Positions 1 to 64,000 of a DNA stretch of 64,000 bases are shown piece by piece (positions within the stretch are counted from its first letter, which is position 1; every line of letters begins with the position of its first letter). Position numbers and translations under genes: made by a program. The notes under the pieces are model-generated. The model made no database searches. It saw only the letters and a list, made by a program, of their open reading frames with translations, and was not told the DNA's origin. This stretch comes from Hymenobacter mellowenesis (GTDB lineage Bacteria > Bacteroidota > Bacteroidia > Cytophagales > Hymenobacteraceae). The stretch lies in contig NZ_JAUQSX010000005.1 of the NCBI RefSeq assembly GCF_030581005.1, positions 248,001 to 312,000 of the forward strand, read 5' to 3'.

Positions 1-285
1 GGCCACCGTGAACTGCGAGTCCGAGCCAATGGCGCGCTCCTGTGTCGTCATGCCAATCGAGCTGAACACCAGCGTGCCGCCCGATTCGGGCACCGACAGG
101 CTGAATGCGCCGTCCGAATTCGTGGAAACACCGTTGCTTGTGCCTTTCAGCAGGACGGTAACGCCCGGCAGGCCGCCGCCCGTTGCCTGGTCGGTTACCC
201 GTCCGGTAACGGTGCGCGTCTGCGCCATCGCTCCGTGGAGGAGAGTAAACATGAGCACGAGACTCATGAGTAAGATTTTTTTCAT
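1..285 (-). CDS. SusC/RagA-type TonB-linked outer membrane protein, N-terminal fragment
   Basis: This is the first 95 codons of a gene that runs off the left edge. The start is the ATG whose complement ends at 285. A signal peptide of about 22 residues ends in AMAQ, and a carboxypeptidase-regulatory-like fold follows (TVTGRVTDQATGGGLPGVTV, then SNSDGAF-type residues). That fold is the usual N-terminal extension of SusC/RagA transporters, which import large substrates through the outer membrane with TonB energy and a SusD partner. The plug and barrel lie outside the window. It reads in the same direction as the next SusC operon but is separated from it by a terminator and about 450 AT-rich bases, so it is probably a separate unit. 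The substrate cannot be told. Confidence 0.85.
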   Translation of the reverse strand, partial: MKKILLMSLVLMFTLLHGAMAQTRTVTGRVTDQATGGGLPGVTVLLKGTSNGVSTNSDGAFSLSVPESGGTLVFSSIGMTTQERAIGSDSQFTVA

Positions 286-730
286 GGACAAAAGGTTAAA
301 AATTAAAATGGTAATGGTGAGTTTACATTGTAAAAATAAGCGACATTAGTTGGATAAACGCAAAGAAAATGGGGTTTGCTCATGAATTTTTCAGAATAGC
401 CTCCAAACATTTACATGAAGCACAGACCCAATTTAGTGGGTTTCGTACTTTTGATATTCATATTATAAATATAATTATATAGTATAATAATGTGTTTTTT
501 AAAATAGACAATGAATGATGTTATGGCAACAGTAAGGTTGTGATTATCAGTTGATTTTTGCTAAATATTCGGGTGCTGCCCGTTGCTTTCAGTAGGGGCA
601 GAAGAGCAGCAATAAAGTGGGCGTCGAGAACAAACCGTGTCCGAGACAATCTCCTCAAAATAAAATGACTTTAAGGTGCGGTCATAGACCGCGGGGCCTA
701 GCAAATTTGGACACCATCATTATATCTCGA
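286..730. other. AT-rich intergenic region upstream of a susC gene
   Basis: About 445 bases without a supported gene. Positions roughly 290-560 are much richer in A and T than the flanking genes, as expected for the promoter region of the minus-strand susC gene starting at 285. No clean TAnnTTTG box was found. A short plus-strand reading frame beginning at 617 is judged spurious because it overlaps the terminator and the lipoprotein gene. Confidence 0.5.
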
Positions 731-779
731 AAAAGACAGCGGCAGCAAAAGGACGATGAAGTCCTTCTGCTGCCGCTGT
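731..779 (-). terminator. Rho-independent terminator of the SusCD-lipoprotein operon
   Basis: Arms 736-754 and 761-779 pair over 19 bp with one G-U, around a 6-base loop. On the minus strand the hairpin is followed by TTTT. It lies about 35 bases past the stop of the lipoprotein gene at 815. Confidence 0.85.
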
Positions 780-814
780 TTAAGGGCCGGCCCAAGCCGG
801 CTCGGGATGTTCGG

Positions 815-1447
815 TTAGTTTGGGGGGCGGATTTCCGCGATGGCGGCGTAAGGGGCGTTGACGAACGTGCCTTGCGGTGCGCCTACGGACCCAGACGTGG
901 TGGAGAGGGGCGTGAGGGTGATGCGCCGGCCGTCCTTCATCACGTACTCAAAGGTGAACACGATGGCTTCGCCGTTGAATACCCGGTTAATTATTGCGGA
1001 GGTTTCGCCCAGCACGGGCTGGGGAGCTGCTTGGCCCGTGACTGGTGATGTGGCGTACAAACCCCGCAGCGCATCTTGGCTGTTTATGGTAACGGTGGCC
1101 GGAAACGAGGTCAGGTCCATCACTTTCACGCGCGGGCCCAAGCGCAGGTCGCGCCGGTAGCTCTTATACACTTCCACGGTTTGAATTTCTGAGTAGCCCT
1201 GCGAAGGGTTGACCACAAACTCAAACACTGGACGAGTCAGGCCTTGGGCCGCCAGCGCATTCGTAGAGGGCTTGGCACTGATGATATCGTAAAAAGACTT
1301 CTGCGGGTTGATTTCCGGGATGATGAGCGGAATGCTTTCCGTCGTGGGGGCAGGTAACTTGCTGTCCTCGCGGCAGGCAACGAGCGAGCTCGCAGCCGTT
1401 AGCAACAGAAAGAAACGGGTGAGGTATGAATTCATGGTGATTTTCAC
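815..1447 (-). CDS. Outer membrane lipoprotein of a SusCD operon, function unknown
   Basis: A 210-residue protein with a lipoprotein signal: a hydrophobic stretch FFLLLTAASSLVAC ends in a Cys near residue 25, followed by Arg-Glu-Asp. The rest is about 185 residues rich in beta-type sequence with no enzyme motif I recognise. It follows the SusD gene by 30 bases and precedes a terminator, so it is the last gene of a susC-susD-lipoprotein operon. By position it may be an accessory surface glycan- or substrate-binding lipoprotein of the SusE/F kind, but sequence similarity to those was not established. Two starts are close together, at 1447 and 1435. The later one (MNSYLTRFF) gives a more typical signal peptide. 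Confidence 0.8.
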   Translation of the reverse strand: MKITMNSYLTRFFLLLTAASSLVACREDSKLPAPTTESIPLIIPEINPQKSFYDIISAKPSTNALAAQGLTRPVFEFVVNPSQGYSEIQTVEVYKSYRRDLRLGPRVKVMDLTSFPATVTINSQDALRGLYATSPVTGQAAPQPVLGETSAIINRVFNGEAIVFTFEYVMKDGRRITLTPLSTTSGSVGAPQGTFVNAPYAAIAEIRPPN

Positions 1448-1477
1448 GTTAAGAAAAGTCAGGAAAGACAGTACGAC

Positions 1478-3136
1478 CTAGAGGTCCCAGAAAATGCGCG
1501 AGGTAACCGGCGCTTGCGTCCGCGGCGAATTGGGATTCAGAATCAAATCGTTGGTCGGATAGTACAGGCGGTAGGGGAAGATGCCGTTCGACAGCGTCTG
1601 GCCATCGTCGGGCAACAGGCCCCGGCCGGGCGTGGCGGCGGCGGCGGCCTGCGATACCCGGATGAGCGGGTGGTGCGTGCGCCGGAAGTCGGTATATACA
1701 TCCACACCGTAGCCGAAGCTGGCCACGTACTTCTCGTACATAATCACCTCCAGCTTGTCTTCGGTAGTGGTGGCGCGGTCAAAACGGTTAAGCGGGCCCG
1801 AGTTGGCAGCCGTGGTATTGACGCGGTTGATGTAGGCGGCGATTTGGGTTGCCGTCATGACAGGGCTGCCGTCGGCTGCCGCAATCGTGTTCACTTTGTT
1901 AAACGACGCATTGAGAGCATCGACTAATGCGGCGCGGGCTGCCGTGGGGTTATTGAGAACCACGAGCTGCAATTCGGCTTCCGTGTACTTGCGGGCATAG
2001 TAGGTCAGCAAGCGTTGGGGAGCTTCGTATTTTGTCTGTGGGAGACCGGTGCCGGTGCGGCCTTTACCGTCGTCGTAGCGTCCGCCCACGGGGTACAACC
2101 CCTGCAGGGTCTGCACGCCTGCCGTCGAAGCCGAACTGGTGTACTGCCCGGTTGAGCCCGGCCGCACCGTCACGAAGCTTTCGTTAATGTAGTCCTGCTG
2201 CGTAACGGCCACGCCCAATGGAACTTGGTTGAAGAAGTAATAAGGCATGCGCGGGTCGCTCTTGGCCTTCATATCCTCGTAGAAGTAGCGGCCAATGCGG
2301 TTTTCCGGATTGGGGCCGTAGTCCACTACCGCGCCGGGATTGCGGGTATCGGGCTGGATACTGTTCTTGTAGGCCAGTTGGAGGTCGCCGCCTTCTTCAA
2401 TCAGGGGCGAACTCAGCAGCGGCGCTATCTGGGCAGCTACTACCGCGTTCGAGTTCGTCTTGCGAATCTGATTGTAGAGCTTCAGCTTGAGCGTGCGGCC
2501 AAAACGTGCCCATTTCTCCAATGAGCCGCCATAAATCAGGTCGGCCCGGCCCAGTGTTGAGTTGGTCGAAGACCTCGCCAGGTTAGCTAGGCCCTCGTCA
2601 ATCAAGGCGAAGAGGCCTTTCACTTTGCCATCGGCCGAGCCGTTATAGATTTCCGAGTCTTTGTCGAAACGCGGGGCTAGGTTGTTCACCCCCTGCAGAG
2701 CTTCTGAGTAAGGAATGTCGCCCCACATGTCCACCATTTGGCTAAACACGTAAGCTTTCTGCAACTGCGCGATGCCCACGTAGCTCCATTGCCCTTCCGC
2801 CGTGCCTTGGGTGATGATGAGTTCGTTGTTCGGGAGCATGTTGGCGTAAAACTCCGACCAGGGGCCCCCGAAGGAGCCGCCGGTTTGCACGAAGTTGCCA
2901 ATGCCCCGAGTGCTGTACAGTTGCTGCATCAGGCCCATCGTGTACTGGCTCAGGCCGCCCACGTTGTCGCCCAGGCCGCTGGCCATGCTCACTTGCGTGA
3001 TGGGCAGCAGGTTATTGATGGTGGTAGAAGTCGGATAGAGCGGGTTGACGTTGGTGTTGTAAAAGTCCTTGCAGCCGGAGGCTGTGGCGAGCATACCGGC
3101 AAAAGCCAGTGCTGCCCCAATCTGATGAAATTTCAT
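1478..3136 (-). CDS. SusD/RagB-family nutrient-binding outer membrane lipoprotein
   Basis: A 552-residue SusD-type lipoprotein. The signal peptide ends at a lipobox with Cys22 (ATASGC), which anchors it to the outer membrane. SusD proteins form the lid over the SusC barrel and capture the substrate. Recognisable features are the N-terminal NVNPLYPTSTT segment, the QMVDMWGDIPYSEAL segment of the TPR-like helical core, and the C-terminal YPTNDLILNPNSP region ending in IFWDL. The pattern fits the SusD-like_2 branch (MoVPTS-like ends such as LPITQVSMASGL near residues 45-56). The gene starts 39 bases after the SusC stop and is clearly co-transcribed with it. The substrate is unknown because no degradative enzyme lies nearby. 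Confidence 0.93.
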   Translation of the reverse strand: MKFHQIGAALAFAGMLATASGCKDFYNTNVNPLYPTSTTINNLLPITQVSMASGLGDNVGGLSQYTMGLMQQLYSTRGIGNFVQTGGSFGGPWSEFYANMLPNNELIITQGTAEGQWSYVGIAQLQKAYVFSQMVDMWGDIPYSEALQGVNNLAPRFDKDSEIYNGSADGKVKGLFALIDEGLANLARSSTNSTLGRADLIYGGSLEKWARFGRTLKLKLYNQIRKTNSNAVVAAQIAPLLSSPLIEEGGDLQLAYKNSIQPDTRNPGAVVDYGPNPENRIGRYFYEDMKAKSDPRMPYYFFNQVPLGVAVTQQDYINESFVTVRPGSTGQYTSSASTAGVQTLQGLYPVGGRYDDGKGRTGTGLPQTKYEAPQRLLTYYARKYTEAELQLVVLNNPTAARAALVDALNASFNKVNTIAAADGSPVMTATQIAAYINRVNTTAANSGPLNRFDRATTTEDKLEVIMYEKYVASFGYGVDVYTDFRRTHHPLIRVSQAAAAATPGRGLLPDDGQTLSNGIFPYRLYYPTNDLILNPNSPRTQAPVTSRIFWDL

Positions 3137-3175
3137 GGAATACTATATAAAGAGCCCGGAGGCGCAATGCTGAAA

Positions 3176-6100
3176 TTAGAAAGTTACCCGCAGGTTCACG
3201 CCATAGCGCTTGGTGTTCGGCGCGTTGGTCAGCTCAATGCCCTGCACATTGCTCGAGCCGAAGGTGTTGGTTTCGGGGTCGAAGTTCGAGTTCTTGGGCA
3301 GGTTGGGGGAATACCAGTACAGATTGCGGCCCGACACGGAGATGTTGACCACGCTGAACGGCGATTTGCCAAGGATGGACTTGGGCAGGTCGTAACCCAC
3401 CGTCACTTCGCGCAGGCGCACGGTGGTGGCATCGTATATCGACTGCTCGTTGTAGCCGTTGGTGGCAGCTCCGCCGCCCACGCCGGCAGCCGAGAAATAC
3501 AGGTCATTGACGCTGATGGCCTTGGTGTTGCGGATGGGGTTGCCGTCACTATCCAGGGCAGCACCGCCCGTGGCGGGGTTGTAGCGCACGCCGTCGATGA
3601 TGAGCAGGCGGTTGCGGTCTTCGGTATCCTTCGTCACGCCCCGGCCCAACTCTTCCTGCAGGGTAGTTGAAAACAGCGCACCGCCTTTGCGGTAGTCAAT
3701 CAGCGTGTTCAGCGTGATGCCTTTGTAGGTGAACTGGTTGATGAAACCCATGATGAAATCAGCGTTGGGGTTGCCAATAACTTTGTTGCCACCGGGCACC
3801 AGACGGCCGCTCACGGGGTCAACGAGTAGATTGCCACTGCCATCGCGCTTGGCCGTCGAGCCGTACAGCACGCCGTAGGGCTGGCCGGGGATGAGCAGTG
3901 CTGCCACGTTGAAGCCGCCCAAAGTGAGGGTATCGCCTTTGTCGGTCGTTTTCTCTACGATGTTGCGGTTGCGGGTGAAGTTGAACGTGCTGCTCCAGCG
4001 GAAGCCCGACGTTTCCACCGGCACCACCGTCAGGGCTACTTCAAAGCCTTTGTTCGAAATGGCGCCGAAGTTGGTCCAGTACTGGCCGTAGCCAGTGGCG
4101 GATGGCAGGATGCGCGGGGCAATCTGGTTAGTCGACTGTTTGTTGTAGTACGTACCGTTGAACGAGATGCGGTTGCGGAAAAGTGCCAGCTCGGTACCAA
4201 CTTCCAGTTCCGTCGAGAATTCAGGCGTCAGGTTCGGGTTGTTGATAACGCTGCTGATGGAGATGCCGGCCGTGGGCTGCCCCTGCGCTGCCGGGTTCGG
4301 GTTGTAGAAGGGGAAAATACCGCCCGGGTTGATGTCGTACGTGCTGGGACCCGAACGGTAGGGGGGAGCGTCGCGGCCCACCCGGCCATACGCCACGCGT
4401 ACTTTGGCCAAATCCAGCCAGCGGTAATCCCACTTCAGCGCTTCGTTGAGCACCAGCGAGCCGGCTGCGCTGGAGTAGAAGAAGGAGCGGCCGGTGTTGC
4501 CGATGATGCCGTCTTTGTTGAGCGTAGAGGAGAAGTCATTGCGACCAGTCAGCGTTACGAACGCAAAGTTCTTGTAGCCCAGCGTGGCGTTGCCGAGCAA
4601 GCCCATCAGGCGGCGCTCCGAGTAGGCGTAGCCATAGGTGCCTTTCTGGTTGGTGTTCTCGATGTTATCAATGCCGAAGGTGACGATGTCATAGCCGATG
4701 TTCGAGCGGCCATCAAACTTGCGAGCGTTGATGTTCTGGCCCACACTGGCGGTCAGGCTCAGGTCTTCGGTTAGGTTCTTGTTGAAGTTCAGCAGCACGG
4801 TCTGTTCCAGTTCCGTGTTCTGAATGTTGTCTTCCAGAACGGAGCTCACGCCGTAGTTGGCGTTGGAGCCCGGCCGGATGGTGGTGCGGCGCGAGTCGGT
4901 ATAGGTGTTGATACCACCGGTGTAGGTCAGCACCAACCAATCTTTGAAGGCATAAGACAAGCCCACGCTGCCCACTACCCGGTCGACACGGGATGTATAA
5001 AGGGCGTTTTCAACCGACCACAGCGGGTTGTCGGCCTGGCGCGACAGCCACGCGAAGGTGGAAGCGTGCGTCACGGGGTCGATGTAGGGCAGGCCCTGCA
5101 GGTCGAGGCTACGGGTTAGGAACAGCGTGCGGGCAAAGGCCGAGGCATTACCTGCCAGCAGGTTGTTAGCACCCGTCAGTGGGCCCTTCTGCGTGGTGTT
5201 GGTGTAGGCCACGTTGCCGCTGATGGTGAACTTGTTGAACTTGCCCGAGCCGCCAGTGCTCACGTTGTTGCGCACAAACGACGAGTTGGGGATGATGCCC
5301 TGCTGGTCGGCGCGCGAGATGATGGTAGTGAACGTGGCGTTGTCGCTGGTGCTGTTCAACGACACCGAATTCTCGTACAGGTGGCCCGTCTTGAAGAAAT
5401 CCTTCACGTTGTTCGGGTAGGCTTTATAAGGAATCTTCGCGTTGAGGGGAATATTGGGGAAGTTGGGGTTGCCGGCTTGCGGGTGACGAATGGAGTCGGG
5501 CGCGCCCTGAGCCATGTTGCCGAACTCCGGGCCCCACGAGCCGTTGGCATCCGAGTTCACAAAGTTGGCGCCCGCGCCGTACTTGTTCTGGTAGTTGGGC
5601 AGGGCCGCTACCTTCTCAATGGAGTAGCCCGTGGTGTAGCCAATCTGAATGCCTTTGGGGCCGCGCTGGCCGCCACCGCCGGTTTTGGTGGTGATAACGA
5701 TAACGCCACCGGCTGCGCGCGAGCCATAGAGGGCCGCCGCCGCTGCGCCTTTCAGCACGTTGATGGAGGCAATGTTGTTGGGGTCCACATCGGCCGTGCG
5801 GCTCGAGTAGGAGGCGCCGTTAGTGATGGGGTTGTCCGATTCGGTCTGGGAATTGTCGTAAGGAACGCCATCTACCACGAACAGGGGCTGGTTTTCGCCG
5901 TAGAACGACGTGTTGCCCCGGATGGTGATACGCGACGAAGCGCCCGGCACCCCGCTCGAGCTGATAATGTTCACGCCCGGTACTTTACCCGAAAGCGTGC
6001 GCAGCAGGTCAGGTTCCGACTTCTGCACCACTTGCTCCGACTTCACTTCCGAGACGGCATAGCCTAGGGCCCGCTTTTCGCGCGAGATGCCCAGCGCCGT

Positions 6101-6424
6101 CACGGTCACTTCGTCGAGCTGCTTGTTGTCAACGGCCATGGCCACGTCCACTGTGCCGGAGGTACCTATCGGCTGCTCAGTGGTCAGGTAGCCCAGGTAT
6201 TTGAATTGCAGTACCGCCGTTGGGGCAGGCACGGCCAGTGTAAACCTGCCGTCGGCATCGGTGGCGGTCCCGGTGGTGGTACCCTTCACGATAACACTGA
6301 CGCCCGGCAATCCTTCGTTGGTGCTTTTGTCGAGCACGCGCCCCGATACGGAGCGACTCTGGGCCCAGCTCCGCCCGGCCAGGGTCAAGAGCAGGAGCAG
6401 GCTCATTAGTAAGGTTCTCTTCAT
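3176..6424 (-). CDS. SusC/RagA-family TonB-linked outer membrane transporter
   Basis: A full-length 1082-residue SusC protein. After a signal peptide ending WAQ there is a carboxypeptidase-regulatory-like domain (residues ~25-110, SGRVLDKSTNEGLPGVSVIV). A TonB-dependent plug follows (residues ~130-250), holding FVVDGVPYDNS and the family signature VLKGAAAAALYGSRAAGGVI. A long beta-barrel ends in the aromatic GVNLRVTF. It forms the outer-membrane pore for the substrate caught by the SusD encoded 39 bases downstream, with energy from TonB-ExbBD. The start gives a good signal peptide (MKRTLLMSLLLLLTLAG). It is divergent from a second SusC gene at 7396, with about 970 bases between them. Substrate unknown. 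Confidence 0.95.
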   Translation of the reverse strand: MKRTLLMSLLLLLTLAGRSWAQSRSVSGRVLDKSTNEGLPGVSVIVKGTTTGTATDADGRFTLAVPAPTAVLQFKYLGYLTTEQPIGTSGTVDVAMAVDNKQLDEVTVTALGISREKRALGYAVSEVKSEQVVQKSEPDLLRTLSGKVPGVNIISSSGVPGASSRITIRGNTSFYGENQPLFVVDGVPYDNSQTESDNPITNGASYSSRTADVDPNNIASINVLKGAAAAALYGSRAAGGVIVITTKTGGGGQRGPKGIQIGYTTGYSIEKVAALPNYQNKYGAGANFVNSDANGSWGPEFGNMAQGAPDSIRHPQAGNPNFPNIPLNAKIPYKAYPNNVKDFFKTGHLYENSVSLNSTSDNATFTTIISRADQQGIIPNSSFVRNNVSTGGSGKFNKFTISGNVAYTNTTQKGPLTGANNLLAGNASAFARTLFLTRSLDLQGLPYIDPVTHASTFAWLSRQADNPLWSVENALYTSRVDRVVGSVGLSYAFKDWLVLTYTGGINTYTDSRRTTIRPGSNANYGVSSVLEDNIQNTELEQTVLLNFNKNLTEDLSLTASVGQNINARKFDGRSNIGYDIVTFGIDNIENTNQKGTYGYAYSERRLMGLLGNATLGYKNFAFVTLTGRNDFSSTLNKDGIIGNTGRSFFYSSAAGSLVLNEALKWDYRWLDLAKVRVAYGRVGRDAPPYRSGPSTYDINPGGIFPFYNPNPAAQGQPTAGISISSVINNPNLTPEFSTELEVGTELALFRNRISFNGTYYNKQSTNQIAPRILPSATGYGQYWTNFGAISNKGFEVALTVVPVETSGFRWSSTFNFTRNRNIVEKTTDKGDTLTLGGFNVAALLIPGQPYGVLYGSTAKRDGSGNLLVDPVSGRLVPGGNKVIGNPNADFIMGFINQFTYKGITLNTLIDYRKGGALFSTTLQEELGRGVTKDTEDRNRLLIIDGVRYNPATGGAALDSDGNPIRNTKAISVNDLYFSAAGVGGGAATNGYNEQSIYDATTVRLREVTVGYDLPKSILGKSPFSVVNISVSGRNLYWYSPNLPKNSNFDPETNTFGSSNVQGIELTNAPNTKRYGVNLRVTF

Positions 6425-7395
6425 TGAGTTGTTTAAAGTGGGTGTGATTAAGAAAAGGGAAAAAGAAACAGAAGGGTGGTATTTTAAAAGTTGAAAGTAC
6501 TGCTGCCAGCGAAAATTTCCACCATAAGCCCGATATTCTCCATGATATTCAGCGCGGCATCTGGCTCAAAATGAGGGGTAGAAGCGGCCGTATTTCCTTC
6601 TGATGCCTTAACCGCGCATAATTCACACGGCCGGAAAGAGTCACTACATAAAATGACCATCGGGGTGCCCAGTGTTGCTCTGTAGCGCGACGACTCTGCT
6701 TGCAGAGGTGAGGGCTGGGAAGGTTGTCAATTACATTTATCAGGTAAGATTTCTGATATGATTAAACAGCAATGTGATGTTGCTTACACTTCTATTGTCA
6801 ATTCGATGATTTTTTTGAAAATCAATTAATGTAAAATATCTGATGTTTAACTAGATTATTCCATTCCAAATGCTTATTTTTATTAAAAACCTTGTAGGTT
6901 ATAAAATAGCACTAAAGCCACACTTTATTTAATTATGTGGTAAGACAGTATGCCGTAATGGCTTTTTAGCCTGTTTCTTTCCTCTACGTCCGAAAATATT
7001 CGTCGATGAGGTGCCTTGACGAAATCTGTTTTGATACTGAGCAAGTGGGAGAGGCCGAAAAAAGAATCTACCAAACGAGTGTTAGCTTTGGGCGCACTGT
7101 CGGCACCTCACTATTCTTCATGATTGGATAGCATTGGGTTCATCCAGAGTACTCATTAGGCTGAATAGTCTCATTTTTCAGTTGGACTTGAACGAAATGG
7201 CTTTCACCTGTCCGCTAACCCAAAATTCGTTGGAGAAGCTATTATTCAGTGATTTGCTGGTTTCTTAGGCATTCCACATGGATGGTCGATGAGGGCGAGA
7301 CGCCGGTGCTATTCCCGAAAAAGCTATTTTCCTTGTATAATTGCCGTTTCACTCACCTTACTTTTTACCTTTTCACTCACCAACCAAACAGTCAA
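6425..7395. other. AT-rich intergenic region between divergent susC genes
   Basis: About 970 bases without a convincing gene, the longest gap in the window. The middle (about 6720-6960) is very AT-rich. It must hold the promoters of both susC genes. A possible weak -7 box, TATAATTG, lies at 7336-7343, about 55 bases before the plus-strand start. A 58-codon minus-strand frame (6484-6660) is the only short reading frame I noted and is not supported as a gene. No regulator, transposase or RNA was recognised. Confidence 0.5.
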
Positions 7396-10300
7396 ATGAA
7401 AAAACTCTTATGTATGGTCATGCTTCTAATGACCGGCCTGTTGCAGCAGGTCTATGCCCAAGACCGGACGATATCCGGGCGCGTGACTGACCGGGGAACC
7501 GGCCAGGGGCTGCCCGGAGCTACCGTACTGGTGAAAGGCACTACCGTCGGAGCTTCAACCAATGCCGATGGCGCTTTCAGCCTCAGCATCCCGTCTTCGG
7601 CCAGTACGCTGACCATTAGCTCCATCGGTTATGCCAGCGTTGACCAGACGATTGGCGCCGATGCTACTTACAACGTGGCGCTCGCATCCGATGTGAAGCA
7701 GCTGGGCGAAGTAGTGGTAACGGGCGCACTGGGCGTGCAGCGTCAGGCCCGCGAAATCGGCTACGCCACGGCCACGCTCGACACCAAAGAAATCAACCAG
7801 GCCCGCGTAACCAACGTGACCAACGGACTGGCGGGTAAAGTATCGGGTCTGCAGATTCAGACCCTCTCGAACGGCGTTAACCCCAGCGTACGCGTTACCC
7901 TGCGCGGTGCCCGCTCGGCGACTGGTGAAAACCAGGCCTTGGTGGTAGTGGACGGTGTGCTTTCGACTTCGGAAGTATTGACCGCCCTGAACCCCGACGA
8001 CATCGACAACATCACCGTGCTGAAAGGCGCCAACGCCGCTGCTCTCTACGGCTCGCAGGCTTCAAACGGTGCTCTGATTATCACCACGAAGAAGGGTTCC
8101 AATGGCGTGGCCGTGACCTTCGCCCACACCTCGCAGTTCGAGTCGATTTCGTTCCTGCCCAAGCTGCAGAATGAGTTCGGCTTGGGTGCTCAGGAATACG
8201 CTTACAACTACCCCTTGTTCCCGGCTGCCGGCGAGGACTCCGTAGCACTGACCTACAACGCTCAGTACAACAACATGGAGAATCAGCAGTACGGCCCCCG
8301 TTTCGATGGTCGTCGGGTGCGTCTGGGTCTGGCCCTGGAAAACGGTCAGCAGCAGTACACTACTTATGACGCCAAGCCGAACGAGCGCCGCAATGTATTC
8401 AACACCGGCTATCAGATGCAGAACAACGTTTCGTTCTCGGGCGGTGACGACAAGAGCAAAATTTTCGTGTCGTTCCAGAACGTGAAAAATAACGGCATCG
8501 TCCCTAAAGACGAGTACAACCGGAACGCCTTCCGTTTGAACGCTTCGCGTGATTTCGGTAAGCTGACCGTGGGCTTCAACTCCTCGTACGCCCGCAAAAT
8601 GGTCGACGCTACGTCGAACCTGAGCGCCGCCAATTCGGTGTACTACAGCGTTATCAACACCTCGTCGATGGTGCCGCTCACCCAGTACAAAGATTGGCAG
8701 AACAACCCTTTCGCTAATCCGAACGGCTACTATAACGAGTACTACCAGAACCCTTACTACGTTATCGACAACAACCGGACGCACCTGAAGGAAAACTACT
8801 TCATTGGCGACGTGAACCTGGGCTACAAAGTGTTTGACTGGATGAGCCTGCAGTACCGCTTCGGCGCTACGCTGGTGAACCAGACCAACCAGAACACCCG
8901 CGACCGTTTCCAGTACACGCCCTACGTGGCCGCTTTCGGCCGCAGCGCCAGCTCCACCAATGGCTTCGTGCAGGAATCGTCGCTCGACTACACCCGTCTG
9001 AACTCTGATTTCTTCATCAACATTGACAAAACGTTTGGTGATTTCAACTTGAAGCTCATCTTGGGTAACAACACACAGTCGGGCACTTCGACCGGCATTG
9101 CCGCCAGCTCGACCGGCTTGGCAACCCCCGGCCTGTTCAACCTCGTGAACCGCATCGGTCAGGTGCAGGGCTCGGCCACTCGCTACACCTACCACCAGAC
9201 TTCGCTATTTGCTGATGCTACCGTAGGCTACAAAGAGTTCGTTTACCTGCATGCTTCGGGCCGCAACGACTGGTCGTCGCTGTTGCTGAAGTCGAACCGC
9301 TCGTTCTTCTACCCCAGCGTTGACCTTTCTGTAATCTTCACCGAGGCCATTCCGGTGCTGAAAGAAGCTTCATTTATCGACTACGGTAAACTCCGCGGTG
9401 GCATTGCTAAGGTGGGCCAAATCAACTTGGGCGGTACCGGTGTCGGTAGCAATCTGGGTGCCTACCAGTTGGACCCGTTCTTCAACCTAGGCGGCGGTTT
9501 CCCCTTCGGTCCTTTGACCTCGTTCACGCAGAGCAACCAAGTAGTAGCTCCTAACTTGAAGCCGGAATTCACCCGCTCCATTGAGGCTGGCATCGAACTG
9601 AGCTTCCTGAAGCGTCGCGTTTCGACTTCGGCTACCTACTACAAACAGAACACGACCGACCAGACCATTCGCGCTGGCATCTCTTCGACTTCCGGTTTCT
9701 CGGGTTACCTGCTCAATGCTGGTGAAATTCAAAACAACGGTGTAGAACTTGACCTGAACCTGGTTCCGGTTCGTACGGAAACTGGCTTTGAGTGGCGCGT
9801 TGGCGCCAACTACAACTACAACGATAGCAAGGTGCTTTCTATCGCCCCCGGCGTTGACGAGTTGGCTCTGACCACCGGTGGCAACTCCAACGTATTTGCT
9901 GTGGTAGGCCAGCCCTTCCCCATCCTGCGTGGCTCGTACTATGTGCGTGACGACCAGAACCGCGTTATTCTCGACAAAGGCTTCGAGCCCGGTACAACCA
10001 ACGAGGTGTACTTCCCCCGCAAAGCTTCGGATTTGAAAATCTTGGGCAACACGCTGCCCAAGCACAAGTACGGCTTCAACACCAGCTTCAGCTACAAAGG
10101 AATCACCTTGGCTGGCCAGGCTGAATACCGCACGGGCTACGTGGTGTACCACTCTATTGGTGAAGACCTCGACTTCACGGGCGCTTCGGCTGTGAGCGCA
10201 TCGTACGGCCGCCAGCCCTTCCTGTACCCCAACTCGTCGATTTTGGGTGCTGACGGTGTAACCTACGTGGCCAACACCGACAAGCTGACCCCCGGCGGTG

Positions 10301-10617
10301 CCGAATTCTGGGCTAACGATTCCTACCGTCGTTCGGTAGCTGAGAACTACGTGACCAAAGGAGACTTCTTCAAAATCCGTGAGCTTTCGCTGAGCTACAA
10401 CCTGCCCACCAGCATGCTGTCGGGCGCCAAGTTCATTAAAGGCGTGGGATTGAACGTTTTCGCCCGGAATTTGTATACCTGGGTACCCAAGGAGAACCAG
10501 TACACGGACCCTGAGTTTAGCTTCGGCAACTCCTCTGCAAACGGCGTTGGTATCAACACCATTCTGCAGACGCCTCCTACGAAGTTCTACGGTGCAACCC
10601 TTTCCGCAACTTTCTAA
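7396..10617 (+). CDS. SusC/RagA-family TonB-linked outer membrane transporter (second copy)
   Basis: A 1073-residue SusC protein. I chose the ATG at 7396 because it begins a standard signal peptide (MKKLLCMVMLLMTGLLQQVYAQ). The 49 codons in frame before it look non-coding. Domains: carboxypeptidase-regulatory-like (SGRVTDRGTGQGLPGATVLV), plug with VVVDGVLS and VLKGANAAALYGSQASNGAL, then the barrel ending TLSATF. It shares the architecture of the minus-strand copy at 3176-6424, but the barrels differ widely, so the substrates probably differ too. The codons here end more often in T (GGT, GCT, CGT), which may mean high expression. Its SusD partner follows after 11 bases. Confidence 0.95.
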   Translation: MKKLLCMVMLLMTGLLQQVYAQDRTISGRVTDRGTGQGLPGATVLVKGTTVGASTNADGAFSLSIPSSASTLTISSIGYASVDQTIGADATYNVALASDVKQLGEVVVTGALGVQRQAREIGYATATLDTKEINQARVTNVTNGLAGKVSGLQIQTLSNGVNPSVRVTLRGARSATGENQALVVVDGVLSTSEVLTALNPDDIDNITVLKGANAAALYGSQASNGALIITTKKGSNGVAVTFAHTSQFESISFLPKLQNEFGLGAQEYAYNYPLFPAAGEDSVALTYNAQYNNMENQQYGPRFDGRRVRLGLALENGQQQYTTYDAKPNERRNVFNTGYQMQNNVSFSGGDDKSKIFVSFQNVKNNGIVPKDEYNRNAFRLNASRDFGKLTVGFNSSYARKMVDATSNLSAANSVYYSVINTSSMVPLTQYKDWQNNPFANPNGYYNEYYQNPYYVIDNNRTHLKENYFIGDVNLGYKVFDWMSLQYRFGATLVNQTNQNTRDRFQYTPYVAAFGRSASSTNGFVQESSLDYTRLNSDFFINIDKTFGDFNLKLILGNNTQSGTSTGIAASSTGLATPGLFNLVNRIGQVQGSATRYTYHQTSLFADATVGYKEFVYLHASGRNDWSSLLLKSNRSFFYPSVDLSVIFTEAIPVLKEASFIDYGKLRGGIAKVGQINLGGTGVGSNLGAYQLDPFFNLGGGFPFGPLTSFTQSNQVVAPNLKPEFTRSIEAGIELSFLKRRVSTSATYYKQNTTDQTIRAGISSTSGFSGYLLNAGEIQNNGVELDLNLVPVRTETGFEWRVGANYNYNDSKVLSIAPGVDELALTTGGNSNVFAVVGQPFPILRGSYYVRDDQNRVILDKGFEPGTTNEVYFPRKASDLKILGNTLPKHKYGFNTSFSYKGITLAGQAEYRTGYVVYHSIGEDLDFTGASAVSASYGRQPFLYPNSSILGADGVTYVANTDKLTPGGAEFWANDSYRRSVAENYVTKGDFFKIRELSLSYNLPTSMLSGAKFIKGVGLNVFARNLYTWVPKENQYTDPEFSFGNSSANGVGINTILQTPPTKFYGATLSATF

Positions 10618-10628
10618 TCTCTCCGTAT

Positions 10629-12284
10629 ATGAAAAATACTGCTAAGATACTGGCGGTGAGCTCCTTATCGGTGCTGGCTGTTAGCTGTGATTCTTTTCTC
10701 GACATCAACCAAAACCCGAACAACCCGCTGACGGTAACGGCTGATGCCATCCTGGCTCAGGCCCTGACCACGACGGCTAATACATACTCGATTAACTACA
10801 ACCCGTATTCAGCTTTCGCCGCCGGGTATGTTGCCAAGTCGGGTACGGTGAACGGCTACGCTCCGGAGCGTACTTATAACTACAACAGCAACTTTAGCCA
10901 GACGCTGTTTACCAACACTTTCGACAATATTTACGATTACGACATCATCGAGCGTCAAGGCAAGGCAGCCAACCAGCCTTACCACTCGGCGATTGCCAAA
11001 ATCATGAAGGTGTATAACTACCAGCTGCTGGTGGACCAGTACGGCGATATCCCGTACTCCAAAGCCCTCGGTGGCTTGGCTAATATCACCCCGGTGTATG
11101 ACAAAGCCGATGCTATCTACAAAGATTTCATCGTGAAGCTCAACGAAGCCATTGCTGAGATTGATGCCGCTAACAAGCAGACTTCGCCCATTCCGCGTGC
11201 GGTAGGTGCTGAAGACGTAGTGTTCCAAGGTACTATGACGAGCTGGGTTCGCTTTGCCAACTCGCTGAAGTTGCGCATTCTGATGCGTCAGTCGAGCCAG
11301 CCCACGCTAAGTTCCTATGTAAGCACCGAAATGACGCGTCTGCAGGCTTCCATCGCCAGCGGTACCCCCGGTGCTGCGGGCTTCATCACCACCGACGTGG
11401 TTTGCAACCCCGGCTACGTGCAGGCTTCCGGCCAGCAGAACCCGTTCTGGGACCGTTACCGTGCTGATGCCGGTGGCACTTCCTCTACCGAGCGTTATTA
11501 TACGCTTCCGACCAAGTACCTGCTGGCTCAATTCCTTCTCAACCGCGACCCCCGTGGCTACCGCATCTTCAACACTACTGCTACTGGTTTCACGGGCGGT
11601 GCTGAGCTAGGCGAGAGTGCTCCCCTGCCGGGCAACGCTGCAACTCGTTTCCGTGACTTCGGTGGCGTGTTCAAAGGCCCCGATGCTCCGGTGCCGTTGA
11701 TGCTACGTGCCGAAGACCTATTTAGCCAAGCCGAAGCCCGCGAGCGTGGCTTCTTCACCGGCGGTAGTGCCAAGAACGACTTCAATGCCGGCATCACCGC
11801 CTCGTTCAACTACTTCTATACGCCTTCGCCGGCCAACCGTCAGAACGCTACCCGCGACTCGTCGGCATTCGTCGCAGCTAAAGTGACGAAGTACCTCACG
11901 GCGGCGGTAAACGTGAACAACGGCCTGGTGAACTGGGACGTGACTACGACCCAGATTCCGGAGGCCAATATCTTCGGTGGTGCTCGTGTAACAGCCGCTA
12001 CCTACACGGCTCGTCTCACGACTCCCCGTTCGGTAACGAACCAAGAGAAAATTATCTACCAGAAATATCTGGCGATGACGGGTGTGGCCAGCACTGAGGC
12101 TTGGGACGATTACCGTCGCACGGGTTACCCCCGCTTCGCGCCGTCTCTTCAGACGACCTCGCCCCGTCCTGACAAACTGCCGACCCGCCTCCTGTATCCG
12201 CAGTCGGAGATTACCACGAACCTTGCTAACCTGCCGCAAGGCATCAGCCAGTTCACGACCCTCATTTTCTGGGACCCGAGCTAA
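10629..12284 (+). CDS. SusD/RagB-family nutrient-binding outer membrane lipoprotein (second copy)
   Basis: A 551-residue SusD-type lipoprotein, partner of the SusC encoded just upstream. The signal peptide ends in LAVSC with the lipid-bearing Cys at residue 20. Next comes SFLDINQNPNNP, a typical SusD N-terminus, and the helical core with LLVDQYGDIPYSKALGG. The C-terminus has LLYPQSEITTN and ends in IFWDPS, as in the other SusD of this window. It closes a two-gene operon and is followed 25 bases later by a strong terminator. The bound nutrient is unknown. Confidence 0.93.
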   Translation: MKNTAKILAVSSLSVLAVSCDSFLDINQNPNNPLTVTADAILAQALTTTANTYSINYNPYSAFAAGYVAKSGTVNGYAPERTYNYNSNFSQTLFTNTFDNIYDYDIIERQGKAANQPYHSAIAKIMKVYNYQLLVDQYGDIPYSKALGGLANITPVYDKADAIYKDFIVKLNEAIAEIDAANKQTSPIPRAVGAEDVVFQGTMTSWVRFANSLKLRILMRQSSQPTLSSYVSTEMTRLQASIASGTPGAAGFITTDVVCNPGYVQASGQQNPFWDRYRADAGGTSSTERYYTLPTKYLLAQFLLNRDPRGYRIFNTTATGFTGGAELGESAPLPGNAATRFRDFGGVFKGPDAPVPLMLRAEDLFSQAEARERGFFTGGSAKNDFNAGITASFNYFYTPSPANRQNATRDSSAFVAAKVTKYLTAAVNVNNGLVNWDVTTTQIPEANIFGGARVTAATYTARLTTPRSVTNQEKIIYQKYLAMTGVASTEAWDDYRRTGYPRFAPSLQTTSPRPDKLPTRLLYPQSEITTNLANLPQGISQFTTLIFWDPS

Positions 12285-12309
12285 GCTAACGTAAGGTGCT
12301 TAACGAAAA

Positions 12310-12338
12310 GAGGCCGGGATTTCCCGGCCTCTTTTTAT
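12310..12338 (+). terminator. Rho-independent terminator of the plus-strand SusCD operon
   Basis: The arms 12310-12319 and 12322-12331 (GAGGCCGGGA and its complement) pair over 10 bp around a two-base centre and are followed by a T-rich run. Confidence 0.9.
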
Positions 12339-12356
12339 TTGAGATAGTTCGTTATT

Positions 12357-12404
12357 AACGCCAAAAAAGCCCATCTGAAATATCAGGCGGGCTTTTTCGG
12401 CGTT
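12357..12404 (-). terminator. Terminator downstream of prfB
   Basis: A palindrome with AACGCC..AAAAAGCCC on one side and GGGCTTTTTCGGCGTT on the other. It has A and T runs on both sides and so could stop transcription in both directions. It lies 25 bases past the prfB stop. Confidence 0.75.
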
Positions 12405-12429
12405 AATGGCTAATGAATGAGTAAAAGGG

Positions 12430-13507
12430 CTAGCTCTGCATCAGAAAGCCTTTAATAAATTCGTCTAGGTCGCCGTCCAGCACGTTCTGCACGTCGGTGC
12501 GCTCAATGCCGGTGCGGAGGTCCTTGATGAGCTTGTAAGGATGCAGCACGTAGTTGCGAATCTGGGAGCCGAAGTCGATGCGCTTTTTGGTGGCTTCCAC
12601 TTTGTCGCGTTCGGCGTGGCGCTTGTCCATCTCAATCTGGTAGAGGCGCGATTTGAGCATACGCAGGGCGTGCTCCTTGTTCATGAGCTGGCTGCGCTCA
12701 ATCTGGACGGCGATGATGATGCCGGAGGGCGCGTGGGTGAGGCGCACGGCCGTTTCCACCTTGTTCACGTTCTGCCCGCCCGCGCCGCCGGCCCGGAAGG
12801 TGTCCCAGGAGATGTCGGCGGGGTTGATTTCGATGTTAATGGTGTCGTCAATCACCGGATAGGCAAACACGGACGCAAACGAAGTATGGCGCCGGCCGCT
12901 GCTGTCGAACGGCGACATGCGCACCAGCCGGTGCACCCCGATTTCGCTCTTGAGGTAGCCGTAGGCAAAGTCGCCGTCGATTTCGAGCGACGCCGACTTG
13001 ATGCCCGCGCCTTCGCCGGGCTGGTAGCTGATTTGCTTCACCCCAAAGCCGTGGCTTTCGGCCCACATGATGTACATGCGCATGAGCATTTCGGCCCAGT
13101 CCTGGCTTTCGGTGCCGCCGGCGCCGGGGTTAATGTCGATGATGGCTGACAACTGGTCTTCCTCGTCGCTCAGCATGCGCTTGAACTCCAGGGCTTCCAC
13201 TTTTTGCAAGGTGGCTTCGTAGTCGGTCTGCATCTCCGCCTCGGTCACGTCGCCTTCCTTGTAGAAGTCATAGAGCACCTCGGTGTCGGCCAGCGTTTGC
13301 TGCACGGCCTCGAAGTCGTCGGTCCAGGTTTTGATGGGCTTGATTTCGCGCAGGATGGTCTCGGCGGCTTTGGAATCGTCCCAGAAGCCGGGCGCGGTGG
13401 TTTTAGCCTCGTAGGCGGCTAGTTGTTCTTTGCGGGCATCGTAGTCAAAGATACCTCCTCAGGGCCTCGGCGCGGCCCTTCAAGTCCTTAATCTGGTCTT
13501 GGGTCAT
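12430..13507 (-). CDS. prfB: Peptide chain release factor 2 with programmed +1 frameshift
   Basis: Release factor 2 recognises UGA and UAA stop codons and triggers peptide release on the ribosome. The gene is in two frames. The first starts at the ATG ending at 13507, reads 20 codons ([20 protein letters not shown]) and meets TGA at 13447-13445. The second continues as DYDARKEQL to the stop at 12430. The junction reads AGG AGG TAT CTT TGA C, the classical RF2 autoregulatory slippery site with an internal Shine-Dalgarno-like AGGAGG. The product would be 358 residues. The peptide-release motif GGQ is in [12 protein letters not shown], and the stop-codon recognition tripeptide is SPF in MSPFDSSG. 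Low RF2 favours the frameshift, so RF2 controls its own synthesis. This is not a pseudogene. Confidence 0.95.
13445..13462 (-). promoter_or_regulatory. prfB programmed +1 frameshift site
   Basis: The minus strand reads AGGAGGTATCTTTGAC. The purine block stalls the ribosome as an internal Shine-Dalgarno element, CTT is the slip codon, and the in-frame TGA followed by C is a poor terminator. These parts and their spacing match the bacterial RF2 site. Confidence 0.93.
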
Positions 13508-13581
13508 GGTGGGGAGAAAATGAAGTGCGCCGGGCGTGAGGCTTTTGATGCGTCGTGGCGGCCGGACAAAAAGATGAAGTG

Positions 13582-13589
13582 CAAAAGTA
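13582..13589 (-). promoter_or_regulatory. Candidate -7 promoter box of prfB
   Basis: TACTTTTG on the minus strand fits the Bacteroidota -7 consensus TAnnTTTG and would give a leader of about 70 bases. No clear -33 TTG was seen at the right distance. Confidence 0.45.
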
Positions 13590-13713
13590 CCGCTTTCTGA
13601 GCCGGCAGTCCTCGCCGGGACGAGGAGAAGTGAAAATTGAAGGGTTGTGGGCCCGAAGGTTGGTTGTTGGGGAAGCAGGGCCGTATAGCAGGCACAGGAG
13701 CAGGTATGCATCC

Positions 13714-13721
13714 TAACTTTG
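13714..13721 (+). promoter_or_regulatory. Candidate -7 promoter box of the CZB gene
   Basis: TAACTTTG matches TAnnTTTG and ends only 3 bases before the ATG at 13725. If it is used, transcription would start at or just inside the start codon, giving a leaderless message. No well-spaced -33 element was seen. Confidence 0.4.
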
Positions 13722-13724
13722 GGT

Positions 13725-14099
13725 ATGACGGTTGAAGATTTAAAGCAGGATTTTGATTCGGCGCGCATCAAGCACGTTCATTTTAAGAGCAAGCTGCGTT
13801 CGTATCTATTTGGAAATGGGGGAGAAGAGGGCCCCCTGCGCGACCCGGAGGTTTGCAGCCTTGGCCAGTGGATTGCCAGCCGCCTGCGCGGCCGGGGCGT
13901 GTATGCCCACCTGCCCGAGGCGCGACAGTTCGACCGCCAGCACGTGCTCATCCATCAGGAAGCTAACCGGCTGATGGACCTGCACGCTGCCGGCCGGGCG
14001 GAAGACGCCAGCGCCGGCTACGGCCCGCTGCAAGTCATTGCCGACGAAATGCAGGCCCTGCTCCAAACCATGGAGGCCAGGATGCGTAGGGAGGCCTGA
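13725..14099 (+). CDS. Stand-alone CZB (chemoreceptor zinc-binding) domain protein
   Basis: A 124-residue soluble protein made almost entirely of one CZB domain. The zinc ligands of that family can be placed: a His at 17 or 19 in KHVHFKSKLRSYLFG, Cys44 in EVCSLGQWI, and His73 and His77 in RQHVLIHQEANRL. CZB domains usually form the C-terminus of chemoreceptors or diguanylate cyclases, where zinc binding, and in some cases hypochlorite oxidation of the Cys-Zn site, controls signalling. Here it is a separate protein 23 bases before a CHASE3 histidine kinase, so it may feed zinc or oxidant status into that kinase (inference). The ATG at 13725 is preferred to a TTG two codons earlier. Confidence 0.85.
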   Translation: MTVEDLKQDFDSARIKHVHFKSKLRSYLFGNGGEEGPLRDPEVCSLGQWIASRLRGRGVYAHLPEARQFDRQHVLIHQEANRLMDLHAAGRAEDASAGYGPLQVIADEMQALLQTMEARMRREA

Positions 14100-14122
14100 A
14101 CCCAGCGCCTGGTCGCATCTGC

Positions 14123-15679
14123 ATGAAAATTACGCTTACCACCAAGCTTTTCGCGGGATTTGTGCTGCTGCTGGCGCTGTTTGCGGTGGTGGTGGTTTTC
14201 TATTACCAGCTGGCTGGGCAGGTGCTGCGCAATTCGCACCGGGTAGAAGCGTCGCAGCAGGTATCGAACCGTGCGTCGAATCTGCTGCGCAACATCATCG
14301 ACATGGAAACCGGCTTTCGGGGCTACCTGCTCATCGGCAACGAGCAAACCCTGGAACCCTATTACGACGGTGAGCGCCACTTGATTGGCCGGTTTGCGGA
14401 GCTGCGCGACCTGGTAACCGAATCGGCCGAACAGACCAAGCTCATTGACCAGACGCAGCGGCTGTTTCAGCAATGGAGCGGCTATAGCCACCTGATGGTG
14501 GCCGAAAAGCGCGAAGCCCGCCGCCGTATTCCCGGCCAAACCGGCCTGGATGGCATGGCTCACCGCCGCCTCACCGAAGGCCTGAATGGCAAGCAGGTGA
14601 TGGACAATATCCGGGAGCGACTGGCTGCCTTCGAGAGCCGCGAATCGGAAACGCGCCAACGGCTGCGGCGCGAGTTGGATGAAAGCATTTTGCGGGCCGA
14701 GTGGCTGTCGGCGGGGTTGGCCATTGCGGCGCTGGTGCTGGGGCTGCTGTGGGCCATTTACATGGTGCGGGTGTTTGGCCGCCGGCTGCGCAGCATGCTC
14801 GATTTGGCCCGGCGCATGGCCGATGGCGACTATTCCAGTCAGATTCTCGACACCGAGCAGGACGAGGTGAGCGAGCTGACGTCGGCCCTGAACGTGATGG
14901 CCCGCACGGTGGGCGCCAACATCAGCCAGCTCGAAAACCGCAACCAAGAGCTCGACCAGTTCGCCTACGTGGTGTCGCACGACCTGAAGGCTCCCCTGCG
15001 CGGCATCGAAAGCGCGTCGCGCTGGATTGAGGAAGACATGGGCACCGCGCAGCTGCCGCCCAACATCAAGGAGTTTCTGGGCATGATGCGGCAGCGTGTG
15101 CACCGCATGGAAAAGCTCATCAGCGGCATTCTGGACCTGGCCCGCATTGGGCGGGTGGCCCAGGCCGACGAAACGGTGTTTGTGCGCACGCTGCTGCGCG
15201 AGGTCATCGATACCCTCAACCCACCGCCTGGCTTCAAGGTAGAGTTGCCGTTTTTCCTGCCCACGCTCACCACCAACGCCGTGCAGCTGCAACAGGTGTT
15301 CACTAACCTCATCAGCAACGCGCTGAAGTACCACCACCACCCCGAAACCGGCACCGTGCACATCAGTTGCGACGACGCCGGCGACTTCTACCTGTTTTCG
15401 GTAGCCGACGACGGTCCCGGCATCGACCCGGAATACCACGAGCGTATTTTCGTCATTTTCCAAACCCTCACCGAGCGCGATACCATCGAGAGTACCGGCG
15501 TAGGACTGGCCATTGTGAAGAAAATTGTGGAGCGCCAGGGCGGGCGAATCGGAGTGAAATCGGCGGAGGGTCAGGGGGCTAAGTTCATCTTTACCTGGCC
15601 TAAAGTGCCACCCAAAGCCAAAAAAACCGGCCCAACGGTAGCCGCCGCCGCCGGTTCTCCCGTATCAGTCGCTACCTGA
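14123..15679 (+). CDS. Sensor histidine kinase with CHASE3 and HAMP domains
   Basis: A 518-residue membrane kinase. The order is TM1 (~9-30), an extracytoplasmic CHASE3 sensor (~35-185, with the hallmark NIIDMETGFRGYLLIGNE), TM2 (~195-215), HAMP (~215-270), HisKA with the phospho-accepting His286 in VVSHDLKAPLRG, and a HATPase_c domain with N box (TNLISNALKYH), G1 (DDGPGID) and G2 (GVGLAIVKK). It resembles cyanobacterial and Bacteroidota kinases that signal to small single-domain regulators. Such a regulator is encoded 57 bases downstream. The upstream neighbour is a CZB zinc protein. A hairpin with a T-run lies between kinase and regulator, so the regulator may be made at a different level. 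The signal sensed by CHASE3 is unknown. Confidence 0.92.
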   Translation: MKITLTTKLFAGFVLLLALFAVVVVFYYQLAGQVLRNSHRVEASQQVSNRASNLLRNIIDMETGFRGYLLIGNEQTLEPYYDGERHLIGRFAELRDLVTESAEQTKLIDQTQRLFQQWSGYSHLMVAEKREARRRIPGQTGLDGMAHRRLTEGLNGKQVMDNIRERLAAFESRESETRQRLRRELDESILRAEWLSAGLAIAALVLGLLWAIYMVRVFGRRLRSMLDLARRMADGDYSSQILDTEQDEVSELTSALNVMARTVGANISQLENRNQELDQFAYVVSHDLKAPLRGIESASRWIEEDMGTAQLPPNIKEFLGMMRQRVHRMEKLISGILDLARIGRVAQADETVFVRTLLREVIDTLNPPPGFKVELPFFLPTLTTNAVQLQQVFTNLISNALKYHHHPETGTVHISCDDAGDFYLFSVADDGPGIDPEYHERIFVIFQTLTERDTIESTGVGLAIVKKIVERQGGRIGVKSAEGQGAKFIFTWPKVPPKAKKTGPTVAAAAGSPVSVAT

Positions 15680-15680
15680 T

Positions 15681-15700
15681 GGCCGTGCGCGGCCTTTTTT
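15681..15700 (+). terminator. Short terminator or attenuator between kinase and response regulator
   Basis: GGCCG, a TGCG loop, CGGCC and then six T residues directly after the kinase stop codon. The 5 bp stem is short but GC-rich, so it may only partly stop transcription into the regulator gene. Confidence 0.55.
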
Positions 15701-15736
15701 GCGGGCATATTCCCGCCGTTGATTAGTGTTTAGCTT

Positions 15737-16180
15737 ATGTCCGCCGATTATCCCACGCCCAGCATTTTGCTCGTGGAAGACGACCAGATGGACGTCATGA
15801 ATGTGCAGCGCGAGTTGCGCCGCCAAAACATCGATGTCCCGCTGATACACGCCCGCAACGGGCGCGATGCGCTTAAAATGCTGCGCGGCGAAGGCGGCGA
15901 GCCTAAAATAGCCCGTCCCAGCCTTGTGATGCTCGACATCAATATGCCCCGCATGAACGGGCTTGAGCTGCTCGAAGTGCTGCGTTCCGACCCCGAGTTT
16001 GTGGGCCTGAATGTGTTCATCATGACGACCTCCGACCTCGAATCGGACCGCCTGAAAGCACAAGAGCTGGCCGTGAGCGGCTACATTATCAAGCCGCTTA
16101 GCTTCGACAAATTCGGTGAAGGCGGCACCAGCGTGGACGGATTCAGTCTTTTCCTGGATTTGCTGAAGCTGAAAAATTAG
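15737..16180 (+). CDS. Single-domain response regulator (Rcp1-like receiver)
   Basis: A 147-residue receiver domain without an output domain. The acidic pair is in LVEDDQMD, the phospho-accepting Asp67 is in LVMLDINMPRMNG, Thr is in IMTTSD, and the Lys is in YIIKPLS. The spacing between the acidic pocket and Asp is long, as in Rcp1-type regulators that pair with phytochrome-like or CHASE3 kinases. It is the likely partner of the kinase just upstream. Without an effector domain it must act by binding another protein, or as a phosphate relay or sink. Its stop is 27 bases from the tail of convergent rnhB. Confidence 0.9.
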   Translation: MSADYPTPSILLVEDDQMDVMNVQRELRRQNIDVPLIHARNGRDALKMLRGEGGEPKIARPSLVMLDINMPRMNGLELLEVLRSDPEFVGLNVFIMTTSDLESDRLKAQELAVSGYIIKPLSFDKFGEGGTSVDGFSLFLDLLKLKN

Positions 16181-16207
16181 CTTCTGGTGCATTAAACCGG
16201 GTAATTC

Positions 16208-16783
16208 CTACAGCAGCCGGAACCCCATGCGGTGGTGTGGGGTAGGGCCGTGCATGCGGATGGCGTCGCGGTGTTGCGCTGTGGGGTAACCCGCATTTTG
16301 CTCCCAGCCATATTCGGGAAACTCAGCCGCCAGCGCGGTCATGTACTCGTCGCGAAACGTTTTAGCTAGCACCGACGCGGCGGCAATGTGCCGGTACAGG
16401 CCGTCGCCCCCGATAACACAGGTGTGTTCGTATCCGGGTAGCGGCCGAAATCGATTGCCGTCTACCAGCAGATATTCGGGCCATATTGCTAGCGCTGCTA
16501 CGGCCCGGTGCATGGCCAGGTAGCTGGCCTGCGCAATGTTAAGGCTGCTGATTTCGGCTTCCGACGCCTGGCCTACGGCCCAAGCCACGGCTTCGTCGCA
16601 AATTTCGGGGCGCAAGGCTTCACGACGTTTAGTGCTGAGCTGCTTGGAATCGTTGAGGAAGCGCGGGCTGAAATCGGGTGGCAGAATGACGGCGGCCGCG
16701 AAAACGGGTCCCGCCAAGCAGCCGCGCCCGGCTTCGTCGAGGCCGGCTTCGAGCACAAAACCGGAATAATTAGCAAGCAGCAC
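16208..16783 (-). CDS. rnhB: Ribonuclease HII
   Basis: RNase HII cuts RNA in RNA-DNA hybrids, including single ribonucleotides left in DNA. The N-terminal metal-binding motif is [14 protein letters not shown], giving the Asp-Glu pair, and a third Asp is in LLVDGNRF. The C-terminal HHRMGFRLL is also typical. I chose the GTG at 16783, which yields 191 residues beginning [13 protein letters not shown]. The in-frame ATG at 16822 lies inside the terminator hairpin 16798-16850, so translation from there is unlikely. Confidence 0.92.
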
Positions 16784-16797
16784 GGATAAAAATAAAA

Positions 16798-16856
16798 AGA
16801 GCGGTGAGCAAATCAGCCCCAAAGTAAGGGCCTGGTTTGCTCACCGCTCTTTTTTG
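16798..16856 (-). terminator. Bidirectional terminator between the small acidic gene and rnhB
   Basis: The arms 16798-16812 and 16836-16850 pair perfectly over 15 bp. A T-run follows on the plus strand and an A-run precedes it, so both strands carry a T tail. On the minus strand it ends the small gene at 16868-17116. Confidence 0.88.
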
Positions 16857-16867
16857 CGGGTGGCGGC

Positions 16868-17116
16868 TTAGTGGCGGCCGGCGGTGCTGCCTTCGTCCAA
16901 AGGGTCGGTTTCGCCGCGGCGCTGGCCTTGGCTATCGCGCGGGCCTTCGTCAATTTCGGAGTCTTCGTCGGTGGTCACGTATTCGTTCGTGACGGGGCCG
17001 AGGCCATTGGTGTTTTGGGCCAGGTCGGCTTCGGCCTGGGCGTGCTTGAGGTTGAAGAGCGGGTCGTGCTCGTCCTGTTTGGAATTCTGGTTGGGCTTCG
17101 AATTGGACTGGGCCAT
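16868..17116 (-). CDS. Small acidic, probably disordered protein of unknown function
   Basis: An 82-residue protein with no recognised domain. It is rich in Asp, Glu, Gln, Asn and Ser, has few aromatic or large hydrophobic residues and no signal peptide or membrane segment, so it is probably unstructured and cytoplasmic. It is accepted as a gene because it has its own ATG, ends shortly before a strong terminator and lies between transcription units, and because no better frame covers the region. A predicted non-coding RNA ends about 105 bases upstream of its start. Confidence 0.55.
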   Translation of the reverse strand: MAQSNSKPNQNSKQDEHDPLFNLKHAQAEADLAQNTNGLGPVTNEYVTTDEDSEIDEGPRDSQGQRRGETDPLDEGSTAGRH

Positions 17117-17221
17117 GGGAGGGTAGGTACCGGCCGGGATGTGGGCGGCCGGGGCAATGGTGGTACGGCGGCAGCCCGGTTCGGGTTGAAAGCGCGGCCG
17201 TGCAGCCCGGCCAAAGCCAAC

Positions 17222-17253
17222 AAAAAAGGCCGTCGCACTTGTGCGACGGCCTT
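17222..17253 (-). terminator. Terminator of the predicted non-coding RNA
   Basis: AAGGCCGTCGCAC (17226-17238) pairs perfectly with 17241-17253. On the minus strand it is followed by TTTTTT. Confidence 0.85.
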
Positions 17254-17360
17254 AAAGTGGCGGGTCCGGCTTAGAGGTGTCTACCCCACCTTTTCAGCCA
17301 GAGCGCCGCCGCACGAGAGGTCCTTCCTTTCCACATTTCCAGCCCGTGCGGGGGTACTTA
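17222..17360 (-). ncRNA. Predicted structured non-coding RNA, about 140 nt, family unknown
   Basis: A minus-strand transcript is predicted from about 17360 to 17222. It has a full Bacteroidota promoter just upstream and ends in a perfect 13 bp hairpin with six T residues. The body folds into two domains. The first is closed by CCGCACG/CGTGCGG around a purine-rich loop containing GGAAAGGAAGGACC. The second is a nested set of helices GGCGG/CCGCC, GGCT/AGCC and GGTG/CACC. No open frame with coding character fits. I compared it by eye with 4.5S SRP RNA, tmRNA, RNase P RNA, 6S RNA and common riboswitches and could not match it. As the terminator separates it from the downstream gene, an independent small RNA is more likely than a riboswitch. 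Confidence 0.6.
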
Positions 17361-17365
17361 TGGGT

Positions 17366-17397
17366 CAAAGATACTAGGTTGGGAGGGGGGAGCGCAA
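17366..17397 (-). promoter_or_regulatory. Promoter of the predicted non-coding RNA
   Basis: The -7 box TATCTTTG (17373-17366) is a perfect TAnnTTTG. A -33 TTG lies at 17397-17395 with 21 bases between them. This is the spacing known for the Bacteroidota primary sigma factor, and it faces away from the NUDIX gene. Confidence 0.7.
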
Positions 17398-17537
17398 TAT
17401 TTTTTGGATTAACGGCAGCCTTTCGTCGCCCAATGAGAGCTTTGACACGGCGGATGACGCCATCTGGCCGACGATTGGAAGAGCAGGCTGACGCCACCCG
17501 CCGTAATTTTACGATTCGCAATAATCGTTTTTTGGCT

Positions 17538-18116
17538 ATGTCGCTATCTTCTGCTCCCGTTTTCGACGAAAACCACAACCCCTGGCAAACCCTCAGTTCG
17601 GAGGTTAAATACCACAACCCCTGGATTTCGGTGCGCGAAGACCAGGTGCTGAACCCCGGCGGCGGACGCGGCATCTACGGCGTGGTAAGCATGAAGAATA
17701 AGGCGCTGGGCATTATTCCCGTCGATGCCGAGGGCAACACCTGGTTGGTGGGCCAGTACCGCTACACGCTGAACGAATATTGCTGGGAGATTCCAATGGG
17801 TGGCGGCCTCATTGAGCTGGATATTCTGGAATCGGCCCAGCGCGAACTGAAGGAAGAAACCGGCCTGCTGGCTGCCCGCTGGACGCGCATTGCCCGCATC
17901 CACACCTCTAATTCCGTCACCGACGAGGAAGGCTTCGTTTTTCTGGCCGAAGACCTGACCCAAGGCGACGTTGAACCCGAAGAAACCGAAGACCTGCGCC
18001 TCTGGAAGCTGCCGCTGGCCGAAGCCGTGCGCATGTGCATGGACGACCGCATTACGGATGCCATCAGCGTGGCGGGCCTGCTGAAGGCCGAGCGGCTGTT
18101 GGCGGCGCGGAAGTAG
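17538..18116 (+). CDS. NUDIX hydrolase, ADP-ribose pyrophosphatase-like
   Basis: A 192-residue NUDIX protein. The ATG at 17538 is preferred because the 87 in-frame codons before it overlap the non-coding RNA and its promoter. The order is an N-terminal beta region (YHNPWISVREDQVLNPGG), a core strand (GIIPVDAEGNTWLVGQYRY) and a NUDIX box ending RELKEETGLL. The strand and surface layout match ADP-ribose or nucleoside-diphosphate-sugar pyrophosphatases, which clear reactive nucleotide metabolites. The box is slightly irregular: where the consensus has Glu eight residues before the Arg of REL there is Leu, with acidic residues on either side. The metal-binding EE pair is intact, so activity is likely. 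Confidence 0.85.
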   Translation: MSLSSAPVFDENHNPWQTLSSEVKYHNPWISVREDQVLNPGGGRGIYGVVSMKNKALGIIPVDAEGNTWLVGQYRYTLNEYCWEIPMGGGLIELDILESAQRELKEETGLLAARWTRIARIHTSNSVTDEEGFVFLAEDLTQGDVEPEETEDLRLWKLPLAEAVRMCMDDRITDAISVAGLLKAERLLAARK

Positions 18117-18134
18117 AACATCACCAATGAACCT

Positions 18135-18218
18135 CATGCAGCGCGCAGCGAAGCATCTTGCCCGCCACCAGTAATTAATTGGGTGGCGCGGTAAAGATGC
18201 TTCGCTGCGCGCTGCATG
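18135..18218. repeat. Intergenic palindrome, family A (copy 1)
   Basis: Arms 18135-18159 and 18194-18218 are perfect 25 bp inverted repeats with the family core GCAGCGAAGCATCTT. The outer end reads CATGACGTT on the right only. It sits between the NUDIX stop and the plsC-like promoter. Confidence 0.9.
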
Positions 18219-18228
18219 ACGTTTCGCC

Positions 18229-18236
18229 TACCTTTG
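18229..18236 (+). promoter_or_regulatory. Candidate -7 promoter box of the acyltransferase gene
   Basis: TACCTTTG is a perfect TAnnTTTG and ends 5 bases before the ATG at 18242. Transcription would begin at about the A of the start codon, suggesting a leaderless mRNA. Confidence 0.5.
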
Positions 18237-18241
18237 CAGCT

Positions 18242-19069
18242 ATGCGCCATCTGCTTCGTTACCTCGGCCAGCGCCTTTACACCACCTGGGCCACGTTCTG
18301 GTTTGTGCTGCCGTTTGTGCTCACGTTTCCCGTGCAGTGGTTTTACAGCCGCCGGCCGGGGGGCGAGTACGTGGTGCACGCCATCAACCGTTGGTGGTCG
18401 TGGCTATCCATCACCATGTGGGGCGTGCCGGTCGAAGTGGTGCGCGAAACCACCGAGCCCAACCCGCAGCCCTGTGTGTATGTGTCGAACCACGGTTCGT
18501 ACATCGACATCATGATGCTGTTTAAGTACATACCGGGGTTTTTGAACATGATGGGCAAGGCTTCATTGGCCAAAACGCCGGTATGGGGCCCCATTTTCGG
18601 CCGCGTCTACATCACCGTGGACCGTGCCAGCGCCGTAAGCCGGGGCAAAGCCATGGTGCAGGCCCGGCGTAGCCTGGCGGCGGGCAAAAGCATCGCCATT
18701 TTTGCTGAAGGTCGAATTTCGCATCTGCCCGGCAAGGAACTGCTGCCGCTGCTGGATGGCGCTTTCCAGATGGCCATCGAGGCCGGCGTGCCCATCGTGC
18801 CCGTGGGCCAACCCCTGAACCACATGTTCATGCCCGACGTGAAGGGCAGCCTACGCGTGCGCTACCACCGCCTCAAAATCGTTTTCCACAAGCCCATCCC
18901 CACCACCGGACTCACCCTGGCCGATATTCCGGCCCTGAAAGAGCAAGTAGCGGCTCTGCTCACCGGCGATTTCCTGCCCGAAGGCGCCGTGAAACCCGGC
19001 CCAAGTACTTGGAAAGACCCCGCCAGCGTTACGCCGGAAGACCATGAGCCCCAGCCGCTCAACTCTTAA
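18242..19069 (+). CDS. plsC: 1-acyl-sn-glycerol-3-phosphate acyltransferase family protein
   Basis: A 275-residue PlsC-type acyltransferase that adds the second acyl chain to lysophosphatidic acid at the inner membrane. An N-terminal membrane segment (~17-35) precedes the acyltransferase motifs: HX4D as His84 to Asp89 in VSNHGSYIDI, the substrate-binding FAEGRIS near 148, and VPIVPVG near 180. The start at 18242 is chosen because the frame upstream lies in a palindromic repeat and the promoter box abuts this ATG. Downstream come gatC (28 bases away), a membrane-TPR gene and an ABC ATPase on the same strand, probably one operon. Confidence 0.88.
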   Translation: MRHLLRYLGQRLYTTWATFWFVLPFVLTFPVQWFYSRRPGGEYVVHAINRWWSWLSITMWGVPVEVVRETTEPNPQPCVYVSNHGSYIDIMMLFKYIPGFLNMMGKASLAKTPVWGPIFGRVYITVDRASAVSRGKAMVQARRSLAAGKSIAIFAEGRISHLPGKELLPLLDGAFQMAIEAGVPIVPVGQPLNHMFMPDVKGSLRVRYHRLKIVFHKPIPTTGLTLADIPALKEQVAALLTGDFLPEGAVKPGPSTWKDPASVTPEDHEPQPLNS

Positions 19070-19097
19070 TTCATAATCCTACATTCATAACTCTATA

Positions 19098-19385
19098 ATG
19101 AGCACCGACCTTGGCACCCTGCGCGGCCTGGCCCATTTGGCCCGCCTCGAATTTGACGCCACTCGCGAGCAGCAAATGCTCGGCGACCTGAACAATATCC
19201 TCGATTTTGTGGCCCAACTCGAAGGCCTCGACACGACCGGTGTGGAGCCGCTGGTACACCTCTCGCAGGAAGTGAACGTGCTGCGCGACGACGAAGCCCG
19301 CAACACCGTGAGCCACGCCGAGGGCCTGCGCAACGCCCCGCGCAAGGATTCGGACTACTTCCGGGTGCCCAAAGTGCTGGAATAG
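19098..19385 (+). CDS. gatC: Asp-tRNA(Asn)/Glu-tRNA(Gln) amidotransferase subunit C
   Basis: A 95-residue GatC, the small subunit that stabilises the GatAB amidotransferase. GatCAB turns Glu-tRNA(Gln) and Asp-tRNA(Asn) into the amide forms. Family marks are LAHLARLEFD near the N-terminus, the helix LNNILDFVAQLEGLDTTGVEPL, and the C-terminal LRDDEA...DYFRVPKVLE. gatA and gatB are not in the window. The next gene starts directly at the base after the TAG stop, so the two are translationally coupled. Confidence 0.93.
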   Translation: MSTDLGTLRGLAHLARLEFDATREQQMLGDLNNILDFVAQLEGLDTTGVEPLVHLSQEVNVLRDDEARNTVSHAEGLRNAPRKDSDYFRVPKVLE

Positions 19386-22154
19386 TTGAATCCGAAACAA
19401 GTTTCGACGCGCGCTTGGCGGCCCAGCTGGCTGGGGCTCCTGGCCACGCTGGCCGTGGGGCTGGCCATTTTTTATTACTTCACCGGTCCCGACAGCACCC
19501 TGCCCATGCAGTTGGTGCCGCACCTGGAGGCCGTGCCGCTCACGTTGGAGCGGGTGGCCGCCGGGCCGGTGAGCGTGCCCGTGCAGGCCAGCGGCTTCAT
19601 TGTGAGTTTGACCCATGATGTGGTGGGGCCGTTTACGCAGCCGGTGGCGGCGGCATTGTTTCTGGTGCTGCTGGCGATGGCGCTGGTGGGCTGGGTGGCC
19701 GTGGCCAGCACGCTGGCCCGGCCCGCTTTTGTAGCGGGCATGATTCCGGTCATTTTCCTGCTGCTTTCGCTCAATACCGAGTCGCTGGGCATTTTCAATA
19801 CCTCGGAGCGGTATTTCCTGTACCTGATGCTGGGCCTGGTGGGCGGCGGCGCCTACGGCCTGCACGCCTTTGCCGAAGACTGGCCTTTGCGCCGCCGCGT
19901 GCTGTTGCTGGGCGCCGTGGTGGCGGGCCTGGCCGGCTTGTTGTACGCCCAAAGCCAGCTTTCGGCGGTCGAAACCACGCTGCAATTGGCTGCCTATGCC
20001 ACCACGGGCGGGGCGGTGCTGGTGGCGCTGCTGGTGCTGTGGGTAGGGGTGGAGAACATTCGGGCGCTGCTTTGGCTGAATGGACAGGCCGAACAACCGG
20101 CCAGCCGCTTCGGGCTGGGGCCGTTTGTGGCCGCCAGCCTGCTCTATCTGGGCATGCTGCTGCTGTATGTATGGAATGATGGCTTGCAGTTGCTGCCCGG
20201 GCTGAATTTTGACCCGCTGGTATTGCTGTTGCCGGCGGTGCTGGCCGGTGGGCTGGGCCTGCGCCTGCGGGCGCCCAGCTACGCCGGTTCGGTGCCGTAT
20301 GCCTATGCTGCGGTGCTCTACCCGTTGGTGGTGACGGGCGCCGCTGCCGTGCTGGCCTACGCTTTCGCCACCGATAATACGCCGTTGCTAGCGGCGGCAC
20401 GCAGCTTCACGGGGCTGGCTTTGCTGCTGGTAGGCGGGGCGTTTTGGCTGTATGTGCTCATCAACTTTATGCCCCTCATTCAGCAGCGGCTGCGGGTGTA
20501 CCGGGTAGCGTTTGAGCCGCGCCGGCTGCCGCTCTACACGGTGTACGTGCTGGCGATAGGAGGCATTATTATCATTCAGTCGCGCCGCAGCTTCCCGCTG
20601 CCCGACCAAGTGCAGGCCGGCCAGTACAACAACCTCGGCGACCTGGCCCGCCAGCAGAGCGAAGCCGCGCCCGACGACCTCGGCCTGGCCGCGCTGGCCG
20701 AGCGCTACTACGCCGAAAGCGGCGACGTGCTCTACCGCGCCAACCTGCACGCCCAGTTTGGCCGGGCCGCCCTTTACCGTTTCCGGCAGCAGCGCGGCAA
20801 CGAGCTGGTGGCCCTGAACCGTGCCCTGCTGCGCGGCCCCAGCGAAAAAGTGGCCGTGCGCCTCGGCGCGCTCTATACCCAGCCCGACGACTTGTTTGAA
20901 GGACTGGACATTCTGCGGCGCGGCCTGAAAGCGCAGCCTGGCAGTGCGGCCTTGGCCGGCGACCTGGCCCAGCTATTCACCAAGACGTCGATAACCGACT
21001 CGGTAGGCTACTACCTGGACCAAGCCGAGCGCCTGAATCCCGGCAGCTACGCCAGCCGCACCAACCAGCTGGGCTTCCTCCTCAGCCAGAACCTGTACGC
21101 AGAAGCCCGCAAGCAGCCCACCGGCAGCAACCCCGCTACCGAGCCCGCGCTCACGGCCAACCAGTTGCTCCTGGGTCTGCTCACCAAAGCGACGAAAACG
21201 GAAGCGCCCGCGACGCCACGGGTGCTAGATGATGCCACCTTCGCCGCTCTCTACCACGCTGTGCTGATGGACGTGAAAGCCAACAACGTGGCTGGCCTAA
21301 AGCAGCACCTGCAGCCGTTAGCTACCCTGGCTAAAGCCGAAGTGAATGCCCCGTATTACGAGCAACTGCTGTTTCTGCAGGCGTATGCGCGCCATGGGCT
21401 GGGGCAGGAGATGACGGCCCGGCAGCAGCTATTGCCGCTGGCCACGGGTACCTCGGGCACTGCCGCTTACTACCAGATGCTGCTGGGCTTGTGGCAATTG
21501 CAGCAGGGCCAGTACGCCACTGCCGCCGACCAGCTGGCCTTTGCCGCGGCCCACGGCGCGACGCAGGCCGGCGCGGCGCGGGCCTACGCGCTGGCCCTGG
21601 CCGGAAGAACCGATTCGGCGCAGGCCCAGGCGGCGCGCCTGGCGGCTTCGCCCGATACGAGCTTGCAACGGCTGGGCCGCCGGGCGCAGACGCAGCTGGC
21701 CGCCTCGTCGTTTCGGCCGGAAGCAGGCAACGCGGCGCGGGTGGGCCAGTCGTGGCTAACCCAAGCCCGGCAGGCTGAGCAGGCCAACCGCCCGAAAGAT
21801 GCCGACAAGCTTTACCAACGCATCGTGCGCGAGGCGCCATTCAACGAGGAGGCTGTTTTGGCGGCGGGGCGCTTCTACGCTCAGCGGCGCAACCCCACGG
21901 GCGCTTACGGTGCCCTTCGGGCAGGTCTGGACGAAAACCCGGAGTCGTTGCCGCTGTTGAAGGCCTACGTGCTGGCGGCGGCCGACGCTGGCCTCACCGA
22001 ATACGCCGGTGAAGCGCTGGGCCGGTTGCAACAGCAGTTGCCACCGGCCACTTATGTTACTTTAGCAGCCGAATACGCCAGGCACCGGGCTGCCCGGGTC
22101 GCGGTGTCTGATTCCTTTTCCGTCGCCCCGGCGGCCGTTCCTTTTCTGCAATAA
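19386..22154 (+). CDS. Polytopic membrane protein with C-terminal TPR domain, function unknown
   Basis: A 922-residue protein in two halves. Residues ~15-400 hold about ten predicted membrane segments. Residues ~405-915 are Ala- and Leu-rich helical repeats of TPR character (for example ALAERYYAESGDVLYRANLH and LAGDLAQLFTKT). The TTG at 19386 directly follows the gatC stop. It is chosen because the first membrane segment (LGLLATLAVGLAIFYYF) starts soon after and the next Met is at residue 41, past that segment. It is followed by an ABC-type ATPase 12 bases later. It does not look like an ABC permease. A scaffold or assembly role in the inner membrane is possible, but no function can be assigned. 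Confidence 0.8.
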   Translation: MNPKQVSTRAWRPSWLGLLATLAVGLAIFYYFTGPDSTLPMQLVPHLEAVPLTLERVAAGPVSVPVQASGFIVSLTHDVVGPFTQPVAAALFLVLLAMALVGWVAVASTLARPAFVAGMIPVIFLLLSLNTESLGIFNTSERYFLYLMLGLVGGGAYGLHAFAEDWPLRRRVLLLGAVVAGLAGLLYAQSQLSAVETTLQLAAYATTGGAVLVALLVLWVGVENIRALLWLNGQAEQPASRFGLGPFVAASLLYLGMLLLYVWNDGLQLLPGLNFDPLVLLLPAVLAGGLGLRLRAPSYAGSVPYAYAAVLYPLVVTGAAAVLAYAFATDNTPLLAAARSFTGLALLLVGGAFWLYVLINFMPLIQQRLRVYRVAFEPRRLPLYTVYVLAIGGIIIIQSRRSFPLPDQVQAGQYNNLGDLARQQSEAAPDDLGLAALAERYYAESGDVLYRANLHAQFGRAALYRFRQQRGNELVALNRALLRGPSEKVAVRLGALYTQPDDLFEGLDILRRGLKAQPGSAALAGDLAQLFTKTSITDSVGYYLDQAERLNPGSYASRTNQLGFLLSQNLYAEARKQPTGSNPATEPALTANQLLLGLLTKATKTEAPATPRVLDDATFAALYHAVLMDVKANNVAGLKQHLQPLATLAKAEVNAPYYEQLLFLQAYARHGLGQEMTARQQLLPLATGTSGTAAYYQMLLGLWQLQQGQYATAADQLAFAAAHGATQAGAARAYALALAGRTDSAQAQAARLAASPDTSLQRLGRRAQTQLAASSFRPEAGNAARVGQSWLTQARQAEQANRPKDADKLYQRIVREAPFNEEAVLAAGRFYAQRRNPTGAYGALRAGLDENPESLPLLKAYVLAAADAGLTEYAGEALGRLQQQLPPATYVTLAAEYARHRAARVAVSDSFSVAPAAVPFLQ

Positions 22155-22166
22155 GTTCTCTGTGCC

Positions 22167-22886
22167 ATGAATTCCAACGTCATCGAAACCACGGACATCG
22201 CCAAAAATTACGTGATGGGCGCCGAGGTCATCCACGCCCTGCGCTCGGTCAGCATCCAGATTCCACGGGGCGAGTACGTGGCGTTTATGGGGCCGTCGGG
22301 CTCGGGCAAATCCACGCTGATGAACATCGTGGGCTGCCTCGATACCCCTTCAAAAGGGCAGTACATCCTCAACGGGCAGGACGTGAGCCGCATGAGCGAC
22401 AACCAGCTTGCCGAGGTGCGCAACAAGGAAATCGGCTTCGTGTTCCAGAGCTTCAACCTGCTGCCCCGTGCCTCGGCCCTCGACAACGTGGCCTTGCCGC
22501 TCATTTACGCCGGCCTGAGCAAGCGCGAGCGCAACGAGCGGGCCTTGGAATCGCTCCGCTCCGTGGGCTTGGCCGACCGCGCCTCGCACCGCCCCAACGA
22601 GCTATCGGGCGGGCAGCGCCAGCGCGTGGCCATTGCCCGCGCCCTCGTCAACAACCCCAGCGTGCTGCTGGCCGACGAACCCACCGGCGCCCTCGACTCG
22701 AAAACCAGCCACGAAATCATGGATTTGTTTGAGGCGCTGTATTCGAAGGGCAACACCATCATCATGGTGACGCACGAGGAAGACATTGCCCGCTACGCCC
22801 ACCGCATTGTGCGCCTGCGCGACGGGTTGATTGAGACGGACGAGGTAAACCACGACATCACGACCCACGCGGCGGCGGGGCACTAG
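22167..22886 (+). CDS. ABC transporter ATP-binding protein, LolD/MacB-type
   Basis: A 239-residue ATPase. Walker A is GPSGSGKST (42-50), the signature is [16 protein letters not shown] (~148), Walker B is [13 protein letters not shown] (~168), and the switch His is in VTHEEDIA. The sequence type ([37 protein letters not shown]) is that of the MacB/LolD/FtsE group, which drives extrusion of lipoproteins, peptides or drugs from the inner membrane. No matching permease is next to it: the gene before is a TPR membrane protein and the one after is separated by a repeat. It is probably the last gene of the plsC-gatC-TPR operon. Confidence 0.93.
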
Positions 22887-22904
22887 GGGCCCGAACTGAA
22901 AAAG

Positions 22905-23011
22905 AACGTCATGCAGAGCGCAGCGAAGCATCTCGCGTGCAGCCACTGATTCTTTTCACTGATTGAATTACTACCACACGCGAGATGCTTCGCTGCGCTC
23001 TGCATGACGTT
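22905..23011. repeat. Intergenic palindrome, family A (copy 2)
   Basis: Perfect 35 bp arms at 22905-22939 and 22977-23011 start and end with AACGTCATGC/GCATGACGTT and carry the AGCGAAGCATCT core. The centre of about 37 bases is AT-richer. It lies between the ABC ATPase and the adenosyltransferase gene. Confidence 0.95.
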
Positions 23012-23028
23012 TAAGGAATAATTCATTT

Positions 23029-23577
23029 ATGAAAATCTACACCAAAACCGGCGATAAAGGCCTCACTTCGCTCATCGGCGGCACCCGCGTGCCCAAGAGC
23101 AGCCTACGCATCGAGTGCTACGGCACCGTGGACGAGCTGAACGCCCACATCGGCCTCGTGCGCGACCAAGGGGTGAACACCGCCCGCCGGCCCTTGCTCA
23201 AGGAAATTCAGGACCGGCTGTTCACCATCGGCTCGGCTCTGGCGGCCGACCCGGAGAAATCGAAGATGAAGCTGCCCGACCTGCACGCCGCCGACGTGAC
23301 GCTGCTGGAAGAAGAAATGGACCGCCTCAACCTCGATTTGCCCGAGTTGCGCGCCTTCATTCTGCCGGGCGGGCACCCGGCCGTGAGTCACGCGCATGTG
23401 GCCCGCTGCGTGTGCCGCCGCGCCGAGCGGCTGGCCATTCATCTGGGCGAAGAATCGTTCGTGGCCGAATTAGTGGTGGTGTATCTGAACCGCCTGTCCG
23501 ATTTTCTGTTTGTGCTGAGCCGGGCCATGGCCCACGAGCTGGGCGTGGAAGAAGTGACCTGGCAGGCACGACTTTGA
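23029..23577 (+). CDS. ATP:cob(I)alamin adenosyltransferase, PduO type
   Basis: A 182-residue enzyme that moves the adenosyl group of ATP onto cob(I)alamin, making coenzyme B12. The PduO signatures are present: the ATP-binding N-terminus MKIYTKTGDKGLTSL, RIECYGTVDELNAHIGL, and the helical block FILPGGHPAVSHAHVARC with VCRRAER. The length is normal for the family. It is flanked on both sides by palindromic repeats and so is probably transcribed alone or with ilvE. No other cobalamin gene is in the window. The enzyme may serve a B12-dependent mutase elsewhere, or salvage. Confidence 0.93.
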   Translation: MKIYTKTGDKGLTSLIGGTRVPKSSLRIECYGTVDELNAHIGLVRDQGVNTARRPLLKEIQDRLFTIGSALAADPEKSKMKLPDLHAADVTLLEEEMDRLNLDLPELRAFILPGGHPAVSHAHVARCVCRRAERLAIHLGEESFVAELVVVYLNRLSDFLFVLSRAMAHELGVEEVTWQARL

Positions 23578-23595
23578 TACAAATAGAGCTTCATG

Positions 23596-23703
23596 GAACG
23601 TCATGCAGACCGTAGCGCAGCATTTTTACCTCGATACAATTCCTTTTTCAAGGTTGATTTACTCCTGAGGTAAAGATGCTGCGCTACGCTCTGCATGACG
23701 TTC
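23596..23703. repeat. Intergenic palindrome, family A (copy 3)
   Basis: Arms 23596-23632 and 23667-23703 match with two mismatches over 37 bp. The ends are GAACGTCATGC and GCATGACGTTC. The inner part reads GCAGCAT rather than GAAGCAT, a sequence variant of the family. Confidence 0.92.
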
Positions 23704-23803
23704 TGCTCACTCAAGCATCTTTCCGACCTGCCGCGCCGTTCTTAGTACGCCTCTCCATCCTCCCCAAATCCCACCCACTCCCCGTTTCCTGAAAATCAAG
23801 CTC

Positions 23804-24868
23804 ATGATTGACATTCTTCCCATTCGCACCCAGACGACCACGGCCTCGCGCCTGGCTTCGGTGAACCTCTCGCAACTCGAATTTGGTAAAGTCTTTTCCG
23901 ACCACATGCTGGTGGTGGACTACCGCGATGGCGAGTGGCAGGAGCCCGAGATAGTGCCCTACGGTGACATGGCCGTGAGTCCGGCCAACTCGGCCCTGCA
24001 CTACGGCCAGGCCATTTTTGAGGGCATGAAGGCCTACCACCAGCACGACGGCGGCGTGGCCCTGTTTCGCCCCCTCGACAACTGGGCGCGCCTCAACGCC
24101 TCGGCCGAGCGCATGTGCATGCCCACCGTGCCGGAGGAGCTGTTCATGCAGGGCCTGCGCGAATTGCTGAAGCTGGACGCTGCCTGGGTACCGTCGGACG
24201 AGGGCTCGTCGCTCTACATCCGGCCCTTCATGTTCGGCACCGATGGCCTGCTGGGCGTGCGCCCTTCGGATACCTACCGCTTTATGATTATCACCTGCCC
24301 GGTGGGCCTGTACTTCAGCAAGCCGCTGCGCGTGCGCTTCGAGCAGAAGTACGTGCGCTCGGCCGAGGGCGGCGCGGGCTACGCCAAGAACGCCGGCAAC
24401 TACGGCGCTGCCATGTACCCCACCAAAGTGGCCCAGAACGAAGGCTACAACCAGCTCATCTGGACCGATGCCTCGCAGCACCAGTACGTGGAGGAATCGG
24501 GCACGATGAACGCCATTTTCGTCATCGATGGCAAGGTGGTGACGCCGGCGCTGAGCACCAGCATCCTCGACGGCATCACGCGCCGCAGCGTGCTGGCGCT
24601 GGCCCGCGACATGGGCCTGCCCGTGGAAGAGCGCAAAGTGGGCAGCCGCGAAGTGATGGACGCCCTGGCCGCCGGCAAGCTTCAGGAAGCCTTTGGCGTG
24701 GGCACGGCCGCTACCATTGCGCCCATTGCCACCATCGGCTACGAAGGCCACGACTACGACCTGCCCGCCACGGATGCAAAAGCCTTCTCGAAGCGCGTGA
24801 GCGCGGCGCTGGATGCCATTCGCACCGGTGCCGGCGCCGACCCGCATAACTGGATGGTGCGCGTGTAA
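23804..24868 (+). CDS. ilvE: Branched-chain amino acid aminotransferase
   Basis: A 354-residue PLP enzyme that carries out the last step of Leu, Ile and Val synthesis and the first step of their breakdown. It is of the long class found in eukaryotes and many bacteria. The PLP lysine is K195 in GYAKNAGNYGAAM. Other marks are ALHYGQAIFEGMKAY near residue 65, LYIRPFMFGTD, VEESGTMNAIFVI, and the phosphate-loop region GTAATIAPI. The start ATG yields a normal N-terminus. A palindrome touches its stop codon, and a terminator lies between it and gcvT. Confidence 0.95.
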   Translation: MIDILPIRTQTTTASRLASVNLSQLEFGKVFSDHMLVVDYRDGEWQEPEIVPYGDMAVSPANSALHYGQAIFEGMKAYHQHDGGVALFRPLDNWARLNASAERMCMPTVPEELFMQGLRELLKLDAAWVPSDEGSSLYIRPFMFGTDGLLGVRPSDTYRFMIITCPVGLYFSKPLRVRFEQKYVRSAEGGAGYAKNAGNYGAAMYPTKVAQNEGYNQLIWTDASQHQYVEESGTMNAIFVIDGKVVTPALSTSILDGITRRSVLALARDMGLPVEERKVGSREVMDALAAGKLQEAFGVGTAATIAPIATIGYEGHDYDLPATDAKAFSKRVSAALDAIRTGAGADPHNWMVRV

Positions 24869-24939
24869 TGTAGCGTGGACTCTGCGAGTCCGCGCGGTTT
24901 TGAACGACTTAGGCGCGGACTCGCAGAGTCCACGCTACA
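24869..24939. repeat. Intergenic palindrome, family B (copy 1)
   Basis: The arms start TGTAGCGTGGACTCTGCGAG and are perfect over 27 bp (24869-24895 and 24913-24939). It begins at the base after the ilvE stop codon. Confidence 0.92.
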
Positions 24940-24977
24940 AGAAAAGCCGCTTCGCTATGGAGCGGCTTTTCTTTTTT
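24940..24977 (+). terminator. Terminator after ilvE
   Basis: AGAAAAGCCGCT (24940-24951) pairs with 24961-24972, followed by a run of T. It directly follows the family B palindrome. Confidence 0.82.
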
Positions 24978-25030
24978 GCCCCACCTTTGCAGCACAATCC
25001 CACCAACCCGCCAATCCATTTCTCCGCCTC

Positions 25031-26134
25031 ATGACCGTTTCCCTGAAAACCGTTACCCTCAACGACACGCACCGCGCGCTGGGTGCCAAAATGGTGCCTT
25101 TTGCTGGCTACGACATGCCGGTGCGCTATTCGTCCGACCTCGATGAGCACCACACGGTGCGCCGCGCGGTGGGCATTTTCGACGTGTCGCACATGGGTGA
25201 GTTCCGGCTGCGCGGCCCGCAGGCCCTCGACCTCATTCAGCGCGTGACCAGCAACGACGCCAGCAAGCTCACCGACGGCAAAGCGCAGTACTCGTGCCTG
25301 CCCAACCACGACGGCGGCATCGTGGACGACCTGCTGGTGTACAAGCTGGCCGATGAAGATTACCTGTTGGTGGTCAATGCGTCCAACATCGAAAAAGACT
25401 GGAACTGGATTCAGCACCACAACACGCAGGGCGTGGAAATGGAGGATATCTCGGACCGCACCAGCCTGTTCGCCGTGCAAGGCCCGAAGGCGCAGGCGGC
25501 CTTGCAGTCGCTGACCGACGTGGACTTGAGCAGCATTCCGTACTACTCCTTCGTGCAGGGCACCTTCGCCGGTGCGCCCGACGTCATTATTTCGGCCACC
25601 GGCTACACCGGCGCGGGCGGTTTCGAGCTGTACATTCCGAACGAAAGCGCGGCCATGGTGTGGGAGAAAATCATGCTGGCCGGCCAGCCCTACGGCATCA
25701 AGCCCATCGGCTTGGGCGCGCGCGACACGCTCCGCCTCGAAATGGGCTACTGTCTCTACGGCAACGACATCGACGACACGACTTCGCCCCTGGAAGCCGG
25801 CCTGGGCTGGATTACCAAGTTCACCAAGGAATTCACCAACTCCGAAAACCTGAAAAAGCAGAAGGAAGTCGGCGTGCAGAAAAAGCTGGTGGGCTTCGTG
25901 ATGGACGGCTCCGGCATCCCGCGCGGCCACTACGAGCTGGTGGATGCCGAAGGCCAGAAAATCGGCGACGTGACCAGCGGCACGCAGTCGCCCTCGCTCA
26001 GCAAAGGCATCGGCCTAGGCTACGTGAAGACGGAATTTGCCGCCCCCGGCACCCCCATCTTCGTGCAGATTCGCGGCAAGAACCTGCCCGCCACCGTGAG
26101 CAAGCTGCCGCTGACTAAGGGCACGGAGGAGTAG
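25031..26134 (+). CDS. gcvT: Aminomethyltransferase, glycine cleavage T protein
   Basis: A 367-residue T protein. It takes the methylamine intermediate carried on the H-protein lipoyl arm, releases ammonia and forms 5,10-methylene-tetrahydrofolate. The N-terminus ([16 protein letters not shown]) and [11 protein letters not shown] are typical. The folate-binding core has [11 protein letters not shown] and [18 protein letters not shown], and the C-terminal part has [20 protein letters not shown] and [20 protein letters not shown]. The ATG at 25031 is chosen because the 52 in-frame codons before it run through the repeat and terminator. A possible CACCTTTG box at 24982-24989 lies about 40 bases upstream. 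Genes for the P and H proteins are not in the window. Confidence 0.95.
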
Positions 26135-26137
26135 AAC

Positions 26138-26221
26138 TGTAGCGCGGACTTTGTAGTCCGCGTCCCCGTGCCATATCAACGATTGCCGTTCTGCCACGCG
26201 GACTACAAAGTCCGCGCTACA
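26138..26221. repeat. Intergenic palindrome, family B (copy 2)
   Basis: The arms read TGTAGCGCGGACTTTGTAGT and onward, matching over 25 bp (26138-26162 and 26197-26221). It fills nearly all of the gap between gcvT and comB. Confidence 0.92.
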
Positions 26222-26225
26222 TTTT

Positions 26226-26945
26226 ATGCCCAAAGTAGACATCTGCTTCTCCCCGGAGCTATTGCCGCTGTATGACCTGCGCGGCAAAATTGCCGTCATC
26301 GTAGATATTCTGCGGGCGTCGAGCACCATTGTCACGGCCATGGGCGAGGGCGTGACGCACGTTTTCCCGGTGGCTTCCCTGGACGAGTGTACCGCCTACG
26401 GCCAGCAGCACGGCTGCCTCACCGCCGCCGAGCGCGACGGCGTGCCCGCGCCCGGCTTCGACTTGGGCAACTCGCCCTTCGGCTTTCTGGATGCGGCGCG
26501 GCCGGTGCGCGGTCGGGCTCTCACCATCAGCACGACCAACGGCACGGCGGCCCTGCGCCGCTCCCTGGCGGCGGAGGCCGTGGTGGTGGGCGCTTTCCTC
26601 AATCTGGAAGCGGTGGCGGCATTTGCCCGCGCGCAGCAGCGCGACGTGCTGGTGGTGTGCGCCGGCTGGAAAGGTCAGTTCTGCCTCGAAGACACTGTTT
26701 TCGGCGGTGCATTGGCCGAACGACTGGCGCCGGAGTTCGATGTGCGCAGTTCCGATGCTACGCTGGCGGCGCTGCATCTGTGGCAGCAGGGGAAATCGGA
26801 TTTATCGGCGTATCTGCTGCAATCGGCGCACGTGCGCCGGCTCAACTCGCTGGAAGCCAGTAAGGATTTCGAATTCTGTTTGCGAATGGATGCTTACGCC
26901 GAGGTGTTGCCCATGTGGCGCGAGGACCGGCTGGTTTTAGGGTAA
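26226..26945 (+). CDS. comB: 2-phosphosulfolactate phosphatase family protein (ComB)
   Basis: A 239-residue ComB-type phosphatase. The family removes phosphate from 2-phosphosulfolactate, giving sulfolactate, an acid-type phosphatase reaction first known from coenzyme M synthesis. Marks are the N-terminal AVIVDILRASSTIVTA, the Gly- and Ser/Thr-rich ISTTNGTAAL and VVCAGWKGQFCLEDTVFGG. Bacteroidota do not make coenzyme M by the archaeal route, so the product may feed sulfolactate or sulfonolipid metabolism, or the protein may act on another phosphate ester (inference). It starts 5 bases after a palindrome. No other sulfonate gene is near it. Confidence 0.85.
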   Translation: MPKVDICFSPELLPLYDLRGKIAVIVDILRASSTIVTAMGEGVTHVFPVASLDECTAYGQQHGCLTAAERDGVPAPGFDLGNSPFGFLDAARPVRGRALTISTTNGTAALRRSLAAEAVVVGAFLNLEAVAAFARAQQRDVLVVCAGWKGQFCLEDTVFGGALAERLAPEFDVRSSDATLAALHLWQQGKSDLSAYLLQSAHVRRLNSLEASKDFEFCLRMDAYAEVLPMWREDRLVLG

Positions 26946-26955
26946 CAATTAGAAG

Positions 26956-26991
26956 GAACGTCATGCTTCGGCTCCGCTCAGCATGACGTTC
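26956..26991. repeat. Short family A palindrome (copy 4)
   Basis: GAACGTCATGC at 26956-26966 and its complement at 26981-26991 flank only 14 bases, so this is the two ends of a family A element without its middle. It lies between convergent genes, where it could also act as a bidirectional terminator. Confidence 0.85.
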
Positions 26992-27009
26992 TTTTCTTGC
27001 CTCAACCAA

Positions 27010-27336
27010 CTACTTCAGCTTCTCGTTATTCTTGTGGCGCTGGCTGTCGCGCTGAGTTTTCTTGGCCAGGTTGCGGGCCACGGCCTCGGTGAGGTTGATG
27101 CCGGTTTGGTTGGCGAGGCAGATGACGACGAACAGCACATCGGCCAACTCGTCCCCCAGGTCCTTGCCTTTGTCAGATTCCTTGAAAGACTGCTCGCCGT
27201 ACTGCCGGGAAATGAGGCGCGCTACTTCGCCCACCTCTTCGGTGAGGATGGCCATATTGGTGAGCTCGCTGAAATAGCGCACGCCGTTGGTTTTAATCCA
27301 GTTGTCAACGGTTTGCTGGGCTTCTTCGATGGTCAT
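27010..27336 (-). CDS. MazG-like nucleotide pyrophosphohydrolase
   Basis: A 108-residue single-domain MazG-like protein. The metal-binding helices carry TEEVGEVARLISRQYG (EExxE) and DLGDELADVLFVV (ExxxD), the all-alpha NTP pyrophosphohydrolase pattern. Such enzymes hydrolyse non-canonical or excess nucleoside triphosphates to monophosphates. The C-terminus is a short basic tail. It lies 24 bases downstream of dtd on the same strand and is probably co-transcribed with it. Confidence 0.88.
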   Translation of the reverse strand: MTIEEAQQTVDNWIKTNGVRYFSELTNMAILTEEVGEVARLISRQYGEQSFKESDKGKDLGDELADVLFVVICLANQTGINLTEAVARNLAKKTQRDSQRHKNNEKLK

Positions 27337-27360
27337 AAAAAGGGGCGTGAAGGGCGAATA

Positions 27361-27807
27361 TTAAGCCGGCGAATCGAGCACGATGGTGACCGGGCCGTCA
27401 TTGACCAGGCTCACCTGCATGTCGGCTCCGAAGACGCCGGTGGGCACGGGCTGGCCCAACTCGGCCGCCACCATCGCCACAAATTGCTCATAGAGCGGCT
27501 CGGCTACGGGCGGCGGAGCGGCCCCAATGTAGCTGGGGCGGTTGCCCTTGCGCGCGTCAGCCAGCAGCGTGAACTGGCTCACCACCAGCACCTGGCCGCC
27601 CACGTCCTGTACGCTACGGTTCATCTGGCCGTTTTCATCGCCGAAAATGCGCAGCTGCACTAGCTTGCGGCACATCCAGGCCAGGGCCGTGGTGGTATCG
27701 GTAGGGGCGAAGCCGGCGAGCACCAGCAGGCCAGGGCCAATCTGGCCGGTGACCTGGTCATCGACGGTGACCTGGGCGCTGCGGACGCGCTGAATGACGA
27801 GACGCAT
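27361..27807 (-). CDS. dtd: D-aminoacyl-tRNA deacylase
   Basis: A 148-residue DTD. It hydrolyses D-amino acids (and glycine on the wrong tRNA) from tRNA and so protects translation. Signature motifs are VVSQFTLLADARKGNRPSY near the middle and VNDGPVTIVLDSP near the end, the SQxTL and GPxT elements of the active site. The start at 27807 (MRLVIQRVRSAQVTV) is the normal DTD N-terminus. The long in-frame extension upstream overlaps the next gene in another frame and is rejected. It precedes the MazG-like gene, giving a small cell-sanitation pair. Confidence 0.95.
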   Translation of the reverse strand: MRLVIQRVRSAQVTVDDQVTGQIGPGLLVLAGFAPTDTTTALAWMCRKLVQLRIFGDENGQMNRSVQDVGGQVLVVSQFTLLADARKGNRPSYIGAAPPPVAEPLYEQFVAMVAAELGQPVPTGVFGADMQVSLVNDGPVTIVLDSPA

Positions 27808-27890
27808 GAAGAATAAGCGGGAGGGGAAGGCCGGAATTGCCCGCGAAGCTACGGCGCCCAACGCACGGTTCGGGCATTTCGGGGGCAGGG

Positions 27891-28568
27891 CTACGCGGCC
27901 CGGTAGCCCACGCCGTTCACGGTTTCGAGAAAGTCGGTGGGTGCGAAGGGCGCCAGCGCCCGGCGCACGTTCATGATGTGCACGTCGATAAAGTTCGACG
28001 ACTCCAGCGAGGCGGTGCGGCGGCGGCCGATGTGTGCCCCCAACTGCTCGCGGGTGAGCACCTTGCCGCGGTGCAGCAGCAAATGGTGCAGCACATCGAA
28101 CTGCTTGCGGCTGAGGTGCACATTGTGGGGACCGTGGCAGAGCTTGCGGGCGGCCAAATCGAGCACAAAGCCCGGCCCAAAGTGAATGGCGGGCCGTTTC
28201 AGCCCCACCCGCTGCCGGATGATGACGCGCATGCGGCGCTCCAGCTCGGCCAGCGACACGGGCCTGGCCAGGCACTCATCGGCGCCCAGGGCGAAACCAC
28301 GCAGGCGGTGTTCTACATCGGGCGTGGCCGTGAACACGATGCACGAGGTGGGGTGCAGCTCGTGGCGCGTGGCCAGCCGGATGAGCTCCAGGCCATCGCC
28401 ATCGGGCAGGGCCTGGGCCAACAGCACAAAATCGTAGGCACGGCCGGCCAGGTAGGCGGCCGCTTCGGCAAAGGTGGCGGCCACATCCACCCCGTACTGG
28501 GCGTGCTCCAGAAATCGGTGCAGGAGCTGCCGGGGTTTGGCTTCGTTTTCAACTAAAAGAACTTCCAT
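27891..28568 (-). CDS. OmpR-family response regulator with degenerate receiver domain
   Basis: A 225-residue regulator with a receiver (1-120) and a winged-helix DNA-binding domain (~130-225, with LSRKQFDVLHHLLLHRGKVL and FIDVHIMNVRRAL). The receiver lacks the phospho-accepting Asp: alignment with the CusR-like protein at 31309-31983 puts Ala51 (VLLAQALP) where that protein has Asp51 (IILDVLLP). The acidic pocket is VENE instead of VEDD, and the conserved Lys of KPF is Arg (LARPVS). It should not be switched by normal phosphorylation. It may be constitutively active, bind a ligand or partner, or pair with the intact regulator. It ends the cluster of regulator, kinase and RND adaptor and starts 27 bases after the adaptor stop, so it is probably co-transcribed. 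Confidence 0.88.
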   Translation of the reverse strand: MEVLLVENEAKPRQLLHRFLEHAQYGVDVAATFAEAAAYLAGRAYDFVLLAQALPDGDGLELIRLATRHELHPTSCIVFTATPDVEHRLRGFALGADECLARPVSLAELERRMRVIIRQRVGLKRPAIHFGPGFVLDLAARKLCHGPHNVHLSRKQFDVLHHLLLHRGKVLTREQLGAHIGRRRTASLESSNFIDVHIMNVRRALAPFAPTDFLETVNGVGYRAA

Positions 28569-28594
28569 GGCAGATTGATTTAGTGAACAATAGC

Positions 28595-29530
28595 TTACAG
28601 CAGAGCCGCGGCTGCTACCGGCGCCTCGGCCAGCACCCGCATCCGGGCGTGCATGCCGGGCTTGAGCCGGTGGCCGGGGTTCGGCAGCACGCAGCGCACT
28701 TTCATCACCTTGCTCTCGTGGTCGAGCACATGGTACACCCGGTCGATGCGGCCGCTCACTGGGGCGTCGGGGTAGGTCAGCGTGGTGATTTCCACGGCCT
28801 GGCCTTCGTGCACTTGGCTCAGGTCCGACTCAAACACGTTGGCCAGCACCCACACCTGGTCCAGGTTGGCCACCGTGAAGGCCGCTTGCAAATCGGAGGT
28901 GTTGAAGCGCATGCCCGGGCTCAGCTTTTTTTCGATGACGTAGCCGGCCAACGGCGCTTTCAGGCTGTAAGTGGCGCCGGGCGTCACGCCGTAGGTGCCC
29001 AGCTGGCGGTGGCTGGTGGCGGCAGTGCCCGCGGCACGCTGCACTTCCTTGCGGGCTTTGTACACGTCCTGCGCGGCACTGAGGCCGGCCTGGTGTAGCT
29101 CCTCGGCCACGGCTAGGTTTTTGGTGGCCACGGCCAGGTCGGCGGTGGCGGCGGTGTGCTGGTTCTGGAAATCGGCGATTTCGCTGCTTTTGAGCACGGC
29201 CAGTACTTGGCCGGAGCGCACTTCGTCGCCCAGGTCCACGCCCACGCGCAGCACCTCGCCGCCCACCCGCGGAAACACGCGGGCCGTGTGGTCGGCATCG
29301 GCGGCTATTTCGCCGCTCAGCACCAGTTCGGGCCCGGCCGTCAAATCGGTGGGCGGCGTGGACTCCTGGTATTGCGATACCGGCCGGGCCGGCGCGAGTT
29401 CTTCGGCGGCTTCGGACTGCGGCGCCGAGCACGCGCCAAGGGCTAATACCCCCAAAAACAGCCCGCGCCGGCCCACGCGGCGCAGGCTCGGCTTCCGGTT
29501 TGAAACCGGCAGTAGATTAGGCTTTCTCAT
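28595..29530 (-). CDS. RND/HlyD-family efflux adaptor lipoprotein
   Basis: A 311-residue periplasmic adaptor of the CusB/MFP family. The signal ends LALGAC with the lipid Cys at residue 34. A barrel-sandwich half-motif follows (HTARVFPRVGGEVLRVGVDLGDEVRSGQVL), then a short helical hairpin (~115-165), the second half-motif (YSLKAPLAGYVIEKKLSPGMRF) and a beta-barrel region. Such adaptors link an inner-membrane RND pump to an outer-membrane channel, often for metals. Here no pump or channel gene is adjacent. It sits between a CusRS-like two-component system upstream and a degenerate regulator downstream. The length is at the short end for the family. Confidence 0.85.
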   Translation of the reverse strand: MRKPNLLPVSNRKPSLRRVGRRGLFLGVLALGACSAPQSEAAEELAPARPVSQYQESTPPTDLTAGPELVLSGEIAADADHTARVFPRVGGEVLRVGVDLGDEVRSGQVLAVLKSSEIADFQNQHTAATADLAVATKNLAVAEELHQAGLSAAQDVYKARKEVQRAAGTAATSHRQLGTYGVTPGATYSLKAPLAGYVIEKKLSPGMRFNTSDLQAAFTVANLDQVWVLANVFESDLSQVHEGQAVEITTLTYPDAPVSGRIDRVYHVLDHESKVMKVRCVLPNPGHRLKPGMHARMRVLAEAPVAAAALL

Positions 29531-29700
29531 GGTCTTGTGGCGTTGATGACAGCCGCAAGACTACTGGCGAGGTATTAGAATCTGATTAGAAAACCTTAAA
29601 AACTTCGGAAACGAGGTTTGGTCCAGACTGGCCTGCGCCCGGACGCTTGCGCCGCTGTAACTCTAAAATTTCCTGAACTGGAGTCGGAATCAGTTGAACG

Positions 29701-29770
29701 TGTACTCCGAAGTACTGCTTCGGTTCGTTGAACGATTCAGGCGCGAGCCGAAGCAGCGCTTCGGGTTATA
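29701..29770. repeat. Intergenic palindrome, family C (copy 1)
   Basis: The arms 29701-29727 and 29744-29770 (TGTACTCCGAAGTACTGCTT and onward) pair with a few mismatches. The centre contains TTGAACGATTC. It is related to the element at 33581-33649 and lies just past the stop of the histidine kinase gene. Confidence 0.82.
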
Positions 29771-29771
29771 G

Positions 29772-31139
29772 CTACGCTGTGGGCAGCTGCACCAGCGCCG
29801 TGGTGCCGCGCCCCAGCTGCGAACTTAGGTGCAGCTGCCCGCCATGCTGCTCAATGATTTTGCGGGCCAGCGCCAAGCCTACGCCGTGCCCGGCCACGGG
29901 GCGCGCATTGGCCGCCCGGAAAAACGGCTCGAACACCTGCGGCAGGTCGGCTTCGGCAATGCCAATGCCTTCGTCGCGGATGCGCAGCTGCACTTCGCCC
30001 GGCGCGTAGGCCAGCGCCACCTGCACCGGCTGGGGCGCCGAGTACTTCAGCGCATTTTCCAGCAGATTGGTGAGCGCGCGGATGAGTAGCGTGCGGTTGC
30101 CAGTCAGCTCCAGCTGTTCGGGCTCGGCGGGCAGGCGGCCGGTGTGCACCTGTAGGCGCGGGCGCTGGGCGGGCTCCACGGCCGCGCAGGCCTCGGCCAG
30201 CAGCTCGTCGACGCGGATGCAGGCGTCGTGCTCGGGCAGGTACACATCGGCCTGGGCCAGCTCCAGCAGGTGGTTGAGCAGCGTATTGAGTTGGGTGAGG
30301 TCGGCCAGCATGTCGTGCAGGGCGGCGCGGTAGGCGGCCGGCTCCCGCTCGCGCGTCAGGGCCAGCTGGGCCTCGCCAATGCTGGCGGCCAGCGGCGTGC
30401 GCAACTCGTGCGAGGCGTAGCGCACGAAGGCGCGCTGGGCCTCAAAGCTGCCTTCGAGGCGGTCGAGGAGGCGGTTGAACGTGTGCGCCAGGCGCGACAG
30501 CTCGTCTTTGCCTTGGTTCGACAGTCCTTCGGCCACGCGCAAGTGCAGGTCGTGGGCGGTAATGCGCTCCATCTGGTCGTTGATGGCCGCGATGGGCGCC
30601 AGCGCCCGCCCTGCAAACACGCGCCCCACGCCGTAAATCAGCAGCAAGCTCAGCACAAACAGCGAGGCCAGAATGGTGGCCAGGTAGCGCAGGCGGGCTT
30701 GGCCGTACAGGTTTTCGGCCCCGGCCACCACCACGAAGGAGCCCTGGTTGTCGCGGTAGAAAATGCCCACCGCCTGCCGCGAGCCGTCGGTAAAATACTC
30801 TTCGTGGCCTTCCACAATGCGGGCCAACACCGCGGGCGGCACTTCCAGGCGGGCATCTTCGCGCACGAAGCGCACCTCGCCCTTGGTGTCGTAAATCTGG
30901 ATGATTTCTTCGGTGAGGGTGCGTTGGTAGCGCTTCTGGAATTCCTGAAAGATGGAGCTGCGCAATTCATCTTTTTCCAGGAAAATGTAGGCCGCCACCT
31001 CGGCCCGGTCGCGCAGGCGCTGTCGGAACTCGCGCTGGCTGTAATCATGCTGGAGCAGAAATGCCGTGGTGAGGACCACCAGCAGAATAAACGCCACCAG
31101 CCCCACAAACAACCAGATGAGGCGATTACGAATGGTCAT
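29772..31139 (-). CDS. Sensor histidine kinase, CusS-like
   Basis: A 455-residue membrane kinase. TM1 (~9-30), a periplasmic sensor of about 120 residues, TM2 (~155-175), HAMP (~178-230), HisKA with His244 in VRYASHELRTPLA, and HATPase_c with NLLENALKYS, DEGIGIAEADLPQVFEPFFR and GHGVGLALARKI. The layout is that of metal-responsive CusS and similar kinases. The regulator gene (31309-31983) lies upstream on the same strand, with a family A palindrome between them, and an RND adaptor lies downstream. Copper or silver sensing is a guess from family and neighbours, as no His/Met-rich sensor motif is evident. Confidence 0.92.
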   Translation of the reverse strand: MTIRNRLIWLFVGLVAFILLVVLTTAFLLQHDYSQREFRQRLRDRAEVAAYIFLEKDELRSSIFQEFQKRYQRTLTEEIIQIYDTKGEVRFVREDARLEVPPAVLARIVEGHEEYFTDGSRQAVGIFYRDNQGSFVVVAGAENLYGQARLRYLATILASLFVLSLLLIYGVGRVFAGRALAPIAAINDQMERITAHDLHLRVAEGLSNQGKDELSRLAHTFNRLLDRLEGSFEAQRAFVRYASHELRTPLAASIGEAQLALTREREPAAYRAALHDMLADLTQLNTLLNHLLELAQADVYLPEHDACIRVDELLAEACAAVEPAQRPRLQVHTGRLPAEPEQLELTGNRTLLIRALTNLLENALKYSAPQPVQVALAYAPGEVQLRIRDEGIGIAEADLPQVFEPFFRAANARPVAGHGVGLALARKIIEQHGGQLHLSSQLGRGTTALVQLPTA

Positions 31140-31170
31140 GGGCGGGAGGGAGGAGAAAGAAAAGCAACAA

Positions 31171-31272
31171 GAACGTCATGCTGAGCGCAGTCGAAGCATC
31201 ACTACCGCTTCGTTGCTTCGATTGAATTAGTATCGCGGTAGAGATGCTTCGACTGTGCTCAGCATGACGTTC
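31171..31272. repeat. Intergenic palindrome, family A (copy 5)
   Basis: The ends are GAACGTCATGCTGAGCGCAG and its near-complement, with arms of about 38 bp and a few mismatches. It lies between the response regulator and the kinase, inside what otherwise looks like one operon. Confidence 0.93.
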
Positions 31273-31308
31273 TATTTTGCGAGGCGTTTTGGTTTAGTTC
31301 TGAATGGA

Positions 31309-31983
31309 CTATTCCTGCCGCAGCACGTAGCCCGCTCCGGTCACCGTATGAATGAGCTTGGTGGCAAAACCCTGGTCCACTTTCTTGCGCAAGTAGCTCA
31401 CGTACACATCAATCACGTTGCTGCCCGCGTCGAAGGCTTCGTCCCAGCCGTGCTCGGCAATCTGGCTGCGGCTGAGCACCCGGCCGGGGTGGCGCATTAA
31501 TAATTCCAGCAGATTGAACTCGCGGGTGGTGAGGCGCAGTGGCTGCCCGGCCCGCGTCACGGTGCGGCTGGGGATGTCGAGCACCACGTCGGCGAAGGTG
31601 AGGCGGGAGCCCTTGGGGTGGGGGTTGCCGCGCCGGGTGAGGGCGCGCACCCGGGCTACGAGCTCGGCAAAATCGAAGGGCTTCACCAGATAGTCGTCGG
31701 CCCCGCCGCCGAAGCCGTTGAGCTTATCGGTGGTGGTGCCCAGGGCGGTGAGCATGAGCACAGGCACTTCGGCGTTGTGCTGCCGGATGGCGGCCAGCAC
31801 CTCCAGCCCGCTGCGCCGCGGCAGCAGCACGTCCAGAATAATGAGGTCGAAGGGCTGAGTGAGGGCCATTTCTTGGCCGGTTTGCCCATCAGGAGCCACC
31901 TGCACAGTCAGCTGTTCTTCTTCGAGCCCCCGCCGAATGAGGGCCAGCAGGCGCGGGTCGTCTTCTACCAGCAGAATGTTCAT
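31309..31983 (-). CDS. OmpR-family response regulator, CusR-like
   Basis: A 224-residue regulator with a complete receiver and winged-helix DNA-binding domain. The acidic pocket is VEDDP, phospho-accepting Asp51 is in LIILDVLLP, Thr is in MLTALG and Lys is in LVKPFDF. The C-terminal domain has TTREFNLLELLMRHPGRVLS and VDVYVSYLRKKVD. It is the first gene of the minus-strand cluster and the expected partner of the kinase at 29772-31139. It probably controls the RND adaptor gene and perhaps an efflux pump elsewhere. Confidence 0.94.
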   Translation of the reverse strand: MNILLVEDDPRLLALIRRGLEEEQLTVQVAPDGQTGQEMALTQPFDLIILDVLLPRRSGLEVLAAIRQHNAEVPVLMLTALGTTTDKLNGFGGGADDYLVKPFDFAELVARVRALTRRGNPHPKGSRLTFADVVLDIPSRTVTRAGQPLRLTTREFNLLELLMRHPGRVLSRSQIAEHGWDEAFDAGSNVIDVYVSYLRKKVDQGFATKLIHTVTGAGYVLRQE

Positions 31984-32054
31984 AGCAAAGCGGGGCCGGG
32001 GAGGAATGTTCAGCGGGGGCTGCCGACCTTCGCGTCAGCCCGCGCCCTGCCTGA

Positions 32055-33572
32055 ATGATGTCTCCCCGCCCCGCCACAAATAACGCGACCCCGCCGCCAA
32101 GCCACCGCTGGTGGCTGCTGGCAGCCCTGCTCGCGGTGGCCGTGCTGCGCCTCTGGCGCCTGCCCGAAGCCGGCGCGCCCGACTACGACTCGGTGCGCAA
32201 CTGGCAGGCCGTGCAGGCCCTCACGCACGGCGACTTTTCGCGGCTGTTCATGCCCGGCTGCCCGGCTTTTCTGCTTTCCTACGCAGCGGTGGCGCTTTTC
32301 ACCCGCAGCTTTCTGGTTTTCCAAACTATCAACGCCCTGCTGGGCGTGGCGGCGCTGGGTTTCTTTGCCGCCTGGGTGAGCCGGCAGGCCCGGCTTACGG
32401 GCCCCGAAACGGCGGGCCTCACATTGCTGGCCGGCACCGGCCTGCTGCTCACCTTTGCGGGCCGCGATTTTACGCCTAACTCCATCAGTCTGCTGCTGTG
32501 CGCAGGCCTGCTGCGCAGTCATTTTGTTAGGCTGGAACGGCCCAGTCCGGCGGCGCTGGTGCGCGTGGCCGCGTGGCAGGCGCTAGGGCTTAGCTTCAGC
32601 TACAAATTCCTGTTCACGCTGCCCATTTTGCTGGTGCTGGAGCTGCTGCAGGCCGATGGGCTGTGGCGGCGGGTGTGGGTGCGCGTGCTGGCCGTACTGG
32701 CCGCGCCTTATCTGCTGTTCGGAGCGCTGGGCGTGGCGGTGGGGCTGCCGTGGTACCGCTGGCTGGCGTTCTACGTGCGCACGGTGGTGCCAGCGGCGGC
32801 CAACGTAGCCGGTCGTCAGGGCACGATTAAGCCTGATTTTCTTTATTACCTGCGCTATCTGGCCGAATTTGAGTCGCCCTTGCTGCTAGCGGGCCTTGCC
32901 CTGGCGGCGTGGCTGGCGTGGCGCGGGTGGCGCAATGGCTGGCGCCCGGCGGCCGGGCCGTGGCCGCTACTGCCGTATCTGCTGTTCTGGACGGTGTGCT
33001 TGTTGGCAGGCATGTCGCTGCTGCTGAAGGCGCCGCGGGGGCTGCTGTTTGCCTACCTGCCGCTGGCGGCGCTGGCCGTGCTGGCGGGGCGGCGGGTGCT
33101 GCCGGGGTGGGCACTGCCTGGCCTGCTGGGCGTGGCGGTGGCGCTGAATGTGTGGCATATTCAGCGCATAATCTATAACTCGCTGCCCACGCCTTATGCG
33201 CAGGTGGCGGCGTGGCTGCGGCAGCACGGTGCCCACCGCGTGGCCAGTACCGTAGGGCTGGGACTGGCGCCTTTTCTGCGCAAAAACGAAACGCTCACCG
33301 TCATCAACGACGAGAAGGCGCTGGCTCACTTGCGCGCGCAAGGCTACGACTATGTGCTGCTCGACGGCTACTGGCGCGTAGCTGGCGTGGCGCATTTCGA
33401 TTCCCTGCGCCGGCAGGCACCCGTGGCGGCCTGGCCGGCTCCGCAGTTGCAGCAGCCGCTGCTGTTTCTGGAGCATTCCGAATATACCGGCCTGGGCTAT
33501 GCCGAAACGTTGGCCGCCGGTACCGCCGCGGCCGCCGACTCGCTGCCCCTGCGGCTCTACCGGCTGCGCTGA
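32055..33572 (+). CDS. GT39-like polytopic membrane glycosyltransferase
   Basis: A 505-residue protein with about eleven predicted membrane segments and the layout of GT-C (PMT/ArnT-like) transferases. After TM1 comes a large first outer loop with APDYDSVRNW. An acidic pair in this place is the usual catalytic or metal site of such lipid-linked sugar transferases. The next part (SRLFMPGCPAFLLSYAAVALF) is typical of the Bacteroidota members. The C-terminal ~150 residues form an extracytoplasmic domain. The start may be the first or second Met. It is divergent from the regulator gene, with only 71 bases between, and followed by a family C palindrome. The acceptor and the sugar are unknown. Confidence 0.78.
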   Translation: MMSPRPATNNATPPPSHRWWLLAALLAVAVLRLWRLPEAGAPDYDSVRNWQAVQALTHGDFSRLFMPGCPAFLLSYAAVALFTRSFLVFQTINALLGVAALGFFAAWVSRQARLTGPETAGLTLLAGTGLLLTFAGRDFTPNSISLLLCAGLLRSHFVRLERPSPAALVRVAAWQALGLSFSYKFLFTLPILLVLELLQADGLWRRVWVRVLAVLAAPYLLFGALGVAVGLPWYRWLAFYVRTVVPAAANVAGRQGTIKPDFLYYLRYLAEFESPLLLAGLALAAWLAWRGWRNGWRPAAGPWPLLPYLLFWTVCLLAGMSLLLKAPRGLLFAYLPLAALAVLAGRRVLPGWALPGLLGVAVALNVWHIQRIIYNSLPTPYAQVAAWLRQHGAHRVASTVGLGLAPFLRKNETLTVINDEKALAHLRAQGYDYVLLDGYWRVAGVAHFDSLRRQAPVAAWPAPQLQQPLLFLEHSEYTGLGYAETLAAGTAAAADSLPLRLYRLR

Positions 33573-33580
33573 TAAAACGA

Positions 33581-33649
33581 GTACCCCGAAGCTGGGCTTC
33601 GGCTCGCGTTGAATCGTTCAACGGGCCAAAGCCCAGCTTCGGGGTATAC
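33581..33649. repeat. Intergenic palindrome, family C (copy 2)
   Basis: The arms begin GTACCCCGAAGCTGGGCTTC at 33581 and pair with 33622-33649. The centre GTTGAATCGTTCAAC is itself a palindrome and is shared with copy 1. It lies between the tails of convergent genes. Confidence 0.88.
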
Positions 33650-33704
33650 ATTCTGGATATGCGAATAGCTTCTCACGAAGCAGCCGGCCCCACCGTGTCC
33701 CGGT

Positions 33705-35117
33705 TTATTGAGCCACAGACGGCAGGCTGTTTACATCAATGGCCGGAATATTGGCCTGGTACGCTTTGTTGATGGCCGAGATAAAGGCGTTTGCTATCAA
33801 GGCGTTGCCGCGCGGCGTGGGGGTGTAGTAGTCCAGCGAGAAGAAGTTGCCGCGCACCGGCTCGGCCGAGTACAGCACGCCGCCCACCGAAATGGCCTCG
33901 CCCACGTAGGACGGCATGGCGCCGTTCAAATCCAGCGTGCTCGATTTTTTGCTGGCATCGATGATGGGCATCTTATACACCACGCTGGCCAGGCGGTCCA
34001 GCTCCGTGTTGTAGCTGTTCAACACGCTATTCACGCGGTTCATTTCGTCAAAATCCATCACATCGGCGTCGCGGATGGGGTTGCGCACGTCGCGGCCGTA
34101 GGGCAGCATCATGGTGGTGGTGCCCACCAGCACCGGCGAAGGCTGGCCGATGCGCGGCAGCACCGTAGCCAGCACGTATTCGTCGTCGGTGATGGGCTGG
34201 GCCACGCCGCTGCCAAACGGGTCTTCGATGTAGAGCAGCGCGTTGTCACCGTAGGTGGCTTGCAGGCGCTTCTGCAGGCTAAGGCCCCGGCCCGTGCGCA
34301 GCAAGGGCAGCGTATTCAGGTCGGGCAGGCGGGCAATGATGCCGGGCCGGCCGCCGGCCGTGAGCACGTCCAGCACCACTTTGGCGTTGTTGCGTAGCGT
34401 GTTGGTGAGGGTGCTGTTGGGCGCCGTGCCGCACTGGCCGCCGCTACGCAGGTAGGGCATCAGGTCATCGAGGCCCAGAAAGTAGGTAAAGAAGGTGGCC
34501 GACGCGGCGGCATCGGTCACCACTTTCAGGTAAGTGCGGCTGTCGGAAGCCGGCAGAATGCGCTCGAAGTACGGGTTGAAGTTGCCGGTGGGCGTGGCGT
34601 TGATTTCGTTGCCCAGGTTGGCCACTTGCAGCTGCGCCAGGCGCAGGCCGGGCACGCCCAGATTTTGGGGCAAGGTGCCGGGGGCGTCGGTGCGGGTGAG
34701 CAGGCGAATGGTGTCGGCGCCGCCGCAGGCCGCGGGGTTGATGACGAGGCGCCGCACGGCCGGCCCCGGCACGCGGCGCGTGCGCGGAAAGCCCTGCGCC
34801 GTGAAGTCGACCAGGCTGAAGTAGCCCGAGCCGGCCCCGGCCGCCAGCAGCGGCTGGCTAAAGGTGGCATCGGCCTGCGCGCCCCGCAACTGCTGGGCCA
34901 GCAGGTTGGGGTAGGAGTATTGCTGACTGGCCAGGGTGAGGCCCCCGGCGCTCAGGCCCGCCGTGTAGCTGTCGCCCACGGCTAGGTAGCGGCTCACATT
35001 CACCCCAATGGTGGGCGTGGGCGTGTCCTGGCCCGGGGCGCAGGCGTTCAGCGCCAGGGCGGCCACGGCGGTCAGGCCCGCGCGGCTCCACGTATTCAGG
35101 CAAAAATTCTTCATCAC
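33705..35117 (-). CDS. SGNH/GDSL-type lipoprotein with degenerate active site
   Basis: A 470-residue lipoprotein (lipobox LALNAC, Cys26) of the SGNH hydrolase fold. The nucleophile block is present: YLAVGDSYTAG with Ser of GDS. Two other catalytic positions look lost. Block III, normally GxND, reads GLDD in FLGLDDLMPYL. Block V, normally DxxHP, reads DYYTP in FSLDYYTPTPRGNALIAN, so the catalytic His is replaced by Thr. It may be an inactive binding protein. It is downstream of a FadL-like porin gene on the same strand, and the pair may act on hydrophobic compounds. Starts at 35117 and 35114 are both possible. Confidence 0.85.
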   Translation of the reverse strand: MMKNFCLNTWSRAGLTAVAALALNACAPGQDTPTPTIGVNVSRYLAVGDSYTAGLSAGGLTLASQQYSYPNLLAQQLRGAQADATFSQPLLAAGAGSGYFSLVDFTAQGFPRTRRVPGPAVRRLVINPAACGGADTIRLLTRTDAPGTLPQNLGVPGLRLAQLQVANLGNEINATPTGNFNPYFERILPASDSRTYLKVVTDAAASATFFTYFLGLDDLMPYLRSGGQCGTAPNSTLTNTLRNNAKVVLDVLTAGGRPGIIARLPDLNTLPLLRTGRGLSLQKRLQATYGDNALLYIEDPFGSGVAQPITDDEYVLATVLPRIGQPSPVLVGTTTMMLPYGRDVRNPIRDADVMDFDEMNRVNSVLNSYNTELDRLASVVYKMPIIDASKKSSTLDLNGAMPSYVGEAISVGGVLYSAEPVRGNFFSLDYYTPTPRGNALIANAFISAINKAYQANIPAIDVNSLPSVAQ

Positions 35118-35150
35118 AAAAAGGGAATCAGCAAGAAAAGTTGTGAGGAG

Positions 35151-35238
35151 TAGTAAGAATCAAGTAGTAAGTATTTAGAGGGCCGGGCGGGACTGAGGAG
35201 TCATCAATGCCTGGCTACTTGCTACTTAATGCTTATTA
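35151..35238. repeat. AT-rich inverted repeat between the FadL-like and SGNH genes
   Basis: Arms 35151-35173 and 35216-35238, made of TAGTAAG and TACTT units, pair with four mismatches over 23 bp. It is similar in style to the repeat between actA and actB. Confidence 0.7.
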
Positions 35239-35239
35239 C

Positions 35240-36484
35240 TTAAAAAGCCACGGCCAAGCCGATGGAGGCCGTGCTGGTGGCCGTGCGGTAGGTGCCGCCC
35301 ACGTTCGATACGGTGGCGTTCAGCGGGTTGGCCCGCGACAGGCGCTGCTGGCCGTAGCTGAAGGCATAGGCACCTTCCAGGGCAAAGCGCGGGGTGAGCT
35401 GGTAGCTCAGACCGGCCGAGGCCCCCAGGCGGTTGGCGTCGATGAACTCGGGGTTGATGTACTCGTCGCGAATCGGCGATTCGTCGTAGTTCAGGCCGCC
35501 GAGCAGCGTGAGCTTGGGGCTGGCCTGGTACTCGGCACCCACCCGGAAAGCCAGGGCGTCTTCGTAGCGGCGGGCGGTGCTGAGGCGCTGGGCCGGGGCC
35601 GTGCCGCTGGCGGCCACGTCGAGCCGGAGCGAATCGAGGGTGCTCCAGCCGTTGAGAGTGAAGTCGAAGGTGAGCAGCAGGTTTTTGGTAATGCGGTCGG
35701 CCAGGCCCACCGACAGCGTGCTGGGCAGGTTAATCTGGGTTTTGAAACTCGATGAGGCCGGGTACAGGGCCGCGTCGCGGGCGGGCACGCCGCTGGTGCC
35801 GATGGTGCCGTTGTTCATTTTCAGCCGTACGCCGCTGCGGTAGCTGATGCCAAAGGCCAGGTTGTCGCCGGAGCGGCCGTACAGGCCCACGTTCACGCCG
35901 TAGCCCGAGCCGCTGCTGCTGAACTGGTAGCTGGTGTTGGTGGCATCGTACTGGCCCAGGGCGCGGCGCTGGCTGTATTTGCCGTAGGCGTACACGAAGC
36001 CCACGCCGGCGCTGAAGTTGTCGCTCAGCCGGATGCCCACAGTGGGCTGGGCGAAGTAGGTGTTGAGCTGGCTTTCCTGAATCACGGAGCGGCCTTCCCA
36101 GGTATCGGGCCATTTGGTGTGGTAGCCGTAGGGCGAGGTGAGGGCCAGGCCCACGCTCACGCGCTTGCTCACGGCGCGGGTGGCGTAGAAGTAGCCGCCG
36201 GGCAGCACGGTCAGGTCCTGGTCGGTGCGCTTATAGGTATCCTGGCCGATGTAGGAGGAGCGGCGAATCTGGCCGAAGCCGCCAAAGCTGAGGCGGGTAA
36301 GCGAGTCACCCCACTGGCCCAGCAGGCCGGGGTTCACGCTCAGGCCGGCAATGCTGCCGATGTAGGCCGTGCTGGCGCCGCCCAGGCCCAGCACCCGGGC
36401 GCCCTGCGGGCCGGTTTCAAACCCACTGGCCGCGGCCGTGAGGCCAGAGAAGAGAGGAAGCAAAAAAAGAAGACGTGCACGCAT
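35240..36484 (-). CDS. FadL/TodX-family outer membrane transport protein
   Basis: A 414-residue outer membrane barrel protein. The start at 36484 gives a signal peptide (MRARLLFLLPLFSGLTAAAS). FadL-type marks are GARVLGLGGASTAYIGSIAGLSVNPG at the mature N-terminus, which forms the hatch, LTSPYGYHTKWPDTWEGR, and a C-terminal barrel ending ASIGLAVAF. FadL proteins let long-chain fatty acids and aromatic compounds cross the outer membrane by diffusion. The 36 codons upstream in frame overlap the promoter box and are rejected. The SGNH lipoprotein gene follows after 122 bases. Confidence 0.9.
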   Translation of the reverse strand: MRARLLFLLPLFSGLTAAASGFETGPQGARVLGLGGASTAYIGSIAGLSVNPGLLGQWGDSLTRLSFGGFGQIRRSSYIGQDTYKRTDQDLTVLPGGYFYATRAVSKRVSVGLALTSPYGYHTKWPDTWEGRSVIQESQLNTYFAQPTVGIRLSDNFSAGVGFVYAYGKYSQRRALGQYDATNTSYQFSSSGSGYGVNVGLYGRSGDNLAFGISYRSGVRLKMNNGTIGTSGVPARDAALYPASSSFKTQINLPSTLSVGLADRITKNLLLTFDFTLNGWSTLDSLRLDVAASGTAPAQRLSTARRYEDALAFRVGAEYQASPKLTLLGGLNYDESPIRDEYINPEFIDANRLGASAGLSYQLTPRFALEGAYAFSYGQQRLSRANPLNATVSNVGGTYRTATSTASIGLAVAF

Positions 36485-36513
36485 ACGGACGGTTTTGCGG
36501 AAAATTAGGATTA

Positions 36514-36521
36514 CAAAAGTA
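36514..36521 (-). promoter_or_regulatory. Candidate -7 promoter box of the FadL-like gene
   Basis: TACTTTTG on the minus strand fits TAnnTTTG and predicts a leader of about 23 bases before the ATG at 36484. Confidence 0.5.
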
Positions 36522-36570
36522 CGCAGCCCGGCGCTAGCAGCCGCGGGGCCGGGCCGCCCGAAAATCACCA

Positions 36571-36599
36571 AAGGCCCTCTGCGCATTTGCACGGGCCTT
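36571..36599 (-). terminator. Possible weak terminator after mltG
   Basis: AAGGCCC (36571-36577) pairs with GGGCCTT (36593-36599) around a 15-base loop, about 40 bases past the mltG stop. The T tail is poor. Confidence 0.4.
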
Positions 36600-36637
36600 C
36601 TATGCCGGTTATGAAATAATTATCTGGTGGCTCCAAC

Positions 36638-37675
36638 TCAGCGCTTCACGCCCAGGCTGTCGAGCCGGTGCTGGTAGCGGCGGGCATTGAGCTTGTGCTG
36701 GGCGTAGGTTTCGGCAAAATCCGAAAAGCCGCTGCCATCGGGCCGGGCGCAGAAGAACAGGTTTTTGTTGTGCGCCGGCTTCAGCACGGCGTCCAGGCTC
36801 GAAGGTCGGGGCGTAGTGATGGGACCGGGCGGCAGGCCCTTGTGACGGTAGGTGTTGTAAGGAGAATCGACCTTCTTATCCACGTTCAGCACGCGCTTGC
36901 GGGTGCCCAGGCCGTGCAGGGGCCAGAGCAAAGTGGGGTCGGCCTGCAGGGGTTGGCCGTTGCGCAGGCGGTTGAGGTACACGGCGGCGATGAGCGGCTT
37001 GTCGGTGGCCTGGGCCGTTTCGCGCTGCACAATGCTAGCCAGCACGCTCACCTGGGTGCGCGTCATTTTCAGCGAGTCGGCCCGGGCCTGGCGCTGCGCC
37101 GTCCAGAACCGGCGGTAGCGGGCCGCCGTCGAATCCAGAAACGCAGCGGCGCTGGTGTTCCATAAGTGCCGGTAGGTGCCCGGGATGAACATCGTGCGTA
37201 CGGTGCCGGTGTCGAGGCCGTAGCGGCGCTGCAGCCCGGCGTTATCGCCCAAAAGCAATTCCAGCTTAAAGGAATCGGCTTCGAGCTGCCGCGTCACCTG
37301 GCGCGGGAGCTGTTCGATGTAATGAAACGAGTTCAGCTCAAACTTCACCGTATCCTGCCGGCCGGCCAGCAGCATGCGCAGCAAGTCGCCGTTGCCCATG
37401 CCGGGGGCGAGTCGATAGCGGCCGGGCTGCACGTGCGGCGGGTAGTCGTGGGTTTCGGCCACCCATTTGAAGGTGGCGGGCTCCAGCAGCAGGTCGTGCT
37501 TCTGCAGCGAATCGAGCACGGCGGCGTAGCCTGTGCCGGTGCGGATGTAGAGGTAGGCCGGGCCTTCGGCGAACTCGCGCACGTTGGGACGGTAGAACAC
37601 CCGCCACGCCGCGTAGGCGCCCGTCATCAGCACCAGCAACAACACAATTCCACCAATGAGCCAGCCGCGCCGCAT
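36638..37675 (-). CDS. mltG: Endolytic murein transglycosylase MltG
   Basis: A 345-residue inner-membrane enzyme that cuts nascent glycan strands and so sets peptidoglycan strand length. TM1 is at ~6-24. A LysM-like region follows (~45-110, with YLYIRTGTGYAAVLDSL). The catalytic YceG domain then holds Glu219 in LASIVQRETA, and downstream IAAVYLNRL, QADPTLLW, SPYNTYRHKGLPPGPI and NLFFCARPDGSGFSDF, all typical. The length is normal. It is flanked upstream by a family A palindrome. A possible promoter box TTCCTTTG lies at 37717-37724. Confidence 0.95.
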   Translation of the reverse strand: MRRGWLIGGIVLLLVLMTGAYAAWRVFYRPNVREFAEGPAYLYIRTGTGYAAVLDSLQKHDLLLEPATFKWVAETHDYPPHVQPGRYRLAPGMGNGDLLRMLLAGRQDTVKFELNSFHYIEQLPRQVTRQLEADSFKLELLLGDNAGLQRRYGLDTGTVRTMFIPGTYRHLWNTSAAAFLDSTAARYRRFWTAQRQARADSLKMTRTQVSVLASIVQRETAQATDKPLIAAVYLNRLRNGQPLQADPTLLWPLHGLGTRKRVLNVDKKVDSPYNTYRHKGLPPGPITTPRPSSLDAVLKPAHNKNLFFCARPDGSGFSDFAETYAQHKLNARRYQHRLDSLGVKR

Positions 37676-37750
37676 CAGGAAATGGGTTGGGGAAGTGAGG
37701 TAGGGGAGGCGGTGCGCAAAGGAAGAGGGTTATTAAACAAGATTAAAAAC

Positions 37751-37856
37751 GAACGTCATGCTGAGCGCAGTCGAAGCATCTCTACCGCAGCAGTAACCCG
37801 GTTAAAAGGATTAGTTGCGCGGTAGAGATGCTTCGACTGCGCTCAGCATGACGTTC
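37751..37856. repeat. Intergenic palindrome, family A (copy 6)
   Basis: Perfect 38 bp arms at 37751-37788 and 37819-37856, beginning GAACGTCATGCTGAGCGCAG. This is the longest perfect copy in the window. It lies between rnd and mltG. Confidence 0.96.
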
Positions 37857-37896
37857 TGTATGCTCTGTTTCTGCTAATGGCAACCAAACAATCGCC

Positions 37897-39072
37897 CTAC
37901 AGCACCTGAAACGGCGCGGCAATCTGCTCGTAGCTTTCGCCGTGGCGCTCGGCCGACTCGCGTAGCAGCTGCTGTTGCCAGGGGCGCAAAGCCGCGTCGG
38001 CGCCCAGCTCGATAATGTCGGCGATGAGGCGGTTGCTGAGCACCATGTTGGCCATGGTGCTGCCGTGGTCAGTGGCGAGGTGGCCCTTCATGGCATTGAG
38101 CATGGTTTCGCGGGCTTCGGCGCGGGTGGCGGCGGGGCCACTCAAGCGGCGGCGAAACGGGAACTTGCGCTGGTCGGCCGGCAGGGGCGCGTCAGGGGCC
38201 AGGTCGGTGGTGCCGATGGCCAGCAGCTGCTCGGCGTAGGGCGAGCGTTTCAGCTCGGGGTGCAGGCCGTTGGCGGTGCGCAGCTGCATCACCGTTTCGA
38301 TGGGGCTGCGCGTGAGCTCGGCCAGCTTGTCGTTGCTGAGTACGTGGTAGGGCGGGCGGTCGAGCTGCCGGGCCACAGCGTCGCGCAGCAGGTACAGTTC
38401 CCGGAAAATGGGCATTTCCTGCGGCGTTATCTTGTACTTGGCGGCGTTGCGCGACCACGGGCGCGGGTCGTCGCGACCGTAGCGCACAGCCTCGAGGGCC
38501 AGGTTTTCCTGGGCAGCCCAGTCGGCGCGGCCCAACTCCAGCAGACGGGCGCTGAGGCGGTCGGTGAGCTCGAAGAGGTAAAGCACGTCGTTTGCGGCGT
38601 ACTCTTTTTGGGCTTCGGTAAGCGGGCGCTTCAGCCAGTTTGACTTCTGCTCGCCCTTATCTACTTCAAAGCCCAACTCGGCCTGAATGAGGCGTCCCAA
38701 CGAAATGTTGTTGTCTTCGGCCGCTAGCAGCGTGAATTGCACGCTGGTATCCACGATGTTGCGGCAGTTCACGCTGAACACCTCATCAAGGAGCAAGATG
38801 TCGGATTTGCAGGAGTGGAACACCTTGGCCACGGCTGGGTCGCGCAGCACGGCGAAGAGCGGCTCTAAATCGGCGGCCATATCGGGCAGCGGCAGCGGGT
38901 CGATGAGGTATACCTGCTGCCCGTCAAACACCTGAATGAGCGCCAGGTGGCGCCCGTAGCGGTGGCGCATGTCGTCAAACTCCAAGTCGATGCCGATGCG
39001 GGGCAGGGTGGCAAAATGCGCGGCCGCGGTGGCAATGGCGTCGGCGGTGGTCAGGTAATGGATGGTGGGCAT
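37897..39072 (-). CDS. rnd: Ribonuclease D (3'-5' exonuclease with HRDC domain)
   Basis: A 391-residue RNase D that trims the 3' ends of tRNA and other small RNAs. The DEDDy exonuclease residues can be placed: GIDLEFDDMR (Exo I), VFHSCKSDILLLDEVF (Exo II) and KEYAANDVLYLFEL (Exo III, with Tyr and Asp). An HRDC domain follows near 210-290 (VLSNDKLAELTRSPIETVMQLR) and a second helical region to the end. The start at 39072 (MPTIHYLTTADAI) is preferred over an upstream in-frame start, which adds 51 low-complexity residues. A possible TACCTTTA box at 39128-39135 supports this choice. Confidence 0.92.
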   Translation of the reverse strand: MPTIHYLTTADAIATAAAHFATLPRIGIDLEFDDMRHRYGRHLALIQVFDGQQVYLIDPLPLPDMAADLEPLFAVLRDPAVAKVFHSCKSDILLLDEVFSVNCRNIVDTSVQFTLLAAEDNNISLGRLIQAELGFEVDKGEQKSNWLKRPLTEAQKEYAANDVLYLFELTDRLSARLLELGRADWAAQENLALEAVRYGRDDPRPWSRNAAKYKITPQEMPIFRELYLLRDAVARQLDRPPYHVLSNDKLAELTRSPIETVMQLRTANGLHPELKRSPYAEQLLAIGTTDLAPDAPLPADQRKFPFRRRLSGPAATRAEARETMLNAMKGHLATDHGSTMANMVLSNRLIADIIELGADAALRPWQQQLLRESAERHGESYEQIAAPFQVL

Positions 39073-39231
39073 TGAAGCAGGAAGCAAGTCGGCGGGGCCG
39101 GCACCGGGCCGCGCCCGGTTGGCGCGGTAAAGGTAGGCATCTGCGGCAGGCAAACCGCGTTTTGGCCCGCAAGGCCATTGGCGGCCCGCGCCCGCGCCGG
39201 CTGAGCTTCTACGCGCCCGCTTCAAAAGTGG

Positions 39232-40143
39232 CTATTTGTCGCCGAGCAGCAGCTGCGGCGTGGGCCCCCGGCCACCGCCCATGATGATGACCTTGGCGTT
39301 GGGCGAAGTGGCAATGGCCTGGTTGGCCTTGATGGTTTCGTACTGCAGCAGCTTGTCACTCAGCTCGGTATTCACAATGCGCTGGTAGTCGGCAATGCCC
39401 TGGGCTTCCACGCGCTTACGCTCGGCTTCCTGCTTTTCTTTTTGGAGCACGAACTGCATTTTCTGGGCGTCCTGCTCGGCCGAAATCTTGCTCTCGATGC
39501 TGCGCTTCACCGACTGCGGCAGTTGAATGTTGCGGATAAGCAGCTGGTCGAGCTGCAGGCCGTTGGTACGGAAATCCTTCTCAATAGCGGCCAGAATACG
39601 GGTCTGGAATTCCTCGCGGCGCGTCGAGTACAGGGCTACGGCGTCGTAATAAACCGCATTGTCGCGGATGCGGGTGCGTGAAATGGCCCGCACAATCTTG
39701 TCCTGGTAGTCCTCGCCGATGGTGGCCAGAATGCGCGGCGCCTGGGCCGGCACCACGTGGTAGAGCACGGTGAGGTCAATGACCACCTCCAGCCCATCGG
39801 CCGATAGCACCCGAATGGCATCGTCGCCGGCCTGCGCGCCTTCGCCGTGCTGCGCCGACATGGTGTAGTTCTGGGTGCGGGTGTCGAAGCGGGTCACGTC
39901 CACCAGCGGGTTCACCACGTTCAGGCCGGGGTAGAGCAGGCGCGGCTGCACCTTGCCAAACAGCGTTTGCACCCCCACCTGGCCCACGCCCACCTGCACC
40001 ACCGTGCTCAGCGCCAGCCCCAGTAGCAAAAATGCCCCGCCCAAAAAAATGAGTCCGGCGCGCATCCGCTCCATCCGCTCCGAAAACCGCGAGGCGCTGA
40101 AGCCCAGCACTACCAGAATGAAACCCAGAATGGTCAGGAACAT
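39232..40143 (-). CDS. Prohibitin/SPFH-domain membrane protein
   Basis: A 303-residue protein. It has two close N-terminal hydrophobic segments (~2-15 and ~30-50), an SPFH/Band 7 domain (~50-230, with VGVGQVGVQTLFGKVQPRLLYPG and RIRDNAVYYDAVALYSTRREEFQ), and a coiled-coil (SAEQDAQKMQFVLQKEKQEAERKR). Prohibitin-like proteins form ring or cage assemblies on the inner membrane that organise lipid domains and FtsH-type proteases. This looks like the Bacteroidota prohibitin homologue rather than HflC. The C-terminal Gly-rich tail is short. It lies between rnd and a family A palindrome. Confidence 0.9.
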   Translation of the reverse strand: MFLTILGFILVVLGFSASRFSERMERMRAGLIFLGGAFLLLGLALSTVVQVGVGQVGVQTLFGKVQPRLLYPGLNVVNPLVDVTRFDTRTQNYTMSAQHGEGAQAGDDAIRVLSADGLEVVIDLTVLYHVVPAQAPRILATIGEDYQDKIVRAISRTRIRDNAVYYDAVALYSTRREEFQTRILAAIEKDFRTNGLQLDQLLIRNIQLPQSVKRSIESKISAEQDAQKMQFVLQKEKQEAERKRVEAQGIADYQRIVNTELSDKLLQYETIKANQAIATSPNAKVIIMGGGRGPTPQLLLGDK

Positions 40144-40181
40144 GGCTTTATTAGGTTGATAATTAATGGTAAGCAGTAAAA

Positions 40182-40286
40182 GAACGTCATGCCGAGCGCA
40201 GCCGAGGCATCTCGTGTGCCATCACTAATTCCTTTCGATTGGATTGCTTCGGCACGCGAGATGCTTCGGCTGCGCTCGGCATGACG
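40182..40286. repeat. Intergenic palindrome, family A (copy 7)
   Basis: The left end is GAACGTCATGCCGAGCGCAG and the right arm complements it with a few mismatches to CATGACG at 40286. It lies between the prohibitin gene and the next minus-strand gene. Confidence 0.92.
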
Positions 40287-40300
40287 GGTTGGAGTTAGAC

Positions 40301-40768
40301 TTATTCCTCGTCCTCGTCGCGCTCAAAATCCAGCGTGCGGGCCAGGTCCACGCCTTCCTGCGCCACTTCTTCCAGCAGCTCAGGGGCATCAGCATCCAAG
40401 GTGCGGCCGAAGAGGTTGAGCAGTTCCTCGCCTTCCTCGTTCACGTACAGGTCTTCGTAAAGGCGGTCGAACAACTTGGCGTCGCGGCCCACAATCCGGT
40501 CGATGTCTTCCGGCGTGCGGGCCTCGTTCAGGGCCCGGTGCAGCACGTCGAGCACCTGGCGGCTGGCGTCGTGGTCGCCCAGCTCGCTCACCAGCTTGAG
40601 CAGGCTCATGGCCAGGCCCAGCCGCACCTGCTCGAAGCGGAACGGCCGTTGCGTCGGCGCGGCGCGGCGCAGCTGGTCGTAGGCCTGCCGGGCCGTGGGC
40701 GTGAGGTAATACTTCACATCGTTGGGAGCGGTGAAGGCGAGGTGCAGCAGCTGTTCGTAGGGCGACAT
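40301..40768 (-). CDS. Conserved-looking cytoplasmic protein of unknown function
   Basis: A 155-residue acidic protein without signal peptide or membrane segment. The start at 40768 (MSPYEQLLHLAFT) is preferred over an ATG eight codons upstream, and a TACCTTTC box at 40822-40829 supports either. It appears largely helical, with a strongly acidic C-terminus (DLARTLDFERDEDEE). No domain was recognised. Codon use is like that of its neighbours, so it is accepted as a real gene. Confidence 0.7.
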   Translation of the reverse strand: MSPYEQLLHLAFTAPNDVKYYLTPTARQAYDQLRRAAPTQRPFRFEQVRLGLAMSLLKLVSELGDHDASRQVLDVLHRALNEARTPEDIDRIVGRDAKLFDRLYEDLYVNEEGEELLNLFGRTLDADAPELLEEVAQEGVDLARTLDFERDEDEE

Positions 40769-40907
40769 AAGAAAAAGCGGGAGCCGAAACATGGCCCGTT
40801 TCGGTGCGTAAGCTAAAAGCCGAAAGGTACGCGAGGAAGCACAGCCACTTGCTTCATCGCCGGCCGTGACCCGGCATTACACCCACTTCCAACTAATTCC
40901 TTTCCTG

Positions 40908-41144
40908 ATGACACACAAATCGAAGTGGCTCCTGTTTTCCCCGGTGGGGCTGGTGGCCATCGGAGCCGGCGCCTGCCTGGTGCAATGGGCCGGCCAGTTG
41001 AAAGAAAAAGGCGCACCCGCCAAAGACTGGGTGCTGGCCGGCACGGCCGCCCTCACGGTATTCAATGCCGGCATCAGCCTCTTCGGGCAGGGGGTGGTCG
41101 AAAAAGTGCTTCACGAAGTACGCGAAAAGCCGCAGCAGCCCTGA
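40908..41144 (+). CDS. Small membrane protein of unknown function
   Basis: A 78-residue protein with two predicted membrane segments (WLLFSPVGLVAIGAGACLVQW and VLAGTAALTVFNAGISLFG), joined by a short charged loop and ending in a basic-acidic tail. Start ATG at 40908, since earlier in-frame codons lack support. A terminator follows at 41231. No family is recognised. The hairpin-type membrane topology is typical of small inner-membrane accessory proteins. Confidence 0.6.
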   Translation: MTHKSKWLLFSPVGLVAIGAGACLVQWAGQLKEKGAPAKDWVLAGTAALTVFNAGISLFGQGVVEKVLHEVREKPQQP

Positions 41145-41166
41145 ATACGCCCGTCATAGACAAATC

Positions 41167-41194
41167 GAACGTCATGCCGCGCGCAGCATGACGT
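41167..41194. repeat. Short family A palindrome (copy 8)
   Basis: GAACGTCATGC and GCATGACGT flank an 8-base centre, as in the short copy at 26956-26991. It lies in the gap after the small membrane protein gene. Confidence 0.8.
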
Positions 41195-41230
41195 GCCTAT
41201 TCAATCGTTATCCACTTCATAAAGCATAAA

Positions 41231-41262
41231 AAACCCCGGCCTAAGCAGGCCGGGGTTTTTTA
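41231..41262. terminator. Bidirectional terminator between convergent small genes
   Basis: AAACCCCGGCCT (41231-41242) pairs perfectly with 41247-41258 around 4 bases, with T-runs on both strands. Confidence 0.9.
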
Positions 41263-41298
41263 GGAAATGCGAAAGGAGAAGAGTGGAGTTAGCCGAAC

Positions 41299-41607
41299 CT
41301 ATTCGGTTTTGGCTTCCATTTTGGCGGTGCCTTCTTTGGTTTTCTCGCTGGCTTTGTTTGCGCCATGCTTCACGGCATGTTCGGTTTTCTTAGCGCCGCG
41401 CTTGATGGCATGGCCCGTTTTCTTGGCTACGTTGCCGGCTGCGTCTTTGGTGTTGTCAAGGGCTTGGCCTACGTTGGTTTTGCCGGTTTTGGTCACCACT
41501 TTGGTGGTGCCGTTATCACGCACTTTCACTTCGGTCGAAGGCGTGGTTTGGGCAAAGCTGGTGGTGGCGAAAGCACACAGAGCGAGCAACAGGGTTACTT
41601 TTTTCAT
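41299..41607 (-). CDS. Small secreted Lys/Ala/Thr-rich protein, LEA-like
   Basis: A 102-residue protein with a clear signal peptide (MKKVTLLLALCAFATTSFAQ). The mature part is hydrophilic and basic. It has irregular 11-residue-type helical repeats (ALDNTKDAAGNVAKKTGHAI, then KRGAKKTEHAVKHGANKASE), the style of late-embryogenesis-abundant or apolipoprotein-like proteins. Such proteins can protect membranes or proteins during drying, but this is analogy only. It has its own terminator and no operon partner. Confidence 0.75.
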   Translation of the reverse strand: MKKVTLLLALCAFATTSFAQTTPSTEVKVRDNGTTKVVTKTGKTNVGQALDNTKDAAGNVAKKTGHAIKRGAKKTEHAVKHGANKASEKTKEGTAKMEAKTE

Positions 41608-41732
41608 GGTCAGAAGTTGAATTAAGGGTAAGTGGGGCGTTTTACGGCGCCGGTTTTCAAAGGTTATGACAAGAGCCGTGCCGCGATTGATTGCGTCTCA
41701 AAATTTTTAGCTTTTGTGCTTGTGCCCGGATG

Positions 41733-42974
41733 CTACGGCAGCAGTAAAGAGCTGTCGCCGTAGCTCAGAAACCGGTAGCCATGGGCCAGCGCGTGCTCAT
41801 ACACCACCCGCCAGCTCGGCCCCAGCAGCGCGGCCACCAGCAGCAGCAACGTGCTTTCGGGCTGATGGAAATTGGTGATGAGCCCATTCACCAGCCGGAA
41901 CCGGTAGCCCGGCGCGATGAGCAGCTGCGTGCGCGCCTCCAGGGTGTCGGTGCCTATTTTTTCCAGATGCTGCAGCAAGGTGGTCAGGGCTGTTTCAGGC
42001 GTGATGCTGGCGGCGGCTTCGGCCCATTCGTGAGGTTGCCACTGCGTCACGAGTAGCTCAGCGTTGCTCCCAGCTTCTTTTTTCAGCAAGCCCACGCCCA
42101 GCCAATACAGCGTTTCCAGGGTACGCAGGCTGGTGGTGCCCACGGCAATTACCGGACGCGGGCGGTGCGCCAGCAGCTGCCGCAGCAGCGCGGCCGTCAC
42201 CAATATGGGTTCGGTGTGCATGGGGTGCTCGGCCATGCGGTCGGCCTTCACCGGCTGGAAGGTGCCGGCGCCCACGTGCAGCGTGACGTGGCCAATTTCA
42301 AAGCCCTTTTCCCGCAGCTCGGCCAGTATTTCGGGGGTGAAGTGCAGGCCGGCGGTGGGGGCCGCCACGGCGCCCTCGGTGGCGGCGTACACGGTTTGGT
42401 AGCGTACGGCATCGGCGGCGGTGTCGGGGCGGTCGATGTAGGGCGGCAGGGGCAGGTGGCCGGCCGTCCGCAGCACCTCGGCAAACGGCAGTTCGGCAGG
42501 CTCCCAGCGGAAATCAATCAGGGCGGTGCCGGCTTCCTGGGTTTGGCGCACGGCGGTGAGGGTGGCAGTGAGGCCCTCTGATGTGGTGAATTCCAGGGTC
42601 ACGGGGCCTTCTTTCCAGCGGCGGCCGTTGCCCACCAGGCACCGCCAAGTGCAATGGCCGGTTTGCTGCAGGGCCAGCTCCAGGCTGCGGTGGGGCGCCA
42701 CCGGCTCCAGGCAAAACAGCTCGACCTGCCCGCCGGTGGGGCGCCGGGCCAGCAGCCGGGCCCGCACCACCCGCGTGTCGTTGAAGATGAGCAGGGCGCC
42801 GGGCGGCAACTCGCCGGGCAGGTCGCGGAACTGCTTGTCGAAAAGCTGGCCGTGGCGGCTCAGCAGCAGGCGGCTGGCGGCGCGGTCGGGCAGGGGCTCG
42901 GGCGCGATGCGCTCGGGCGGGAGGGGATAGGTGAAGTCGTGAATGGAAAGCTGGCGCGGGTCGGGGGTCGTCAT
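41733..42974 (-). CDS. queA: S-adenosylmethionine:tRNA ribosyltransferase-isomerase
   Basis: A 413-residue QueA homologue. QueA moves the ribosyl part of SAM onto 7-aminomethyl-7-deazaguanine in tRNA, forming epoxyqueuosine at the wobble position. Marks: GALLIFNDTRVVRARLLARR, GQVELFCLEP, HLPLPPYIDRPD, YQTVYAATEGAVAAPTAGLHFTPE, HVTLHVGAGTFQPVK and a C-terminal LITNFHQPESTLLLLVAAL. It is longer than E. coli QueA (about 356 residues), which is common for a Bacteroidota branch. No other queuosine gene is near it. A -7-like box GACCTTTG lies 7 bases upstream of the ATG. Confidence 0.93.
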   Translation of the reverse strand: MTTPDPRQLSIHDFTYPLPPERIAPEPLPDRAASRLLLSRHGQLFDKQFRDLPGELPPGALLIFNDTRVVRARLLARRPTGGQVELFCLEPVAPHRSLELALQQTGHCTWRCLVGNGRRWKEGPVTLEFTTSEGLTATLTAVRQTQEAGTALIDFRWEPAELPFAEVLRTAGHLPLPPYIDRPDTAADAVRYQTVYAATEGAVAAPTAGLHFTPEILAELREKGFEIGHVTLHVGAGTFQPVKADRMAEHPMHTEPILVTAALLRQLLAHRPRPVIAVGTTSLRTLETLYWLGVGLLKKEAGSNAELLVTQWQPHEWAEAAASITPETALTTLLQHLEKIGTDTLEARTQLLIAPGYRFRLVNGLITNFHQPESTLLLLVAALLGPSWRVVYEHALAHGYRFLSYGDSSLLLP

Positions 42975-43025
42975 AGGCCCGCAAAGGTCGGATTGGGAGA
43001 AGTTAAAAGTGGAGCGTTAAAAGTT

Positions 43026-43059
43026 AAAAAGCCCGCCTGATAATTCAGACGGGCTTTTT
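43026..43059. terminator. Bidirectional terminator between the methyltransferase and queA
   Basis: AAAAAGCCCGCCTGA pairs with TCAGACGGGCTTTTT with one mismatch. The A and T runs allow action on both strands. On the minus strand it ends the methyltransferase gene. Confidence 0.82.
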
Positions 43060-43092
43060 AACTTTTAACTAATAACTAACGCTGCGCCTACG

Positions 43093-43896
43093 CTACTTGC
43101 GCCGGAACAGCAGCAGGTGCTGTTGGGGCAGGGTTTCCACGGTTTCGATGAACTCCAGGCCCACGGCGGCCATTTCCTTGCGGGCCTGCTCCACGCTCAT
43201 TTTGTGGATGCGCTTGATGGGCACGTTGGCATCCTCGGCCCGGTACTCGACCAGCGCCAGGCGGCCGGTGCCGGGCTTGAGGGCACGCCGAATGGCGCGG
43301 CCCATTTCGCGCGGGTGGTCAAATTCGTGGTAGGCATCCACGATGAGCACCAGGTCCACGCTGTCGGCGGGCAGGGCGGGGCTGGTGGTGCTGCCCAGCA
43401 CGGGGCGCACGTTGGTCACTTTGAATTTGCGCTTATTGTTCTGCAGCGCCGTCATCATCTCGGGCTGAATATCGACGGCCAAGACCTCGCCCTTCGGCAC
43501 TTTTTTGGCCAACTGGAAGGAGAAAAAGCCGGTGCCGGCGCCGATATCAGCCACCACATCAGTGGGCTTCAGCTTCAGCTCCTTTATCAGGAGGTCGGTG
43601 CCTTCTTCCTGGCGGCGGCCGCTGCGCTCCAGCCAGCTGGCGCCCTCGTGGCCCATGACGTGGGCAATCTGGCGGCCCAGGTAGTAGGTGCCAATGCCGT
43701 TGGGGTCGCGCGGCGGGGCAGTTTCGTAGCCGCTGGTATCAGCCTGTACGACGGCCTGCATGCGTTGTGCGGCAAAGGCCGATGGCCGCGTTTCGGCGGG
43801 CAATTGGGTGCAACTGGTCAGCAATAGCAGGCTGGCGCTGCCGCTCGTGCCCACGGTATTCAATGCCCGTTGCCAGGATGAAAAACGATACCTCAT
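43093..43896 (-). CDS. Class I SAM-dependent methyltransferase with lipoprotein-type signal
   Basis: A 267-residue protein. The methyltransferase fold spans ~115-265. The SAM-binding motif I is VVADIGAGTGFFSFQLAKKV, followed by VLAVDIQPEMM and DLVLIVDAYHEFDHP. The N-terminus is odd: a basic start, a hydrophobic run and LLLLTSC (Cys29) look like a lipoprotein signal, and residues ~30-75 form a linker. SAM is a cytoplasmic cofactor, so an exported methyltransferase is hard to explain, unless the fold has another role or the signal is not used. The start at 43896 is preferred, with another at 43917. The target is unknown. Confidence 0.82.
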   Translation of the reverse strand: MRYRFSSWQRALNTVGTSGSASLLLLTSCTQLPAETRPSAFAAQRMQAVVQADTSGYETAPPRDPNGIGTYYLGRQIAHVMGHEGASWLERSGRRQEEGTDLLIKELKLKPTDVVADIGAGTGFFSFQLAKKVPKGEVLAVDIQPEMMTALQNNKRKFKVTNVRPVLGSTTSPALPADSVDLVLIVDAYHEFDHPREMGRAIRRALKPGTGRLALVEYRAEDANVPIKRIHKMSVEQARKEMAAVGLEFIETVETLPQQHLLLFRRK

Positions 43897-44115
43897 AGAA
43901 TTCGCAAGTAAGCACATCCAAGGCAGTCAACAGCAATTCGCGGCGGTGCGTTCAGCAATTTCCAGCGCTTCCATTGGCACCCGCCGACGGTCGCCAATAG
44001 CGTTCAAAAGAAAGATAAGAATTGATTAAACAGGGAAAATGCCCGAAACGAACCACCAGGCTCCAACATTCGCCGTAGAACGCGCATTCAGCTTACCCAT
44101 TACCCTTTTCAGATT

Positions 44116-44736
44116 ATGAAAAACCTTTTTCCCTCCATCAGCAAATTTGCGGCCGTAGCGCTCTGCGCCCTCGCTTTTGGTAGCTGCAACCGCGCCGAAT
44201 ACGCTATGCTGCCCCAGGGCGCCTCTTACCACGGCGTGACGCGCGCCGCCACGCCCGTGCCTCCCAAAGCCGAAGCAGTGGCTGCCCCGGCGACTAAAAC
44301 TGTAGCTGCTCCCCTTGCGCCTGCCACTGCCTCGGAACCTGCTGCTGTAGCCGCTCAGCCCACGTCGGCGCCTGCCAAGGTGGCAAATACGGCGCCCGCC
44401 GCCCCGCAAACCACTTCGCCCGCTGAAATCAGCACTTCTACCACGGCCAGCACCGATGCCGCACCCGCCCGCAAGCTGAATGGCATTCAACGCCTCGCCC
44501 TCAATAAGGTGACGAAAAAGGTTGATAAATTGGTGCAAAAAGTGGCTGCCAGCCAGCACGTGAGCACGGCCGAAGTCGCCAAAGGCGGCGTCAGTGGCAA
44601 TCTGCGGCTGGGCATCATCCTCATGGTTATCGGCGCGCTCATCGCACTGTTGCCCGGTTTGTTCCGCGTGCTGGGCCTCATCGTATTCATTGTGGGCGTG
44701 CTCTTCCTGCTCCTCTGGGTGCTCGACCAAGCGTAA
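44116..44736 (+). CDS. Lipoprotein-like protein with Ala/Pro-rich linker and C-terminal membrane hairpin
   Basis: A 206-residue protein in three parts. It has a lipoprotein signal ending LAFGSC (Cys24), a long Ala/Pro/Thr-rich linker (~40-125), and after an amphipathic stretch (NGIQRLALNKVTKKVDKLVQ) two membrane segments at ~160-205 (GIILMVIGALIALLPGLF and LIVFIVGVLFLLLWVL). A lipid anchor at one end and a membrane hairpin at the other suggest it is held twice in the membrane, or spans between lipid and integral anchors. The C-terminal hairpin looks like the PspC or DUF-type small membrane domains of Bacteroidota, but no family is certain. A terminator follows directly. Confidence 0.78.
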   Translation: MKNLFPSISKFAAVALCALAFGSCNRAEYAMLPQGASYHGVTRAATPVPPKAEAVAAPATKTVAAPLAPATASEPAAVAAQPTSAPAKVANTAPAAPQTTSPAEISTSTTASTDAAPARKLNGIQRLALNKVTKKVDKLVQKVAASQHVSTAEVAKGGVSGNLRLGIILMVIGALIALLPGLFRVLGLIVFIVGVLFLLLWVLDQA

Positions 44737-44756
44737 AGCAGCCTGGCTCCATTGCC

Positions 44757-44792
44757 AAAAAAGCCCCGCTCAGATGTTGAGCGGGGCTTTTT
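44757..44792. terminator. Bidirectional terminator between the lipoprotein gene and priA
   Basis: AAAAAGCCCCGCTCA and its complement TGAGCGGGGCTTTTT pair over 15 bp around 5 bases, with T-runs on both strands. The two genes converge here. Confidence 0.9.
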
Positions 44793-44805
44793 ATTTGCAG
44801 CGACA

Positions 44806-47349
44806 CTACATCGGGTCCACGTCGGCCACGAGGCGGGCCTGGCGGAACTCCTTCTGGTCGCGCACCACGTCCATGGCGTCTAGTATCTGTTGCTTGGCGT
44901 GCTTGAGCACGGTGTGGGCGCGGTCGAGCTTGATGGTGATTTCCTGGAGGTAGAAGTTGCGGATGCGGAATATGTAGGGCGCCTCCGGGCCCAGCACGGC
45001 GGCCTGGCCCAGGCGCTCCACCAGCTGCTGGGTGAGCAGGATGGCAGCGGCCTCGCCCACGGCTTGGTCGATGTGCTTCACCGTCATCTTGATGATGCGC
45101 ATGAAGGGCGGGTAGCCGTGCTCGTGGCGCTGCACGATTTCGTAGTTGTAGAACTCCACGTAATCGTTGCGAATCACCTTGTCGAAAATCACCTGCGTGG
45201 GGTCGGCCGTCTGGATAATGACCTTGCCCTTCTTGCCCTTGCGCCCGGCCCGGCCGCTCACCTGCACAAACATCTGGTAAGCCCGCTCGTGCGCCCGGAA
45301 ATCGGGGTAGTGAATGATGCTGTCGGCGTTGATGATGCCCACCAGGCTCACGTTGGCGAAGTCGAGGCCCTTGGTCACCATCTGGGTGCCCACCAGCACG
45401 TTGGTGGTTTGCTTCTCGAAGTCGCCGATGATTTGCTGGTAGCTGTTTTTGGCGCGGGTCGTGTCCAGGTCCATGCGCTGGATATTGGCCTGAGGGAGCA
45501 TGATTTTGAGGTCGTCCTCAATCTTTTCGGTGCCGAAGCCCTGGGTTTTCACGGCCCGGGAGCCGCAGGCGGGGCACTTGCTCACCATGGGGTCGTGGTA
45601 GCCGCAGTAGTGGCAGCGCAGCTCGTGGCTGTGCTTGTGGTAGCTGAGGCTCACGGCGCAGTTGGTGCATTTCGGAATCCAGCCGCAGTCCTGGCAGGCC
45701 ACTACGGGCGCGTAGCCGCGCCGGTTCTGGAACAGAATCACCTGTTCCTTGGCCCCCAGCTTGCGCTCGATTTCGCCCAGCAAGTCGGCCGTGAAGTGGT
45801 TGTGCATGGTTTTGTGCTCGCGGGCCTTGCGGGTGTCCACCAGCTCAATATCGGGCATGCCGGCCTCGCCGAAGCGCTTGGTGAGGCTCACCAGGCCGTA
45901 GCGGCCCTTCTTGGCTTGGTAGTAGGTTTCCACGGCCGGCGTGGCCGAGCCCAGCAAGGTTTTGGCGCCCTGGAAGTTGGCCATCATCAGGGCCACTTCG
46001 CGGGCATTGTAGCGCGGGGCAGGGTCGTATTGCTTGTAGCTCGACTCGTGCTCCTCGTCCACGATGATGAGCGACAGATTATCGAAGGGCAGAAATACCG
46101 CTGAGCGCACCCCAATCACCACCTGGAAGCGGCCCGAGAGCACGCCGTTCCACACTTCCACCCGCTCGTTGTCGGAGAATTTGGAGTGGTACACGCCCAG
46201 CCGCGAGCCGAATACGCGCATGAGGCGCGTCACAATCTGGGCCGTGAGGGCGATTTCGGGCAGCAGGTAGAGCACTTGCCCGCCGCTGTCCAGGGCCGTG
46301 CGGATGAGGTCGATATAAATCTCGGTTTTGCCCGCGCCCGTCACGCCATGCAGCAGCACGATGTCCTGCTTGCTGAAGTGACCCATGATTTCATCGCGCG
46401 CCGCAGTCTGGGCTTCGGTCAGCGAGAAGTTCATCTGAATGGCACCTTCATTTTCCAGCGGAAAGCGGCTCACAATCTGGTCGAACTGCTCCAGGACGCC
46501 GTTTTTGATGAGCGTGTTTACGGCCGAGGCCGAGAGGTGCGGGCTGCTGGTGAGGTAGGCTTTTTCCAGGCCGGCCTGGTTGGCGTGCTCGTTCTGGTAC
46601 ACCGGCACGCGCTGCATGAACTTCATCAGCACATCGAGCTGCTTGGGCTTGCTGGTGAGCTGCTCAAAAAGCTGTTCCAGCGCGGCCTCGGCCACGAAAT
46701 GATGCGCCAGCCGCACTTTCTTCACCACCTTCGGCGCGTACTTGTCGGCCGTGTGCTCGAAGAGGAAGATGACATCCTTGTGCATCAGGGATTTTATCAC
46801 CTTGTGAAACGATGTAATGCCGAGCAGGTCGCCTACTTCGGTGAAGGTGAGGGCTTTGCCTTGGTCGACGGTGCCTAGCGCGTCCACAATCAGCTCTTCC
46901 TGGGTGGAAAGCGGGTACTCGTTTTCTTCCCTCGAAAAGCTGGGGTGCAGCTGAATGCGCGACTCCGAGCTGAGCTTCAGGGCCGAGGGCAGGGCCGCAT
47001 TTATCACCTCGCCGATGGTGCAGAGGTAGTAGTCGGCCATCCAGCGGAAGAGCTTGAGCTGGGGCTGCGTGACGACGGGTGCGTCGTCGATGAATTCGAG
47101 GATGTACTTGGCCTGGTAGTCCTTGGGCGCCTGCTCGTGCACGGCCGCCACGATGCAGCTGAGCGTCTTTTTGGCCCCAAACTGCACGATGACGCGCCCG
47201 CCAATTACCACGTTGTCATTGAGCTCATACGGCACCCGGTACGTGTAGAGCCGGGGTAGGGGCAGGGGCAAAATGACGTCGGCAAACAGCGTCACCCGGT
47301 CGGCCGAAGGAGCCGGGGCGGGCGAAATAAAATCAAGCGCGAGATTCAA
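44806..47349 (-). CDS. priA: Primosomal protein N', replication restart helicase PriA
   Basis: A DNA helicase that reloads the replisome at stalled forks. It has an N-terminal DNA-binding domain (ADVILPLPLPRLYTYRVP), Walker A GVTGAGKTEIY, Walker B DEEHESSYKQ, motif III GSATPAVET and the zinc region with eight Cys (CQDCGWIPKCTNC and CHYCGYHDPMVSKCPACG). The C-terminal helicase motifs are LVGTQMVTKGLDF and VSGRAGRKG. The start is uncertain. I chose TTG at 47349 (847 residues) because a TATCTTTA -7 box lies at 47375-47383, and codons upstream of it read as low-complexity sequence. ATG codons at 47424 and 47457 are alternatives. Confidence 0.92.
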   Translation of the reverse strand: MNLALDFISPAPAPSADRVTLFADVILPLPLPRLYTYRVPYELNDNVVIGGRVIVQFGAKKTLSCIVAAVHEQAPKDYQAKYILEFIDDAPVVTQPQLKLFRWMADYYLCTIGEVINAALPSALKLSSESRIQLHPSFSREENEYPLSTQEELIVDALGTVDQGKALTFTEVGDLLGITSFHKVIKSLMHKDVIFLFEHTADKYAPKVVKKVRLAHHFVAEAALEQLFEQLTSKPKQLDVLMKFMQRVPVYQNEHANQAGLEKAYLTSSPHLSASAVNTLIKNGVLEQFDQIVSRFPLENEGAIQMNFSLTEAQTAARDEIMGHFSKQDIVLLHGVTGAGKTEIYIDLIRTALDSGGQVLYLLPEIALTAQIVTRLMRVFGSRLGVYHSKFSDNERVEVWNGVLSGRFQVVIGVRSAVFLPFDNLSLIIVDEEHESSYKQYDPAPRYNAREVALMMANFQGAKTLLGSATPAVETYYQAKKGRYGLVSLTKRFGEAGMPDIELVDTRKAREHKTMHNHFTADLLGEIERKLGAKEQVILFQNRRGYAPVVACQDCGWIPKCTNCAVSLSYHKHSHELRCHYCGYHDPMVSKCPACGSRAVKTQGFGTEKIEDDLKIMLPQANIQRMDLDTTRAKNSYQQIIGDFEKQTTNVLVGTQMVTKGLDFANVSLVGIINADSIIHYPDFRAHERAYQMFVQVSGRAGRKGKKGKVIIQTADPTQVIFDKVIRNDYVEFYNYEIVQRHEHGYPPFMRIIKMTVKHIDQAVGEAAAILLTQQLVERLGQAAVLGPEAPYIFRIRNFYLQEITIKLDRAHTVLKHAKQQILDAMDVVRDQKEFRQARLVADVDPM

Positions 47350-47374
47350 AACAGCAACGGAAGTAGGGCGAATA

Positions 47375-47383
47375 GTAAAGATA
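47375..47383 (-). promoter_or_regulatory. Candidate -7 promoter box of priA
   Basis: TATCTTTAC on the minus strand is one base away from TAnnTTTG. Its position argues for a priA start downstream of the first in-frame ATG codons. Confidence 0.35.
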
Positions 47384-47689
47384 AAGCCGCCGGCTCCCGT
47401 AGCCCAACCCGCAAGCCCGCGCATAAGTTGCCCACCGCCTGGCAAAGCCGGCTCCAACGAGCGAGCAGCTCATTGGTCGGGCCTCGCTCCGGCGCCACGC
47501 TGCCAAAGCAATACGCTCAAATCCTGCGCGAAAAGTAGAAGTTCTCAAATATTCAGGACATGGCTGGATTTTTGCGAGAAAATATATAGCTTGGGCAGCC
47601 CATTCGTCACTCGCACTGTCTGGTTATGTGACTACTGCCCTCGCCTATTCACCACCTTATTTACCACCTTCATTTCACCCCATTTTCTT

Positions 47690-50600
47690 ATGAAGCAAAT
47701 GATACGCTTGCTGTGCCAACGGCTTCCGTTGGTGTGTACTTTCCTGCTGTTGCTGAGCGGCAGCAGGGCCGTGGCCCAGGTGGCCAATGACGATTGTAGC
47801 GGGGCCGTGGGCCTGGTCACTTCCAGCGTGTGCACCACGCCCGTGAACGGCACCGTGGCGGGCGCCACCCAAAGCCTGGCCCCTACGGCGGCTTGCGGCG
47901 CAGGCCTCACCACCGCCACTGACGTGTGGTACAGCTTCACGGCCACCAGTACCATCCACCTGATAACGCTGGCGCCGCGCTTTGCGGCTGTTCTGGACGT
48001 GCGCAGCGGCAGCTGCACCAGCAGCACCAGCGTGTATTGCACCACCATTGCCAACAACAACACCGCCGCTGTATCGGTGGGCGGCCTGGTGGCCACCCAA
48101 ACCTACTTTGTGCGCATATATCCGGCCAGCAATACGCCGCCCACCGGTATCGGCAGCACGTTTGCGCTGTGCGTGGGGCAGGGCGCTACGGGGCCGGCTA
48201 ATGACGACTGCGTTGGCGCCATCGACGTGCCGGTGAGCACCACCGGCACCTGCACCACCCAAGTGAGCGCCGACAACACCCTGGCTACGGCCAGCGCCGG
48301 CGTGCCGGCGCCCACCTGCGCCAGCTATAATAATGGCCGCGACCTGTGGTTTTCGGTAGTCGTGCCGGCCAGTGGCAACGTGACGGTGCGCACTGTGGTA
48401 TCAACCACTGGCACCGACGTAGGCGACACGGGCATGACCATGTACTCAGGTACTTGCAGCAACCTGACCCTGTTGGGCTGCAGCGACGACGAAGGCGGCG
48501 GCACCAAATCCCTGCTGGCGTACACGGGGCGTACGCCCGGCGAGGTGCTTTACGTGCGCGTGTGGTCGTTTGGCAACGCTCGCAGCGGCTACATCGCCGT
48601 GTGCGCCACTTCGCCGCCGCCCCTGGCCAACGACGACTGCGCCGGGGCTGTGTCGGTGCCGGTGACCACCGCTTGCGCTTCGCCGGTGAGCGGCTCCATC
48701 CAGGGCGCCACGCAGTCGTTGCCGCCCACCACCGGCTGCGGCGGGGGCACCACCGCCAACGATGTGTGGTACAGCTTCGTGGCCAGCGGGGCCACGCAAC
48801 TTGTTACGGTGACGGCCGGTTTCTCGGTCATCGCCGATGTGCGCTCGGGCACCTGCGCCAATTCCACCAGCGTGTTTTGCGGCACAGCTTTCAGCGGGCA
48901 GGCTCTGACGGTGAGCGGTTTGACCAGCGGGCAGACGTACTATTTGCGCTTGTACCTGAACGGGACTTTCACGCCCGCCAACCCGCAGTTCACGCTGTGC
49001 ATCAACCCCGGCCCCACGCCGCCGGCCAACGACGAATGCACGGGCGCCGTGGCCGTGCCTATTGCCAGCAGCTGCGCCACGCCCGTGAGCGGCACCCTGG
49101 TTGGCGCTTCGCAGTCGCTGCCGTCCACGCCAAACTGTACCCTTTCGGCCACAGTGGTTAACGATGTGTGGTACAGCTTCGTGGCCAACGGCACTTCCCA
49201 AACTCTGGCCTACAGCGGAACCTTCCGGGCCGTGCTGGATGTGCGCACGGGCACTTGCGCCAGCTCTACGAGTGTGTTTTGCACCTCCACGTTCACGGGG
49301 CAAAGCGTGACGGTGACGGGGCTGGTGAACGGCCAGGCGTATTTCCTTCGGGTGTACGCCGACGCCATCACGCCGCCCACCAATGCGGCCTTCACGCTGT
49401 GCCTCACGGCGGGCCCGCCGCCGTCGGTGAACGATGAATGCAGCACGGCTGTGGCCGTGGCTGTGGTGCAGGGCTGCGCAACCTCCACCAACGGTACCGT
49501 GGCCAACGCCACCCAAAGCTTGCCCCCCACCGCCAGCTGCGGCGCAAACGTGACCACCGCTGCCGACGTGTGGTACAGCTTTGTGGCCAGCGCGCCCACC
49601 CAGCTCATCACCCTCACCACCCGTTTCGGGGCCGTGATGGACGTGCGCTCGGGCACCTGCACCAGCTCGACGAGCTTGCTCTGTACGACCGTATTTGCTG
49701 GGGCTACCAGCGGCACGATAGTGGGCGGCCTGACGGCCAACCAGCAGTATTACATCCGCATCTACGCCAACGGGGCCACGCAGCCCATCCCGGCCAACGC
49801 CACCTTCACGCTGTGCGTGAGCCCGGCGCCCACGCCGCCGGCCAACGACGAATGCGCCGCGGCGGTGGTCGTGCCCATCACCACCACCTGCGCTTCGCCG
49901 GTGAGCGGCACCGTGGAAGCGGCGTCGCAGTCGTTGCCTACGGCCAGCTGCGGCAGCGCCAACACGCCGGTTGCCCAGGACGTGTGGTATAGCTTCGTGG
50001 CCGGGGGCACCTCGCAGCTCATTACGCTGAATTCCCGCTTCGGCGCCGTGGTTGAAGTGCGCAGCGGAACCTGCGCGGCCAGCGCCAGCGTGTCGTGCTA
50101 CACCACGTTTGCCAACGCCACCAATGGTACGCTGGTGGGCGGCCTGACCAACGGCCAGACCTATTTCCTGCGCGTGTACGCCAGCGGCAACACCCAGCCC
50201 ACGCCCTTGAACGCCACGTTCACGCTGTGCATCAGCCCCGGCCCGCCGCCGCCCGCCAACGACGAATGCACGGGCGCGGTATCGGTGACGCCATCGACCA
50301 CCACCAGCTGCGGCACGCCCGTGAGCGGCACCGTCGAAAACGCCTCGCAGTCGTTGCCGTCCGCTACGGGATGCGGCTTGGGCACGGGCAGCGCGGCCGA
50401 CGTGTGGTATAGATTCGTGGCCAGCAGCACCGCGCACAACGTGTTGCTCAGTCCGTCGCAGGGCAGTTTCGTGTTTGAAGTGCGTTCTGGTACGTGCGCG
50501 GCTTCGGCCAGCGTGTTATGCAGTACGGTGTTTGCCGGCGCCACGCAGCCCGTGACGGTGAGCGGCCTGACGAGCGGCCAGACGTATTTCATTCGGGTGT

Positions 50601-52687
50601 ACTCCACGGCACTGACGCAGCCCACCGGCACAGCCGCTGGCTTCACGCTCTGCCTGTCCACACCGCCGCCGCCGCCTGCCAACGACGAGTGCGCCGGCGC
50701 CCTGACCCTGCCCGTGCAAGTGGGCACCACCTGCGTCAGCCAGACGACCACCGACAACACCAGCGCCACCACCAGCACCGGCGCACCGGCCCCCGGCTGT
50801 GCCGGTTCGACCCAGAACCGCGACGTGTGGTTCCAGGTAACGGTGCCGGCCACGGGCACCCTCACGGTGCGGACCGTGATACCCTCCACCGGTACCGACG
50901 TGGGCGACACGGGCATGGCCATCTACTCAGGCTCCTGCAGCAATCTGGCCCTGCTGGGCTGCAGCGATGACGAAGGCGGTGCCCTCAAATCGTTGATTAC
51001 GCTCAGCGGCCGCACGCCCGGCGAAGTGCTCTACGTGCGCGTATGGGCCTTCAATACCGCTGCCGTGGGCACATATGCCGTATGCGCCACTACGCCACCG
51101 GTGTGCGCCGCCCCCACGGCGCTGGCATCGAGCAGCATCACCAATAACAGTGCTCAGCTAAGCTGGCAGCCGGGCGGTACGCCCGCCACAGGCACCACCT
51201 ACACCGTGGAGTATGGCGTGCAGGGCTTCACGCCGGGTTCCGGCACCACCGTCACGGGCCTCACCACGGCCAGTACTTCGCTCACCGCGCTGATTCCCGC
51301 CACGACGTATTGCTTCTACGTGCGGCAGAATTGCCCCGGTGGCAACGGTAGCAGTACGCAGGTGGGCCCAACTTGCTTCACCACCGCTGCGCCGGTATGC
51401 GCCGTGCCCACAGCCCCGGCTTCGAGCAACATCACCACCACTTCGGCCCAGCTGAGCTGGCAGCCGGGCGGCACGCCCGCCACGGGCACTACTTACACGG
51501 TAGAATACGGGTTGCAAGGCTTCACGCCCGGCACGGGTACTGTACTGGCCGGCCTCACCAGCGCCAGCACGCAGCTCACGGCGCTGAGCCCCGGTACCCA
51601 GTATTGCTTCTACGTGCGGCAGAACTGCCCCGGCGGCAACGGCAGCAGCGCACAAGTTGGCCCGACTTGCTTCACAACGACCGCGCCGGTGTGCGCAGTG
51701 CCCACCGGCGGCACGTCCGGTAGCCTCACCACTGCTACGGCGCAGCTGAGCTGGCAGCCGGGTGGCACGCCCGCCACAGGCACTACTTATACCGTAGAGT
51801 ACGGTGTGCAGGGCTTCGTGCAAGGCACGGGCACTACCGTGGCGGTTGTTAGTACCTCCGTGACCGTCTCTGGCCTCACCGCGGGCACGCAGTACTGCTA
51901 CTACGTGCGGCAGAATTGCCCGGCCCCGTCCGGCAGCAGCGCATTTGTGGGGCCCTTCTGCTTCCAGACGACGGCCGCACCGTCTGCTCCCGCCAACGAC
52001 GACCCCTGTGGTGCCGTTACGCTCACTTTGTCGGCTTCGGGCAGCCCCTTGCAGCCGGTATCGGGCACCACTGTGGGCGCTACTACCAGCGCCCAGCCGG
52101 GCATCGGGCAGCCGACCTGCGCGCCCGCTACCACGCCCAACGATGTCTGGTTTAGCATGACGCCGGCCACCGGCGTCACCTCAGTGCGCCTCACCATCAC
52201 TGGTGCCCCGGCGGGTATGGCGCGCGTATTCACCGCGGCCAGCTGCACCACTGGGCCGTTTACACTGGTAAGCTGCCAGAGCAGCGGCACCGCCAATACC
52301 ACCGTGGGGATTGTGAACCTGACCGGCCTCACGCCGGGGCAGCGCTACTACGTGGCCGTGAGCGGCTACGCCAACAGCGACACGCCGGGCGCCTTCACCA
52401 TTGCCGGCGCGACGGTGACTGCCGCGCGCGTACAAGCCGAATCGAGCAACTTGCTGGTATTCCCCAACCCCAGCAACACCGGCCAGCTCACCATGCGCCT
52501 CAGTGGTTTACACGGGGCCATGCAGGCCTCCTTGCTCAATGCCTTGGGCCAAGTGGTGTACAAGCAAAGCCTGCCCAGTGGCACCACCGAACAAGTGCTG
52601 AGTACCCGGGGCCTCGCCACCGGCCTCTACACGCTGCGTGTGGTGGTAGGCAACGAAGTGCTGACCCGCAAAGTGGTGCTGGAATAG
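47690..52687 (+). CDS. Very large T9SS-secreted repeat protein with FN3 domains
   Basis: A 1665-residue secreted protein. The start at 47690 is chosen for its signal peptide (ending SRAVAQ); the frame continues upstream but overlaps priA. It holds nine copies of a ~130-residue domain beginning ANDDC or ANDEC and containing DVWYSF. Seven, including the divergent last one, have DVRSGTC-type or looser cores. Two (from about 48196 and 50678) instead have DVGDTGM...GCSDDEGG. Three fibronectin type III domains, about 51098-51984, precede the ninth copy. The C-terminus is a T9SS type A signal (LLVFPNPSNTGQLTMRL near the start, LYTLRVVVGNEV, RKVVLE at the end). It is expected on the cell surface or outside, possibly in adhesion. 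Confidence 0.88.
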   Translation: MKQMIRLLCQRLPLVCTFLLLLSGSRAVAQVANDDCSGAVGLVTSSVCTTPVNGTVAGATQSLAPTAACGAGLTTATDVWYSFTATSTIHLITLAPRFAAVLDVRSGSCTSSTSVYCTTIANNNTAAVSVGGLVATQTYFVRIYPASNTPPTGIGSTFALCVGQGATGPANDDCVGAIDVPVSTTGTCTTQVSADNTLATASAGVPAPTCASYNNGRDLWFSVVVPASGNVTVRTVVSTTGTDVGDTGMTMYSGTCSNLTLLGCSDDEGGGTKSLLAYTGRTPGEVLYVRVWSFGNARSGYIAVCATSPPPLANDDCAGAVSVPVTTACASPVSGSIQGATQSLPPTTGCGGGTTANDVWYSFVASGATQLVTVTAGFSVIADVRSGTCANSTSVFCGTAFSGQALTVSGLTSGQTYYLRLYLNGTFTPANPQFTLCINPGPTPPANDECTGAVAVPIASSCATPVSGTLVGASQSLPSTPNCTLSATVVNDVWYSFVANGTSQTLAYSGTFRAVLDVRTGTCASSTSVFCTSTFTGQSVTVTGLVNGQAYFLRVYADAITPPTNAAFTLCLTAGPPPSVNDECSTAVAVAVVQGCATSTNGTVANATQSLPPTASCGANVTTAADVWYSFVASAPTQLITLTTRFGAVMDVRSGTCTSSTSLLCTTVFAGATSGTIVGGLTANQQYYIRIYANGATQPIPANATFTLCVSPAPTPPANDECAAAVVVPITTTCASPVSGTVEAASQSLPTASCGSANTPVAQDVWYSFVAGGTSQLITLNSRFGAVVEVRSGTCAASASVSCYTTFANATNGTLVGGLTNGQTYFLRVYASGNTQPTPLNATFTLCISPGPPPPANDECTGAVSVTPSTTTSCGTPVSGTVENASQSLPSATGCGLGTGSAADVWYRFVASSTAHNVLLSPSQGSFVFEVRSGTCAASASVLCSTVFAGATQPVTVSGLTSGQTYFIRVYSTALTQPTGTAAGFTLCLSTPPPPPANDECAGALTLPVQVGTTCVSQTTTDNTSATTSTGAPAPGCAGSTQNRDVWFQVTVPATGTLTVRTVIPSTGTDVGDTGMAIYSGSCSNLALLGCSDDEGGALKSLITLSGRTPGEVLYVRVWAFNTAAVGTYAVCATTPPVCAAPTALASSSITNNSAQLSWQPGGTPATGTTYTVEYGVQGFTPGSGTTVTGLTTASTSLTALIPATTYCFYVRQNCPGGNGSSTQVGPTCFTTAAPVCAVPTAPASSNITTTSAQLSWQPGGTPATGTTYTVEYGLQGFTPGTGTVLAGLTSASTQLTALSPGTQYCFYVRQNCPGGNGSSAQVGPTCFTTTAPVCAVPTGGTSGSLTTATAQLSWQPGGTPATGTTYTVEYGVQGFVQGTGTTVAVVSTSVTVSGLTAGTQYCYYVRQNCPAPSGSSAFVGPFCFQTTAAPSAPANDDPCGAVTLTLSASGSPLQPVSGTTVGATTSAQPGIGQPTCAPATTPNDVWFSMTPATGVTSVRLTITGAPAGMARVFTAASCTTGPFTLVSCQSSGTANTTVGIVNLTGLTPGQRYYVAVSGYANSDTPGAFTIAGATVTAARVQAESSNLLVFPNPSNTGQLTMRLSGLHGAMQASLLNALGQVVYKQSLPSGTTEQVLSTRGLATGLYTLRVVVGNEVLTRKVVLE
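47783..51090 (+). repeat. Eight tandem coding repeats of about 400 bp
   Basis: Units begin near 47783, 48196, 48626, 49024, 49426, 49841, 50257 and 50678, each coding for an ANDxC domain. Spacing is 398 to 430 bp. Units 2 and 8 are of a second type with a CSDDEGG core. A ninth, diverged unit lies after the FN3 domains near 51991. Confidence 0.82.
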
Positions 52688-52703
52688 CGCCATTTGAGTT
52701 CAC

Positions 52704-52739
52704 AAAAAAAGAGCCGACCAGTAGGTCGGCTCTTTTTTT
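52704..52739. terminator. Terminator after the T9SS repeat protein gene
   Basis: GAGCCGACC and GGTCGGCTC with A and T runs on the outside. The T-run follows on the plus strand and a matching one exists on the minus strand. Confidence 0.9.
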
Positions 52740-52828
52740 GTGCCTTCGGTGAAGCGCTTGAAGGTATTTTTAGGGACAATATACCATTGTATTAGTAGCC
52801 CCCGCGCTTCGGCAACGACTCGTCCGGT

Positions 52829-52853
52829 GACGCGAACTAAAAGTTCGCGCTAC
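52829..52853. repeat. Small inverted repeat, possible family B relic
   Basis: GACGCGAACT, a 3-base centre and AGTTCGCGC followed by TAC recall the ends of the family B palindromes (GTAGCGCGGACT). It is too short and altered to be sure. Confidence 0.45.
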
Positions 52854-52876
52854 TATCCACCGACCCCGGAGCCGCT

Positions 52877-54982
52877 TTAGATGTCTGCTAGTAGCTCCCG
52901 AGCTTCCACAACGCTGTACACCGGCGCCAGACAGCTCTGATTATGGCAAATGTGAATGGCCGTCTGGCCGTCGCCGGGTGTCTTTAGCTGCTTCAGCAGC
53001 GGCAGTTCCGAGGCTTCGTCTGTGCCAGCCAGCACGGTATCAAACAGAAAATGCCGGCTAAGCTGTTCGCGAAAATCCTCGGCTCCCGGGCCAATAACGG
53101 AAATTTCAGCGCCCGGCCGCAACAGCGCGGCATAGAGCGCAGCCCAGTTGGCTAGGTGCTGAGCATCCTTCACTGCGAGGTGGCGCACTTGGGTCAGCAT
53201 ATTGGCGGCCAAATCGGTGTAGCGCGGGTTTTCGAGGTGGCGGCCCAGCCGGCGCAAGTTGTGCGCCATCACCGAGTTGGAACCGGGAATGACATTGTCG
53301 AAAAGCTCTTTTTTGCGGGCAATCAGGGCTTCGGCTTGGCGGTCGGTGTAAAAAAACAGGGTTTCGGTGGGGTCGAAAAAGTTAGTTAGCACGTATTCGG
53401 TCAGAACCTCAGCTTCGCGCAGCCACTTCTCTGTGAAGGTGACTTCGTAGAGGCTGATATAGGCCTGAGTGACCAGCGCGTAGTCTTCTAGGAATCCGTT
53501 GATGGCGGCGCGGCCGTTTTTGCAGGTGCGGAAGAGGCCTGCACCATTGCGCAAATGGGCCTCGATGAAGCGCGCATTGTGCTCGGCCATCACCAGGAAT
53601 TCGGGCTCGCCGAAAGCACGGTAAGCATCGGTGAGGCCTTGCAGCATGAGAGCGTTCCAGCCGGTCAGTACCTTGTCATCGAGGCCGGGGCGCACGCGGG
53701 TGGCGCGCACGGCCATTACTTTCTGCTTCCAGCCGGCCACCAGCTCGGGCACGACGCCGGGCGCGAGTTGGTGCGCGGCAGCAAAATCGGCATCGGACTG
53801 GCGGCGGTGCAGGATGTTGCGCCCGTGCTCCCAATTGCCCGCCGCCGTGCAGTTGTAGTAGTCGGAAAACAGCGGTTCCTCATCGCCCAGAATCTCGCGC
53901 AGTTCCTCCTTGGTGAAGACGTAAAACTTGCCTTCCTCACCCTCGCTATCTGCATCAAGCGAGGAATAGAAGCCGCCCTCGGCATTCGTCAATTCCAGCC
54001 GGATGAATTCGATGGTATCGTACACCGTTTCTCGAAAAAGCTCGTCCTGCGTGAGCTGGAAGGCTTCGCTGTACAAACTCACCAGCTGGCCGTTGTCGTA
54101 CAGCATCTTTTCAAAGTGCGGTGCTAGCCACTCGGCATCCACCGAATAGCGAGCGAAGCCGCCGTGCGCCTGGTCGTAAATGCCGCCCCAGGCCATCTCG
54201 CGCAAGGTCAGTACGGTCTGGTCCAGCACTGCCTGGCTGCCGCTGATGGCATATGCCCGCAGCAAAAAACGCCAGATGCCGGGCATCGGAAACTTGGGCG
54301 CCCGGTTCAGGCCGCCGCGCTCCGGGTCGAACTGCGTGCTGAGGTTGTACACCAGCAGCTTGAACTCATCTTCCGACACCCCGGCCGGGCCGGTTTCCGG
54401 CGCCACGCCAATAGCCTGCAGGGCTGAATAGTCGGCTTCCTGCGCCGCGTTACGGTTTTGGGCGCCGTATTTCTGCAACTCACTGGCACCAATAACATCC
54501 ATGAAACGCTCGGCCGACTGCTCCAACTCGGCGCGGTGCTCGCCAGCGTAGGCTTCGCCGATATTGGCTAGCAGTTGCAGCCAGTTGCCTTTTGGGAAGT
54601 AGGTGCCGCCATAAAACGGCTTGGCTTCCGAGGTCAGAAACACATTCAGCGGCCAGCCACCTTGCAGGCCCATAGCGTGCACAGCCTCCATGTACACTTG
54701 GTCCACGTCGGGCCGCTCCTCTCGGTCCACCTTGATGCAGACGAAGTGCTGGTTCATCACCTCCGCCACGGTCGCATTCTCGAACGACTCGCGCTCCATC
54801 ACGTGGCACCAGTGGCAAGCCGCGTAGCCGATGCTCACCAGAATGGGCTTTTGCTCGGTATTGGCCCGGTTCAGCGCCTCCGGGCCCCACGGGTACCAAT
54901 CCACGGGGTTGTGGGCGTGCTGCTGCAGGTAGGGACTGGTTTCCTGGGCGAGGCGGTTGGTGGCAGGCGAAGCGTGGGCCAT
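52877..54982 (-). CDS. Thioredoxin-domain protein of the YyaL/spermatogenesis-associated 20 family
   Basis: A 701-residue two-domain protein. The N-terminal thioredoxin-like (DUF255) domain, residues 1-170, starts with [20 protein letters not shown] and has the CHWC active-site motif in [16 protein letters not shown] and [10 protein letters not shown]. The remainder is an (alpha/alpha) six-hairpin barrel like that of N-acylglucosamine 2-epimerase and GH76-type enzymes, with [32 protein letters not shown]. Its precise substrate is not settled in any organism to my knowledge. The start ATG gives the typical family N-terminus. It is monocistronic by its neighbours. Confidence 0.92.
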
Positions 54983-55045
54983 AGCTGGAAGGGTAGGGGA
55001 GGTACGGAAACAACAAACCCGGCGGAAAGGGCCGGGTTTGCAAAT

Positions 55046-57784
55046 TTATTCAGTTGGCTTTGTTGACTTCCTAGGTATTTTGGGCTTGGCCGCCGGTTTG
55101 GATGTTGCCGCTTTGGCCGTGGTGGCCTTAGGCTTGGCAGCAGCTTTCGGCTTCGCCGCAGCCTTGGACGCGGCAGCTTCAGGGGTGGCCTTTGGTGTTG
55201 CTTTCGGAGCGGGGGCTTTTGCTCTTGAAGCCGGCTTATTCTTGGTACTAAGTGCGGGCAGAACCGGCGCCGGGGGTGCTATTTCCAAAGTTGCCGCTAA
55301 AACCTCAGAGACGGGAGCCGCCGCAATTGCCGGCTTGTCCTTAGCCTTTGCTGAAGCCGGTTTTTTCGCCGCTGTCGCTTTTGGAGCTTCTATTTGCTCT
55401 ACTACTGCTGAATTGTCAGCTTTTGTCGCTGCCGTTTTAGGTGCTGCCTTGGCCGCTGAGGCTTTCTTAGCCACCGGCTTCTTCAGCGGAGCCGTCGGCT
55501 CAACCAACGAAGCGGAAGAGCCGGTCAACCGGCCCGCTGCTACCTGCGTCCGCAGTTGCGAAGCATCTTGCACGGGCACGACCGGCGTATCCACCGCCGG
55601 CTTCTCTGCCCGCGCACCGCTGACTGCGCGCGCTTTGGACCGGCGCGGCGAACGGGAAGCTGGCGCGGCCGGCACGGGCGCAGTTACAGCCGCCGGAGCC
55701 TCTATGGCAGCGGGAGCAGGCGTTGCAGCAGCTTCTTGTCCTTGGGAATTGTTTTTGCCATCGTTGACAGCCGTTGCATCACCCGAAAGCTGCTCTGCGT
55801 TGCCAATAATGGGACTAGTAAGGGGAGCAACAACTGTAGAACTGTCAGCCGCTACATCCGCCAAAACTGGCTCCGATGCAGCCGCATTTGCCCTGGCCGC
55901 ACTTTTCTTTTTCCGATTGCGGCTATTGCGCGATTTCGACCCACCAGTTACTGATTCTGAAGTAATATCAGCATTCAGTATTTCCGGCAGTTCAACCGGA
56001 GCTACCAACGAGGCCGGCAATTCCAGTTCCGCATCGCCAGTGACTGGCGTGGCTATTTCTGGTTCGGTCGGAGTAGCAAACAAAGGCACTCGGGGCACCC
56101 CGCCTTCGCGGCGCCCACCGCGCTTCACCGGCACCGATTTGACGATGACGCTGGATTTTTGACGCTCCAACTGCCCGGCTGCCTGAGTTGCATTCGCCTC
56201 AGCTGGGCTATTCGGTTCGGCTGAATCAGCCATTGCCTGCGCTTCTTCCAGCGTCAGACCTTGTTCGGCTGCAAGGCGCAAGGCGTGTTTGCGGGCCGTG
56301 CGCTTAGCACCGCCCCGGGAGCGGCGCTTCTTTTTCCTGGTTTGCTCTGAGCCAGCCGTGGTATCGAAACCAACAGCCGAATCAGAAGCGCTGGCACTCA
56401 ACTCCGTCAGTTCTGCTTCAAGCGAAGCCACTGACTCCGCCCGCGCATCCGGCATAATTGGCAATGCCTCTGCTGCCTCATCAGCAGCGGCAGAAAGCTG
56501 AAATTGCTCATTCTCGCTCGGTTGCGCTTGCCGGTTTTTGCCGCGCCCATCGCGGCGGCCCCGGTCTGAACGGCCCGAACGGTCCCGTTGCGCCCGAAAT
56601 TCTTCCGGCGACAAACGAGGGGGACGGATCTCCGAGCCAGTGGGCTGCACTGCGGCCTCTGCCAATGTAGTCTCAGCAGCCCGAGCTACTTCGGCAGGAA
56701 TAGCATCGGAACGCTCCACGGCCGAAACCACCGAGCCCTCACCAATATCAATCCGCTCCTCGCCATCCTCAATTTCCGCCACGGGCTCCGGCTGACGCGG
56801 CACCGGCAGCGCCGCCAGCTGCGTGCGAACCGTCCGCAGCTCGTCGCTCACTTCCACCCGGCGCAAACTCAGCTGCTCCAGCTTTTGCAGCGTGCTCTCC
56901 AGAAACTGCCGGTGCTCCGGCGCCCCCGCGTGCAGCGGCCGGTGCCCCAGCGACTGCCGCACCGAAGCCCATTCCTTGCGGAACCGGCCAAAATCCGCAT
57001 CGAAATACGCCCGCGCAAACTTCTCCCAGATATAATCCTCGGCCACTTCCGACGGATGCAGCATGTCGGACGCATAAAAGCGGTAGTCGCGCAAATCATC
57101 CACCAGCAGCTCGTAAGCCGGGAAATACGCCACGCCTGGCAGCAAGTCACTCACAATGTGCGTAGCCACCCGCAGCACCGATTTGCTCACCGTATTCAGC
57201 TGCAGCGTTTCCTTCAAATGCCGCACCGGGCTCACCGTCAGCACAAAGCGCAGCTTCGGATTGATGCGACGCAAATAAGCGTGCGTCTCGGCCAGCGCGT
57301 TGATGATTTCATCCGGCGTCAGCAGCTCGCGCACAAACAGGTCGGCCGACTGCTTGTGGCAGTTGTTCACCAACTGGCCGGTTTCGCGCAGACGGTAGGC
57401 CCAGGCGGTGCCCAGCGTCAGCAGCACCACGTCGGCCTGGCGCACAAACTCGCCGGTGCGCCGCACCAGTTCCTGAATGTGCTGCAACAGCTCCACCGGT
57501 GAGTCGGCCCCGATGCCGCCGTGCAGGTCGTAGCTCTGCCAGCGGCCGCGGGCTTCCACTAGGTGGCGCTGCCAGTCCACGTCCTCGCCTGCCGCGGCGC
57601 GCAAAAGCTGCGCCAGCGCCAGCGGCTGAAACACGGTGCCAAACGGATTCACCAAGGCATCCACCTTGTTGGTCTGTAGGCGCGAGCCGATGCTGTCGGC
57701 AAAGCAGGAGCCCATGGTCAGGACCCGCGCCGTGCGCGAAAGCTGGTCCGTGGCTGGAGCAATAGAAAGTTCAGTTCTAAACAT
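55046..57784 (-). CDS. GSCFA-domain protein with long histone H1-like C-terminal tail
   Basis: A 912-residue protein. Residues 1-320 form a GSCFA domain, an SGNH-like fold. The naming motif GSCFA is at 25-29 (VLTMGSCFADSIGSRL), LTLGTAWAY is near 115, LTVSPVRHLKE near 182, and a late DMLHPSEVAEDYIWEKF carries the presumed catalytic Asp and His. The remaining ~590 residues are low complexity: first Arg-rich and acidic patches (KKKRRSRGGAKRTARKHALR), then an Ala/Pro/Lys-rich end (AKPKAAAKPKATTAKAATSK) like histone H1 or Bacteroidota histone-like proteins. Ordinary GSCFA proteins end near 320-330 residues, so the tail is an added piece. It could bind nucleic acid or a polyanionic surface. A TATTTTTG box lies 5 bases before the ATG. 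Confidence 0.85.
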   Translation of the reverse strand: MFRTELSIAPATDQLSRTARVLTMGSCFADSIGSRLQTNKVDALVNPFGTVFQPLALAQLLRAAAGEDVDWQRHLVEARGRWQSYDLHGGIGADSPVELLQHIQELVRRTGEFVRQADVVLLTLGTAWAYRLRETGQLVNNCHKQSADLFVRELLTPDEIINALAETHAYLRRINPKLRFVLTVSPVRHLKETLQLNTVSKSVLRVATHIVSDLLPGVAYFPAYELLVDDLRDYRFYASDMLHPSEVAEDYIWEKFARAYFDADFGRFRKEWASVRQSLGHRPLHAGAPEHRQFLESTLQKLEQLSLRRVEVSDELRTVRTQLAALPVPRQPEPVAEIEDGEERIDIGEGSVVSAVERSDAIPAEVARAAETTLAEAAVQPTGSEIRPPRLSPEEFRAQRDRSGRSDRGRRDGRGKNRQAQPSENEQFQLSAAADEAAEALPIMPDARAESVASLEAELTELSASASDSAVGFDTTAGSEQTRKKKRRSRGGAKRTARKHALRLAAEQGLTLEEAQAMADSAEPNSPAEANATQAAGQLERQKSSVIVKSVPVKRGGRREGGVPRVPLFATPTEPEIATPVTGDAELELPASLVAPVELPEILNADITSESVTGGSKSRNSRNRKKKSAARANAAASEPVLADVAADSSTVVAPLTSPIIGNAEQLSGDATAVNDGKNNSQGQEAAATPAPAAIEAPAAVTAPVPAAPASRSPRRSKARAVSGARAEKPAVDTPVVPVQDASQLRTQVAAGRLTGSSASLVEPTAPLKKPVAKKASAAKAAPKTAATKADNSAVVEQIEAPKATAAKKPASAKAKDKPAIAAAPVSEVLAATLEIAPPAPVLPALSTKNKPASRAKAPAPKATPKATPEAAASKAAAKPKAAAKPKATTAKAATSKPAAKPKIPRKSTKPTE

Positions 57785-57789
57785 TACAG

Positions 57790-57797
57790 CAAAAATA
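57790..57797 (-). promoter_or_regulatory. Candidate -7 promoter box of the GSCFA gene
   Basis: TATTTTTG on the minus strand fits TAnnTTTG and ends 5 bases before the ATG at 57784, predicting a leaderless or nearly leaderless message. Confidence 0.4.
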
Positions 57798-57833
57798 GCC
57801 CGCCGGCCGGGAAAGCGCCGGTAGCCGGAATAA

Positions 57834-57863
57834 AAAAAGCCCTACCAGCAGGCAGGGCTTTTT
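57834..57863 (-). terminator. Terminator of the rpsF-rpsR-rplI operon
   Basis: AAAAAGCCCT (57834-57843) pairs with AGGGCTTTTT (57854-57863). On the minus strand it lies just past the rplI stop and has a T-run. Confidence 0.85.
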
Positions 57864-57885
57864 CATACGAGTTGCGCAGCCGAAA

Positions 57886-58329
57886 CTACTCAGCTACCAC
57901 GCGGAATTTCACCGTGTGCTTCACTTCCTTGTGCAGGTTAGCGGTAGCGGTGTAGTCGCCAGCAGCCGAAGGCTCCTGGTCGAACGACAGACGCTTGCGG
58001 TCCACGTCCACACCCTTGGCTTTCAGCGCATCGGCCAATTGCAGAGTAGTTACGCGGCCGAAGATTTTGCCGCTTTCGCCCACCTTGGCGGGGATTTCCA
58101 GCACCGTGTCGCCGATTTGGTCGGCAATGGCCTGGGCGTCGCCCTGGATTTTGTCGGCTTTGTGAGCGGCTTGACGCACGTTCTCGGCAGTGATTTTCTT
58201 GTTGGTCTTGTCGGCCAGAATAGCCAGACCCTGCGGCAGCAGGTAGTTGCGGCCGTAGCCCGATTTCACGGTTACGGTGTCGTTCTTGTACCCGAGGCCC
58301 TTAACGTCGTCTTTGAGGATAATTTCCAT
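57886..58329 (-). CDS. rplI: 50S ribosomal protein L9
   Basis: A 147-residue L9. The N-terminal domain is MEIILKDDVKGLGYKNDTVTVKSGYGRNYLLPQGLA, the 23S rRNA-binding part. A long connecting helix (~40-75) and a C-terminal domain (GKIFGRVTTLQLADAL near 87-102) follow. It is the last gene of the rpsF-rpsR-rplI operon. The length is normal. Confidence 0.97.
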   Translation of the reverse strand: MEIILKDDVKGLGYKNDTVTVKSGYGRNYLLPQGLAILADKTNKKITAENVRQAAHKADKIQGDAQAIADQIGDTVLEIPAKVGESGKIFGRVTTLQLADALKAKGVDVDRKRLSFDQEPSAAGDYTATANLHKEVKHTVKFRVVAE

Positions 58330-58350
58330 TGTCTTGATTAAGATTTGAAA

Positions 58351-58417
58351 ACCTAAAACTTAGAGCCAAGAGCGTAGGTGCAGTTGAAAATCTAAGTTCT
58401 GAGTTCTCAGGTCTAAG
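58351..58417. repeat. AT-rich inverted repeat between rpsR and rplI
   Basis: The gap of 90 bases between rpsR and rplI holds ACCTAAAACTTAGA and, further on, TCTAAGTTCTGAGTTCTCAG. These form an imperfect hairpin of the same AT-rich style as the one before actB. It could tune the amount of L9 relative to S6 and S18. Confidence 0.45.
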
Positions 58418-58419
58418 GT

Positions 58420-58695
58420 CTATTTCAGAGCGTCGGCTACGTACGGCATCAGGGCGAGGTGACGGGCCTTTGCGATGGCTTGGGTCACTTTGCGCTGGAA
58501 TTTCAGGCTGGTGCCGGTGAGGCGACGGGGCAGCACGCGGCCCTGCTCGTTCACAAACTTCAGCAGGAAGTTCGGGTCTTTGTAGTCCACGTACTTAATG
58601 CCGTTCTTCTTGAAGCGGCAGTATTTCTTACGAGTATCCTGCGGCTTGTTCATAGCCGACCGGTCGTTGTTGCGGTTGAATGCGGGAGATGCCAT
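58420..58695 (-). CDS. rpsR: 30S ribosomal protein S18
   Basis: A 91-residue S18. Family marks are [65 protein letters not shown]18 binds the platform of the 30S subunit together with S6. It lies 12 bases after the stop of rpsF. The single Cys in YCRF is typical of zinc-free or variable S18 forms. Confidence 0.97.
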
Positions 58696-58707
58696 GTCGT
58701 TGCTAAA

Positions 58708-59085
58708 TTATTGGGCTACGGCTTCGGTTTCCTTGGCAGCCTTCTGCTGGTTCATTTCGCCGTTGCGGCGGCGGTTGTTGTACTCCACGGCGTGCTTATC
58801 GAGCACGGTCGTGAGGAATCGGATAACACGCTCGTCGCGGCGGAACGCCAGCTCCAGCACGTCCACGATGTTGCCTTCGCCAGTGTAGCTCAGGCAGAAA
58901 TAGTAGCCGGTGCTTTTCTTTTGAATCGGGTACGCCAGCTTGCGCAGGCCCCAGGCTTCGGTGGATAAAAGAGCGGCGCTATTTTCCTTAAGCACCTGGG
59001 TGAACTTCTCGACCGTTTCTTGCACTTGGCTCTCGTTCAGAACGGGAGTCACAATGAAGACCGTCTCGTAATTTCTAACTTCCAT
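58708..59085 (-). CDS. rpsF: 30S ribosomal protein S6
   Basis: A 125-residue S6. The start at 59085 (MEVRNYETVFIVTPVL) is the normal N-terminus; the in-frame ATG 22 codons upstream adds a sequence unlike S6 and lies too near the promoter. Other marks: LRKLAYPIQKKSTGYYFCLSYTGEGN and RRDERVIRFLTTVLDKHAVEYN. It is the first gene of the operon S6-S18-L9 and has a well-placed promoter. Confidence 0.96.
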   Translation of the reverse strand: MEVRNYETVFIVTPVLNESQVQETVEKFTQVLKENSAALLSTEAWGLRKLAYPIQKKSTGYYFCLSYTGEGNIVDVLELAFRRDERVIRFLTTVLDKHAVEYNNRRRNGEMNQQKAAKETEAVAQ

Positions 59086-59128
59086 TACGATGGTGGTGAA
59101 TGTGGGGGTGAAAAAATTAATTGGGGTG

Positions 59129-59159
59129 CAAAGGTACTGACTTACCGGCACATTGCCAA
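59129..59159 (-). promoter_or_regulatory. Promoter of the rpsF-rpsR-rplI operon
   Basis: The -7 box TACCTTTG (59136-59129) and a -33 TTG (59159-59157) are 20 bases apart, the standard Bacteroidota pattern. It predicts a leader of about 35 bases before rpsF. Confidence 0.75.
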
Positions 59160-59534
59160 GCTAACATCCTGTATTTTCTCACACTACAACTGTGAGCAGA
59201 CTTTCCGAGATGTCAGTGTTCAACTCATAAGTGCACATTACCATATAGTATAGGCATTCAAGTAGGGCAGGGCTACTATGCAGTATGTAACAATCTCGCC
59301 CGCCAGCAACTTGAGATGATGACCGTTCGAACCACCCTGTGTCAGCGAGGTTGTGAATCGATGGGCGTTTATGGTTAGCTGTGCTGCCAGCCTTGGTGGA
59401 AGGTGGTATGTAGCCTATTGTAATTTCCTGAATGCGAGAAAAGCAGGTTTCCTGAATATACCGAAGCGCCTTATTTGGTATTATTCTAAATAAGCTCTGG
59501 CGGGGTATTGAGACGCCAAAAATGCCTTTTCCCT
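59160..59534. other. Intergenic region between the ribosomal and act operons
   Basis: About 375 bases without a supported gene, lying between two divergent operons. It is more AT-rich near 59150-59260. A GTTCGAACC stretch near 59315 recalls a tRNA T-loop, but no cloverleaf could be formed around it. Both promoters sit at its ends. Confidence 0.5.
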
Positions 59535-59565
59535 TTTGCCGCCTACGATTCCTGACCTACATTTG
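59535..59565 (+). promoter_or_regulatory. Promoter of the act (alternative complex III) operon
   Basis: A -33 TTTG at 59535-59538 and -7 TACATTTG at 59558-59565 with a 19-base spacer match the Bacteroidota consensus exactly. The leader before the actA ATG at 59612 would be about 40 bases. Confidence 0.75.
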
Positions 59566-59611
59566 TGGCCTTGAAATGCCCCTAGCGTTTCGTTTTACCG
59601 TCTATTTTCGT

Positions 59612-60937
59612 ATGAATAGCATTCGCCTCCGTTCCTTACCTCATCTGTTGCTGGCATTTGTGCTCACGTTTGCCGGCATCCAGCAGGCTTCGGCCCAAGC
59701 TGCCGCCGACGTGAAAAAAGAAGGGGTAGCCCCCGGTGCCACCGCAGCGGCTACTCCCGCTACGGCTGCTGCCCCCGCCGCCGGTGGTGGCGATGCGGCC
59801 GCCGTTGCCGCCGGTGATGCACTATTTAAAGGCAACTGCGCCCAGTGCCACGCCGTGAATGAGCAGGTGGTAGGCCCGGCCCTCGCTGGCATCACCAAGC
59901 GCCGCCCCATCTCCTGGCTGATTCCGTGGATTAAGAACTCCAGCAAAGTGGTAGCCAGTGGCGATGATTACGCAGTAGCCCTCTTCAACAAGTTCAACAA
60001 ACAGCAGATGCCCTCGTTCGCCCTGTCGGACAAGGAAATCACTTCCATTGTAGCTTATGTGACTTCGCAGGAAGGTGCTCCTAAAGCTGGTCCCACGGAT
60101 GGTAGTGCTGCAAAAGTCGACGGAGCTCCTGCTGCTGGTGCCGACGAAGCTGGTGCTGGCAAGTACGTTGACATCCTGCTGATTGTCCTTGTAGTCGTGC
60201 TGATTGTGCTGGTGGTGACGCTCGTTATCATTGGTAACCTGATGAAGGACGTGTTGCGCGGCCGCAAGGACCTCGACGGCCGCGACGTAGAGATTCTGGA
60301 GCAGCGCTTCGACTGGGGCAAGTTTTACCGCTCGCCCGTACTACGCGGCATTGTGGGTGTCGTTTTCGCCCTGGTTTTACTTTATGAAGGCGTGCAAAGC
60401 GTGATGGCTGTGGGCCTGACCCAAGGCTACCAGCCCACGCAGCCCATTGCTTTCTCGCACAAGCTGCACGCCGGTGAGCACCAGATTAACTGCGCCTACT
60501 GCCACACTTCGGTATACAAGAGCAAATCGGCTAACATTCCTTCGGCCAACATCTGTATGAACTGCCACTCGCAGATTAAGACAGAGTCGCCCGAAATCAA
60601 GAAAATCTACCGCGCCATCGAGCGCAAGCAGCCCATCCAGTGGGTGCGCATCCACAACCTGCCCGACCTGGCTTACTTCAACCACTCGCAGCACACGCAG
60701 GTGGCCGGCCTCCAGTGCCAGACCTGCCACGGCCCCATTCAGAACATGGAAGTGGTGTACCAGTATTCGGCCCTCACTATGGGCTGGTGCATCAACTGCC
60801 ACCGCGAGATGCCCATCAACTCGAAGGACAACAAGTACTACGACAACTTGGTGAAACTGCACGACAGCAAAAACGCTGGTGCTCCCTTCACCGTGTCGTC
60901 GAACGGCGGCACCGAGTGCTCGAAGTGCCACTACTAA
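59612..60937 (+). CDS. actA: Alternative complex III subunit ActA, multihaem cytochrome c with fused cytochrome domain
   Basis: A 441-residue cytochrome of the quinol-oxidising alternative complex III. A signal peptide ends ASAQ. There are six haem c sites: CAQCH near residue 73 in a mono-haem cytochrome c domain with a possible axial Met in QQMPSF, then, after two membrane segments (~190-215 and ~250-270), a pentahaem part with CAYCH, CMNCH, CQTCH, CINCH and CSKCH. The first haem domain joined to the pentahaem unit suggests a fusion with a mono-haem subunit such as ActE. Electrons pass from menaquinol via these haems to a terminal oxidase. The start at 59612 is chosen for the signal peptide. 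actB follows after about 100 bases. Confidence 0.9.
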   Translation: MNSIRLRSLPHLLLAFVLTFAGIQQASAQAAADVKKEGVAPGATAAATPATAAAPAAGGGDAAAVAAGDALFKGNCAQCHAVNEQVVGPALAGITKRRPISWLIPWIKNSSKVVASGDDYAVALFNKFNKQQMPSFALSDKEITSIVAYVTSQEGAPKAGPTDGSAAKVDGAPAAGADEAGAGKYVDILLIVLVVVLIVLVVTLVIIGNLMKDVLRGRKDLDGRDVEILEQRFDWGKFYRSPVLRGIVGVVFALVLLYEGVQSVMAVGLTQGYQPTQPIAFSHKLHAGEHQINCAYCHTSVYKSKSANIPSANICMNCHSQIKTESPEIKKIYRAIERKQPIQWVRIHNLPDLAYFNHSQHTQVAGLQCQTCHGPIQNMEVVYQYSALTMGWCINCHREMPINSKDNKYYDNLVKLHDSKNAGAPFTVSSNGGTECSKCHY

Positions 60938-60952
60938 GCTAAAAACTGATTG

Positions 60953-61026
60953 TAGTAGACAGTACTGGGTAGTCAGTATTGAGACTACTGATTATTTGAC
61001 TACTGACTACCCAATACCGACTACTG
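60953..61026 (+). repeat. Inverted repeat between actA and actB
   Basis: TACTGGGTAGTCAGTA (60963-60978) pairs with TACTGACTACCCAATA (61001-61016) with one mismatch, extended by TAGTAG and CTACTG-type units. A 15 bp hairpin between two operon genes could protect the actA message or reduce read-through. It is not followed by a T-run. Confidence 0.75.
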
Positions 61027-61039
61027 ATTACCATTTCAA

Positions 61040-64000
61040 ATGAAGTACTGGAAAGGAATTGAGGAACTGGAAAGCGCTCCGGAATTTATGAAATCGGCTT
61101 TCGCCGAATTCATGCCGGTGAAGGAAAGCCACGAGAGCAAGGACGATACCTCGGCTCCCCGCCGCGATTTCCTTAAGCTCATGGGCTTCGGCGTAGGTGC
61201 CGCTGTGCTTGCTTCGTGCGAGACGCCGGTTATTAAGGCCATCCCGTATCTGAACAAGCCCGAGGAAATTGACCCGCTCATTTCCAACTTCTACGCCTCC
61301 ACGTATTTCACCGGCTCGGATTACAACGCCGTACTGGTCAAGTCCCGCGAAGGCCGGCCGATTAAACTGGAAGGCAATCCCGAGTCGCCCATCACCAAAG
61401 GCGGCTTGTCGGCCCGCGGCCAGGCTGCCGTGCTGAGCCTCTACGACGGTGGCCGCCTGCAGCACTTTGCTATCAAAGGCCAGAAGGCCGAGGTGAGCAA
61501 AGTCGACCAGGAAATCCGCACGAAGCTGGCGAGCACGACCGGCCGCATTGCCATCGTTTCGCCTACCATTATTAGCCCCAGCACGAAGAAGGCCATTGCC
61601 GAATTCGCCAGCCGCTACCCCAATACCACGCACGTCATGTATGACGCGCAGTCGGCCAGCGGCCTGCTACAAGCCAACGGCGGCATGGTACCCGGCTACG
61701 ACTTCAGCAAGGCCACCGTCATCGTAAGCCTCGGCGCCGACTTCCTCGGTACCTGGATTTCGCCGGTGGAGTACGCCAAGCAGTACGTGGTGAACCGCAA
61801 GGTGAGCTCGGCCAAGCGCACGATGTCGCGCCACTTCCAGTTCGAAACCATTATGTCGCTCACCGGCTCGAACGCCGACGTGCGCGTACCGGTAAAGCCG
61901 TCGGAAATGGGTGCTACCGCACTGGCACTGTACAACGCCGTGGTAAACGGCGGCGGCGACACGAAAACCAAAGTAGGCATGGCTGCCGCCGAACTGAAAG
62001 CCGCAGGCAGCACCGGCCTCGTGGTATCAGGCTCGAACGACCCAGCCGTGCAGACGCTGGTTACCGCCATCAACCAAGCACTGGGCAACGCCGGTACTAC
62101 TATTGGTGCTGCTGCCAGCAACCTGCGCCAGGGCGACGACGCCCGCATGGCTACGCTGGTGAATGATATGAACAGCGGCAATGTTGGCGCTGTGATTTTC
62201 TATAACGCAAACCCGGTGTTCAACCACCCGCTGGGCGCGAAAGTGAAGTCGGGCATTGCTAAAGTGCCGCTGACTATTTCGCTCAACGACCGTCTGGACG
62301 AAACCGGCAGCCTCTGCCAGTACGCCGCTCCCGACAACCACTGGCTAGAATCGTGGAACGACTTTGAGCCCAAAGCCGGCTACCTCAGCCTGGCTCAGCC
62401 GGTTATCACGCCGCTCTTCACCACGCGCCAGGCGCAGGAGAGCTTGCTGAAATGGGCCGGCAACAACACGTCTTACTACAAATACCTGCGTGCCAACTGG
62501 CGCGGCATTACCCCGACGGACGCCGCTTGGGACAAAGCCGTGCACGACGGCGTAATGATGGGCACCGCGCTGCCCGCTGCTCAGGCACCAGCTACGGCCG
62601 TGCTGAGCCCCGCCGCCGCCGCCGCCCAACTCAGCGGTGCCGCCAAGCCGAGCGGCATTGAGCTGGCATTGTACGAGAAAGTTGGTTTGAGCGCTACCGG
62701 CAGCGAAGCCAATAACCCCTTCCTGCAGGAACTGCCCGACCCGATTTCGAAAGCTACCTGGGGCAACTACGTGGCCGTGCCGCGCAAGATGGCCGTGGAA
62801 CAGAAGTGGGAGCAGGGCGATGTGCTGAAGGTGAGCGCCAACGGCTACAGCGTAGAACTGCCCGTGCTGATTCAGCCCGGACAGCCTAATGGCACGGTAA
62901 GCATTGCCCTCGGCTACGGCCGTACCGCCGCCGGCAAGGCTGGCGACAAAGTAGGGGAGAATGCCGCCCCGCTGGCCATGACGGCCAATGGCATTCAGTA
63001 CATGAATGTGGTGACGCTGGCCAAAACCGAAGCTACTTCGCCCATTGCCCAGACTCAGACGCACCAGACCCTGATGGACCGCAAGCCGGTGGTGCAGGAG
63101 AACTCGCTGGCGAATTACAAGAGAAATCCTAAGGAAGTAACCGAGTACGAGAAGATTTCCACGCCTGACGGCCTAGAGGCTCCGAATAAGGTTTCGCTGT
63201 GGCAGGACTACCAGTACAACAACCACCACTGGGGCATGGCCATCGACCTGAACTCATGCATTGGCTGCGGCTCGTGCGTGGTAGGTTGCCAGACCGAGAA
63301 CAACACCGCCGTGGTGGGCAAGCAGCAGGTTATCAACCGCCGCGAGATGCACTGGATGCGTATCGACCGCTACTACAGCTCCGATACGCACAAGGATTCC
63401 TTTGAAACCAAAGGCAAGGTTGATACCTACGCCGCCATGGAGGACCCTTCGGAGAACCCACAGGTGATTCACCAGCCCATGATGTGCCAGCAGTGCAACC
63501 ACGCGCCCTGCGAAACGGTGTGCCCGGTACTGGCTACCACACACAGCTCGGAAGGTCTCAACCAGATGACCTACAACCGTTGCATCGGCACGCGCTACTG
63601 CGCTAACAACTGCCCTTACAAAGTGCGTCGCTTCAACTGGTTCTCGTACTACTCGAATGAGAAGTTCGAAATCGTGAACGGCCACATGTTCACCGACCTT
63701 GGCCGCATGGTGCTGAACCCGGACGTAACCGTACGGGCCCGTGGCGTGATGGAGAAATGCTCGTTCTGCGTGCAGCGCATCCAGCTCGGCAAGCTTGAAG
63801 CCAAGAAGCAAAAGCGCCGCCCCGTTGATGGCGAGATTGTGACGGCCTGCGCCCAGTCGTGCCCCACCGAAGCCATCGTGTTCGGTGACATGAAGGACCC
63901 GAAGAGCCGTATCAGCCAGCTGCTGCGTCGCGAAGACGGCGAGCGCGCTTTCCACTCGCTCGACTCCATCAACGTGCAGCCGAATGTGACCTACCTGACG
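61040..64000 (+). CDS. actB: Alternative complex III subunit ActB, iron-sulfur protein (right end cut)
   Basis: The first 987 codons of ActB, open to the right edge. A Tat-type segment RRDFLKLMGFGVGAAVLASC lies near residues 41-60, an unusual internal position for a Tat signal but known in ActB. Residues ~80-700 resemble the molybdopterin oxidoreductase fold, though ActB is known to lack the cofactor. The last ~250 residues carry four iron-sulfur clusters: CIGCGSCVVGCQTEN, CQQCNHAPCETVCP, CIGTRYCANNCPYKVRRFNW and the pair CSFCVQRI / CAQSCPTEA. The third motif has Thr in place of one Cys, consistent with a three-iron cluster. It passes electrons within complex III between quinol and ActA. Typical ActB is about 1000-1050 residues, so little is missing. 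Confidence 0.92.
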   Translation, partial: MKYWKGIEELESAPEFMKSAFAEFMPVKESHESKDDTSAPRRDFLKLMGFGVGAAVLASCETPVIKAIPYLNKPEEIDPLISNFYASTYFTGSDYNAVLVKSREGRPIKLEGNPESPITKGGLSARGQAAVLSLYDGGRLQHFAIKGQKAEVSKVDQEIRTKLASTTGRIAIVSPTIISPSTKKAIAEFASRYPNTTHVMYDAQSASGLLQANGGMVPGYDFSKATVIVSLGADFLGTWISPVEYAKQYVVNRKVSSAKRTMSRHFQFETIMSLTGSNADVRVPVKPSEMGATALALYNAVVNGGGDTKTKVGMAAAELKAAGSTGLVVSGSNDPAVQTLVTAINQALGNAGTTIGAAASNLRQGDDARMATLVNDMNSGNVGAVIFYNANPVFNHPLGAKVKSGIAKVPLTISLNDRLDETGSLCQYAAPDNHWLESWNDFEPKAGYLSLAQPVITPLFTTRQAQESLLKWAGNNTSYYKYLRANWRGITPTDAAWDKAVHDGVMMGTALPAAQAPATAVLSPAAAAAQLSGAAKPSGIELALYEKVGLSATGSEANNPFLQELPDPISKATWGNYVAVPRKMAVEQKWEQGDVLKVSANGYSVELPVLIQPGQPNGTVSIALGYGRTAAGKAGDKVGENAAPLAMTANGIQYMNVVTLAKTEATSPIAQTQTHQTLMDRKPVVQENSLANYKRNPKEVTEYEKISTPDGLEAPNKVSLWQDYQYNNHHWGMAIDLNSCIGCGSCVVGCQTENNTAVVGKQQVINRREMHWMRIDRYYSSDTHKDSFETKGKVDTYAAMEDPSENPQVIHQPMMCQQCNHAPCETVCPVLATTHSSEGLNQMTYNRCIGTRYCANNCPYKVRRFNWFSYYSNEKFEIVNGHMFTDLGRMVLNPDVTVRARGVMEKCSFCVQRIQLGKLEAKKQKRRPVDGEIVTACAQSCPTEAIVFGDMKDPKSRISQLLRREDGERAFHSLDSINVQPNVTYLT

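Follow-up and report, generated by a model that had tools for sequence, protein, structure and literature searches.

An uncatalogued small RNA family of Hymenobacter that probably represses stress and envelope genes by base-pairing

The RsaE/RoxS RNAs of Firmicutes act on the ribosome binding sites of many mRNAs through one conserved single-stranded motif, which is C-rich and directed against purine-rich Shine–Dalgarno sites, and in CsrB/RsmZ RNAs GGA motifs are exposed in hairpin loops. Bacteroidota make little use of Shine–Dalgarno sites and, to our knowledge, few trans-acting small RNAs (sRNAs) have been assigned a predicted regulon in this phylum outside gut Bacteroides. The FopS sRNAs of Bacteroides thetaiotaomicron form a multicopy paralogous family of ~65 and 70 nt RNAs with canonical promoters and a 5′ seed; they repress PUL/SusC genes, binding near the start codons of several mRNAs and repressing translation (PMC11697453). 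The same report describes GibS, also of B. thetaiotaomicron, as a trans-acting RNA with two seeds (R1 and R2) that targets translation initiation regions (PMC11697453).

The locus described here lies in a Hymenobacter genome (G000) and was analysed within a stretch of 64 kb, referred to as the window. On comparative evidence it almost certainly encodes a real sRNA gene, and this RNA belongs to an uncatalogued family that is present across most Hymenobacter species and falls into a known class of regulator. The family resembles FopS in its occurrence in Bacteroidota, its multicopy paralogues, its canonical promoters and its binding, predicted here, near the start codons of several mRNAs, and it resembles GibS in its predicted trans action at translation initiation regions (PMC11697453). 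It differs from FopS in its length of ~139 nt, its two hairpins, the position of the seed in an internal hairpin loop and its other predicted targets, and from GibS, a Bacteroides RNA with two seeds and other targets, in being a Hymenobacter family; both distinctions are drawn from the published descriptions. As in RsaE/RoxS, one conserved single-stranded motif is predicted to serve many mRNAs; unlike in RsaE/RoxS, a purine-rich loop faces pyrimidine-rich leaders. GGA motifs lie in exposed hairpin loops, as in CsrB/RsmZ; unlike those RNAs, the Hymenobacter RNA has few such motifs, occurs where no CsrA was found and has complementary mRNA sites instead. The features of the transcription unit are as follows.

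17395..17397, minus strand: promoter −33 element TTG, 21 bases ahead of TATCTTTG (from sequence)
17366..17373, minus strand: promoter −7 element TATCTTTG (TAnnTTTG; from sequence and family comparison)
17222..17361, minus strand: predicted sRNA transcript of ~139 nt (from the fold and a covariance-model match; start placed a few bases past −7)
17309..17351, minus strand: hairpin P1, with a purine-rich seed in its loop (predicted fold; covariation)
17319..17340, minus strand: putative antisense seed GGAAAUGUGGAAAGGAAGGACC, within the loop of P1; its core is UGGAAAGGA (from unpaired probability and complements before start codons)
17259..17307, minus strand: hairpin P2, with conserved apical GURGGGURGAY, here GUGGGGUAGAC (predicted fold; covariation)
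17226..17253, minus strand: intrinsic terminator hairpin of 12 bp with loop CAAG, followed by a T run (from the pair listing)

The original prediction, of a likely new structured small RNA on the minus strand, had named a −33 TTG, a 21-base spacer and a −7 box, and all of these can be read on that strand (TTG at 17397–17395, TATCTTTG at 17373–17366). We take this −33/−7 arrangement to be the promoter type of Bacteroidota. The −7 motif TAnnTTTG is found upstream of 91 of 92 distinct family copies, ending 29–34 nt ahead of the loop core TGGAAAGGA, against a background in the 64-kb window of 0.0058 per 60-nt stretch. The folded body of about 105 nt with two helical domains appears as hairpins at ~17351–17309 and ~17307–17259. 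The terminator was correctly described as a perfect stem with a run of T residues; its stem comprises 12 pairs, not the 13 first given. Judged by its sequence, the locus is thus an independent gene that carries a promoter and an intrinsic terminator of its own, as is characteristic of trans-encoded base-pairing sRNAs. The 145-nt unit has a folding energy of −63.7 kcal/mol, compared with −50.4 (s.d. 3.75) for 200 shuffled sequences, none of which equalled it (z = −3.55), and a covariance model recovers the window copy at G000:C22:265223–265364 (window 17223–17364) with 173 bits.

Alignment of homologues from other Hymenobacter genomes, by which the predicted structure could be judged, shows that the helices covary. 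Among 30 sequences, double-sided changes occur in 17 of 38 pairs (7.3 ± 1.5 in shuffles) and 98.7% of cells are paired, a value that falls to 39–59% when the partner is slid; the main helix of P2 has such changes at 7 of 11 pairs and the terminator helix at 7 of 12. For 50 diverse bodies the corresponding figure is 19 of 21 pairs (13.5 ± 1.6), with 84.4% of cells paired, and in P1 all 10 pairs show double-sided changes, with 84.5% of cells paired. This conservation puts the RNA unit well outside what chance would give.

The 92 distinct bodies were gathered by requiring TGGAAAGGA and the loop-2 motif, with identical bodies dropped, and the invariance of these cores among them is therefore by construction. 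Accessibility was computed on the same copies: the loop-1 core UGGAAAGGA has a mean unpaired probability of 0.82, and exceeds 0.5 in 91 of the 92, whereas the remaining positions of the RNA have 0.31. A conserved, accessible seed, typical of this sRNA class, is thus provided by UGGAAAGGA, in copies that were collected by requiring that core. In the 79 copies in which the loop-2 core was found, its unpaired probability is 0.69. Loop 2 (GURGGGURGAY) is a second conserved loop in all family copies read, with group-specific variants. As a second seed it shows no excess in an 864-kb sample of the genome of origin, where offsets 68 and 72 gave 3 and 2 hits in untranslated regions (UTRs), compared with 4.2 and 1.5.

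The family is distributed across the genus. By blastn, the RNA was matched in 29 of 101 Hymenobacter genomes, although in G033 the match covers nothing but the terminator. A covariance model built from the 30 sequences (model R1), with which searches did not require the loop cores, matched 102 of 120 Hymenobacter genomes at E ≤ 0.01; about 93 of these are confident and 9 are weak (best E > 1 × 10−5) and may be terminator-only or diverged. Since model R1 includes the terminator, low-score matches are often to the terminator alone and were not counted as copies; matches with a near form of the core were inspected, and a few low-score loci (such as L141–L147 and L149) lie outside that inspection. 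Several Hymenobacter genomes carry 2–4 copies. Outside the genus, 12 genomes among 200 of the bacterial family matched the same model, all weakly (best E = 3.4 × 10−4). A second model, R2, applied to 241 genomes of the order, matched 13 Hymenobacter genomes, and strong matches were confined to the genus; it also matched 21 other genomes of the order (best E = 3 × 10−4), of which 11 were read by eye; none of the 11 had a promoter, both loops and a terminator, and they look like chance matches. A loose 17-base pattern scan returned at least 118 stretches, and of the 80 tested with model R2, 12 carry the RNA at E ≤ 4 × 10−21, all from Hymenobacter, so that the RNA is also present in named species of the genus. 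The family was not matched in the plasmid and phage collections searched.

The expectation that the RNA was new has held. Neither in the 64-kb window nor in 20 loci that carry members of the family did any Rfam 15 family reach its gathering score, the best sub-threshold matches (18 bits against thresholds of 41) look like chance, and a title-level search of the Hymenobacter and Cytophagales small-RNA literature, together with Rfam 15, found no earlier description. The fold, the genus-wide conservation and the covariation likewise support the original reading of a structured small RNA gene.

What the RNA does is suggested by the complements of its first loop. We consider it likely, from the sequence comparisons that follow, that it is a trans-acting antisense regulator that pairs through loop 1 near start codons. 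Across 120 genomes, the exact complement CCTTCCTTTCCAYWW occurs at 36 places outside RNA genes, compared with 13 for the reversed pattern, once places that coincide with sRNA copies are dropped, including L457, which proved to be an RNA copy. One of the 36 is the site in the genome of origin that prompted the idea. Of the 35 that are left, 23 were judged by eye to lie 5–22 nt before the start codon of an open reading frame (ATG, once GTG), a count that has no matched null and in which several reading frames open far upstream, making their start codons uncertain. A fixed gene caller placed 15 of 36 sites (L457 in, the G000 site out) before starts no more than 40 nt away, whereas permuted 15-mers in 864 kb of the genome of origin gave 16 of 140 hits (11%) by the same caller (P about 4 × 10−6, although P values here assume more independence than related genomes have). 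The count by eye exceeds that of the caller because the caller misses several genes of unusual composition. Complementary sites thus lie at the translation starts of genes located elsewhere, as is typical of this sRNA class, and by the count of the caller they exceed the 11% null; the own-genome sample alone shows no such excess. Some loop-1 complements lie instead just before an intrinsic terminator hairpin (L440, L443, L444 and L436 (second sites), and L308), and these are possibly 3′ UTR or sponge sites.

In the genome of origin there are seven places with CTTCCTTTCCA, the loop core read as its reverse complement, and one of them is the RNA itself. Two of the six others are ~20 nt ahead of a well-supported reading frame: L313 precedes a gene for a 71-aa hydrophilic protein, with a predicted perfect pairing of 19 nt, and L307 precedes a gene whose product is presumably alcohol-dehydrogenase-like. 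The site at L311 was left out of the targets, as only a short reading frame lies downstream. Allowing 0–2 mismatches, the 15-mer has 13 places including itself, compared with 18 for the reversed control, so that it is the placement and not the number of sites that stands out; 6 of the 12 non-self near-complements overlap an ATG or lie up to 19 nt ahead of it on the sense strand (P about 1 × 10−3).

The pyrimidine element might instead be a DNA operator or a general element of translation whose complement in the RNA loop is coincidental, which we regard as improbable. Such a coincidence would be favoured by the C/T-rich composition of 5′ regions in general (they are ~60% pyrimidine, which raises the background to 11%), by the sites that precede terminators, and by the 864-kb sample of the genome of origin, in which loop 1 is not singled out. 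There, 15-mer hits in UTRs numbered 0 of 1 at two mismatches and 1 of 14 at three (permuted mean 1.4), the 11-mer core had 3 of 14 against 3 of 11 for its reverse, so that neither pattern stands out, and a scan of the whole sRNA gave 10 UTR hits for loop 1 against 4.5 permuted, with windows at offsets 0, 48 and 60 exceeding the permuted values by a larger factor. A coincidence would, however, have to place the core exactly in the exposed loop of a covarying hairpin. It would also have to account for a group-specific extension that fits the loop of that same group: CATTT, complementary to the loop of the window group, is found at 11 of 23 sites where the genome has that loop, and at none of the 12 sites in genomes with other loop types (Fisher P = 0.005). 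Finally, the 27 genomes with no or only a weak RNA match (best E > 1 × 10−5) hold no complementary sites, although one of these nominally ‘absent’ genomes, G030, holds a diverged copy of the RNA.

Pairing through loop 1, our preferred reading, yields a set of predicted targets that recur between genomes. These are genes for YflT/DUF2382 proteins (G195, G076, G069 and G095), MKTTKILL-type secreted proteins (G098, G037 and G081), cold-shock proteins (G098 and G081), an MKRKW lipoprotein (G195 and G037), the 71-aa protein (G000 and G070) and UDP-galactopyranose mutase (Glf; G000 and G024, both at two mismatches). Pfam domains on predicted targets comprise DUF2382 (with YflT just below the cut-off), TROVE, Ferritin_2, DUF4142, CSD, Tll0287-like and GLF, and there was no Pfam match for the 71-aa protein or for a 255-aa protein. 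Predicted perfect pairing extends over 20–21 nt in G195, G098, G037 and G081; for genomes of group 2, the match between a site and the loop of the same genome is limited to 10–15 nt. At L437, a gene with a TROVE domain (Ro60-like) has a 14-nt loop complement 17 nt ahead of its ATG.

Duplex energies of the predicted targets exceed those of nearly all 641 UTRs of the genome of origin, a comparison that is circular, as most targets were picked by complementarity. A non-circular test used orthologues of the 71-aa protein found by protein search: 30 loci were obtained, 21 of them with the loop type of the window, and exclusion of G000 and G070, which had also been found by complementarity, left 19. 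Ranked by duplex energy against the 641 UTRs, ten of the 19 fall in the top 10%; the UTRs that equal or exceed them number 0 in G086, 2 in G037, 7 in G076, 15 in G098, 16 in G048, 36 in both G081 and G084, 48 in G036, 55 in G022 and 60 in G069. Next come G197 (66) and G095 (83), and the remaining seven show no notable pairing (178 in G012, 228 in G156, 241 in G163, 301 in G093, 422 in both G011 and G052, and 568 in G047). A chosen subset of 10 orthologues had given 8 strong cases, compared with 10 of 19 for the full set. From this split between 10 and 7 of the 19, pairing at the 71-aa gene is conserved in only part of the group, and the result slightly lowers the odds that we give to loop-1 pairing. 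The 71-aa hydrophilic protein itself (L314 in G000, orthologues L315–L343) is matched in 109 of 120 Hymenobacter genomes, and in G000 its gene comes after a 167-aa hydrophilic reading frame.

The RNA probably switches stress and envelope genes off by base-pairing. In the mechanism we propose, a housekeeping-type promoter would drive a transcript of ~139 nt that would fold into two hairpins and a terminator, with the rigid P1 hairpin presenting a purine-rich single-stranded loop around RUGGAAAGGAAGG. Loop 1 would then pair with CCUUCCUUUCCAY(AUUU) elements ~5–22 nt upstream of start codons, and this cover over the initiation region would keep ribosomes from binding, so that a set of stress and envelope genes would be translated less. 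The comparison itself shows the RNA gene, its fold, the exposed loop, and complementary sites that are enriched and placed ahead of starts; that the RNA is expressed, that it pairs in this way and that any protein helps it we infer, and the position of the sites and the precedent of FopS suggest translational repression rather than activation as the outcome.

With this family, a model, a seed and a few targets that can be tested are at hand in Hymenobacter, a genus noted for tolerance of radiation and desiccation. A bolder extension, which we offer tentatively and think rather unlikely, is that the RNA serves the whole genus as a master sRNA, in several copies in some genomes, and recognizes a pyrimidine element of leaders that is dedicated to it. 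It would in this way coordinate how Hymenobacter responds to stress and desiccation and manages its envelope (through YflT/DUF2382, cold-shock, hydrophilic, ferritin-like, TROVE/Ro60 and DUF4142 proteins), with seed and leader co-evolving by clade. If true, such a master sRNA would act as a general switch after transcription in a phylum where Shine–Dalgarno sites are hardly used.

Both loops are GGA-rich (UGGAAAGGA and GGGUGGA) and exposed, as they would be if the RNA sequestered an RNA-binding protein in the way that CsrB/RsmZ sequester CsrA/RsmA. We hold this to be quite improbable, since CsrA exceeded the PF02599 cut-off in 0 of 29 genomes (19 of them Hymenobacter, including the genome of origin), the RNA has two loops only and not many repeated motifs, and sequestration would leave the complements close to start codons unexplained.

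The surroundings of the gene bear on whether it acts in cis. The conserved neighbours in the window are as follows.

16208..16822, minus strand: RNase HII gene rnhB, as we take this reading frame to be (cluster C0, found downstream of the RNA at 68 of the 92 loci)
16868..17116, minus strand: 82-aa hydrophilic reading frame (MAQSNSKPNQ...), downstream and outside the RNA (cluster C4, 53 loci)
17544..18116, plus strand: divergent gene, presumably for a NUDIX hydrolase (start chosen by eye; cluster C1 in 66 of 92 loci)

The 82-aa reading frame has no Pfam match. At 64 of the 92 loci the RNA is flanked by the NUDIX gene and the RNase HII gene, and the 22 loci with neither gene are paralogues elsewhere. 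A second conserved copy of the sRNA is located 105–141 nt downstream of a lysA-like gene, presumably lysA, in six of the non-syntenic loci (L081, L095, L098, L114, L120 and L126). That the RNA is a housekeeping RNA (SRP or 6S) or a cis-acting leader or attenuator of the downstream gene is suggested by its size near 140 nt and, in the window, by the position of its own terminator ahead of a same-strand gene; we judge this very improbable. The gene that follows the RNA is encoded on the other strand in 15 of the 22 non-syntenic copies, and the RNA is therefore not a cis-acting leader; a riboswitch or attenuator would have a same-strand gene directly downstream in all copies, and the family does not, in keeping with the first impression that the arrangement is not riboswitch-like. 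Nor is it SRP RNA, to which it could not be matched by eye in the original prediction either: the one SRP RNA match in the genome (RF00169, over the cut-off) is at G000:C23:69002–69099, and there is none at the RNA locus. The 6S model RF00013 had no match anywhere in the genome and none in a Bacteroides control either, so that the search leaves 6S standing by sequence; 6S RNA has a rod shape, which the two-hairpin shape here does not resemble.

A micropeptide gene starting at NUG GAA AGG (MER...) is barely credible and was rejected, for although ATG (37), GTG (54) or TTG (1) precedes GAA AGG in 92 of 92 copies, this frame starts inside a hairpin loop, keeps GAA and AGG in all 92 with no synonymous change (the copies being gathered by this core) and is 8 to 29 codons long in the 81 copies where it stops, while 11 remain open to the terminator, which agrees with the initial view that the RNA has no convincing coding frame.

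Two further structures in the neighbourhood were noted by eye. A long hairpin (GAGCGGTGAGCAAA...TTTGCTCACCGCTC) at window ~16795–16850, between the 82-aa reading frame and rnhB, is probably a terminator, and a long inverted repeat (ATGCAGCGCGCAGCGAAGCATCTT...) lies at window 18134–18219, between the NUDIX and acyltransferase genes.
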